A stretch of DNA of 40,482 nucleotides from Sedimentisphaerales bacterium. Its GTDB lineage: Bacteria > Planctomycetota > Phycisphaerae > Sedimentisphaerales > Anaerobacaceae. Both the position numbers and the translations under genes were made by a program. The notes under the pieces were generated by a model, which was not told the origin of the DNA, made no database searches, and saw only the letters and a list, made by a program, of their open reading frames with translations. The DNA lies in assembly GCA_028277585.1 (NCBI GenBank), contig JANQFY010000427.1:1-40482 (forward strand), in the 5' to 3' direction. How positions within the stretch are numbered: position 1 is the stretch's first letter; each line of letters starts with the position of its first letter. Positions 1-40,482 of this stretch are shown one piece after another.

Positions 1-1317
1 ATAGGAGTCGCTAATCCGTTCATGGCCAATTGGCTCGAGAGTCACTTCCTTCGTGATATCCAGGCGGCGGCCCACACGGCTACGGGCGACCATCCAAAAG
101 TCTCCTTTGCAGTCGATCCCGAATTGGCGGGTGATTCCCGTCGGCCCGCCGTCAAGAGTCCGGCCGAAGTCAAGACGCAAGAACCCAAGCGGCCGGCACA
201 ACCGACGGCGCGCGTGACACCGAAGGCGAGCAAACGTCTGAAGCTCACGCTGGACACGTTCGTTGTCGGTTCCTCGAACGAGCTGGCCCACAGCGCCGCC
301 CGGGCGGTCGTTCGCGAGCAGGAGAGCCCGTTCAATCCTCTTTTCATTCACGGCGGCTACGGGGTCGGCAAGACCCATCTCCTGCAAGGGATCTGCAACG
401 GCGTCACCGCCCTGAGGCCGCAGACCAATTGGATGTATCTGTCGGCCGAGGATTTCGCCAATCAGTTCGTCCTGGCCCTGAAGACGAAGAAACTCGAAAC
501 ATTCCGTCAGCGTATGAGGAAGACGGATCTGTTGGCCATCGACGACATTCATTTTCTGGCCAGCAAGCCCTCGACCCAGGAGGAGTTCCTGCACACCTTC
601 AACACCATCAGTCTGGCGGGCAAGCAGGTGGTACTCGTCTCCGACGCCCATCCCAAGATGATCGGGCAGCTCTCGGAGAAGCTGGTCAATCGGTTCGTCT
701 CCGGGATGGTGGTCAAGGTCGAGCCGCCGGACTTCGAGACCCGGTGCGAGATCTGTCGGCGGTTCGCGAAGCGAATGAGCAAGACGGCGCTGGGAGGTCA
801 GGAGGGCGAGCAGGGCGTTGCGATGTCGGAGAACGTCATCAGCTTCGTCGCCGACCGCGTTCGGACCAACGTTCGGGAACTCGAGGGCGCTTTGCTCAAG
901 CTGGTTGCCTACGCCGCCCTGCAGAACGGCAAGATCACGCTGGCGATGGCTGAGACCGTCCTGGCCGAGCATATCGAACGGTGCGATCCGATCGTCCACG
1001 TTTCGGATATCGAGGCGACGGTTGCGACCTACTTCGGCACGACGCCGAGCAATCTGCATTCGGCCAAGAAGGACCGCACGGTCTCGCTGGCCCGCCATTT
1101 CAGCATGTACCTGACCCGCAAGCACACCGAGATGTCCTCCTCGGAGATCGGCCGCGCGATGGGCAACAAGAACCATGCGACCGTCCTGGTGGCCTGCAAG
1201 AAGATCGAGGGCCTGCTCGAGCGCGACGAGGAACTCCACTGGAAGAGCCCGCACGGCAATAAGGTCGCCCGGGCCAAGGACATCATCGCGTACCTCGAAG
1301 ACCACATTTCCCACTGA
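1..1317 (+). CDS. dnaA: Chromosomal replication initiator DnaA, 5'-truncated by the window edge
   Basis: DnaA binds DnaA boxes at oriC and melts the origin in its ATP form. The reading frame is open back to base 1 and reads IGVANPF before the first Met (base 22). Together with the following NWLESHF this matches the end of DnaA domain I (compare VPNRFVxDW in other DnaAs), so the Met at 22 is internal and the true start lies upstream of the window. Counting from that Met: a proline/lysine-rich linker at about 35-72, the AAA+ domain with Walker A GGYGVGKT (111-118) and Walker B LLAIDDIHFL (170-179), the NVRELEGAL segment near 283, and the domain IV helix-turn-helix (350-398) with the DnaA signature NKNHATVL (382-389). 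A short extra loop rich in Gly and Glu sits at about 253-270. It ends 69 bp before the convergent nadE stop. No cluster of DnaA boxes is visible nearby. Confidence 0.97.
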   Translation: MGVANPFMANWLESHFLRDIQAAAHTATGDHPKVSFAVDPELAGDSRRPAVKSPAEVKTQEPKRPAQPTARVTPKASKRLKLTLDTFVVGSSNELAHSAARAVVREQESPFNPLFIHGGYGVGKTHLLQGICNGVTALRPQTNWMYLSAEDFANQFVLALKTKKLETFRQRMRKTDLLAIDDIHFLASKPSTQEEFLHTFNTISLAGKQVVLVSDAHPKMIGQLSEKLVNRFVSGMVVKVEPPDFETRCEICRRFAKRMSKTALGGQEGEQGVAMSENVISFVADRVRTNVRELEGALLKLVAYAALQNGKITLAMAETVLAEHIERCDPIVHVSDIEATVATYFGTTPSNLHSAKKDRTVSLARHFSMYLTRKHTEMSSSEIGRAMGNKNHATVLVACKKIEGLLERDEELHWKSPHGNKVARAKDIIAYLEDHISH

Positions 1318-1385
1318 TCTCCACGTGTGTCCCTCGCCAGGCCGTCAATGCACGCGGCCTCTGATCGGAGTGATCCCCATCGTTG

Positions 1386-3080
1386 TCACTGGGTGCCGTC
1401 TTGCCTCGCCGCCTGCTGCTTGGCCGCGACGGGCGAGACGGACGTCGTGTAGCGGTTGGTGATGGGCAGCCGGCGATCCTTGCCGAACGCTTTTGGCGTT
1501 ATGCGTACGCCCGGCGGCGACTGGCGTCGCTTGTATTCGTTGCGATCCACCAGCCTGATCACCCGGTTGACCTCCTCGGCCGGCAGGCCGGATTCCACGA
1601 GCTTGCGGGCGGATTGGTCTTCTTCGACATAGCCTTTGAGAATGGTGTCGAGTAGATCGTAGTCCGGCAAAGAGTCGGCGTCCTTCTGGTCGGGGCGCAG
1701 TTCGGCGCTGGGGGGGCGGGTAATCACATCGACCGGGATCAATTCGCGACCCGCCCGCGCGTTCATATGCTCGCAGAGCCGGTACACCATGGTCTTGGGC
1801 ACGTCCTTGATGACGGCGAAGCCGCCGGCGGTGTCACCGTAGAGCGTGCTATAGCCGACTGAGGTCTCGCTCTTGTTGCCCGTCGTCAGCACCAGGGCGC
1901 CCGCCTGATTGCTCAGGGACATCAGAATCGTGCCTCGGATTCGGGCCTGCAGATTCTCGTAGGCCAGCCCCTTCTCGTCCCAGCCCGGGACGGCGCCCAG
2001 CGACTCGTTGAAAGGCGTCAGGATTGGCTCGATCGGGATGGTCAACAGCTCGAAACCCAGATTGTCCGCGACCTTCTGCGAATCGGCAATTGTCTCAGGG
2101 CTGTTGAACCGCGAGGGCATGGTGATGCCGAGCACGTTCTCGGCGCCGAGGGCCTCGACCGCGATCGCGGCGGTGATTGCCGAGTCGATCCCGCCGCTGA
2201 TTCCGAGCAGGACCTTCTTGAAACCGTTCTTGGTTGCGTAGTCCCGTGTCCCCAGCACCAACGCTTGGTGCACCTCGTCAAGTTCCGTCTCAGGCTGTGG
2301 GGCAGACGGAGCTGCCTGCGTAACCCGTACGGTGGGTCCTTGACCCACGCGTTTGTCGTCCACATCGGCTACCAGCAGATCCTCGTCGAACGCCTTAGCC
2401 ATCGTGACAATGCGTCCATCGGGGTTGGCCAGGAAACTGCGACCATCAAAGACCAGTTCGTCCTGACCTCCGACGAGGTTGCAGTATCCGATGGTGCACC
2501 CGAGAGCGGTTGCGCATCGCGCCACGATCTTGCCCCGACTCTCGATCTTGCCCAACTCAAAGGGTGAGGCCGAGATGTTCAGCGCCAGATGAATCGGTCC
2601 GGCGTCCTTCAGAGCACCGGTGAGCCATTCGGTGTCCCACATGTCCTCGCAGATGGTCACAGCGATAGTCGCCTCCGCCACCGTGATCAGGAGTGGACGC
2701 GTCCCGGCCTGGAAGTAACGCTGTTCGTCGAAGACCGAATAGTTGGGCAGGACGCACTTGTGGTACACCTGGGCGATCTTGCCCTTCTCGATCACCGCGG
2801 CGGCGTTGAAGACGCTTCCGTTCGAGCGGGTGACGAATCCCACGATGAGCGTCTTCTCGGGGCACCCGGCGGCGAGTTGCTCGACGGCGACGCGGTTGTC
2901 CTCGACGAAATGGGTCTTGTAGACCAGATCCTCCGGCGGATAGCCGCAGATCGCCAACTCCGGGAAGACTACCAAATCCGCCCCGGCGGCGACCGCCCGG
3001 GCCCACACAGACTGCATCTTCGCGACATTGCCCGAAAGGTCCCCGACCACGGCGTTGAACTGACCAAGCGCTGCTCTCAC
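1386..3080 (-). CDS. nadE: Glutamine-dependent NAD+ synthetase
   Basis: Catalyses the last step of NAD synthesis, amidating deamido-NAD+ with ammonia released from glutamine. The chosen start is the GTG at 3080, because GGAG (3089-3092) lies 8 nt upstream and the protein then begins directly with the family sequence RAALGQFN; an upstream in-frame ATG at 3179 would add 33 unrelated residues. The product is 564 aa, normal for the two-domain enzyme. The N-terminal nitrilase-type glutaminase shows the Glu-Lys-Cys triad: E41 in FPELAICGY, K108 in KCVLPNY, C144 in TICEDMW. The C-terminal synthetase has the PP-loop SGGIDS at 295-300, followed by LTTGNKSE and STLYGDTAGG. It is a single gene converging on dnaA and diverging from the next gene, with its own promoter candidate at 3152-3179. 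Confidence 0.96.
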   Translation of the reverse strand: MRAALGQFNAVVGDLSGNVAKMQSVWARAVAAGADLVVFPELAICGYPPEDLVYKTHFVEDNRVAVEQLAAGCPEKTLIVGFVTRSNGSVFNAAAVIEKGKIAQVYHKCVLPNYSVFDEQRYFQAGTRPLLITVAEATIAVTICEDMWDTEWLTGALKDAGPIHLALNISASPFELGKIESRGKIVARCATALGCTIGYCNLVGGQDELVFDGRSFLANPDGRIVTMAKAFDEDLLVADVDDKRVGQGPTVRVTQAAPSAPQPETELDEVHQALVLGTRDYATKNGFKKVLLGISGGIDSAITAAIAVEALGAENVLGITMPSRFNSPETIADSQKVADNLGFELLTIPIEPILTPFNESLGAVPGWDEKGLAYENLQARIRGTILMSLSNQAGALVLTTGNKSETSVGYSTLYGDTAGGFAVIKDVPKTMVYRLCEHMNARAGRELIPVDVITRPPSAELRPDQKDADSLPDYDLLDTILKGYVEEDQSARKLVESGLPAEEVNRVIRLVDRNEYKRRQSPPGVRITPKAFGKDRRLPITNRYTTSVSPVAAKQQAARQDGTQ

Positions 3081-3151
3081 GACACATACTCCAAATCCAG
3101 GGCGCGCACCGCACGCCGTTAAGCTGGGGATACGCCTTTGCCAAAGAGCCC

Positions 3152-3179
3152 ATTCTATCGCCCTGCGCCGGCCCATCAA
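3152..3179 (-). promoter_or_regulatory. Candidate sigma70-type promoter for nadE
   Basis: Minus strand: TTGATG (3174-3179), 16-nt spacer, TAGAAT (3152-3157). This would start transcription near 3145, about 65 nt before the GTG start of nadE. The -10 is good and the -35 is 4/6. Read by eye only. Confidence 0.4.
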
Positions 3180-3239
3180 TGGTTTTTGCTCCGCTCTCCA
3201 AACAGAGACCTACAACGTTCACTTGCGGCCAGAAGCGGC

Positions 3240-3268
3240 TTGACTGTGTTCCAGGTGGCTTCTACTGT
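3240..3268 (+). promoter_or_regulatory. Candidate sigma70-type promoter for the hypothetical gene at 3328
   Basis: TTGACT (3240-3245), 17-nt spacer, TACTGT (3263-3268), predicting a start near 3275. It lies back to back with the nadE promoter candidate, as expected for divergent genes. Confidence 0.45.
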
Positions 3269-3327
3269 ACAGGGGCGAACCTATCGAGCGCATTGTGGAG
3301 CTACCTTGGGAGTGGAGTCTGTCTGTG

Positions 3328-4899
3328 TTGAGACGAAGGATCTATGTTGTTTTGTCTGTCGTTGCCATTCTGGCTATCGGAGCCGGGGCGCTGTGGGTCT
3401 CTCAGAACACTGGGCGTCGGGAGCCGAAGTGGGGGCGCGGGACGCTTCGGGAGGCGGAGCGGGCGTACTATATGGACCGCATTGACGGCATCATCCATCG
3501 CTGGCAACACATGGCGCGATATGGTGAACGCGAGATCGGGACGGGGCGCGTGGCCAAGCCCGGATTCACGTGCTTGGTAATAGACACGACTGCGCTGGCG
3601 ATGTGGATTGAGCGGGATGGCAGAGTCTTGCCCGAGTATCGCACCGAATTGCCCAAAGGCATGACGTGGACGCTGCGTCACTGCGGCCCGCATAAGAATG
3701 CCGAACTCGCCAGCCCGGCCCGATTCCGCGTCCGGGGTCTCTTCAGCGATCGCCAGCCACAGGAGCGCATTGTCTTCGTGGGACAATCGGATCGGACGGG
3801 ATTCCTGGAGTTCTCCTTCAATTCCAGCGATCGAGGTCATGGGCATTCCTCGGGGACGTGGAACCCAACGTTGACGTGGAAGTCTCGCTCCAAGCAGGAT
3901 AACGACGAGGAACCATACGAATCGATCCTGGTCACGGATGCCGAGTATGCCGAGGCCCAGGCAGGGTTCTCCGCTGCGGATGTGCCGGGCAACCCTGATG
4001 AACCTGCTGAGTTCACGGAGAACCAGGCGGCCTGGAGGCGAATCGAGAAGCGGCTGTACCAGGAGATCGAGCGCCATGTTGAGGCGGAGGGCTTCGAACT
4101 GCGACGATTGGAGGTCACGTGCGGTCCTGATTGCTCGGCGGCCTCGGCGGAACTGCGGGCCGGGCGGAGCGCCCTCTTGAGGGGTCTGGCCGGAGGCCCC
4201 TCGTCGCGGCAGGCCTATCTCAAGATCGATCATTTGGGCGACGATGTGTGGTACGTCAAGAGTGCGCCCGATCCGAGGTTTCCCGGGGCGATGAGGGGGA
4301 GGCGGCAGTTGGATCTGGAGTTGCTCGTCTGTGCGACGGGCGACGTACCGAAGCCGCGCCGCGACGAACTGCTCGCGCAGGGCCGGGCGAAACAGGCCGA
4401 GACGCCTCGCCCGCCCTCGAAGTGGCAGGTCGTCTTGTCCAACGGTGCGACGGTCGCGTTCGTCGGGGTTTGTGAGAGCCCCAGCGGCGGCAAGGACTGG
4501 TGGGGCCCGGGCGGCCGTCCGCTCCGATATGTGCCGCATGTCAACTACGAACCGTATGGGCGCTACCGTGAGGACCATACGATCTACGAGATCGCATGGC
4601 GCGTGAGCAGGCCTTCGGTCGCGGGATCCAGCACGCGGTCCTCCCTGGAGGGTTGCGTGGGCTCTTACGGGCGGACGATTCAGGACCGATACGGCCAGAC
4701 GATCTATGAAGGGCTGGAGGTCCAGGGCTATGCGTTCAAGACGTCACGGCGGAAGGCCACTCTGACGATGGGCGTACGCGTGGGCGAGGGCGATTTCGAA
4801 TGGGTTCACTTCCGGAATATCTCGCTGGTTCGTGGCGAGGACTCTGGATTTGAGGTTGTTCAAAGCGACGAGAGCTCACCCCCTAGGGCGGCCGACTGA
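3328..4899 (+). CDS. Unrecognised membrane-anchored protein
   Basis: I do not recognise this protein. The TTG at 3328 is preferred as start: GGAG at 3314-3317 sits 10 nt upstream, and the product (523 aa) then begins with MRRRIYVV, positive charges directly before one transmembrane segment (about residues 4-27). A GTG at 3295 is in frame but has no clear ribosome site. The rest is probably extracytoplasmic and soluble, with a charged segment containing the repeated motif ERDGRVLPEYRTELPKG early on and a predicted mixed alpha/beta body. There are no obvious catalytic motifs and no repeats. It stands alone between two minus-strand units with its own promoter candidate. A role at the cell envelope is an inference from the anchor only. 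Confidence 0.75.
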   Translation: MRRRIYVVLSVVAILAIGAGALWVSQNTGRREPKWGRGTLREAERAYYMDRIDGIIHRWQHMARYGEREIGTGRVAKPGFTCLVIDTTALAMWIERDGRVLPEYRTELPKGMTWTLRHCGPHKNAELASPARFRVRGLFSDRQPQERIVFVGQSDRTGFLEFSFNSSDRGHGHSSGTWNPTLTWKSRSKQDNDEEPYESILVTDAEYAEAQAGFSAADVPGNPDEPAEFTENQAAWRRIEKRLYQEIERHVEAEGFELRRLEVTCGPDCSAASAELRAGRSALLRGLAGGPSSRQAYLKIDHLGDDVWYVKSAPDPRFPGAMRGRRQLDLELLVCATGDVPKPRRDELLAQGRAKQAETPRPPSKWQVVLSNGATVAFVGVCESPSGGKDWWGPGGRPLRYVPHVNYEPYGRYREDHTIYEIAWRVSRPSVAGSSTRSSLEGCVGSYGRTIQDRYGQTIYEGLEVQGYAFKTSRRKATLTMGVRVGEGDFEWVHFRNISLVRGEDSGFEVVQSDESSPPRAAD

Positions 4900-4959
4900 G
4901 CCAGCGCGCCGATGGGGGTTGTCCGGACGCGTTCGATCGGGAGAGATACATGAGCGGTT

Positions 4960-7311
4960 CTAACCGCTTGAACTGTCGGCAGCTGTCTCGCCGGATCGGG
5001 GGCGAGCCGTTTCGCCATGGACCTTCAGCAGCAGGGCGGGAAGCAGCAGGACGTCCATAGCCAGGGCGAAGCCGATGGTCGTGGCGGTGATCAGACCCAT
5101 TTCCGCGTTAACGCTGTAGCCAGACAGACAGAGGATGGAGAATCCCGCGGCCAGCGCCGTGCTGGTGACCCACATGGCTGTTCCGACCGAACTGAAGGCA
5201 TATCGGATGGCCCCGGCGGCGTCCATGTCATAGGTTCGTCTGGCCTTGAGGTACTTCGTCAGGAAATGAACGGTGTCATCGACCACAATGCCGATGGCCA
5301 GCGACAGTATGACGGACAGCGCCAGCCCTATGCGGCCTGCCAGAAAGCCCCACAGGCCCAGAGCCATCACAGTTGGGACGAGATTGGGCACCAGGCTGAG
5401 AAGCCCAAGTCGCAGGCTTCGCGTGGCGAATATCAGCAGGACGGAGATCAGAGCCAGGGCGCCCAGGGACGCGCCGAGCATGCTGCGGATGTTGCGCCTG
5501 CAGATGTGGGCCCAGGCCATCCAGACGCCGGTACCGTGCGGCGACACCTGCTCGGGCCAGTGTGATCTGAGCCAGCGCTGGGCCTTTAGGTCTATCAGTC
5601 GCAGTTCCTCGGTGGTGACGTCGTTGAGGATGACAGTCAGCCGGGCCGCGGATTTGTCGACGTTGATTCGGCTATTGAGGTCGAGGCCCACGGGCAATGA
5701 CAACTCGTACAGAAGCAGGCATTGGGCGGCCAACTCCCTACTGCTCGGGATACGATAGGACTGAACATCATCATCGTGTACGCTCTGGTTGACGCGTTTG
5801 AGGATGTCGGTAATCGAATTGACGTGTACCACCCTGGGTTCATTGCGGTACCAGTTGGCAAACGTGTCCACGCGGGCCAGGTACGCCGGTTCGTTAATGC
5901 CCCCGGGGCCCCCCGCGTCCAGGGAGTACTCGATCATGTGGGCGCCGGTGAGATTGTCCTGCATGAAGTCTGTCGCGCGACGGATATCGTAGCGCTCGTT
6001 GAAATAGGCAATGAAGTCATCGTTTAGCTCCAGGCGAAGAGTCCCAGCGGCCAGTGTCACCAGTAGCAGCAGCGTTCCCCAGAACACGCCGTGATGGTGT
6101 TTGATGACCCAATCCGCGAATGCCTCCGGAATTCGCACTCTCTTGCGATCGGTCGCCGGCGCGACACGGCAGGGGAGTACCGCCATCAACGCCGGTAGAG
6201 AGACGATCGAGTAGACGAAGGCGGCGGCGACGCCAATGGCTACGACATGGCCCAGATGACGAAACGGCGGGGCGTCGGCGAAATGCATGCTCAGAAACCC
6301 GATGGCGGTTGTGATGCTGGTGAGAAATACCGCTTGCAGGTTGATGCGCAACGATTCGGCAATCGCGTTGTCCTTCGATGCTCCCTGACGCATTCGCTGG
6401 AGCAGCGTCGTGAGTATGTGAACGCTGTCGGCTACCGCCAGGGTCAGGATGACGGTGGGGGCGTTGGCTGAGCCGGGGTCCAGCGGAATTCCGAGCCAGC
6501 CGGCGACGCCGACACCGGTGAGCATCGACATCAGAACCACCGTGAGGGCGGCCAGCGTGGCCATCAGGGAACGTAGCGACAGCGCCACGATCGCTATCAG
6601 GATGAGGATCATCAGGGGGACCAGGGTGACGATGTCATCGCGTGTGGCTTGTCCGAAGCCGTCTTCGAACATCATGGTCCCGGTCAAATGGACGTCGATC
6701 TGGGGGTGTTGGCGCCGCAGGTCCGCGGCAAGCTGTCGGGCGAAGGCCGCCATTCGCGGTACTTCATCGGGATCATCTCCCATCTTGATGATGTCCACGT
6801 TCACCGCCGTTACATGACCTGACGGCGACACCAGACGGTTCACCAGACTTGAGTCGGCCAGGACGGTTTCGCGCAGGTCTCGCAGTTGTGTGTCGGTCAG
6901 TTCCGAGGCGTTGTTCACCAGATCCTCGACTGTGAGGGTGTCCCCAGTGACGCGGAGGTGCTGAGCGTTCGTGACCGAATCGACGCGGCAAGAGCTTGGT
7001 ATTTGCCAGGCGGCTTCGGTCAGTTCTTCCAGGGCGCTCAGCGTCCGGCGTGTGAAGACGTTGCCATCCTTCGGGGCGATGATGTAGACGATGTTGTTGT
7101 TCGTTGTGAAGGTGTTCTCGAACGCCTCCAGTGCCTGCAGTTGTGGGTCGTCCTCGTGGAAGAACACGCGCAGGTCGTTATCGAATTCGATCAGGCGGAT
7201 GCCGGCGGTTGTCACGCACATCACCACAACGCTGACTGCCAGCAGCGGCCAGCGGTGGGTGACGACCCATGGTCCCAGTTTGGCTCCGAGATTGTCTAGA
7301 GGAGACAGCAT
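4960..7311 (-). CDS. MMPL/RND-superfamily exporter (COG1033-like)
   Basis: A 783-aa integral membrane protein with the duplicated RND layout: a first transmembrane segment (about 18-37), a periplasmic loop of about 190 residues, a five- to six-helix bundle, then the same arrangement again. The first-half helix TVILTLAVADSVH and the second-half helix SLAIGIVVDDTVHFL carry the acidic residues that serve proton relay in RND proteins, so this transporter looks energised, unlike the AcrB-type pump at 26569. The family includes hopanoid and lipid exporters and many proteins of unknown cargo. The gene starts 21 nt after the Lgt-like gene stops, so the two form an operon; a lipid or lipoprotein-related cargo is an inference from that pairing. 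A small hairpin (AGCGGTT/AACCGCT, 4953-4968) overlaps the stop codon but has no U-tract. Confidence 0.88.
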   Translation of the reverse strand: MLSPLDNLGAKLGPWVVTHRWPLLAVSVVVMCVTTAGIRLIEFDNDLRVFFHEDDPQLQALEAFENTFTTNNNIVYIIAPKDGNVFTRRTLSALEELTEAAWQIPSSCRVDSVTNAQHLRVTGDTLTVEDLVNNASELTDTQLRDLRETVLADSSLVNRLVSPSGHVTAVNVDIIKMGDDPDEVPRMAAFARQLAADLRRQHPQIDVHLTGTMMFEDGFGQATRDDIVTLVPLMILILIAIVALSLRSLMATLAALTVVLMSMLTGVGVAGWLGIPLDPGSANAPTVILTLAVADSVHILTTLLQRMRQGASKDNAIAESLRINLQAVFLTSITTAIGFLSMHFADAPPFRHLGHVVAIGVAAAFVYSIVSLPALMAVLPCRVAPATDRKRVRIPEAFADWVIKHHHGVFWGTLLLLVTLAAGTLRLELNDDFIAYFNERYDIRRATDFMQDNLTGAHMIEYSLDAGGPGGINEPAYLARVDTFANWYRNEPRVVHVNSITDILKRVNQSVHDDDVQSYRIPSSRELAAQCLLLYELSLPVGLDLNSRINVDKSAARLTVILNDVTTEELRLIDLKAQRWLRSHWPEQVSPHGTGVWMAWAHICRRNIRSMLGASLGALALISVLLIFATRSLRLGLLSLVPNLVPTVMALGLWGFLAGRIGLALSVILSLAIGIVVDDTVHFLTKYLKARRTYDMDAAGAIRYAFSSVGTAMWVTSTALAAGFSILCLSGYSVNAEMGLITATTIGFALAMDVLLLPALLLKVHGETARPRSGETAADSSSG

Positions 7312-7332
7312 TCTGAAAGCGTGAAGGTCCTG

Positions 7333-8325
7333 TCACGAGTAGTCGAGATGTTCTCCCAGTTTCTTCCCATGGACGCCATAGAACAGCAGGGAGGCGAAAC
7401 TGACCAGTAGAATCGGCACAAGCACGGCCGGCCCCGAAGCGAGGAAGTCGAGGTAGCCGCGAATGCTCATGGGGTATCGAAAAGGGGTGTGTCGAAAGAT
7501 CTGACGGGTCAGAGCCAGGTAGGGGACAATGAGCAGCAGGAGGACGACGCCGATTCCCAGCGCGGTCTTTCTGAAATCGGGGCCGGGGCTCCTGTAGCGA
7601 TACTTCTCAATGATGATGCGGAACCCGTTGTACAGGACGACGAAGAGCAGCGTGACCAGACCGTCGAACGGGAATGCCCTGGCAACAACGGCGAAGAGGA
7701 CGAAAAGAAAGAGATTCGCATAGCAGGCGTAGAACTGGGTGGGAAACAGTGGGGAGTCTTTCCAGTCCGGGACCAGTCGGAGCACCTTGGATGCGGGATG
7801 TGTGTAGGTCACGGAGAGCGCGCATGTTGTGGGTTTTCCGAAACAGCAGCCGTAGCTATAGCAGCCCAGCCGTCCACACGCCAGGCCCAGCACCGCCCCG
7901 AAGGCCGAACCGTCCAGGATGATGCTCAAGGGAATGTTCTCAACCAGACCGACGATAACGAGCGAGCAGAAGATGCCCAGGATGCCGCCTTGGCTGTACA
8001 TGGCGGTCTGATTCATATGCGCCTTCACGTCCTTGAAGAAAACTCTGCCCAGCGCCGCGACGTGAAACAGTTTGACACCCACCGCACCGCCGGCCCAGCA
8101 GAATCCCAGCACGAGAAAGAGAGAGGCCTTGAAGCCATGGCCCTTGGTGTGCAGGTAGAACAGGAGCATGCTGGCGGTCAGGAACGTGTTCATCGCGGCG
8201 AACACGCCGTAGCGTACGATCTGGAAGGAGCGACCTTTGAAGAGTACTGGATTGCTGTTCAGCCCCGACAGAGGAGTGATGAGGATCAGTCGGAGTACCC
8301 GGCCCACCGCGGAACATCTACTCAT
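7333..8325 (-). CDS. Lgt-family (prolipoprotein diacylglyceryl transferase-like) membrane protein, divergent
   Basis: A 330-aa protein with about seven to eight hydrophobic segments. The Lgt layout is visible: YSQGGILG corresponds to the HGG region of Lgt, GRLGCYSYGCCFGKP to the Lgt signature GRIGNFxNxE, and FPTQFYACYANL to PxQLYE. The central signature is changed: the Asn and Glu of the classical enzyme are replaced by a Cys-rich GCC version, and the His before GG is Ser/Gln. This is the form seen in Lgt-like paralogs, so the classical transfer of diacylglycerol to prolipoproteins should not be assumed. Start ATG 8325 has GGAG about 10 nt upstream. It heads an operon with the MMPL-type exporter. 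A possible promoter lies at 8561-8589, giving a leader of about 228 nt. Confidence 0.8.
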   Translation of the reverse strand: MSRCSAVGRVLRLILITPLSGLNSNPVLFKGRSFQIVRYGVFAAMNTFLTASMLLFYLHTKGHGFKASLFLVLGFCWAGGAVGVKLFHVAALGRVFFKDVKAHMNQTAMYSQGGILGIFCSLVIVGLVENIPLSIILDGSAFGAVLGLACGRLGCYSYGCCFGKPTTCALSVTYTHPASKVLRLVPDWKDSPLFPTQFYACYANLFLFVLFAVVARAFPFDGLVTLLFVVLYNGFRIIIEKYRYRSPGPDFRKTALGIGVVLLLLIVPYLALTRQIFRHTPFRYPMSIRGYLDFLASGPAVLVPILLVSFASLLFYGVHGKKLGEHLDYS

Positions 8326-8494
8326 TCAGTTCTTCTCCGAATCCCCCGTTGGCGATCGCGCGACTCGCGGGTGACATCCCCGAGATGCAGCGGTCGCCGT
8401 CATTCCAGGCACTGACGCTACTTGGCTCGTGGTTCGTATGACGCAAGTCGACGCGCACGCTCCTTCTCAATGGCACGCGGTTCGCAGGGACCAA

Positions 8495-8510
8495 CGGCAA
8501 GGCCTTGCCG
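8495..8510. repeat. Perfect 16-bp palindrome
   Basis: CGGCAAGGCCTTGCCG equals its own reverse complement. It lies in the predicted untranslated leader of the Lgt-like operon, about 45 bp downstream of the predicted transcription start. It could be an operator or merely a chance palindrome. Confidence 0.5.
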
Positions 8511-8560
8511 GGATCAGATTGTCGACGGCGCGACCGTTTGCCCCCAGATCGTTTCGGGCA

Positions 8561-8589
8561 AGTATCCGGACTGCTCTGTGTCCTGTCAA
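8561..8589 (-). promoter_or_regulatory. Candidate promoter for the Lgt-like/MMPL operon
   Basis: Minus strand: consensus TTGACA (8584-8589), 17-nt spacer, GATACT (8561-8566). The predicted start is near 8553, so the leader would be about 228 nt, longer than usual here. Confidence 0.4.
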
Positions 8590-8621
8590 GTCTCTGGGGG
8601 CATCGCGGGCCGGTCGATTCG

Positions 8622-8650
8622 TTGCGGCCTCGCACCGGATGCAGTAGAAT
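8622..8650 (+). promoter_or_regulatory. Candidate promoter for the DUF362 gene
   Basis: TTGCGG (8622-8627), 17-nt spacer, TAGAAT (8645-8650), with transcription expected near 8657, about 47 nt before the ATG at 8704. Confidence 0.4.
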
Positions 8651-8703
8651 GAGGCCGGCCTGGGAACGTGGGCAGCGCCGGTATATTAGGTCAGGAGAAA
8701 TGT

Positions 8704-9762
8704 ATGGCAGGTCGAGATCAGATGAATCGTCGGCAAGTACTTCGTGGGTTTGGGGCCGGGGCGGTGACCGCGGCGCTCGGGTGGCCCGGTGGTCTGACTG
8801 TCGCTGAAGCAGCGAGAGGGCAGCAGGTGAAGGCGCCTTCCTTTCGCAAGCTCACGCAGCCGGCGAACGTGAGTCTGATCAAGGGCAACGATGGGCGTGA
8901 CAACGTCTACAAGGCGCTCAAGCACATCGAAGACGACGTCCTGGCGTCGATCGGGAACAAGAAGATCCTCATCAAGCCCAATTTCGTCACGACCAATCGG
9001 GAATTGTGCGCGACTCATGTCGACGCGGTGCGGGGCATCCTGGACTTCCTTCGGCCCCACTGCAAGCAGCCGATTACGATCGGCGAGTCGACCGCCTCGC
9101 GGGCCGGCACTTTCGACGGGTACGCCAACTATGGATACCTCCCACTGGAGAAGGAGTACGGCGTCAAGTTGGTCGATCTGAACAAGCAGCCCTGGGTGTA
9201 CCGCTATGTATTTGGCAGAGGGCACAAGCCGCTACCCATTCGCATCATTTCGACGTTCCTCGATCCGGATACCTACATCATCTCGGCCGCCAAGATGAAG
9301 ACCCACGACCGTGCAGTCACGACGCTGTCGCTCAAGAACGTCCTGCTGGGCGCTCCGGTGAACGACTACAAGAAGAACGACAAGCCCCTGACGCACATGG
9401 AGTACAACTTCTCGCCCAAGTCGATCATCCACTTCAATATGTTCCACTTGGCCCAGGAGATCTATCCCGATCTGGGTGTGATCGACGGATTCGTGGCGAT
9501 GGAGGGCAACGGTCCGGTCGGCGGCGACCCGGTCGATGCGCGGCTGGCGCTGGCGAGTCTGGACCCGTTGGCGCTGGACATGCTGACGACGAAGCTGATG
9601 GGGTTCGATCCGAGCAAGATCATGTACCTGACCTCGCTGGCGCAAGCAGGACTGGGGCAGGGCGATCTGGCGAAGATCAACGTGCTGGGCACGCCGGCCG
9701 AGCAATGTCAGTATCAGTTCAAGCCGCACAAGAGACTCATCGAATCCTATGGTTTGGGCTAG
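8704..9762 (+). CDS. Tat-exported DUF362 domain protein
   Basis: The start is ATG 8704, with AGGAG (8693-8697) 6 nt upstream; a second Met six codons on is also possible. The N-terminus has a twin-arginine signal, RRQVLR followed by a hydrophobic Ala/Gly-rich stretch ending near AEAARG, so a folded protein is probably exported by Tat. The mature part matches the DUF362 family: ILIKPNFV, TIGESTA, then SAAKMKTHDRAVTTLSLKN and GVIDGFVAMEGNGPVGG, with LDPLALDML near the end. Family members are often described as iron-sulfur or oxidoreductase-associated, but no ferredoxin-type Cys cluster is present here and the reaction is unknown. The product is 352 aa. The gene lies 48 bp before the large glycosyltransferase-like gene on the same strand and may be co-transcribed with it. 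Confidence 0.88.
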   Translation: MAGRDQMNRRQVLRGFGAGAVTAALGWPGGLTVAEAARGQQVKAPSFRKLTQPANVSLIKGNDGRDNVYKALKHIEDDVLASIGNKKILIKPNFVTTNRELCATHVDAVRGILDFLRPHCKQPITIGESTASRAGTFDGYANYGYLPLEKEYGVKLVDLNKQPWVYRYVFGRGHKPLPIRIISTFLDPDTYIISAAKMKTHDRAVTTLSLKNVLLGAPVNDYKKNDKPLTHMEYNFSPKSIIHFNMFHLAQEIYPDLGVIDGFVAMEGNGPVGGDPVDARLALASLDPLALDMLTTKLMGFDPSKIMYLTSLAQAGLGQGDLAKINVLGTPAEQCQYQFKPHKRLIESYGLG

Positions 9763-9810
9763 CCCCATGTTGCGACCGAGACTCTGGGCTCCACCAATCT
9801 GATTGTCCGC

Positions 9811-12111
9811 ATGCACACAACGCTGTCACAGAAGCACGCTTGGCTCCACCTCGCTATCCTCGCGGCGGTCGCGCTGGGGATTGGGGCCTATCTGATCGCT
9901 ACGACGGTGACCATTGCCAGCGATGGGGTCTTCTACATTCGCTTGGCGCGGGACATGGGGACCGATCCGCATGGTGTCGCCCAGCGGTATCCGATCGGCT
10001 ATCCAGCGCTACTGTGGGCCGCTCATGAAGCGGCGGGGCTTTTCGCTCAGAACGATTCGCCCGAGGCGTGGGCCCGTTCGTCACAGGTCGTGACATTGCT
10101 CTGTCGGGTGGCGGCGTTGGTCTTCGTGTATCTGCTGGGCCGCTCCCTGGTGGGCGCGCGGCGGAGTTTCCTGGCGGTTCTGGTTCTCGTTCTTCTCCCG
10201 CATCCGGCCCGCTATGGGGTCGACGTTCTGCGCGAGTGGTCCTTCCTGATGCTGCTCAGTCTCGGCGTCTGGCTGCTGGTCAAGGCCGTACGGGCTCGGA
10301 CGTGGCGCCTGTTTGGGTGCGTGGGCCTGGTTTCCGGAGTAGGGTACTTGGTCCGCCCGATGTCAGGACAGTTGGTGATCTATGGATTGGTCGCCCTGAT
10401 GGCAGCCTGGTTGGCCCGAGAATGCCGGGCGAGGCTTTCACTGATCGGAGCAGGCTTGTTCCTGATATTCGGTTTTGCACTGCCCGTCGCGCCTTATCTG
10501 GCGTGGGCGGGGATGGCGGTTCCTCACCAGTTCCGGCCGACCTTGCTGGATTCAGCTCCCATCATCGCCACCGTCGGAAACCGCTCGGCCAGTCACGAAC
10601 CTTTGCGGTTCGACGTTCGCATCGACGAATCGCTCAAGATTGCGATTGATGCGTTCGATCCGGACGGCGATCCGCTGGCCTTTTCGGTGGTTGCCATCCC
10701 GGCGGGAACCCGGCCCGTGTATCGGTTGCGTTCGGCCGAGTTTCGCGCTGATTTCTGGACGATCAGCGAGAACGAGAAGGGGCGACTGATCACGTCTCGG
10801 TCGCGCGCGTGGGATTACCAGGGGATCGACTACTACGCCTACTCGCAGCGGGTTGCGAATGGGTTGGTGCCCGTCTTTCGCTTCTGGTCTCCTGATTTGC
10901 ATCGCCATTTCTACGCGGTTTCGCGAGATGTGGGGTCGATAGTGTCCTCCGAGCGATGGCGTAGCGAGGGCGCCGCCTTGTACGCCTGGGCCGGAGCGTC
11001 TGCGCCCGCCGGCGCCGTCCCGATCCACCGGTTCCGGGGGCAGGGTGGATTCCGTTTCTGGTCGCTCTCCGGCGATGCGGCGGGGGTTGAACGCTTGGCC
11101 GGAGGTGCGGTCGAGGCTGAGGGGCCCGTCTGGCACGTCCACCAGGCGGCTAGCGCACCGGTTGGCCTGACCGTGGAGGAGGGGGTCGTGCGATGGCGTC
11201 CTACGTCTGACCAGCAGGGCGAATATCATCTGAATGTCGTCGTCACGGACGGCAAACTGGAGAGTTGCCAACTTCTAAGCATTCACGTGCGAGAGGGCGG
11301 TCCGGCTGCTGAAACGGATAAGAAACGCGCGCCCGCCGAGCGTCTTCCCGGTGAGTCGGTCGCAATTAAGCCGGTTGACGACAATACCCCGACGCCGGGG
11401 CCACCAAAGGTGGAGAGACCAGTCGGAAGCCTGTTGGGCGCCATACACGCCGTGCTCGATGGTCTTGCCTCGAACTTGATGGGTTTCTTCCTTCTGCCCC
11501 TGTGTGCGGGATTAGCCTATCGCTTGCGGCACGAGGCGGATTGGCAGGAACGCATGCTGATGATCGCGGTGGTTGCGGTGAACCTGACGCTTATGTTGGG
11601 ACGCTTCCTGTGGGTCGAGCCGACCTCCGCGCGGCGCTACAGCGTGGGATTGATCGTCCTTTGCATCGCCTACGTTCCTGTCGGGCTGGAGCGGATAGCG
11701 CACTGGCTGCGGGTTGCCGCCGATCGAGTCTTTGGAGACCGTGGACGGGCCGAGCAAGGCGAGCGGGTCTGGTTCTATTCTCTGCTGATCATCGGCATGG
11801 TGATTTGTCTGCCTAAATTGCACAGGCCCCTTCACGGCGACAAGGCAGGTTGCCGGGATGTTGCCGCCTGGCTGCGGACCCATACCCAGGCTGACGCCGT
11901 GATTGCTGTTCCAGATGTACGGATCAGCTTCTATGGCGATCGGGCCGGACGTGTCTATCGCAATCTGGCCGATCCGCGAACGGTTGACTATGTTGTGGTA
12001 CAGGCTCATGGTGATGAATTCGATCACCATCCCGAGGGGTGGGAGCGACGGTATTCATGCTGGATCAGCGAAGCGCGGGGCACGAGGTGGATCGTCTACG
12101 AAACGCGCTGA
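9811..12111 (+). CDS. GT39-like membrane glycosyltransferase with nested Ig-like and DUF5648-like extracellular insert
   Basis: A 766-aa protein. The N-terminal 240 residues are a multi-pass membrane domain resembling ArnT/PMT-type (GT39/GT83) transferases: an early helix, then SDGVFYIRLARDMG in the first outer loop, where this fold carries its catalytic acid, and about seven further helices. Residues about 250-500 are soluble and must lie outside the cytoplasm. They start like a cadherin/Ig-type domain (FDPDGDPLAFSVVAIPAG), are interrupted by three repeats of about 51 residues with the DUF5648 pattern (PVFRFWSPDLHRHFYAV...SEGAALYAW), then finish the Ig-type domain (GVVRWRPTSDQQGEYHLNV). The C-terminal part has three or four more helices and a short soluble tail. 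A lipid-linked sugar donor and a surface acceptor are inferred from the family. It converges with the GT2 gene at 12122, with only 10 bp between them. Confidence 0.8.
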   Translation: MHTTLSQKHAWLHLAILAAVALGIGAYLIATTVTIASDGVFYIRLARDMGTDPHGVAQRYPIGYPALLWAAHEAAGLFAQNDSPEAWARSSQVVTLLCRVAALVFVYLLGRSLVGARRSFLAVLVLVLLPHPARYGVDVLREWSFLMLLSLGVWLLVKAVRARTWRLFGCVGLVSGVGYLVRPMSGQLVIYGLVALMAAWLARECRARLSLIGAGLFLIFGFALPVAPYLAWAGMAVPHQFRPTLLDSAPIIATVGNRSASHEPLRFDVRIDESLKIAIDAFDPDGDPLAFSVVAIPAGTRPVYRLRSAEFRADFWTISENEKGRLITSRSRAWDYQGIDYYAYSQRVANGLVPVFRFWSPDLHRHFYAVSRDVGSIVSSERWRSEGAALYAWAGASAPAGAVPIHRFRGQGGFRFWSLSGDAAGVERLAGGAVEAEGPVWHVHQAASAPVGLTVEEGVVRWRPTSDQQGEYHLNVVVTDGKLESCQLLSIHVREGGPAAETDKKRAPAERLPGESVAIKPVDDNTPTPGPPKVERPVGSLLGAIHAVLDGLASNLMGFFLLPLCAGLAYRLRHEADWQERMLMIAVVAVNLTLMLGRFLWVEPTSARRYSVGLIVLCIAYVPVGLERIAHWLRVAADRVFGDRGRAEQGERVWFYSLLIIGMVICLPKLHRPLHGDKAGCRDVAAWLRTHTQADAVIAVPDVRISFYGDRAGRVYRNLADPRTVDYVVVQAHGDEFDHHPEGWERRYSCWISEARGTRWIVYETR
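10711..11166 (+). repeat. Three tandem DUF5648-like protein repeats
   Basis: Within the glycosyltransferase-like protein, residues 301-351, 352-402 and 403-452 each open with (R/V)P(V/I)-aromatic/His-R, continue with an aromatic HFY/FWS motif, and close with a short segment ending in a hydrophobic Y/W-x-(A/V). The second copy fits the DUF5648 consensus best (RFWSPDLHRHFYA, then EGAALYAW). The repeats interrupt a cadherin-like domain. Confidence 0.65.
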
Positions 12112-12121
12112 GAGGGCGATA

Positions 12122-13009
12122 TCAGCTGCTGGAGCTTGCCTTGGCTGAGGTGAAGAACCGTCTCCAGGAGCACAGGGCCTTGAGGAAGATGCCCGCATAG
12201 ATCAGCCCGTTGGTGATCGCCGAGCAGTCCTTGGCGAAGTGCTTCTTGTGGAACAGGTACATAGCCCGGTAGAACTCGAGGGCGGCCTTGCGGCTGTTGT
12301 ATTTGGTGGATTCGCCCTTGTGATGGATTATCTCGGCTTCGGGGCAATACACGACCGACCAGCCGGCTCGCTTGGCTCGCAGACACCAGTCGAGTTCCTC
12401 GCCGTACATGAAAAACCGCTCGTCCAGCAGACCAATATCATTGATGGCCTCGCGACGAATCATCAGGAACGCACCGGAGACCGCGTCGACTTCATGCGTC
12501 CTCTCCGGATCCTCGTACGTCATGTTGTAGCGGGCCATTGTCTTGCTGTTGGGAAAGAGCATGCTAAGGCCGCTCAGGCGATAAAAAGCGACCTTGGGAG
12601 TGGGGATACTCCGGCGGCAGGCAAGTTGCAGTGTGCGATCCGTGTTCAGGACGCGGCAGCCGCAGATCCCGACCTCCGGATGCAAATCCATGTACTTCAT
12701 TACGCGGTCGACGGCGTCCCCGATGACGAGCGTATCGGGATTGAGCAGGAGTACATAATCCGCATTCGTCTGGGCGATTGCCGTGTTGTTGGCCCTGGAA
12801 AAACCCACGTTGGAGGCGTTCTCGATGATCTTGACCTTGGGAAACTCCGATCGCATCATCTCTACGCTGCGATCGTGGGAGTTGTTGTCCACCACGTAGA
12901 TATCGAAGGGTGTGCCATTGGCGCCGGCATAAACCGATTCGAGACAACTCCGTAGCAGCTCCTCTGTGTTGTAGTTGACAACAATAATTGACAGCGTCGT
13001 TGGCTGCAT
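12122..13009 (-). CDS. GT2 family glycosyltransferase (WbbL/rhamnosyltransferase-like)
   Basis: Transfers a sugar from a nucleotide-sugar donor onto a growing surface polysaccharide, inferred from family and neighbours. The start is taken as ATG 13009 because the GT-A fold begins right there (LSIIVVNYNT); the frame is open further upstream to 13144 but those 45 residues are not family-like. The product is 295 aa. Visible motifs: VVDNNSHDRS (39-48), NVGFSRANN (67-75), the DxD-equivalent NPDT at 90-93, SGAFLMIRRE, and the FMYGEELDWCLRAKRAGW acceptor/catalytic-base region, followed by IHHKGES. All are typical of WbbL-like GT2 enzymes. The gene ends the minus-strand polysaccharide cluster but has its own promoter candidate about 320 bp upstream. 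Confidence 0.9.
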   Translation of the reverse strand: MQPTTLSIIVVNYNTEELLRSCLESVYAGANGTPFDIYVVDNNSHDRSVEMMRSEFPKVKIIENASNVGFSRANNTAIAQTNADYVLLLNPDTLVIGDAVDRVMKYMDLHPEVGICGCRVLNTDRTLQLACRRSIPTPKVAFYRLSGLSMLFPNSKTMARYNMTYEDPERTHEVDAVSGAFLMIRREAINDIGLLDERFFMYGEELDWCLRAKRAGWSVVYCPEAEIIHHKGESTKYNSRKAALEFYRAMYLFHKKHFAKDCSAITNGLIYAGIFLKALCSWRRFFTSAKASSSS

Positions 13010-13432
13010 CCGCTCAATTTCCAGTTGAGGTCCGTGCTTGCGTCGAGAAGGCCTAGGGCCTGACGACGGAGTGCCATGACATTCGAGAACGGTTTTGGCC
13101 GAATAACCCGACCGCTGTTCCATCCCCTGCATGAGCGTGATCATCAGATTACAGTTTCCGATTCCAGAGCTCTGGCCAACCTTCGGCCCCAGAATAACCT
13201 TTCGGCTACATACTTTGGAATCCTTGAATCGCCCCCTCGGTTCGCAGGGGGTCGTGCTGGGTACCCTCCTCGGATGCCCCGGTGTCTGAAACAGCAGCCG
13301 AAGGATCCGGACCAGTCCAGGATACTGCCGGCTTTATACAACAGATGTCTTGTTTTGTAAACACCTTCTGAGCCCATCAGACTCGGACAAAGGACGGCGG
13401 GATCCGCCCCATCGGCCGGCCGTGAGGGATCC
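13010..13432 (-). other. Long leader/intergenic stretch upstream of the GT2 gene
   Basis: About 420 bp with no supportable gene. A strong promoter candidate at 13333-13361 would produce an untranslated leader of about 317 nt. The leader holds a C-rich/G-rich hairpin (CCCCCT 13232-13237 with AGGGGG 13246-13251). I recognise no known riboswitch class. Confidence 0.5.
13333..13361 (-). promoter_or_regulatory. Candidate sigma70-type promoter upstream of the GT2 gene
   Basis: Minus strand: TTTACA (13356-13361), exact 17-nt spacer, TATAAA (13333-13338), both 5/6 matches, within a locally AT-rich patch. The predicted start is near 13326. Confidence 0.55.
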
Positions 13433-14227
13433 TCATGGCTTTTTCCTGGCGAATGCGAATAGCGTGCTTTTCAGGAACTTCGGCGCGAGACGCTGGTGGA
13501 CAACGCCAAGCCAATACGTTAGACGGCACAAAGAAAGGTGGTACGGTTCGGCCTCAAAGCCATACACACAATGCTCGAAACCATACTTGTCCAGCATCTT
13601 GCGAATCTGTCTTCCTGTGTTGCATCTGAACAGCGTGGGAAAGATATCCTCCTCTTCGCGCTCTGTGTGGGAGACCCGCTTGAGCACGGCGAGTTGGAGC
13701 CTGTCGGGGATGCACTTCGCTGCAATGCTGATGTAGTTGAGTGCATTCGGCGTCCGTATACACAGATATCCTCCCGGCTTGAGGATCCGGCGGCACTCGG
13801 CGAAGAACTGGTCAGGTGATGGGACGTGCTCAAGTACGCTGTCGCTGATGCACAGGTCGACCGCATCATCATCGACGGGCCATTGGTCTCCTTTGATCGA
13901 CCGACACTCGTCCACGAACGGGTTCTCGCTGATTCGAGTGTCCACGTCGATGCCCAGAGCGTGCCCGCACTTGCCCCGGAGGCGACGAAGTTCCCTTCGG
14001 GTTCGCACGGGGTCGGCGTCGCGCGTCCCGCGCCCACAGCCTACATCGAGCACAAAGGCCTCCGGGGTCATGAGGGTCTGGACCCGCAGATAGAAGGCGA
14101 TGGTTCCATCGGTATCCGTGAAGCCTCCGAAGCGGCTTTCTGGGTAGTACCGGCTCATGTAGTCGTTCTTGGCGTTGTTCTGACGCTCTGCGCTGCCCAC
14201 TGACAGTATCCCCGGGTCGCTACGCAT
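13433..14227 (-). CDS. Class I SAM-dependent methyltransferase
   Basis: A 264-aa protein of the Methyltransf_11/UbiE-like type. Motif I VLDVGCGRG at 59-67 binds S-adenosylmethionine. An acidic residue follows in LGIDVD, then CISDSVLEHVPSPDQFFAE and the LKPGGYLCI motif. The C-terminal third (EEDIFPTLFRCNT through YGFEAEP) is the variable acceptor part. The ATG at 14227 was kept; ATG 14158 is an alternative that would start directly at YYPESRFGG, and neither has a strong ribosome site. The gene lies 87 bp after the GT4 gene in the same direction, so methylation of a glycan residue or chain end is a reasonable guess from context. Confidence 0.85.
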   Translation of the reverse strand: MRSDPGILSVGSAERQNNAKNDYMSRYYPESRFGGFTDTDGTIAFYLRVQTLMTPEAFVLDVGCGRGTRDADPVRTRRELRRLRGKCGHALGIDVDTRISENPFVDECRSIKGDQWPVDDDAVDLCISDSVLEHVPSPDQFFAECRRILKPGGYLCIRTPNALNYISIAAKCIPDRLQLAVLKRVSHTEREEEDIFPTLFRCNTGRQIRKMLDKYGFEHCVYGFEAEPYHLSLCRLTYWLGVVHQRLAPKFLKSTLFAFARKKP

Positions 14228-14314
14228 CGGAGATTCGGCAACTAATCGCTCGCCGATCCGACCGGCAATGTCCTGATTGAGTCATTCCATACCGCAGCGA
14301 TTCTCCTGCAAACG

Positions 14315-15526
14315 TCAGGTTTTCCGACGGCATGCTGAAGAGGGCGTCGCAACCGGCCCTCGATCCAAGATCTCCGCGTAGACGCGTTTATGTTGACACG
14401 CTATCTTACCGATTTCGAATTCCGATTCCACCCTTTTCCTTGCCGCCTCGACCATGGCTCGGGTTTTGGACGCCGGGCTGGTCAGATAGGTCAGTACGGC
14501 CTCCGCCAGGGCATCGGCATTTCGAGGGGGCACGATCTGCCCGGTCTGCCCGTGAATCACCAACTCGGACGCCGCACCGACATCCGTGGTGACGACGGGC
14601 ACCTTCATTGCCATTGCCTCGAGCAGCACACACGGGCAGGACTCCAGCACGGAGGAGAGCACAAAAACGTCCAGAATGGATAGAAGGGCCGGTATGTCCT
14701 CACGGAACCCCGTGAAGATCACGTCATCCTGCAAGCCCGATTGGCGCGTCAGGCGCTGCAGTTCTTCCCAGTAGCCAGGTGCCGTCCCCAGTCTCCTGCC
14801 GCCGATGACGAATTTGGCCGCCGGCATCGCGGCCTTGATTCTTCGGGCCGCCTCGACGAAGTAGGTATGGCCCTTGAGCGGATTGAGATTCCCAATGGCG
14901 CCGATCAGCGGGCAAGTTGTGGATAGGCCCAGTTGCCTCCGGAGCCGCTCCCTGTCCTTGGCCTCGTACCGGGTCGGATCGAACTGACGCGTGTCCAGAC
15001 CGCCGTAGATGACGATCGTCTTCCTTTCGAGTCCGGGGCGCCCCCTGGTACGGTCTCGCCGGAGTTGCTCGCCTTGAACGACGATCTTCGCGGACAGGGC
15101 GGCGACCATTGACGGAACGACGCGCTGAAGCATGTGTGGTAAGTGATCGTTATAGTGGTAGATGACAGGCGTATCGGTCAACCGAGCTGCCAGAGCGGGA
15201 ACGATATTGGTCACGCCGTCCACATGGATGAGGTCGATGTGATTCTCGCGTATGATCCGGCGGATCTTGAGGATGTTGGCGGGCAGAAACGCCAGGAACT
15301 GAAAGAGGCTGAGCACAGGGCGCTTGCGGCGCATGAATTGCAGGTGCTTGAGATAGGTGTGCTGGCCGATCTCGTGGGCGACTGTCTGGCCTTCCTTGTG
15401 CCCGAAGAGAAACAGGGTCGTGACGCCTTCGTGCTGCAATCGTTTGGCGATCGCAAAGTTGCGGCGATGAGGCCCGCCGAATCGGTTGTCCGAGATACAG
15501 TTCAATACTCTTATCGTGCGAGTCAT
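14315..15526 (-). CDS. GT4 family glycosyltransferase
   Basis: A retaining GT-B glycosyltransferase of about 403 aa. ATG 15526 was chosen because the family sequence begins there (TIRVLNCISDNRFGGPHRRN) and it follows the wzy-like stop codon by 7 bp; the upstream open frame overlaps the neighbouring gene. The N-terminal acceptor domain contains DLIHVDGVTN and PVIYHYNDHLPHML. The C-terminal donor domain has GAIGNLNPLKGHTYFVEAA and the EX7E element in ESCPCVLLEAMAMKVPVV, followed by GQTGQIVPPRNADALAEA. It is part of the tightly packed surface polysaccharide operon. The sugar transferred cannot be read from sequence. Confidence 0.92.
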   Translation of the reverse strand: MTRTIRVLNCISDNRFGGPHRRNFAIAKRLQHEGVTTLFLFGHKEGQTVAHEIGQHTYLKHLQFMRRKRPVLSLFQFLAFLPANILKIRRIIRENHIDLIHVDGVTNIVPALAARLTDTPVIYHYNDHLPHMLQRVVPSMVAALSAKIVVQGEQLRRDRTRGRPGLERKTIVIYGGLDTRQFDPTRYEAKDRERLRRQLGLSTTCPLIGAIGNLNPLKGHTYFVEAARRIKAAMPAAKFVIGGRRLGTAPGYWEELQRLTRQSGLQDDVIFTGFREDIPALLSILDVFVLSSVLESCPCVLLEAMAMKVPVVTTDVGAASELVIHGQTGQIVPPRNADALAEAVLTYLTSPASKTRAMVEAARKRVESEFEIGKIACQHKRVYAEILDRGPVATPSSACRRKT

Positions 15527-15533
15527 AGAGAAT

Positions 15534-16781
15534 TCACATGTCAACGCGCTGCAGGTCCGTGAGGCGGAACCGAAAGAACGCCAGGCCGAGCAGGGCCTGT
15601 AGATAGTACTGATTCGAGGCGAGCAGGTAGTTATAGAACGAGAAAACAATGAGGACGAGCAGGATCAGATAGGCATTCAGATAGGGCAGGAACAGATTGG
15701 CCTTGCGCTGCATGATCGAACTGATCCAGCCCACAAGATAAGGCACGACAGCGACGCCCCATACGCCGAAATCTTCATGGACATTCCTCAGATAGCTGTA
15801 CACGTTGACCGTGTAGGGAATGTACACCTTGTTGCCGAAGAGGGAAATCGACGTGGGGGGAGCCAGGTGGAATCTCGCTAGCCATTTGTATAGAGGGAGC
15901 AACAGGCTTTGCCCCATCAGATAGACGTCGTCACGGGTGGTCAAGAACTCGGCAAATGCGGCCACCGGCGCCGCGATGTACCAGTAGATGGAGAAGAGCA
16001 AGCCCGTAATCCTGTCGCGGGGGCCGTATAGTTGGCTCTTGCTGAGCAGAAGATCGATCACGGCGAACAGAACCACCAGTGCTGCGAAAGGGATGAGGAG
16101 CTGCCTCAGAACCTCGCGAGCGTCCCTCAGTCGGTGAAGGCGGTGGACGCACAGATACGACAGCGTCAGGAAGAGCAGGTTGACGACGAAGCCCTTTCGA
16201 CTCAAATTGAGTATGCCGATGGCTAGTGAGAGCACCAGGAAGCTGAAGAGGTAGAGGTATCGACGCCGACGGCGCCCCGCGTACACCAGAATCCCAAGCA
16301 ATACGAATCCGAGAGAGAAAAGGCTGCTCGCGGCCGAAATGGCGATCGTGGTCCACCGCGTTTCGCCGACGCCGGCGCCGACATAGGCGACCAGTTTGCG
16401 TCGGCACAGATCCGGATCGGCTACGAGTTGGAGCGGGTCGAGTCCGCTTGCTTTGGCGACGAGCACGAGTCGGGCTGCGCACAGGAGCAATGAGATGACG
16501 CCGCAGAAAAGGGTTATTCTCAGCGACCACTTCAGTCGTTCTCGGGTCAGTGCCACACCCTGTGGGGCAAGGAGATCGTTCTGTGGTTCTGAGAGTCGGC
16601 CGAACACACTTGAGGTCAGGTAGCCCAGGGTGAACGTTCCCACGTTGAGCAGCAGGGTCCCAAGGACTTGGGGGGACGCTTGGGGGAAGAGGCCGCTGTA
16701 CGTTCCTGCCACGTACAGAAACGTGGCGGTAGACCAAACCGTCAGGTACAGAAACAAGGGATTCACTAGGTATTCGGCCAT
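15534..16781 (-). CDS. Wzy-like O-antigen/polysaccharide polymerase
   Basis: A 415-aa, very hydrophobic protein with about 10-11 predicted transmembrane segments, starting with LFLYLTVWSTATFLYVAG. It has the long periplasmic loop toward the C-terminus (about 265-330) typical of Wzy polymerases, which join lipid-linked repeat units in the periplasm. Wzy proteins share little sequence, so the call rests on topology and on its place between a GT2 and a GT4 gene and downstream of wzz. Its start overlaps the stop of the GlfT-like gene by 16 bp, and it ends 7 bp before the GT4 start, indicating translational coupling. Upstream AGAAGAGA may serve as ribosome site. Confidence 0.8.
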   Translation of the reverse strand: MAEYLVNPLFLYLTVWSTATFLYVAGTYSGLFPQASPQVLGTLLLNVGTFTLGYLTSSVFGRLSEPQNDLLAPQGVALTRERLKWSLRITLFCGVISLLLCAARLVLVAKASGLDPLQLVADPDLCRRKLVAYVGAGVGETRWTTIAISAASSLFSLGFVLLGILVYAGRRRRRYLYLFSFLVLSLAIGILNLSRKGFVVNLLFLTLSYLCVHRLHRLRDAREVLRQLLIPFAALVVLFAVIDLLLSKSQLYGPRDRITGLLFSIYWYIAAPVAAFAEFLTTRDDVYLMGQSLLLPLYKWLARFHLAPPTSISLFGNKVYIPYTVNVYSYLRNVHEDFGVWGVAVVPYLVGWISSIMQRKANLFLPYLNAYLILLVLIVFSFYNYLLASNQYYLQALLGLAFFRFRLTDLQRVDM

Positions 16782-17794
16782 GCGTGAACGTCGTCTCTTC
16801 TACCCAGATGTCCGACAAGACCGTCTTTAATAGCGCGCAGCATAAGGGTCGTGCCGGCTCTGCCATGCCGCATTCCCATGACCAAGCCAAGTAGGATCAG
16901 CCTGAGATTCCTGAGCGTTGTGAAGTTGAATCGCTGGTTGACAATAAACATGTTTCTAACGTTGTAGTACTGCCTCCAGTCGAAGGTGTCGATTTGAGGC
17001 CTGGGATGGTAGACCTTACTGTCCACGACGGTATAGAGATTTAGCAAGACAGCCGCTCGCCACAGGAATTCCTTCTCGTCGCCCTTGAGAAATAGGTCCT
17101 TGTTGGGCAGGCCGATTTGCTCCAGGGGCTCAGTCGGGATGAGAGTTCCGTTAAAGGGACACGCCCAGCGATAGAGTCCATCTTCCAGTTGGTCGAGCAC
17201 ATCGGAGAGATGATGATGGTAGACGCCGGCTTTGGGATAGCCCTTGACTGTCAACTCCTGCAAAGGAAAGGCGAGCGTATCGTCGTCCGCGTGTTCTTTG
17301 GAGAGAACGAGTGAATTCAGAAGAAAAGGGGGACGCCGGGCCGCTCTGAGCGTCTCCTTCTTCAGGACAAGGGCCTCCAAAGCGTCGTGGGAGGGCTCCA
17401 GGTCGTCGTCCATCAGCCAGAGCCAGTTGTAGCCGGCGTCGCGGCCCCGCTTCATGCCTTCGTGGAAGCCTCCGGCCCCGCCTGAATTCTCCGGCATACG
17501 CACGTAGTGGACATCTGTATCCCATGCCTGGGACGCCGCACCCGGGAGCGTCCTGACGCTTTCAGCGGGGCCGCCGGCTCCCGCGGGAACCGGGGCGACC
17601 AGGTCCTCGCGCAGCAGATCGTCGTACGTTCCATCGGTGGAGGCGTTGTCGATGATATAGATCGCATCGGGTCGATAGCTCTGGCCCAGGAGCAGACGCA
17701 AACATCGGACCAGCAGCGCCTTGCGATTGTAGGTCACCACGACCGCGGCGATCGTCTCTCGTGGGCCGTCAGTCACTTGTCCGAATCCAGTCAA
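16766..17794 (-). CDS. GT2 glycosyltransferase, GlfT-like (probable galactofuranosyltransferase)
   Basis: A 342-aa GT-A enzyme. Visible elements: AAVVVTYNRKALLVRCL (16-32), IIDNASTDGT (47-56), NSGGAGGFHEGM (103-114), and the metal-binding triple Asp LWLMDDDLEPS at 125-135, as in mycobacterial GlfT enzymes; then FLKGDEKEFLWRA and HPRPQIDTFDWRQYYNVRN. The start overlaps the glf stop by 26 bp, so it is made alongside UDP-galactopyranose mutase, which supplies UDP-galactofuranose. Motifs plus neighbour make galactofuranose transfer the best call; other UDP-sugars cannot be excluded. A 27-residue Ala/Pro/Gly-rich insertion at about 68-94 separates the two halves of the nucleotide-binding region. 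Confidence 0.85.
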   Translation of the reverse strand: MTGFGQVTDGPRETIAAVVVTYNRKALLVRCLRLLLGQSYRPDAIYIIDNASTDGTYDDLLREDLVAPVPAGAGGPAESVRTLPGAASQAWDTDVHYVRMPENSGGAGGFHEGMKRGRDAGYNWLWLMDDDLEPSHDALEALVLKKETLRAARRPPFLLNSLVLSKEHADDDTLAFPLQELTVKGYPKAGVYHHHLSDVLDQLEDGLYRWACPFNGTLIPTEPLEQIGLPNKDLFLKGDEKEFLWRAAVLLNLYTVVDSKVYHPRPQIDTFDWRQYYNVRNMFIVNQRFNFTTLRNLRLILLGLVMGMRHGRAGTTLMLRAIKDGLVGHLGRRDDVHAWPNT

Positions 17795-18866
17795 ACAGGT
17801 CCAAAGCTCGTTCCACCACCTGATCCATATTCAGATACTCGTATTGGGCCAGTCTACCGACGAAATGCACGTTGTCCAGTTCGTTCGCTCGGGCCCGGTA
17901 GGCGTCGTACAGTCGGCGGTTGGCCGGCGTGGGAATGGGGTAGCACGGCGTCCCCTCGACGCCGCTGTACTCATAGCAGATCGTGGTCTTCGGATGGCTC
18001 TGGAGGTAGAGGTGCTTGAATTCCGTGATCCGCGTGTAGTCATGTTCGTTCGGGTAGTTTACGACACCGACGTCTTGGAACTGTTTGGCCGAAAGGGTCT
18101 CGAATCGGAATCGGAGATGTCGATAGGGCAGCCGCCCCAGCGCGTAGTCGAAGAATGCGTCGATGGGACCCGTGTAGATCGCGCGGCGATACGACTCGCA
18201 GCCGGCTACCTGGGCGTAGTCGGTGCCAAGTCGCAGGGTGATCGAAGGGCTCTCGAGCATACGCTCGACCATCGCCGTGAAGCCCTCCTCGGGCAGTCCC
18301 TGATAGGGATCGTCGAAGTACCGTGTGTCCCGATCGAAACGAACAGGCAGCCTCTTCGTCACTTCCGGAGCCAACTGTTCCGGGTAGAGTCCCCACTGCT
18401 TCTTCGTGTAGTTCTTGAAGAACAGTTCATACAACTCCTCGCCGACCTGGGAGACGACCACATCCCGGGCGTTCTCGATGGTCGACCTTTCCACTCTTCG
18501 CTGCTCGAAGTAGGCGGCGAGCTGCTCGGCGGTGAACGGACGGTCGAAGAGCCGCTCCATCGTCGCGAGACTGATGGGCAGAGGGACCTGTCTGTCCCCG
18601 ACCTGAGCCAATACCCGATGCGTGTAGCCGTTCCACGTGGTGAACCGGCTGAGATAGTCCCACACGCGCTTGCTCTTGGTGTGAAAGATGTGCGGGCCAT
18701 ACCGCTGGATGAAGAGGCCCTCCTCGTTGCGAACGTCATAGGCATTGCCGGCTATGTGTTCGCGCTGCTCGACGAGCAGGACCGTCCGCTGCGACTCGTT
18801 GGCCAGTCGCTCGGCCAGTACACAGCCGGCTAGTCCGGCCCCAACAATGAGGTAGTCGTACGTCAT
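17769..18866 (-). CDS. glf: UDP-galactopyranose mutase
   Basis: A flavoenzyme that interconverts UDP-galactopyranose and UDP-galactofuranose, the precursor for galactofuranose in surface glycans. It is 365 aa, the usual length. The N-terminal FAD motif is VGAGLAGCVLAE (8-19). Further signatures: QREHIAGNAYD, the active-site region RYGPHIFHT, the NYTKKQWG motif, RDTRYFDDPYQGLPEEGF, and the C-terminal NYPNEHDYTRITEFKH plus ENxxF-type FVGRLAQYEYLNMD. All are conserved in the family. It follows wzz by 45 bp and precedes the GlfT-like gene with an overlap. Confidence 0.97.
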   Translation of the reverse strand: MTYDYLIVGAGLAGCVLAERLANESQRTVLLVEQREHIAGNAYDVRNEEGLFIQRYGPHIFHTKSKRVWDYLSRFTTWNGYTHRVLAQVGDRQVPLPISLATMERLFDRPFTAEQLAAYFEQRRVERSTIENARDVVVSQVGEELYELFFKNYTKKQWGLYPEQLAPEVTKRLPVRFDRDTRYFDDPYQGLPEEGFTAMVERMLESPSITLRLGTDYAQVAGCESYRRAIYTGPIDAFFDYALGRLPYRHLRFRFETLSAKQFQDVGVVNYPNEHDYTRITEFKHLYLQSHPKTTICYEYSGVEGTPCYPIPTPANRRLYDAYRARANELDNVHFVGRLAQYEYLNMDQVVERALDLFDWIRTSD

Positions 18867-18911
18867 AGGTTCGTTCGGCCGACCTGAATCGCAGGAGTCG
18901 CGTTTAGGACG

Positions 18912-20126
18912 CTATCCGGCCGGTTTCGGCGAGTCGGCGGGGTGCTGGCGCTCTTGTCCGTATTCCTGGACGACGGCGACGAAGGTCATGATCATAAGAA
19001 ACACGATCAGAGCGAGCACCGCCCGTTTGAGTGTATGCTTGGAGACGGGGTAGACGATCGGCTGCTCGCCCGCTCGCGTATTGACCAGCATCAGCCCCTG
19101 CGTCTTGCGAATGTAGGATTTCAGATAATCCACCATCGTATTCTCGTCGCACGCCTGCATCTGTTCGTTCAGGAACGCGAGGAACTCGGGAACCGTGTAG
19201 TAGACCAGCAAACGCCCTTCGATTTCGCCGAGGAGTCGGCCGTTCATCGCCAGGACCTTGAGATAGTAGCTGTACATCTCCTCTTCGCTGTTCAAGGTCT
19301 CTTGCAGGTCGATGATCTTTGACTGCACCGCGTCACGCTGCAGGGCCAGGGGCAAGAACTCGCGACTCTCAGCGACTTCGGTGAACTGGAGCACGACGTT
19401 GCTCTGGGCTCCCTCCGAGGGCGCCTCGGGCAAACTCGAAAGCTGCTGCAATCGCGTTTTCTCCTTCTGCAACTCGATGGTTTGGCTGAAGCGGCTGTCG
19501 GCGATTTCGGCCGCCAGTTCCTCGATCTCCTGAATCGATTCGATCAGATCCTTGCGGATCTCATAGACGGGCAGTACACGTTCGAAGTTGTCCGTGACCG
19601 CTTCCGAGACGGCGCCCATTTCGTCTTCGGAATCGCCCGTGATCGCGATCGAAAGCAGTTGGGCTTTGGATTTGCTGATCTCTTCAGAGGTCGTCGGGTC
19701 GGTGGTTTGCAGTCGGGTCGGGTAGGCCGGGGAGACGCTGAAGCGTATCAATCGGTGCAGCGCCTGTTCGGTCTGGGCGGTCTCCAGTTTCAGTGCATAT
19801 CCTGTGACGCCTTTCTCTCGGAGGCGCGCGACGATCTTGTCCAGGTTCTCGGAGCTGTAGAAGCGCCGCAGAAGGACATTGTACTCGCTCTCCATGAGCG
19901 GGCGCTCATAGACAAAGGTCGTTGTGTATCGCAAGGGCCAGAAGTGGATTGCACACGCCAATCCCAGCGTGGGCAAGATCGATCCGACGAGAATCATCAA
20001 GCGGCGCTTCCACAGGAGTCGCCCATAGCGCAGGAGGCCCGGTTCGCCCAGGCGCTGCGCCGGCCGATCGCTCAGGGGTCTGTCGGAGGCGGTTGTTGCG
20101 GGTGTGGTCTGTTGTGATTCAGTCAT
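18912..20126 (-). CDS. Wzz-type polysaccharide chain-length regulator
   Basis: A 404-aa inner-membrane protein of the polysaccharide co-polymerase class. After a short Pro/Arg-rich cytoplasmic head it has one transmembrane segment (about 43-67), a long periplasmic part rich in predicted coiled coil (about 170-300, with EIEELAAEIADSRFSQTIELQKEK-type heptads), and a second transmembrane segment (about 366-388) near the C-terminus. No tyrosine kinase domain is attached. This is the first gene of the polysaccharide operon, with a near-consensus promoter about 80 nt upstream; with the Wzy-like polymerase it would set chain length. A Wzx flippase and Wza exporter are not in this window. Confidence 0.85.
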   Translation of the reverse strand: MTESQQTTPATTASDRPLSDRPAQRLGEPGLLRYGRLLWKRRLMILVGSILPTLGLACAIHFWPLRYTTTFVYERPLMESEYNVLLRRFYSSENLDKIVARLREKGVTGYALKLETAQTEQALHRLIRFSVSPAYPTRLQTTDPTTSEEISKSKAQLLSIAITGDSEDEMGAVSEAVTDNFERVLPVYEIRKDLIESIQEIEELAAEIADSRFSQTIELQKEKTRLQQLSSLPEAPSEGAQSNVVLQFTEVAESREFLPLALQRDAVQSKIIDLQETLNSEEEMYSYYLKVLAMNGRLLGEIEGRLLVYYTVPEFLAFLNEQMQACDENTMVDYLKSYIRKTQGLMLVNTRAGEQPIVYPVSKHTLKRAVLALIVFLMIMTFVAVVQEYGQERQHPADSPKPAG

Positions 20127-20211
20127 GAGTCGGCCATCGCAAGCAGGTCTCTAGTGGATAGGGTCGCGACACCAAGGCGCTACCGATCGCGCTGCCGCGG
20201 CCTGCGAGGCA

Positions 20212-20240
20212 ACTATAGATTCACCCCACCGTCTTGTCAA
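20212..20240 (-). promoter_or_regulatory. Near-consensus sigma70 promoter of the polysaccharide operon
   Basis: Minus strand: perfect TTGACA (20235-20240), 17-nt spacer, TATAGT (20212-20217, 5/6). Transcription would start near 20205, leaving a leader of about 80 nt before wzz. It is one of the best promoter matches in the window. Confidence 0.65.
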
Positions 20241-20343
20241 GATTCGCGTCTCTTGGCCGCCGGGCCCCTGTGATATCCGCCCGTTGAGCTGGGGTCACAG
20301 TGTTATCGGGCGATTATTAGCTGTAGCAAGTTTCCATTACCCC

Positions 20344-20359
20344 TAAATTAGCTAATTTA
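20344..20359. repeat. Perfect 16-bp AT-rich palindrome (possible operator)
   Basis: TAAATTAGCTAATTTA is its own reverse complement. It stands out as an AT island in GC-rich DNA within the 470-bp gap between wzz and the gene at 20596, about 105 bp upstream of the wzz promoter. A dimeric regulator site is possible; no regulator is encoded next to it. Confidence 0.55.
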
Positions 20360-20421
20360 ACTCACGCTAGGCCTCGTTCTTGCCCGATATACACGGTGGC
20401 TCGCTGAAGATGGTTGCACGA

Positions 20422-20447
20422 ACATCCCTGACGGGGTGTTGTTCTTT
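20422..20447 (+). terminator. Terminator-like hairpin in the wzz-20596 intergenic region
   Basis: ACATCCC (20422-20428) pairs with GGGGTGT (20433-20439) around a TGAC loop, with one G-U pair, followed by a T-rich tail TGTTCTTT (20440-20447). On the plus strand this would stop a transcript arising just upstream, although no gene is seen there. The remainder of 20127-20595 holds nothing else that I can support besides the promoter and palindrome. Confidence 0.35.
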
Positions 20448-20595
20448 GCAATTGCGTTGTTCCTAGTGAACGAGCGAAATGGGTCATAGCGTCGGGCTGG
20501 AGCATGGTCATGGGACGCTATGTTGAAGGATTATCAGGATCCATTGCCCGCTGCGACAGCCTGATCGTCGATCGTGGGCTCAGAAGGCAGAATCC

Positions 20596-21468
20596 ATGGA
20601 TTGGGAAGCTGGTTTCGACAATGCATTCTCGGACGTGTTTCGAGGTCGCAATCTCCTCCTGTTGGTCGCCTCCTGGCTTGGGGGTGTTCTCGTCTTTGTG
20701 GTCTACGGGGTTCTCTCCGGGCCGTTGGTACCCTGCGAGGCGTATGTGGCTCATCCGTCGGTGGCGCCAGAGGGCAACGAGACCGGCGCGGTAGCGGCCC
20801 GGCGTCACGACGACGGGGCGGGGTCGAGATATCGCTATCGTATAGCGTTCGACAACCTTTCCGCTCAGGACAACTCGGCAGGTGTCTTCAGAACGGCGTC
20901 CAGCAAACGCATTCGCATCGATAATCTCCACGTGGCCTTCAAGTGCTCCGGTACGATCTGCGGTGCTGATTCCTGGCAGCACGTTGGTTGGAGCGAGTTT
21001 CACGATCTGTTTGCCCCGCGGCAGCGGGGTGATTCACAGGCGGGGCAGCTTGGAATCCTCGATGAATTCGGTTCCGGCGGCGACGATTGGTCCGCGCGGG
21101 TCGACCTGGCCAATGCGACGGAGGTCGAGATACACAATCTCATCTGGGAGGTTCGCGATGGGTACGGCATGGACCTGCGGGTGCAGTGCAGGCTCGCGCG
21201 ACTCCAGTGCGCAACGTCTCGCGTCACACTGTGCGGCCGCGTCACTTTGGCTGCCTCCGGGGTGACGCTTGAGAGTAACCATGTCGAAATGAATGTGCAT
21301 GACGAGACCCTTGTCGTGCCGGGACGCTATGTACTGACCGATGGAGGGCGCCGAGAGGCCGGGTCTGGGATGTGCTTCGATCGGGCCCTGAGAATCATCG
21401 ATGCAACGGTACTGGATGCTGGAGGGAGCCAAGGATGGGCACGCGGATTGCCGTTACGAGCATTCTGA
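20596..21468 (+). CDS. Unrecognised protein with one transmembrane segment
   Basis: A 290-aa protein, start ATG 20596 with AAGG 8 nt upstream. A short acidic head (MDWEAGFDNAFSD) is followed by one transmembrane helix (about 19-42), so most of the protein probably lies outside the cytoplasm. The remainder contains three Cys pairs or near-pairs (KCSGTIC, QCRLARLQC) and beta-rich, Val/Asp-rich segments such as RVTLAASGVTLES. No known domain is recognised. Its last 34 bp overlap the start of the next gene, so the two are co-translated and probably work together. No good promoter is visible directly upstream. Confidence 0.7.
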   Translation: MDWEAGFDNAFSDVFRGRNLLLLVASWLGGVLVFVVYGVLSGPLVPCEAYVAHPSVAPEGNETGAVAARRHDDGAGSRYRYRIAFDNLSAQDNSAGVFRTASSKRIRIDNLHVAFKCSGTICGADSWQHVGWSEFHDLFAPRQRGDSQAGQLGILDEFGSGGDDWSARVDLANATEVEIHNLIWEVRDGYGMDLRVQCRLARLQCATSRVTLCGRVTLAASGVTLESNHVEMNVHDETLVVPGRYVLTDGGRREAGSGMCFDRALRIIDATVLDAGGSQGWARGLPLRAF

Positions 21469-22847
21469 TTTGCTGTGTTCTGGCGCCGGTTGCCTCGGCG
21501 CTGAATGCGGATGACTACATCATTGCCGGCCGGGCCAGGCTGTTTGCCGGGACGGCGGCGGGGCTTGCCGAGGCGAGCGATATCTTTGAGGCGGGTCTAA
21601 GTGACCTGGATTGCTCGACCTGCCCCGTGGATGGAGAGCTTATGTTGCTCTATGCCGTTACGCGTACGGCGACGCTCTTCGTCGATCACAACGACGTCCT
21701 GGCTTCAGAAGATTTCCTTGGCTTGGCCGATGCGTTCGGTGTTCCTCTGGTGGCGATCGCTCCTTTCTGTACCGAGATGGATATCGAGCGTGCCGGACCC
21801 GTCGTTCGCTCGCAGGGGGTTCGGGTTGACGACAAGGCCGTGCGAGATGTGCTGGAGGAGACCGTTATCCCCGAATTGGCGGGTATCATTGAGCAACTGA
21901 ATTCCATCGACAATTCGGCCGGCGCGTTTGTCGTCTACCTTGCGCCTGAGGAAACGGGCTTGCCCGACGAACTCGAAATCGACTATGGAGATGTCCTGGT
22001 CTTCAAGGGGCTTCTGCTCGCTTACAAGGGCGTTCTTCTGGCTCAGATGGCTCGGGACGTCCACGACCTCGTCCTCGGCGCCGGATCGGACGCAGAGTTC
22101 CCAGGGGCCGGATTGGAGGCGATCCAGGGTGCTTCATCGCTTCCGGCTGCGTTTTCGGTTGTGCAGGCAACCGAGGGGGACGAGGAACTACTGGCCCAAG
22201 CCAGGGCGGATTGCGTCGAGGCGCTGACGACCTACCTTGGCGCGCTCGAGTCCATTGCAGCGGAGAATCACCCGGCCGGGGCCGATCCTCAGGACAACGA
22301 GTTCGTCTACATCGACCCGGAAGCGTACGCTCAGGTGGGCGCCTATCGCCAGACTCTGGACGCGCTGCGGAGGAGATTGGCTGACGGCACGGCGTCCAGT
22401 CGCGCCGGCGATGCCGAGATCTACGCCGTCTATGGCGTAGATTCCGTGAGATTTGGAGAGCTGATTCTTATTCTCGACGGCCCGGGCGCGGGAGGCCGGC
22501 AGGGGCGGCTTGTCCTGGACGATGGGGCTGCCTTGGAAGTCGATTGGTGCACTGATCTTGGCAACGGCGAGATCGGGGTCAGTCTCTTTGACTCGGATCA
22601 GAATCGAGAGGGTTGGCTCGAGGGGGCGATCGATCTCGACCATCACGTGATCCAGTTCGCTTCCCTGGAAGTCTGGGGAGGGGCCTCCGAGGATTCGGCG
22701 GAGGAGGATTCTGGGGCGTTTCTGCCACCGCATGTGACTTTGGAATGGCTGGGCGGGCTCTGGTCGGAGCAGGTGAAGGGCTTCGTCGCGGCCTCTCAGT
22801 CATGGTTTGCGTCGGCGCAGCGAACGGGGTCCCCCGGGCTCGATTAG
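21435..22847 (+). CDS. Secreted helical protein of unknown function
   Basis: ATG 21435 was chosen: GGAGGGAG lies just upstream and the product begins with a clear signal peptide, MGTRIAVTSILICCVLAPVA, with cleavage near ASA-LNADDY. An in-frame upstream ATG would lie deep in the preceding gene. The mature part (about 450 aa) is acidic. Residues 25-330 look helical with repeat-like hairpins, for example DYIIAGRARLFAGTAAG near the N-terminus and DYGDVLVFKGLLLAYKGVLL in the middle, a pattern I associate with unnamed secreted proteins of other diderm bacteria. The last 150 residues are beta-rich (ELILILDGPG, GRLVLDDGAALEVDW). There is no catalytic signature. It overlaps the preceding gene by 34 bp. 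Confidence 0.75.
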   Translation: MGTRIAVTSILICCVLAPVASALNADDYIIAGRARLFAGTAAGLAEASDIFEAGLSDLDCSTCPVDGELMLLYAVTRTATLFVDHNDVLASEDFLGLADAFGVPLVAIAPFCTEMDIERAGPVVRSQGVRVDDKAVRDVLEETVIPELAGIIEQLNSIDNSAGAFVVYLAPEETGLPDELEIDYGDVLVFKGLLLAYKGVLLAQMARDVHDLVLGAGSDAEFPGAGLEAIQGASSLPAAFSVVQATEGDEELLAQARADCVEALTTYLGALESIAAENHPAGADPQDNEFVYIDPEAYAQVGAYRQTLDALRRRLADGTASSRAGDAEIYAVYGVDSVRFGELILILDGPGAGGRQGRLVLDDGAALEVDWCTDLGNGEIGVSLFDSDQNREGWLEGAIDLDHHVIQFASLEVWGGASEDSAEEDSGAFLPPHVTLEWLGGLWSEQVKGFVAASQSWFASAQRTGSPGLD

Positions 22848-22910
22848 CGCAGAAAAGGCCCCACCCTCTCGACGTGATACAGCGGAGAATACCCGCGGAA
22901 GTGAAAAAAA

Positions 22911-22995
22911 CGGAGAGGGCGGGATTCGAACCCGCGGTACCCGAAGGCACACTGGTTTTCGAAACCAGCTCGATAAGCCACTCCGACACCTCTCC
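22911..22995 (-). tRNA. tRNA-Ser (anticodon CGA)
   Basis: Read on the minus strand from 22995: acceptor stem GGAGAGG pairs with CCTCTCC, anticodon stem CTGGT/ACCAG with loop TTCGAAA giving anticodon CGA (reads UCG), a long class II variable arm (GTGCCTTCGGGTACC region) and T arm GCGGG-TTCGAAT-CCCGC. The discriminator base is G, as in other serine tRNAs. CCA is not encoded. A run of seven T follows directly, which may end transcription. Confidence 0.96.
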
Positions 22996-23060
22996 GGTAC
23001 TGCTTCGGTCGTTCCCGGCCGCGACCCGGAATCCCGGTTCCGACCGTAAGTAGCTCCCCC

Positions 23061-23088
23061 ATTGTAACTTGGGTCGGCTTTCGATCAA
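23061..23088 (-). promoter_or_regulatory. Candidate promoter for tRNA-Ser
   Basis: Minus strand: TTGATC (23083-23088), 16-nt spacer, TACAAT (23061-23066). The start near 23054 gives a 5' leader of about 60 nt for RNase P to remove. Confidence 0.45.
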
Positions 23089-23232
23089 GCAGAAAATCCG
23101 ACCCTTCGCGCCGAATCCCCAACCAGTTGGATGAAATCCGCTTTGTCGGCCCATGCTCCGCTTCCCGGTCGGCGCAGCGAGACTCGCCAGGCGGGTGACG
23201 AGACAATTGTCCAAGAAAAACCTGAATAGGCC

Positions 23233-23262
23233 TTGCATGTGGTGAACAAAAGTTCATACTAT
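23233..23262 (+). promoter_or_regulatory. Candidate promoter of the efflux operon
   Basis: TTGCAT (23233-23238), 18-nt spacer, TACTAT (23257-23262). The first inverted repeat (23243-23256) fills the spacer between the two elements, the usual position for a TetR operator that blocks RNA polymerase. Confidence 0.45.
23243..23256. promoter_or_regulatory. Putative TetR operator, copy 1
   Basis: TGAACAAAAGTTCA: perfect 5-bp arms TGAAC/GTTCA around AAAA, lying inside the spacer of the promoter candidate. A second copy differing at two positions lies 39 bp downstream. Confidence 0.55.
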
Positions 23263-23281
23263 GAATAGATATATCTCGTAA

Positions 23282-23295
23282 TGAATATAAGTTCA
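23282..23295. promoter_or_regulatory. Putative TetR operator, copy 2
   Basis: TGAATATAAGTTCA: same 14-bp layout as copy 1 with arms TGAA/TTCA, 12 of 14 bases identical. It lies 19 bp before the TetR start codon, between promoter and ribosome site. Confidence 0.5.
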
Positions 23296-23314
23296 ATTAT
23301 CTGAGGTGAAGAAT

Positions 23315-23941
23315 ATGAGCGAACAGGAGAAGCTCTCACGTCGGCAGCGTGACCGGCTGCGGCACAAGGAGGAAATCCTGGCCGCGGCGTTGAAGCTCTT
23401 CTCGGAAAGGGGCTTTCACGATGTCTCGATGCAGGAGATCGCCGCTGAGGCCGAGTTTGCCACTGGGACTCTGTACAATTTCTTCCCCAGCAAGGAGGCG
23501 CTTTTCGACACGCTGATCGATGACTCGGCTGAGCGGATCGTAGGCCAGTTGGCGGCCATCCTCGATCGGCCCGGTACGGAGGTCGAACGCCTGTCCTGCT
23601 ACTTCCGGTCGCTGCCGGCTCAGCTCGAGGAGCACGCGCCGTTCATCAAGCTCTACGTCTCCGAGGTGGGAACTCGCAGCGTCAAGTTGGCCAGGTACCG
23701 CGACAAACCTGAGGTCAGCACCATCATTGCCACGAAGCTGCAAGGGCTCCTGGAATCCGGAATCCGTAAGGGGCTCTTCCGTTCGGTGGATGCCGAGGTG
23801 ACCGCCATTGCGATCACTTCGACCCTTGAGACGGTGGCGTTCAACACGGGCGAGAAATTCGATCGCGCCGAAGTCACTCAGATCATGGCCAAGGCCGAGC
23901 ATCTCTTCTTGGAAGGGCTCTTGCAGCCGGAGGGGCGGTGA
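23315..23941 (+). CDS. TetR-family repressor, first gene of the efflux operon
   Basis: A 208-aa regulator. ATG 23315 is used: GAGG (23303-23306) lies 8 nt upstream; a GTG at 23306 is in frame but would overlap that site. The N-terminal helix-turn-helix is clear: EEILAAALKLFSERGFHDVSM, then QEIAAEAEFATGTLYNFFPSKEALF, closely matching the TetR_N consensus. The C-terminal ligand domain is helical and not diagnostic. The gene is 2 bp before the TolC-type gene and is followed by the pump genes, so it most likely represses its own operon through the paired 14-bp inverted repeats and is released by a pump substrate. The ligand is unknown. Confidence 0.92.
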   Translation: MSEQEKLSRRQRDRLRHKEEILAAALKLFSERGFHDVSMQEIAAEAEFATGTLYNFFPSKEALFDTLIDDSAERIVGQLAAILDRPGTEVERLSCYFRSLPAQLEEHAPFIKLYVSEVGTRSVKLARYRDKPEVSTIIATKLQGLLESGIRKGLFRSVDAEVTAIAITSTLETVAFNTGEKFDRAEVTQIMAKAEHLFLEGLLQPEGR

Positions 23942-23943
23942 GC

Positions 23944-25344
23944 ATGGTTGGCAGATTCGCAACGGGCCTCATCTTGACGGCACTCACTTTGCTGGCGTTG
24001 ACGGGCTGCAAGAGTTTCGATGGCGAAGAAGTCCGCCGGGAGCACGCCAGGGACTATCCTCACGCCTTGGCGCAGGCGACCGAACGGGCCCTGGCGGAGA
24101 GGGGTCCGCTTGGTCTGGAAGACTGCATTCGCTTGGCGTTGGAGCACAGCCTCGAGACGCGCAGCGCCGAGATTGAGCAACGAATCGCCCGGCTGGATCG
24201 GAAGATTGCCTTCGCGAACTTCCTGCCCAGCGTGCAGGTCGACTACATGCACTACGAGTTCGATCCGGAGATCTCCCTGGAATTGGGCGACATGGCGATG
24301 GACATCGATAGGGTCCGCACGCTGACTTGGCAGGCGAACATGTCGATCTTCAATCCGGCTACGTGGTTTCTCTACTCGATGCGTAAGCGGGGCGAAGAGA
24401 TCGCCGAATTGGTCACCGACTACACGAAGCAGATGACCGTGCTGCAGGTGACGGTGCTCTACTACCAATCGCTTTCCCTGGAAGAGATGGATCAGGCCCT
24501 TGAGGCCGATCTGGCCGCGGCGGTGGCTCTGGAGAAGGAGCTGGGCGCCCTCCATGCCGAAGGGTTGCTCAGCGAATGGCAGGCGGATCAAGCGAAGTTC
24601 CTCATCCGCGCCCGTCGGTTCGAGCGCGATCGAACGCGACGTCAGCTCACCGAGAGCAAAGCGGATCTGCTGGCCGTGATGGGGCTTACGCCTACGGCGC
24701 CGATCGCGTTGAAAGCGCAGACGCCTCTGGAGCCACCGGCTGAGCCTGTGGAGGAACTGATTGTCGAGGGGCTGCTTTCGCATCCTCAGTTGTTGATTGC
24801 CGATCGCAGCATTGAGATTTCCCGAGCGCAGGTCAAGACGGCCGTGACGAACTTCCTACCCCAACTGTTCGGCTTCGTTTCGTTTCCTGACTCGCTGGAC
24901 GACCTGATCGAGACCTCGGATCAGTGGATGTACGGTTTGTCGGGCACGATGACGCTGTTCAACGGCTTTGCGAACATCAACGAATACAAGGCGGCCAGAG
25001 AGCGCCGAGAAAAGAGCTTCCTTGCACGCGAACAAGCCTCTCTGGCCGTCATGCTTGAGGTTCTCAAGGCCCACCTGATGCTCACGACCGTGACCGAGCA
25101 GACCGAACTGGCGCAGGAGTTCTATGAGGTGACGGCCAAACGGCTGGCCGAGACGGAGCAGCAGTGGCGCGAGGGACTGGTCAATTCGTCGGAGTTGCTC
25201 GACTTGAGAGCCGAATGCGATAAAGCGCGCGTCCAGGCGATCAACGCCCGCTTCCAGCACCAGGTCGGCACGGCGACGCTATTGAATGTGATGGGGGAAA
25301 CGAAGATCGATTACGAGGAGCCAGAGCATGACGGCGCATCCTGA
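23944..25344 (+). CDS. TolC/OprM-type outer-membrane efflux lipoprotein
   Basis: The outer-membrane channel of the tripartite pump. ATG 23944 has GGAGGGG 8 nt upstream, just 2 bp after the TetR stop. The product is 466 aa, of normal length. The N-terminus is a lipoprotein signal ending in the lipobox LTGC with Cys at residue 22, as in the OprM/NodT branch. It then shows the duplicated outer_membrane_efflux layout: LEDCIRLALEHSLETRSAEIE (first repeat start), long helices rich in Glu, Ala, Gln, and a second half from about residue 270 with EISRAQVKTAVTNFLPQLFG and LFNGFANINEYKAARE. It overlaps the membrane fusion protein gene by 17 bp. Confidence 0.93.
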   Translation: MVGRFATGLILTALTLLALTGCKSFDGEEVRREHARDYPHALAQATERALAERGPLGLEDCIRLALEHSLETRSAEIEQRIARLDRKIAFANFLPSVQVDYMHYEFDPEISLELGDMAMDIDRVRTLTWQANMSIFNPATWFLYSMRKRGEEIAELVTDYTKQMTVLQVTVLYYQSLSLEEMDQALEADLAAAVALEKELGALHAEGLLSEWQADQAKFLIRARRFERDRTRRQLTESKADLLAVMGLTPTAPIALKAQTPLEPPAEPVEELIVEGLLSHPQLLIADRSIEISRAQVKTAVTNFLPQLFGFVSFPDSLDDLIETSDQWMYGLSGTMTLFNGFANINEYKAARERREKSFLAREQASLAVMLEVLKAHLMLTTVTEQTELAQEFYEVTAKRLAETEQQWREGLVNSSELLDLRAECDKARVQAINARFQHQVGTATLLNVMGETKIDYEEPEHDGAS

Positions 25345-26569
25345 GAGTAAGATAAGAACGGCCAAGATCGGACCGGCGGGTAAGGTTCTGGCGGCCCTGG
25401 TAGTGTTCGTTGCGGTAGGAGCGGGGGGGTACTTCCTCTATCAGCAGAAAGCGCAGGCGCAGAGCAGCGAGTCGCCCGAGGCGACAGCGCCGGAGAAACG
25501 CGTGGCGGTCGTGACCACGCCCGCAGAGACGCGGACCTTTGAACAGAGTCTTCCCGTGCAAGGTAATATCGAGGCCAAGCACTTCGCGATGGTCGCGGCG
25601 CGGATTCCGGGCGTCATCGAGGCGATCAAGGTCGATGAAGGCGATCCCGTGATCGCGGGCCGGACCGTGCTCTTTGAGACCGACGCGGTGTCCCTGAAGA
25701 GAAACGTCCAGATCAACCAGCACAATCTCAAGGTCGCCCAATGCGCTCAGCGGGAGGCGGCCGCCAACCTGGACAAGACCAAGGTGGATTTCCATAAGGC
25801 GAAGTTGGACTACGAGCGTTTCCAGCGGCTCCACGCCAAGGACGCGGTCACCGCCGACGCCTTCGAACAACAGCAGTCCCGCTACGAGCAGCTTGGGGCC
25901 GTGGTGAAGCTGGCGACCGCTCAGGTGGACCTGACGGCGGCGCAAGTGGATCAGGCCCAAGCTGCTCTGGCGATAGCCGAGAAGGACCTGGCCGATGCGA
26001 CGATCTACGCTCCGATCGACGGGACGGTCAGCTTGCGGCTCCAGGAGCCGGGCGAGATGGGCGATCCGGGCGTGCCGGTGATGCGCATCGATGATACGTC
26101 CGTGCTCGAGGTCGCCGCCTTCTTGCCGGCCCAGTACTACGGCGCGGTGACGGCCAATCAGACGGCCATGAAGATTCGGGTCTCCGGGGTGGATTTGGGA
26201 TCGCAGGTGATTACCTACAAGAGCCCCACGATCCATCCGAAGCTCCGTGTCTTCGAGGTGAAGTGTCTTCTCAAGGAACCGCCTGCTGCGGTGGCGCCCG
26301 GCGCCATGGCGGAGGTCGTCGTGGTTCTGGACAGCCGCCCGGGACTGGGCGTTCCAACCCGGGCGATCCAGCAGCGCGGCGGGGGCTCCGTCGTCTTCGT
26401 GGTCGAGGGGGATACGGCCCGACAGAAGGCGGTCAAGACTGGTTTGGAAAGTGACGGCTGGGTCGAGCTGCGCGACGCGGATGTCACGGACGGCGCCGCA
26501 ATCGTCACGATGGGTCAATACATGGTTGAAGACGGCGCGGCCGTGTCCGTTCAGCAGGAGAGAAAGTAA
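25328..26569 (+). CDS. RND efflux membrane fusion protein (HlyD/AcrA type)
   Basis: The periplasmic adaptor linking the pump to the outer-membrane channel. It has 413 aa: one N-terminal anchor helix (about 18-39) instead of a lipobox, a first lipoyl half (PGVIEAIKVDEGDPVIAGRTVL), a long alpha-helical hairpin (about 130-225, rich in Ala, Gln, Lys), the second lipoyl half (TIYAPIDGTVSLRLQEPGEMG), and beta-barrel and membrane-proximal domains ending with TGLESDGWVELRDADVTDGAAIV. It overlaps the TolC-type gene by 17 bp and shares 1 bp with the pump gene (TAATG), indicating tight coupling. Confidence 0.95.
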   Translation: MTAHPESKIRTAKIGPAGKVLAALVVFVAVGAGGYFLYQQKAQAQSSESPEATAPEKRVAVVTTPAETRTFEQSLPVQGNIEAKHFAMVAARIPGVIEAIKVDEGDPVIAGRTVLFETDAVSLKRNVQINQHNLKVAQCAQREAAANLDKTKVDFHKAKLDYERFQRLHAKDAVTADAFEQQQSRYEQLGAVVKLATAQVDLTAAQVDQAQAALAIAEKDLADATIYAPIDGTVSLRLQEPGEMGDPGVPVMRIDDTSVLEVAAFLPAQYYGAVTANQTAMKIRVSGVDLGSQVITYKSPTIHPKLRVFEVKCLLKEPPAAVAPGAMAEVVVVLDSRPGLGVPTRAIQQRGGGSVVFVVEGDTARQKAVKTGLESDGWVELRDADVTDGAAIVTMGQYMVEDGAAVSVQQERK

Positions 26570-29500
26570 TGTTCTTGTCCGATGCTTCCGTACGTCGCCC
26601 GATCGCGATGAGCTGCCTGATCATCGGTCTGACGCTGCTGGGCCTCAACGCCTCGCGCCAGATGGGTCTGGAGTTGATGCCCTCGATGGACACGCCCTAT
26701 ATCACGGTGATGACCGTCTATCCCGGCGCGACGCCCGAGCAGATCGAAACCGACGTGGCCAAACGGATCGAGGACCAGGTGGTGACCATCGATGGTCTCA
26801 AGCATGTCAGTTCGAGCTGCATGGAGAATGTCTGTCAGACCTTCCTTGAATTCGAGCTGGATGTGGATGTGGACATCGCGGCCACCGATGTCCGCGAGAA
26901 GATCGATCTGATCATCTCCGAGTTCCCCGAGGACGTGGAGGACCCGAAGATCCTCAAGTACGACATCAACGCCACGCCGGTGGTGCACTTGGCGCTGACG
27001 GGCGATGTCACGCTGGATGAACTCTATGACTATGCGGACAACACGCTGAGCGACCGCTTGACGGTCATTTCGGGGGTCGCGGAGGTCCAACTGATCGGCG
27101 GCGCCGAACGCGAGGTTCACGTGATGCTCGATCGCGATGCGCTGGTCGCCAAGGGCCTTTCCAGCATGGATGTGGTGACGGCCGTGCAGAACGGCGTTCG
27201 CAACATACCGTCCGGACGCGTCCAGGAGGACGGGCGCGAATACACCGTCAAGTTTGACGCCGAGTACAAGGCGGTCGGTGATATCGGCTCTCTGGAAGTG
27301 GCCAACGAAGACGGCCAACGAACCTATATTCGAGATATGGGGCGCGTCGTCATGACCACCGAGGAGCTGCGACAGAAGGCTCTAATTGACGGCCGTCCCT
27401 GTATCTACATCAAGGTGATCAAGAAGGCTGAGGGCAATGCCGTCCGCGTGGTCAACCGCGTCCGCGACGCGATGGATCAACTCAACGCCGCACTGCCCGG
27501 CGGTATGGAACTGGTCTGGGTCACCGACGACGGGCGCTTCATCGAAGCTTCGGTCCAGAGCGCCTGGATCAACGTAGGGCAAGGCGTACTTCTGACGGCG
27601 GCGATCCTGTTCTTCTTCTTGTACAACATCCGCTCGACGCTGGTGGTCGCGATCACCATGCCGCTGACGATCCTGATCGGCCTGTTCTTTATGCAGATGA
27701 TGGACTTCACATTGAACACCTCGACGCTGATCGCGATCGGCATGTCCGTCGGTATTCTGGTGACGAACTCTATCGTGGTTCTCGAAGCGATCACCAAACG
27801 GTTGGTCGCAACGGGCGATCCCAAAGAGGCCTCCCGCCAGGGGGCCAAGGAAGTCACGGTCGCCGTCCTGGCCAGCGCCGGAACCAACATCGTCGTTCTG
27901 TTCCCCATCGCGACCATGGGCAGTCTGGTCGGGCAGTTCCTCCGGCCGCTGGCCTGGAGCATGCTCATCATGACGGCGGTGTCTCTGTTCATCTCCTTCA
28001 CTTTGACGCCGCTGCTCTGCTCGGTCATGCTCAAGCCCATCGCCAAGGATCGCAAGGGGGTGCTGGCTTGGATGGAAGCCGGTTTCAATCGTGTGCTCGA
28101 TAGGTTCATCGGGGCCTATCGGGCCGTATTGGGTTTCAATGAACGGCATCGCCCGGCTGCGCTGGGCGTTCTGGCTCTGACGATTCTGCTGCTGGTGCAC
28201 GCCATGTCGCTGACCGGCGCCATCGGATTCGATATCTTCGCCGACCCCGACAAGGCCATTCTCTATGTCAAGCTGGAATACCCGACCGACTATGACTTGA
28301 ACCACACCGTCGAACGCGTCGGCGCCGTTGAGGACAGGCTCAGGGATCTGCCCGAACTGCGGCACATTCTCAGTTCCGTGGGCAAGGTTGAAGGCATCGT
28401 GGGTCAGTCCACCGAGGGTGTCTACCTGGCTCAGGTGTTGCTGACTTTCTCCGATCGAGACCAGCGCGACATCAGCATTGACAAGCTGCAGGATGAGGTT
28501 CGCTCCCGCCTGGCCGACTATCCTGAGTGTATCGTGACGGTGAACATACCGGCCATCATCGGTGGACAGAGCCAGGACATTGAGATGGAAATCGCCGGCC
28601 CGGAGTTGGCGACGCTCGACGGACTTGCCGTTCAGGTCAAAGAGATGGCCGATGGGATGGGTGGCTACAAGGATGTCGATACCTCCGTCCGTGCGGGCAA
28701 GCCTGAGCTGGCGATCCTGCCCGACCGCGCCGTGCTGGCGGACCTGGACATCCCGGCGGTCGGCCTGGGCGCCACGTTGCGGGCCAATCTCGAGGGACTG
28801 GACGCCGGGACATTCAAGCGGGGCGACCGCAACTATGACATCGTCGTGGAACTGGACGATCAGAAAGGCAAGGCCCAGGTCGAACGGTTCATGTTCCCGG
28901 CTGCGCCGGGCCAGCCCGTGCTGCTGACCAACCTGGCTAAGGTGGACGAACGGGTCGTGCCGATCCAGATCACCCGGAAGAACAAGCGGCGCGTGTCCAA
29001 GCTCTTCGCGAACCTGGCGCCGGGGATGCCGCTGGGAACGGGCGTCGACCGAATCAACGCCGGGATTGGGGGCGAGGGGGAGTTTCCGCCCGGGTACGAC
29101 CATGGATACGCCGGCGCCTATGAGATCATGGGTGAGATGCAGGCCGAGTTTGGCGGAGCGATGCTCACCGCCGTGGTCCTCGTCATCCTGACCCTGGCGG
29201 CGATCCTGGAGTCGTTCAAACAGCCCTGGTTGATCCTGGTCACGCTGCCCCTGGCGCTGATCGGCACGCTCTGGGCGCTGGCGATCGGGGGCCAAACCCT
29301 CGACATGTTCGTGATTCTGGGCATCGTGATGATGATCGGGATCGTGGTCAACAACGCGATTCTGATCATGGACCAGTTCAACGTGCACGTGGGCGAGGGC
29401 ATCCCGCGCCACAAGGCGATGATCACGGCCTCGTGCGAGCGGTTCCGGCCGATCATCATGATCACCCTGGCCGCCGTGCTGGGCATGCTCCCGCTGGCGC

Positions 29501-29640
29501 TGGGGCGGGGCATCGGCGCCGAGATGCGCAACGGGGTCGGCATTGCTTCGGTGGGTGGCATCCTTGTCTCCGGCTTGCTCACACTGATTGTGATGCCCAT
29601 TCTCTATGATCTGTTCACAGGCAAGGGCAAGAACGCCTGA
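26569..29640 (+). CDS. AcrB/HAE1-type RND pump subunit lacking the canonical proton-relay residues
   Basis: The inner-membrane transporter of the efflux complex, 1023 aa, the usual length. It shows the standard start (SDASVRRPIAMSCLIIGL), periplasmic porter domains, a first helix bundle (about 335-490), a second periplasmic half and a second bundle (about 855-1015). In TM4, where AcrB has GLLVDDAIVVVEN with Asp407/Asp408, this protein has GILVTNSIVVLEA, so the pair is Thr399-Asn400. In TM10, AcrB Lys940 is replaced by Asn928 (VVNNAILIM). The Arg-x-Arg-Pro of TM11 (ERFRPIIM) is kept. How transport is energised is therefore unclear. The gene is intact, with no frameshift. The following TetR starts 41 bp downstream. 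Confidence 0.93.
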   Translation: MFLSDASVRRPIAMSCLIIGLTLLGLNASRQMGLELMPSMDTPYITVMTVYPGATPEQIETDVAKRIEDQVVTIDGLKHVSSSCMENVCQTFLEFELDVDVDIAATDVREKIDLIISEFPEDVEDPKILKYDINATPVVHLALTGDVTLDELYDYADNTLSDRLTVISGVAEVQLIGGAEREVHVMLDRDALVAKGLSSMDVVTAVQNGVRNIPSGRVQEDGREYTVKFDAEYKAVGDIGSLEVANEDGQRTYIRDMGRVVMTTEELRQKALIDGRPCIYIKVIKKAEGNAVRVVNRVRDAMDQLNAALPGGMELVWVTDDGRFIEASVQSAWINVGQGVLLTAAILFFFLYNIRSTLVVAITMPLTILIGLFFMQMMDFTLNTSTLIAIGMSVGILVTNSIVVLEAITKRLVATGDPKEASRQGAKEVTVAVLASAGTNIVVLFPIATMGSLVGQFLRPLAWSMLIMTAVSLFISFTLTPLLCSVMLKPIAKDRKGVLAWMEAGFNRVLDRFIGAYRAVLGFNERHRPAALGVLALTILLLVHAMSLTGAIGFDIFADPDKAILYVKLEYPTDYDLNHTVERVGAVEDRLRDLPELRHILSSVGKVEGIVGQSTEGVYLAQVLLTFSDRDQRDISIDKLQDEVRSRLADYPECIVTVNIPAIIGGQSQDIEMEIAGPELATLDGLAVQVKEMADGMGGYKDVDTSVRAGKPELAILPDRAVLADLDIPAVGLGATLRANLEGLDAGTFKRGDRNYDIVVELDDQKGKAQVERFMFPAAPGQPVLLTNLAKVDERVVPIQITRKNKRRVSKLFANLAPGMPLGTGVDRINAGIGGEGEFPPGYDHGYAGAYEIMGEMQAEFGGAMLTAVVLVILTLAAILESFKQPWLILVTLPLALIGTLWALAIGGQTLDMFVILGIVMMIGIVVNNAILIMDQFNVHVGEGIPRHKAMITASCERFRPIIMITLAAVLGMLPLALGRGIGAEMRNGVGIASVGGILVSGLLTLIVMPILYDLFTGKGKNA

Positions 29641-29681
29641 GCCGCTGATCGTTCAGGGAGTCAGCATTGCAGGAAGTGACG

Positions 29682-30344
29682 ATGGGACAATGTGATAGCC
29701 GATTGGCATATGACACGCGCGAGATGGGCCCGTCAGAGCGGCTGTTGATCGCGGCTGAACAGCTCTTCGCCGAGAAGGGATTTACCCATGCGACGGTGCA
29801 GGAGATCACCGGACGGGCCGGGTGCAATATCTCGGCGATCAACTACTACTTTCACGGCAAGGACGAACTCTATTTCGAGGTCTTTCGCCACTTGCTGGCG
29901 ACGCTCAAGACACAGGGGGCCGGCATATTGGGGACGGGGCCCTCAGACGGAGGCGCCAACCGCGATTTGGAGGGCTTGGTGGATGCATTCGCGCGGGCTT
30001 TCGTAGGTCCGTTTCTGGAAGAGGGGGCCGGGCGGCGTCTGATGCGGCTGATTCTGAAGGAGCGCGAAGACCCCCATCTTCCCTCCGACTTCTTCCTAAC
30101 CGAGGTGATTGAGCCGACACGTGGCGCCATGATGGCCGGGCTCAAGGGCGTGTGCCCTCGTCTTGACGATGCCCGGGCCCTGATGTGTCTTGAGTCCATC
30201 GTTGGGCAACTGGTGTACCTGCTCCATACACTGGACACTTCCCCAGGCAAGAATCAAGGCGAGACAGCGTTTCGCGACACGGATCGCGCCGTAGAGCACA
30301 TCGTCGCGTTTTCGGCGGCCGGCATTCGGCACTTCCTCGGCTAA
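29682..30344 (+). CDS. TetR-family regulator, CecR-like, last gene of the efflux operon
   Basis: A 220-aa regulator. ATG 29682 is used with AGGAAG 5 nt upstream; a TTG at 29667 preceded by GGGAG is an equal alternative, adding five residues. The helix-turn-helix reads SERLLIAAEQLFAEKGFTHATV then QEITGRAGCNISAINYYFHGKDELY; the NxSAINYYFxxKxxLY form is typical of the CecR (YbiH) group. The C-terminal domain, with FLEEGAGRRLMRLILKEREDP and a region like DUF1956, also fits. It follows the pump by 41 bp, so the pump genes are bracketed by two different TetR proteins. It may regulate this or another promoter; the 14-bp repeats found before the first TetR are not seen here. Confidence 0.9.
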   Translation: MGQCDSRLAYDTREMGPSERLLIAAEQLFAEKGFTHATVQEITGRAGCNISAINYYFHGKDELYFEVFRHLLATLKTQGAGILGTGPSDGGANRDLEGLVDAFARAFVGPFLEEGAGRRLMRLILKEREDPHLPSDFFLTEVIEPTRGAMMAGLKGVCPRLDDARALMCLESIVGQLVYLLHTLDTSPGKNQGETAFRDTDRAVEHIVAFSAAGIRHFLG

Positions 30345-30395
30345 TGCCCACGGCGCTAACGGGCCTTCTGAATTGGGCTTGTGACGGCCCGCGGC

Positions 30396-30424
30396 TTGTC
30401 AGATGCTTCGGATTTTAGTATGGT
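30396..30424 (+). promoter_or_regulatory. Weak promoter candidate before the sulfatase-fold gene
   Basis: TTGTCA (30396-30401), 17-nt spacer, TATGGT (30419-30424). The start would fall near 30431, only 3 nt before the ATG at 30434, implying a nearly leaderless transcript. No other promoter is obvious in the 89-bp gap. Confidence 0.25.
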
Positions 30425-30433
30425 CGTCTGCCC

Positions 30434-32446
30434 ATGAATGAGCAGCGCAAACAACCTGGCGGCTGGTACTGGCTTCGCTCCGGCCTTGGCGCCGTGCATC
30501 GGGCCCTGGTTCCCCGGGCCTGCAGCGCCATCGTCTTCGGGGCGCTGTTCTGCAATCTGAGCGCCAAACTCTACCACGCCGAACACTGCGGGCTGTTGCG
30601 AGAATACGTCGGCTGGATTCTCACGGACATCACTGTCCTGCTGACCGTCGACGTCTTGCTGACTCTGATGTGCTATCGTTGGCCGAAGCGGTGGGTTCTA
30701 CGCACGGCACTCTCGATCGCCGCCGTCATCTGCACGTGGTCCGTGGTCAATGCCGCCTGGCTGATTCGCACCGGCACGCAGATCCTACCGATGGAGTTGC
30801 TGCCCCTCGTTCGCGAGCCGATCAACATCTCTCTGCTTGTGCTGCGGAACCTTATCCGGATGCCCGGCGCCGCAGCGGCTTTGCTGATTCCGAGCGGCGT
30901 AGCCCTGGCTTTCTTCTTCTCTGTTCTGGCTAGCCCGGTATTACCGGACCTTAAGCGGGGCCCGCTCGTACGTCGCATCACGATCACCTTGGCGGTCGCT
31001 GTGGTGGCGTTGCTCGGCCACGTGAGCATCTCCCTGCTGGGTTCCAATTGGATCACGGCGCGCGGGCTTCGGTATAATTGCCAGTCGCGAGCCATCCTGG
31101 TATTCATTCTGCCCGGGTATCGACACCTGGATCGGGAGGATTTCAGCAACGCCACGCGCGTCCTACCGCGCGCCAAAGACATGGAGATCCGCTTCAAGCC
31201 GCAACGGATAAATCACAATGTGGTGGTCGTCGTGCTGGAAGGCGTTCAGTACGGCTGTACCTCGCTGGCGATGCCCTATGCCGAGGGTGACGACCAGACC
31301 TACGATCCCACCCCCTATCTGGCGTCCCTGGCTCAGCAGGGGGTGACGTTCACCGATACCCGCTCGGTGGTAACGCACACGACCAAGGCGATTTTCGGCC
31401 TGCTGACAGGCCAGCCGCCCTCGGCGTGCCAGGATATCGGAGAGACCGTGCCTGTCGAGGATCCCTACGTCAGTCTCGCGACGATCCTGAGCCAAGGGGC
31501 CGGGTATCGCACTGCGTTCTTCCAGTCGGCTAAGGGGACATTCGAATCGCGGCCCGGTCTCATCCACAACCTCGGATTCGAGACGTTTCGGACCCGAGAG
31601 GACCTGGAGGACCCGAACAGCTTCCTGGGGTATCTCGGAGCCGACGAGTTCGCCCTTTTGGAGCCGATCGAACAGTGGATTCAGTCGGATGACGGGCCCT
31701 TCTTTCTGACCGTCCTCTGCTCAGCCACCCACGATCCGTACGAAGTACCGATTTGGTATGCGGATCTGGCTGAGACGCCCGCCGAGCGTTACCAGCAGAC
31801 GATCACGTACACCGATCAGTTCCTCGCGGCTCTGGACGTCCAACTGGCGAACCTGGGACTTTCCGAGAACACTATCCTCTGCGTGGTCGGCGATCACGGG
31901 GAAGGCTTCGGGGAGCATCGCATCCAGGGCCATGAGCGGATCGCGTATGATGAGGTGCTCCGTATCGTCATGTGTATGAGGGCGCCGCATCTGATCGAGC
32001 CGGGGCAGCGCATTACCAGCCCGGTCAGTTCGGTCGACCTGACGCCCACAATCCTCAGTGCGCTGGGCTTTGACATAGGGACCTTTGACTTCGCCGGGAC
32101 AGACATTCTCCAGCCCTTGCCCGATGATCGGAAAGTGTACTTCGCCGGCTGGATGCATCAGGGACCTTCGGGCTATGTCCAGGACGACAACAAGTACGTC
32201 TATGATCCGGAGCAGGGCACCGTTACGCTATACCGTCTGAAGAGCGATCCACTGGAGCTTTCCGGGGTCGAATTGCCCGAGTCCATGGCCCAGAGCATTC
32301 GGGAAGAGATCATCCAGTGGCGGCGCAACACCATCTTTCGCCTCGATCAGCCCGAGAAAGGCCAGATGACCCTCTTCGATAGGTGGTCGTTGAAGTGGAA
32401 TACCCGCAAACGCGAGTCAAAGGTCAAGCGTATCGAAGTCGACTAG
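30434..32446 (+). CDS. Membrane sulfatase-fold phosphotransferase (LtaS/MdoB/EptA-like)
   Basis: A 670-aa protein. Five transmembrane segments occupy about the first 215 residues, the layout of LtaS and MdoB, followed by an extracytoplasmic alkaline-phosphatase-fold domain from about residue 255. Visible active-site elements: the first metal-binding acid in VVVVVLEGVQYG, the likely nucleophile Thr in VTHTTKAIFGLLTG (T314-T317), and the second metal site VVGDHGEGFGEH with D487-H488, then GHERIAYDEVLRI. Such enzymes move phosphoglycerol or phosphoethanolamine from phospholipid to a glycan or lipid; true sulfatases share the fold but use a Cys/Ser formylglycine motif, which is absent here. Target unknown. 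The gene follows the efflux operon by 89 bp. Confidence 0.88.
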   Translation: MNEQRKQPGGWYWLRSGLGAVHRALVPRACSAIVFGALFCNLSAKLYHAEHCGLLREYVGWILTDITVLLTVDVLLTLMCYRWPKRWVLRTALSIAAVICTWSVVNAAWLIRTGTQILPMELLPLVREPINISLLVLRNLIRMPGAAAALLIPSGVALAFFFSVLASPVLPDLKRGPLVRRITITLAVAVVALLGHVSISLLGSNWITARGLRYNCQSRAILVFILPGYRHLDREDFSNATRVLPRAKDMEIRFKPQRINHNVVVVVLEGVQYGCTSLAMPYAEGDDQTYDPTPYLASLAQQGVTFTDTRSVVTHTTKAIFGLLTGQPPSACQDIGETVPVEDPYVSLATILSQGAGYRTAFFQSAKGTFESRPGLIHNLGFETFRTREDLEDPNSFLGYLGADEFALLEPIEQWIQSDDGPFFLTVLCSATHDPYEVPIWYADLAETPAERYQQTITYTDQFLAALDVQLANLGLSENTILCVVGDHGEGFGEHRIQGHERIAYDEVLRIVMCMRAPHLIEPGQRITSPVSSVDLTPTILSALGFDIGTFDFAGTDILQPLPDDRKVYFAGWMHQGPSGYVQDDNKYVYDPEQGTVTLYRLKSDPLELSGVELPESMAQSIREEIIQWRRNTIFRLDQPEKGQMTLFDRWSLKWNTRKRESKVKRIEVD

Positions 32447-32482
32447 TGGCGGCGGTTAAATAGGCAAGATAAGAATAATAGG

Positions 32483-32585
32483 TCTTGTCGTGCACGGGCC
32501 CATTCGGTATGCTGAATAGGAGGTGTTTCGGACGATCGCGGATCATCAGGCGATGGTCGGTACACTTCGGTAGGCAGCGACAAGA
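32483..32585. other. Possible structured RNA element closed by an 8-bp stem
   Basis: TCTTGTCG (32483-32490) pairs perfectly with CGACAAGA (32578-32585). Between them lie shorter inverted repeats: ATTC/GAAT around GGTATGCT, and ATCGC/GCGAT near the middle. The nested arrangement resembles a multi-stem RNA, but I match it to no known family and the strand is undecided. Confidence 0.3.
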
Positions 32586-32775
32586 GCGTGGCGACGCTGG
32601 TGCGGGGCTTATTGGCGCGTCGCGCCGAGTCATGGAAATCCGGGCGGATCGCTACAGGCTGACGCGATGTGCAACTACTCCGGAGGAGGGGTAATCCGCC
32701 CGATTTCCCCTTGAGCATAAGCCGAATCGCCCAAGACGCCCCAAGGCAACGGGCCGGTTCGGTTTCTCTGAAGCT

Positions 32776-32806
32776 ACGGAGTCGTTCTGGAGGAGGGCGA
32801 CTCCGT
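32776..32806. terminator. Strong hairpin, possible bidirectional terminator
   Basis: ACGGAGTCG (32776-32784) pairs perfectly with CGACTCCGT (32798-32806) over a 13-nt loop; flanking GAAG/CTTC extends the stem past a 2-nt bulge. It sits 65 bp beyond the stop of the minus-strand lipoprotein gene and about 330 bp beyond the sulfatase-fold gene. T-richness is weak on both sides, so termination is only a guess. Confidence 0.4.
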
Positions 32807-32870
32807 CTTCGTTTCCTCGCCTGCGACGGCGCCGAGATCCTTCCGGGTAGCCCTTGGAGCCACCTGCGCT

Positions 32871-33128
32871 TCAGTAGACGACCATCTCCGATTTCTTCTC
32901 TTGAGGCAGCCCGGCGACCTCGGAAGCGTGATGGCTGGCAAGGTCGATGACATAAAGCTTGCCATTGTCATGCTTTAGAAGGAGAAAACCGTTGCTGCCG
33001 CCCAGGACCTCGACCTGGTCTTGGGCGTCGCTGGCCGGGGGGCTTTCCACGTTGACACACCCCGTTGCATGGACAAGCACGCTCAGCAGGATCAGGCCCA
33101 GTACAGCCGATCGCACATTCATCTTCAT
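32871..33128 (-). CDS. Small lipoprotein of unknown function
   Basis: An 85-aa protein. ATG 33128 has a perfect GGAGG (33138-33142) 9 nt upstream; the longer frame upstream is not needed. The N-terminus MKMNVRSAVLGLILLSVLV is a lipoprotein signal ending in the lipobox HATGC, so the mature protein starts at Cys 24 and carries about 60 residues. The sequence after the Cys is acidic and linker-like (PPASDAQDQ), then NGFLLLKHDNGKLYVIDLAS forms a probable beta-hairpin, and the tail is charged. No family is recognised. It diverges from the subtilase gene, which has its own promoter. Confidence 0.75.
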   Translation of the reverse strand: MKMNVRSAVLGLILLSVLVHATGCVNVESPPASDAQDQVEVLGGSNGFLLLKHDNGKLYVIDLASHHASEVAGLPQEKKSEMVVY

Positions 33129-33295
33129 AATGGCATACCTCCAGATTGTGGGTCGGATCGTTCTCCTGGTATTCCAGTCGTTCATCGGACCGATAGATTG
33201 CCGGAAAAGCAAGGATTTCCGCCCTGATCTGCCTCAGAGTTCGATACGGGGGGATGATAACCCGTCGAGTATAGGGTGTATTGAGCCCTGGTCGT

Positions 33296-33324
33296 TGACA
33301 AAGAGGGTTCCCCAGGTTATCATA
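33296..33324 (+). promoter_or_regulatory. Near-consensus promoter of the subtilase gene
   Basis: TTGACA (33296-33301, perfect), 17-nt spacer, TATCAT (33319-33324). Start near 33331, leader about 85 nt to ATG 33416. Confidence 0.6.
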
Positions 33325-33415
33325 GTGTGCAATGGTAGTATTTGAGGGCGTCGAGGCCATCGGAGGCGAGGGCGCTTGCGGAGTGTTCCTTTATCGACTC
33401 TTGAGAGGAGGGAAG

Positions 33416-36400
33416 ATGAATCTGCCCATATCACCTCTGAATCCATCCCGTGAAGGCCTGTTTCGACTCGCCAGCGCTGTACTCGTCGTTCTTCTGCTGG
33501 GAACGGCTCTCTCCGCCCAGACGCCGCCGGCGGCGCCGGATGTACGGCCCGTGATCAGCGGAACCTATCCGGCCGACGCGGACGGCGACCGCATCGCCGA
33601 TAGCCTGCAGAGCAATGATGTGGAAAGCGGCAGGCGGCTGATGGCGCTCTCCTCTGAGGGCGAGAAGGTCAGCGTCGAGTTGGTCTTCAACAAACCGGTG
33701 ACCCAAAAGCAGATCGACGCCTTCGGCGCCCTGGGCGGCGAGATTACCTACATGTTCAAGGCCATTTCCTACGGCTGGAACGGCCGTCTGCCTCTGGCCG
33801 CCGTACGCCGGTTGCCCGCCGTGATGGGGCCGACGCTGGTCCTCGTTGAGCCGGTCGCGCGAGCGGAGCCGTACATGGATAAGGCGACCCAAACAGGTCG
33901 GGTCCGTCCCATTTGGCAGTCGGGCTTCGCAGGTCATACCCTGGGACTCCACGGTGACCCGAACACGACGATCGCCATTATCGATACCGGCGTCGACCGA
34001 ACGCACGTCGATCTCGCCGGGCGGTGTGTCTACTGGAAGGACCTGAGTGGCAGAGATGACCCGGAGTCGGTTGATTATCTGGGACATGGCAGTCACGTAG
34101 CCGGTATAGCGGTTGGTACGGGGCAGGCCGGTGGCGCTGATATCGGGCAATTGCAGTATACCTACGCTCGGGCCTATCCTTTCTGGCAGCATTTTCCCAG
34201 TCCGATCGGATTGCCTCGTGAAGTTGTCACCATAGAGACGCAAGCCTACTGGCAAGGCGCACCCGGTTGGCTGTGCCACGCCACCTGGACGAGGGGGGAT
34301 GCCCTCCCCGTTCTTTCGCGCGTCGGGGCCGGCAAGGACGGGGATACTGAAGCGACCATTACCTCCTCATTCAATATCGCCGGCCATTTGCTTTTCGCCC
34401 CCTATCTGGCCAACTGGGACTTCTTTGACCTTGAGAATGTGGTTATCACGAACACGGTGTCTCCCTACCGCGGCGTGGGAGACGGTTTCAACGACTTCAC
34501 CGGTGTTGCGCCGGGCTGCAACTGGGCGGCGGTCAGTGTCGATGTCGAGGGCGACGACAAGGCCTTCGAAGCCGGCGTGGCGGCGGCCCTGGATGACCTT
34601 GTTGCCCATCGTGAGAGTAAGAACATCAAGATCATCAACATCAGCGCTGGTCTGATTGACTGGGAAGGGCTTCCGTTGAGCAGTCGCGTACTGCGAGACA
34701 AGGTGACTTCCGCCGTCAAGAGCGGCGTGATCGTGGTGGTCGCGGCTGGCAACAGCGCCGAGAACTGGTCGTGGCAAAAGCGTGTGATGGCAGACCCTGC
34801 CGGGACCGCCTTGGCGATCACGGTCGGCGCATCGGACGATGAGAACGCTGTGACAAACTACTCCACCCATGGATTCTACCCCGATCCCGATGCCCACGAG
34901 GGATTCAAGCCTGATCTTGTTGCCCCAGGGGGAGCTGCTCAATACACGGGCATCCTCTCGGTGGATTCGGGCACCTGTGATGGTTCGGCCGAGGTGTCTG
35001 ACAAACAACCCGACGACTATACGAATCTCATCGGTACATCCATGTCGAGCCCCTTCGTGGCCGGTTGTGCCGCTCTGCTGATCGAGGCGCTGGAGAAACA
35101 GGGGCTCGTCTGGGACTTCGAGTCGGATGACTGCCCTCGCTACATCAAGATGGTTCTCTGTGCCACCGCCTCGGAGACCAACGCCGAGCGAAAGATGGGG
35201 TACTTCAATCCCGTATTGAATCGTGACGATGAAGGTGAGTTCGGCTATCCGCCTGCCAAGGATTTGGACGAGGGGTATGGGATGGTCAATGCCGATGCGG
35301 CCGTGGAGGCGGTCAGTCTGACATATAATCTGGGCTCGACCGTCACCGAAACGCTGAGCGGCGAGGCGATCGCCAAGCGTGTCTGGGCGCGGACCGTGCA
35401 CATGACCGGGGGCTACGAACTGGAAGTGTCGCTGGCGTTTCCACCTGAGGCGGACTTCGACCTCTACCTCTACAGCACGACGCCCTCGGACGTGGGCGAA
35501 CCGGTGATTCTGGCTTGCAGCACGAACTTCACAGTCGGCACGCCCGAGTCGATCCGCTACACGCCGGATGCCGATGGAATGGCGCTGCTGGTCGTCAAGC
35601 GTGTTGCGGGTTCCGGCGCGTTCGAGTTGAATTCGACGCGCCCCGGCCCTCCGCTCGCGCGGGATATGGACGTGAACGTGGGGCAGAACTCCCCCCGGAC
35701 AATTCTCCTGGCGGCCGACGATGATGGTTTGCCCGACCCGCCCGCCGCGATGACCTTCACGATCGAGTCCTTACCCGAGCACGGACGGCTGGAGCACGCA
35801 GCGACCGGCGCGACGATCACCAAGGCGCCGACGGTGCTCGGAGCCGGGGTTGACCAGGTGGTCTATCGACCTGACGCCGATCGTCTGGGCGCCGATTCCT
35901 TCACGTTCAGTGCCGATGACGGCGGGATTCCACCTTTGGGAGGCCCGTCGAACATCGCGACCGTACAGATCACCGTGGTGGGCGAGATTTCCGCTGCCTA
36001 TCAGGTGGCCTCCGGCGCCGACGATGCTCATCTCTCGAAATGGAGCACCTTCCAGAAACTGCACGATTCGGCGTTGACCGTGGGCTCCTATACCGCGGGG
36101 ATGCGATTCATCGAGATCGACGTGCCCCAAGGGGCGACGATCCTCAGCGCCAAGCTGCAGATCTGTTCCTATACGAGCGACCTTGGCGGTCAATTCGCAG
36201 TCCTCCTCCAGGCCGAGGCGGTTGACGACACCGTCGAGTTCAGCAGCAGTCATCGCGCCAACGACGTGCCCCTGACGGATGCGTCCGAGACATGGAGCTG
36301 GGAGGGGGCTTCCTGGTCGTCGAATACCTGGTACGACAGCCCCGATATCAGCTCCCTGCTTCAGGAAGTCGTGGACCGCCCCGGCTGGTCGGCCGGCAAT

Positions 36401-36514
36401 GCGATTGTGATCATCTGCGCCGCCGATGGCTACGCCAGCTCCAATCGGAAGTTCTGGTCGTATGACGGGGATGCCGAGAAGGCCGCCCGCCTTGAAATCA
36501 CCTATCGGCCCTAG
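33416..36514 (+). CDS. Secreted subtilisin-like serine protease (S8) with C-terminal cadherin-like and jelly-roll-type domains
   Basis: 1032 aa from ATG 33416, preceded by AGGAGG; the frame is open upstream to 33332 but without a signal. A signal peptide (FRLASAVLVVLLLGTALSAQ) leads to a calcium-loop-like DADGDRIADSL and an inhibitor-type propeptide (about 75-165). The catalytic triad is D190 (IIDTGVDRTH), H224 (GHGSHVAG) and S542 (GTSMSSPFVAG); the oxyanion Asn lies in VVAAGNSAENW. Between His and the rest of the fold is an extra block of about 130 residues (about 236-365) rich in Trp, Tyr and Pro. After the catalytic domain come a PPC-like beta domain (about 645-740), a cadherin-like stretch ending DSFTFSADDGG, and a final 165-residue domain (FIEIDVPQGATILSAKLQI ... 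SGNAIVIICA-type) of a kind I associate with secreted planctomycete proteins. An extracellular degradative role is inferred. Confidence 0.93.
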   Translation: MNLPISPLNPSREGLFRLASAVLVVLLLGTALSAQTPPAAPDVRPVISGTYPADADGDRIADSLQSNDVESGRRLMALSSEGEKVSVELVFNKPVTQKQIDAFGALGGEITYMFKAISYGWNGRLPLAAVRRLPAVMGPTLVLVEPVARAEPYMDKATQTGRVRPIWQSGFAGHTLGLHGDPNTTIAIIDTGVDRTHVDLAGRCVYWKDLSGRDDPESVDYLGHGSHVAGIAVGTGQAGGADIGQLQYTYARAYPFWQHFPSPIGLPREVVTIETQAYWQGAPGWLCHATWTRGDALPVLSRVGAGKDGDTEATITSSFNIAGHLLFAPYLANWDFFDLENVVITNTVSPYRGVGDGFNDFTGVAPGCNWAAVSVDVEGDDKAFEAGVAAALDDLVAHRESKNIKIINISAGLIDWEGLPLSSRVLRDKVTSAVKSGVIVVVAAGNSAENWSWQKRVMADPAGTALAITVGASDDENAVTNYSTHGFYPDPDAHEGFKPDLVAPGGAAQYTGILSVDSGTCDGSAEVSDKQPDDYTNLIGTSMSSPFVAGCAALLIEALEKQGLVWDFESDDCPRYIKMVLCATASETNAERKMGYFNPVLNRDDEGEFGYPPAKDLDEGYGMVNADAAVEAVSLTYNLGSTVTETLSGEAIAKRVWARTVHMTGGYELEVSLAFPPEADFDLYLYSTTPSDVGEPVILACSTNFTVGTPESIRYTPDADGMALLVVKRVAGSGAFELNSTRPGPPLARDMDVNVGQNSPRTILLAADDDGLPDPPAAMTFTIESLPEHGRLEHAATGATITKAPTVLGAGVDQVVYRPDADRLGADSFTFSADDGGIPPLGGPSNIATVQITVVGEISAAYQVASGADDAHLSKWSTFQKLHDSALTVGSYTAGMRFIEIDVPQGATILSAKLQICSYTSDLGGQFAVLLQAEAVDDTVEFSSSHRANDVPLTDASETWSWEGASWSSNTWYDSPDISSLLQEVVDRPGWSAGNAIVIICAADGYASSNRKFWSYDGDAEKAARLEITYRP

Positions 36515-36600
36515 CCTTTTGGTGTTGCTGAGAGCAGCTTGTGGATGGATTGCCGAATCCCGGCAGCCATCGCGAAAACCGCGGGTGCTGCGGGTAATGG

Positions 36601-36630
36601 TTGAACGCGCGGGCGGTGTGGGCGTAGAAT
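36601..36630 (+). promoter_or_regulatory. Candidate promoter for the ACT-domain gene
   Basis: TTGAAC (36601-36606), 18-nt spacer, TAGAAT (36625-36630). The start near 36637 leaves a leader of about 145 nt, containing a small CGGCC/GGCCG hairpin (36646-36659). Confidence 0.4.
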
Positions 36631-36780
36631 AGGAGCCGAGCAGGGCGGCCCTACGGCCGACGGCGCAGATGGGGATTGTCGAGGAAGCTGGACTGTGCGT
36701 AGTTCTGGAGGCGCAAGAAGGGACGATCGAGCGTCTGGTCCGTACAAGTAGTGGACTCTGGCTTAAGGAAAGGTTGAAGG

Positions 36781-37230
36781 ATGTACATCGCACCTCAGTT
36801 TTCCGTCTTCATGGTCAACAAGCCCGGTGTTCTGGCCCAGGCCCTGGGTGAATTCGCCAAGGCGAAGATCAACATCACCGCCATCACGATGATGGATTCG
36901 GTTGAGCATGGTGTCATGCGCGTGGTGTTCGAAAAGCCGGACAAGGCTCGGGAGGTGCTGTCCAAACTGAATATGCCCTACAACGAGACGGACGTGCTGT
37001 GCGTGGACCTGGCGAACAAGGCCGGCGCGCTGGCCGCCGTGGCTGAGAAGCTTTCCAAAGGGCATATCAACATCACATACGCGTACTGCACCGCCGGGGG
37101 CAAGGGGGGACGCACTACGGGCGTGCTGAAACTCTCCGACGTCAAGAAGGCAATGAAGCTTCTAGAGAACCACAACAAACCGAGCAAGCCTAAGGCGGCG
37201 ACGCGCCGTTCCAAGGCGGTGCGCCCCTAG
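36781..37230 (+). CDS. Protein with two ACT domains
   Basis: A 149-aa protein made of two tandem ACT domains, about residues 7-70 (FMVNKPGVLAQALGEFAKAKINITAI) and 75-135 (DLANKAGALAAVAEKLSKGHINITYAY), plus a Lys/Arg/Pro-rich basic tail of about 18 residues. ACT domains bind small ligands, usually amino acids, and this stand-alone double form (COG4747-like) is thought to regulate amino-acid-related enzymes. The Gly after PGVL/AGAL and the INIT strands are conserved in both copies. It is a single gene with its own promoter candidate, 198 bp before murC. The partner and ligand cannot be read from sequence. Confidence 0.9.
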   Translation: MYIAPQFSVFMVNKPGVLAQALGEFAKAKINITAITMMDSVEHGVMRVVFEKPDKAREVLSKLNMPYNETDVLCVDLANKAGALAAVAEKLSKGHINITYAYCTAGGKGGRTTGVLKLSDVKKAMKLLENHNKPSKPKAATRRSKAVRP

Positions 37231-37375
37231 CGTCCGCGGGATTGGGTCGTGACGGGCGCCCTGGTTTGTTAGATGGGGAAACAGTAAGCTTGGTGAGGTC
37301 TCCCCCGAAGCTGCGTGCCTTGCCCTGTTTTTCCGACTCCGCATGGCGATTTGACTTTTCTTGACTGTGGGTTTC

Positions 37376-37384
37376 TGCTAGACT
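37376..37384 (+). promoter_or_regulatory. Extended -10 promoter candidate before murC
   Basis: TGCTAGACT is an extended -10 (TG-n-TAGACT). Two TTGACT motifs (37351 and 37361) lie upstream, but at 22 and 12 nt rather than 17, so the -35 is doubtful. It is 45 nt before the murC start. Confidence 0.35.
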
Positions 37385-37428
37385 CTTCCGATGATTCTTA
37401 AGGAAGATCTCTCACGCGAAAGGATGCC

Positions 37429-38904
37429 ATGAGCCGATCGGAAACCCGCACCCACCTGAGGAGCCGTGTCAGGGCGGCCCACCGCTATGAAGTGGTTGAG
37501 ACGGTGAGTCGGCCGCAGGTGGCCGGGATGCGTTTTCATTTCGTGGGCATCGGCGGCGTCGGCATGAGCGGCCTGGCCCAGTTCCTCCTGGAGAAGCACG
37601 CGATCGTCAGTGGTTCGGATCGAGCCGCCAGTGCGGTTGCGGAACGGCTCGCCCAACTGGGCGCCGACATTCAAGTCGGTCACGACCCGGCGAACCTCTC
37701 CGATCCCGTCGACGCGGTGGTGGTCTCGGCGGCCATTGGGCCGGACAACCCCGAGCTGCAGCGGGCCCGCGAACAGGGCTCCCGCGTATACAAGTACGCC
37801 CAGTTTCTGGGCGAGATCATGGGCCATTTCGAGGGCATCGCCGTCGGAGGCACCCACGGAAAGAGCACCACCAGCGGCTGGCTGGTCCACTGCCTCAAAG
37901 AGGCGGGGGTGGATACGAATTTCGTCGTCGGGGCCAATATCTCGCAACTGGGGGTTTCCTCCGGTGCCGGTGACAGCGAGTTCTTCGTCGCCGAGGCTTG
38001 CGAATACGACCGGAGTTTTCTGAACTTCCGGCCGCAGGTGGCTTGCATCCTGAACGTCGAGCAGGATCATCTAGACTGTTACCGCGACGAGGCGGATATC
38101 CTCGACGCGTTCTATCAGTTCGCGCTCGGCACGGTTCCGTCCGGACTGGTGGTCGCCAATGGGGATGACCTCAATGTCACCAAGGTTATCGAGCGACTCG
38201 ACGGCGAACGCGATGTTGTGACGTTCGGCTTCGATGAGCAGTGTGATTTCTCGGCGCGGAATGTGCGCAAGCGTCGTGGTCTACATAGTTTCGACGTCTT
38301 TCAGAACGGCCACCGATTGGGATCGACGGCCGTGTCTTTGCCCGGTCGATACAACGTGCTCAACGGCCTGGCGGTCGTCGCCACCGCGGTGAGCATCGGC
38401 GTTGATCCGCAGCGCGTCCTGAGCGTGCTCGATCGGTTCACCGGCATGGATCGCCGATTGATGCTCAAGGGCGAATTCGACGGGATCACGATCCTGGACG
38501 ACTACGCCCACCATCCGACGGAAATCCGCGCCAGTTTGGGTGCGATTCGCGATCGCTATCAGCCCAAGCGGCTCTGGTGTGTCTTTCAGGCCCACCAGTA
38601 CAGTCGGACGCGGTTCTTCCTGGACGAGTTCGCGCGCAGTTTCGCCCAGGCTGATCGGGCCATCATCCCTGAAATCTATTTCGCACGCGATTCCGAGGAC
38701 AGCCGCACCGAGGTGAATGCGGCGATCCTGGTCGATCGCATCCGGGCCGAAGGGACCGACGCCAAACACGTCGGAACCCTCACGGCTGTCTGCGACTATC
38801 TGGAAAAAGAACTTCGTGCCGGTGACCTCGTTGTCACCATGGGGGCCGGCGATGTGTGGAAGGTAGCTGATGAGTATATTCAACGGCTTGGACGAAATCG
38901 TTGA
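37429..38904 (+). CDS. murC: UDP-N-acetylmuramate--L-alanine ligase
   Basis: Adds L-alanine to UDP-MurNAc in cytoplasmic murein precursor synthesis. It is 491 aa, slightly long owing to about 33 extra N-terminal residues before the usual HFVGIGGVGMSGLA nucleotide motif; ATG 37528 would remove them, but ATG 37429 has a good GAAAGGA upstream and was kept. The ATP loop GTHGKSTT is at 141-148. Further Mur ligase signatures are ACEYDRSFLNF, NVEQDHLDCY, SLPGRYNVLNGLA, and DDYAHHPTEI near 360 with the HQYSRTRFF motif after it. It overlaps murB by 35 bp, forming the operon murC-murB-ddl. Confidence 0.97.
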   Translation: MSRSETRTHLRSRVRAAHRYEVVETVSRPQVAGMRFHFVGIGGVGMSGLAQFLLEKHAIVSGSDRAASAVAERLAQLGADIQVGHDPANLSDPVDAVVVSAAIGPDNPELQRAREQGSRVYKYAQFLGEIMGHFEGIAVGGTHGKSTTSGWLVHCLKEAGVDTNFVVGANISQLGVSSGAGDSEFFVAEACEYDRSFLNFRPQVACILNVEQDHLDCYRDEADILDAFYQFALGTVPSGLVVANGDDLNVTKVIERLDGERDVVTFGFDEQCDFSARNVRKRRGLHSFDVFQNGHRLGSTAVSLPGRYNVLNGLAVVATAVSIGVDPQRVLSVLDRFTGMDRRLMLKGEFDGITILDDYAHHPTEIRASLGAIRDRYQPKRLWCVFQAHQYSRTRFFLDEFARSFAQADRAIIPEIYFARDSEDSRTEVNAAILVDRIRAEGTDAKHVGTLTAVCDYLEKELRAGDLVVTMGAGDVWKVADEYIQRLGRNR

Positions 38905-39751
38905 ACGAGACCACCCGTTGGCCTCGCACACGTGGTACCGCCTGGGCGGCCCCGCGGATTATTTCATTCGCCCTCGAACCGTCGACGACCTTGTGGAGGT
39001 CATCCGGCGGTGTAACGAGAACCACGTTCGTTTGCACGTCATGGGCTTCGGCTCGAATCTGCTGGTCAGCGATGAGGGCGTCCGAGGCGCGGTGGTCAAG
39101 CTCGAAGAAGGGCAGTTCGCCCAGACCGAGTTCGAGGGCGAACAGGTGACCGCCTGGGCGGGCGCTCAATTGAGCCAACTGGTCTTGGACTGTGTCGAGA
39201 AGGGGCTTTCCGGCATCGAGGTCCTGACGGGCATCCCCGGTTCGGTCGGCGGCGCCATCAAGATGAACGCCGGGGGGCGGTTCGGCGACATCGGTTCGGC
39301 CGTCGAGTCGGTGACATTGCTGGACAGTCAGGGAGGGCTCTTCGAGAAGAGCAAGCCCGAGCTGATCTTCGATTATCGCTCGGTCAACATCCGCGCGCCG
39401 TTTATTCTGAACGCGAAGCTCAAACTCACGCAAGCCGATCCCGAACAGATCATGCGCACTGTCAAAGAGAGCTGGGTCTACAAGAAGAACACCCAACCTC
39501 TGAATACAAGGAATTGCGGGTGTATCTTCAAGAACCCGGAAGGCACGTCGGCCGGCGCGTTGATCGACCGCGCGGGGTTGAAGGGCTTGCAGGTCGGCGG
39601 CGCCGCCGTCAGCGATAAGCATGCGAACTTCATCGTGGCCGGCGACGGCTGCACCAGTCGCGATATCATGCGACTGATCAGCGCCGTCCAACAGCGGGTG
39701 CGCGAACAGTTCGAGATCGAGCTGGATCCGGAGATCGAGATCTGGAAGTAG
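38870..39751 (+). CDS. murB: UDP-N-acetylenolpyruvoylglucosamine reductase
   Basis: The FAD/NADPH enzyme that reduces UDP-GlcNAc-enolpyruvate to UDP-MurNAc. It is 293 aa, the length of type II MurB. FAD-binding motifs: GFGSNLLVSDEG (59-70) and GIPGSVGGAIKMNAGG (121-136). Catalytic positions: R170 in FDYRSV, C218 in NCGCIFKNP where E. coli has Ser229 (proton donor), and E288 in LDPEIEIW. Cys in place of Ser occurs naturally in part of the family. The start ATG 38870 has GGAAGG 7 nt upstream and lies inside the murC end. Confidence 0.97.
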   Translation: MSIFNGLDEIVERDHPLASHTWYRLGGPADYFIRPRTVDDLVEVIRRCNENHVRLHVMGFGSNLLVSDEGVRGAVVKLEEGQFAQTEFEGEQVTAWAGAQLSQLVLDCVEKGLSGIEVLTGIPGSVGGAIKMNAGGRFGDIGSAVESVTLLDSQGGLFEKSKPELIFDYRSVNIRAPFILNAKLKLTQADPEQIMRTVKESWVYKKNTQPLNTRNCGCIFKNPEGTSAGALIDRAGLKGLQVGGAAVSDKHANFIVAGDGCTSRDIMRLISAVQQRVREQFEIELDPEIEIWK

Positions 39752-39806
39752 GACGGCGATGCGCAATCACTGTGGTGCTTCGATCGCAAAGGGCTTGGCA
39801 GTGGAA

Positions 39807-39892
39807 TGCAAAGATCAAGGATCAAAGATCAAAATTGCGGAATCGCCGTTCTACGGCGATGACTTCCTCAATTTTGATTTCTACAGTTTGCA
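39807..39892. repeat. Palindromic intergenic element (REP/MITE-like) between murB and ddl
   Basis: Nested inverted repeats: outer TGCAAA (39807-39812) / TTTGCA (39887-39892), middle ATCAAAATTG (39828-39837) / CAATTTTGAT (39869-39878), inner hairpin ATCGCCG-TTCTA-CGGCGAT (39842-39860). The left arm contains three tandem 7-mers GATCAAG/GATCAAA/GATCAAA (39813-39833). Part of the core, GGAATCGCC (39839-39847), also pairs with GGCGATTCC (39911-39919) directly before the ddl start codon. The AT-rich arms differ strongly from the GC-rich surroundings. It resembles dispersed intergenic palindromes of some planctomycetes (from memory, unverified). Confidence 0.7.
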
Positions 39893-39919
39893 TTTTGATT
39901 TTGGGTGGGTGGCGATTCC

Positions 39920-40482
39920 ATGAAAGTGGCGGTGCTGCGCGGAGGCATAGGTTCGGAGCGTGAGGTCAGTCTTCAGAGCGGTCGTTGCGTGGCCCAGGCC
40001 CTGCGCGACGGCGGCGTCGAAGTGGTGGAATCGGACATTCGACCCGATGACCTGGCCATTCTCAATCGCACAGATATCGATGTCTTCTTCATCGCTCTGC
40101 ATGGTCCATTCGGGGAGGATGGCCAGCTCCAGAAGATCCTGGACGATCGGGGGTTGACCTATACCGGTTGCGGCGCCGAGGCCAGTCGGCTGGCTTTCGA
40201 CAAGATCGTGAGCAAGGAACGTTTCGCCGCGGCCGGTGTAGCGGTTGCAGCGACCATCGAGTTCGGCGAGCATTCCGATCCGGACGCTATCGCCGATCGA
40301 CTGCGTGAGTTCGGGGATCGTTTCGTCGTCAAGCCGGTTCGGCAGGGCAGCAGCGTGGGGGTCACGATCGTCGATGGGCCGGATGAAGCGGCTGCGCTGG
40401 CCCAGCGGATCTGGGGCGATTTCGGCGACTGCATGATCGAGCGCACCGACCGTGATCTCCCGCCCGGCGATGAACGGCTCGA
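39920..40482 (+). CDS. ddl: D-alanine--D-alanine ligase, 3'-truncated by the window edge
   Basis: Makes the D-Ala-D-Ala end of the murein peptide, using ATP. The frame starts at ATG 39920 with MKVAVLRGGIGSEREVSLQSG, the family N-terminus, and runs to the window end. Further signatures: FIALHGPFGEDGQLQ, the LTYTGCGAEASRLAFDK motif that precedes the ATP-grasp domain, and VVKPVRQGSSVGVTIV. After GDCMIE, however, the frame reads RTDRDLPPGDER instead of the expected FIxGREITVG; the expected sequence is present on the opposite strand of the same 36 bases (see the separate entry at 40437). The gene follows murB by 168 bp that hold a palindromic element, so it may be partly uncoupled from murB. Confidence 0.95.
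   Translation, partial: MKVAVLRGGIGSEREVSLQSGRCVAQALRDGGVEVVESDIRPDDLAILNRTDIDVFFIALHGPFGEDGQLQKILDDRGLTYTGCGAEASRLAFDKIVSKERFAAAGVAVAATIEFGEHSDPDAIADRLREFGDRFVVKPVRQGSSVGVTIVDGPDEAAALAQRIWGDFGDCMIERTDRDLPPGDERL
40437..40482. other. Inverted 36-bp segment inside ddl, flanked by TCGAG/CTCGA inverted repeats
   Basis: Bases 40442-40477 lie between TCGAG (40437-40441) and CTCGA (40478-40482). Read forward in the ddl frame they give RTDRDLPPGDER, which is unlike any Ddl. Their reverse complement, placed in the same frame, gives PFIAGREITVGA, which continues CMIE exactly as expected for the ATP-grasp domain (consensus near E-x-FIxGREITVGxL). The length is 12 codons, so no frameshift or stop arises in either orientation. 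It is either a real micro-inversion or an assembly fold-back at a contig end. Confidence 0.85.

Follow-up and report, generated by a model that had tools for sequence, protein, structure and literature searches.

A probable fold-back chimera behind an inverted ddl segment at a contig end of a Phycisphaerae-related bacterium

The DNA window analysed here is a single complete contig, C123, of 40,482 bases. Its final 46 bases are very probably (about 95%) a fold-back (snap-back) chimera, that is, an artefact and not chromosome sequence. They lie in ddl, and the last 36 in-frame bases are inverted. Three things are observed: the flip, its location at the end of the contig, and further fold-back ends elsewhere in this assembly, one of which is false. 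We infer both the shared route by which the C123 end arose and the enzymatic step.

C123 comes from a 7.17 Mb assembly of a Phycisphaerae-related bacterium (532 contigs, 80.27% complete). The nearest relatives among named genome records are Phycisphaerae MAGs. The 3' end of the contig carries murC, murB and then the start of ddl, which encodes D-alanine--D-alanine ligase. Only the 5' part of ddl is present (39920-40482, forward strand; Pfam PF01820, E 3.4e-18), ended by the contig end. The protein is ordinary up to residue 173, being 68-73% identical to Ddl of same-genus genomes; this upstream part of the gene and its neighbours murC and murB appear intact. Ddl matches are present in 58 of the 61 genomes searched, the own genome being counted among them. 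The murB-ddl intergenic region contains AAAGATCAAAATTGCGGAATCGCC (39824-39847), part of an interspersed repeat; with up to 3 mismatches allowed, the own genome has 21 such sites, compared with none for a reversed control pattern.

The remainder of ddl, or its true continuation, was searched for across the bin and was not found; the assembly thus truly breaks here, and C123 ends in an assembly gap. A second copy of the flipped segment was also sought in the bin and is absent, so the segment is single-copy. The gene which follows ddl on its 3' side in a same-genus genome was not found in the bin, in a search without a positive control. Another contig, C47 (L077), encodes an ATP-grasp protein that is about 334 aa long and distantly Ddl-like (PF07478, E 4.2e-28). 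It was considered as the missing half of ddl and rejected, because the protein is full-length and distinct; over the C-terminal half it is 28% identical to a same-genus Ddl.

The inverted segment spans 40442-40477. Read forward it translates as RTDRDLPPGDER; reverse-complemented it gives PFIAGREITVGA, the conserved Ddl motif, which fits in frame between ...FGDCMIE and L. With the segment flipped in place the Ddl protein continues as ...FGDCMIEPFIAGREITVGAL; relatives have, for example, FGDCMIEPFLRGQEITVGVL and FGDCMIERFIAGREITVGVL at the same place. Both translations were aligned with the Ddl segments of 44 distinct relatives, as the preliminary description had proposed. The forward peptide shares a mean of 0.25 of 12 residues with them (maximum 1; mean BLOSUM62 score -21) and is not found in any of these relatives. 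The reverse-complement peptide fits, with a mean of 7.6 of 12 identities (minimum 6; mean BLOSUM62 score +41). As a random control, about 60,000 segments of 36 nt were drawn from the genome, those containing stop codons being skipped. The best of them scored 18.8 against 39.3 for the flipped segment, and none of the roughly 60,000 reached the latter score; the inversion in the sequence text is therefore certain and not due to chance. That description had called it a codon-aligned 36-bp inversion whose forward translation is unlike Ddl, whose reverse complement restores the missing motif in the right frame and place, and whose frame stays open in either orientation. Sequence and frame are as it described, and the flip is clean.

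The segment is bounded by two short arms: TCGAGC (40437-40442, forward strand), the microhomology at which the sequence flips, and GCTCGA (40477-40482, forward strand), the final six bases of C123. The left arm is the exact reverse complement of 40477-40482; on the fold-back reading, the right arm would be the reverse complement of the left. The arms enclose a core of 34 nt, and the final base of the right arm is also that of the contig. They had been reported as TCGAG and CTCGA, bounding the segment exactly. The exact bounding holds, as it must for any inversion or fold-back at inverted repeats, but the arms are 6 bp long, not 5. They do not mark a special site, and this idea was rejected. 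An inverted match within 70 nt upstream exists at 2.0% of genome positions for 6 bp and at 7.1% for 5 bp. In a same-family genome (L013), whose ddl is intact and uninverted, 5-bp arms occur at this place too, since both genes use the codons ATC GAG ... CTC GAY.

A fold-back would produce this tip as follows. The end of a ddl fragment would anneal to its own or a sister strand over 6 nt of inverted microhomology (TCGAGC/GCTCGA), and would then be extended or ligated to give A-L-S-R-rc(A). This would link the sequence up to TCGAG with the following 36-40 nt taken from the opposite strand. Seen from the far end, the same molecule would be A-L-rc(S)-R-rc(A); the loop S may thus stand either way round and would here be flipped. 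Positions 40437-40482 would correspond to L-rc(S)-R, where L is TCGAGC and S is 34 nt. Once true coverage was exhausted, the assembler would have taken a chimeric read as the contig tip and stopped. Past 40482 the chimeric sequence would continue as TCATGCAGTCGCC, returning along the opposite strand. In the contig the junction does lie at an inverted microhomology (6 nt, and 4 nt in contig C11, described below), and what follows the junction is the neighbouring true sequence read from the opposite strand, as the Ddl motif restored against 44 relatives indicates. The returning arm on C123 is 6 nt long, after which the contig stops; a longer return, which would prove a fold-back, is not within the contig.

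Fold-back hairpins are found at other contig ends of the assembly. Eighty contigs were surveyed whole or in part, together with a few more, giving 145 unmasked contig ends, the two ends of the window included; an end was scored where it formed the outer end of an inverted repeat, and 3,000 interior cut points served as the control. End-anchored hairpins with arms of 40-104 nt occur at 4 of the 145 ends and at 0 of the 3,000 interior points, none of which exceeded an arm of 13 nt. With mismatches allowed, the loops are 19 nt at the start of C1 (L180, 1-227), 51 nt at the start of C11 (L179, 1-233), 5 nt at the end of C111 (L111, 4234-4318) and 40 nt at the start of C214 (L134, 1-126). Shorter end-anchored arms of 9-13 nt (the C91 type: L091, L114) were left out of the fold-back count, because arms of up to 13 nt also occur at the interior control points. 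In C1 an FtsX-like permease enters its own reverse complement after ...MVLRQG; in C11 the same happens to murD; in C111 the hairpin closes a long open frame. C111 and C214 break off 40 to 47 nt along the returning arm, which shows that contig tips of this assembly may end within such an arm.

Two further observations concern contigs of this assembly. FtsX-like permeases form a large family of paralogues: the query has 28 matches in the own genome (C386, C1, C475 and others), many of them in tandem on C386, and 4-26 in same-genus genomes. In C113 (L113, 3202 bases) the last 67 bases recur as a direct repeat close to the start of the contig, within a CheW-like frame, and the repeat adjoins a frame resembling a methyl-accepting chemotaxis protein; both frames are named from the look of the sequence only. 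This direct repeat is either in tandem or the product of a circular graph path.

The fold-back end of C11 is false. The N-terminal part of the C11 murD stands undisturbed at the end of contig C257 (...WPQIEWKLGGHDPEDFARADIIVANPAVPSD), and the presence of this unfolded murD is direct proof. The two contigs share an overlap of exactly 77 nt, and the hairpin arm of C11, in which 1-77 pairs with 157-233, has precisely this length. The agreement suggests a de Bruijn graph with k = 77. The two contigs diverge at GGAA, and its complement TTCC begins the other arm; the C11 fold-back thus occurred at a 4-nt inverted microhomology. murD was sought in the flanks of the ddl loci of relatives and was not there; it was then located by genome search. 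A fold-back error at the contig end had been named as the first thing to test for C123, and it is now strongly supported by the four other fold-back ends, one of them disproved by C257. Against it stand the long arms of those four ends and the exact stop of the tip at the right arm, which is unexplained.

A real in-frame inversion of 34-36 bp, fixed or switching, in an essential cell-wall gene of a Phycisphaerae bacterium is very unlikely. If fixed, it would be a true micro-inversion made by fold-back template switching in replication at a short inverted repeat, leaving ddl a pseudogene or mutant. A flip that is clean, in frame and open would suit this origin, and the Ddl-like ATP-grasp gene on C47 might too; however, the product of the latter has only its 28% identity to the C-terminal half of same-genus Ddl. 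Such an inversion would destroy a motif kept in 44 of 44 relatives compared, in a normally essential gene, and the intact-looking upstream ddl, murC and murB speak against it. It would also have to fall by chance within the final 46 bases of a contig, in an assembly with fold-back ends. This explanation, which the preliminary description had put forward, gained no positive support and is highly improbable.

The switchable segment it had also suggested, an intragenic inverton present both ways round in the population, fared no better and is extremely improbable. The frame is open in both orientations and inverted repeats flank the segment, but invertons have inverted repeats of 10-40 nt (PMC11892184) and only 6 nt are visible here, the right arm ending at the contig end. 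An inverton would also need a dedicated recombinase, as a rule encoded in the vicinity; a search of the bin for serine recombinases gave one, on a different contig, C108. If two states were mixed, a de Bruijn contig would be expected to break on reaching the left arm instead of continuing through the right one, and one orientation should inactivate Ddl. The position at a contig tip would also suit a pure graph or scaffolding error made by the assembler without a chimeric read. A graph step needs far more overlap than 6 nt, though (that of C11 and C257 is 77 nt), so at least one read with the junction is needed; an error of this kind has next to no likelihood.

As a fold-back chimera, the C123 tip would be no real feature but an ordinary type of error for this assembly, in which about 3% of the sampled contig ends bear a visible fold-back hairpin. 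Fold-back tips at metagenome contig ends mimic micro-inversions and invertons and call for caution; tips truncated like that of C123 are invisible without homologues. Trimming of contig ends ahead of inverton surveys would remove them.

Similar structures are known from sequencing libraries. In the PDSM model (PMC10908179), artefact reads show the stretch between short inverted repeats reverse-complemented relative to the reference; palindromic chimeras arise after whole-genome amplification (PMC6218980). C123 resembles these fold-back reads in its reverse-complemented inter-repeat sequence and in a junction within the repeat arms. It differs in that it is seen in an assembled contig tip, and that the returning arm is present for no more than 6 nt after the loop. 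The C1, C11, C111 and C214 ends are likewise anchored at the exact contig end; their loops of 5-51 nt bracket the 34 nt of C123, and the 4-nt microhomology of C11 is comparable to its 6 nt, whereas their returning arms are 40-104 nt long and that of C123 is 6 nt. With invertons, including intragenic invertible segments, C123 shares a flipped segment between inverted repeats inside a gene; unlike them, it has 6-bp arms in place of 10-40 nt, a 34-nt core, no recombinase known nearby and a single state seen.
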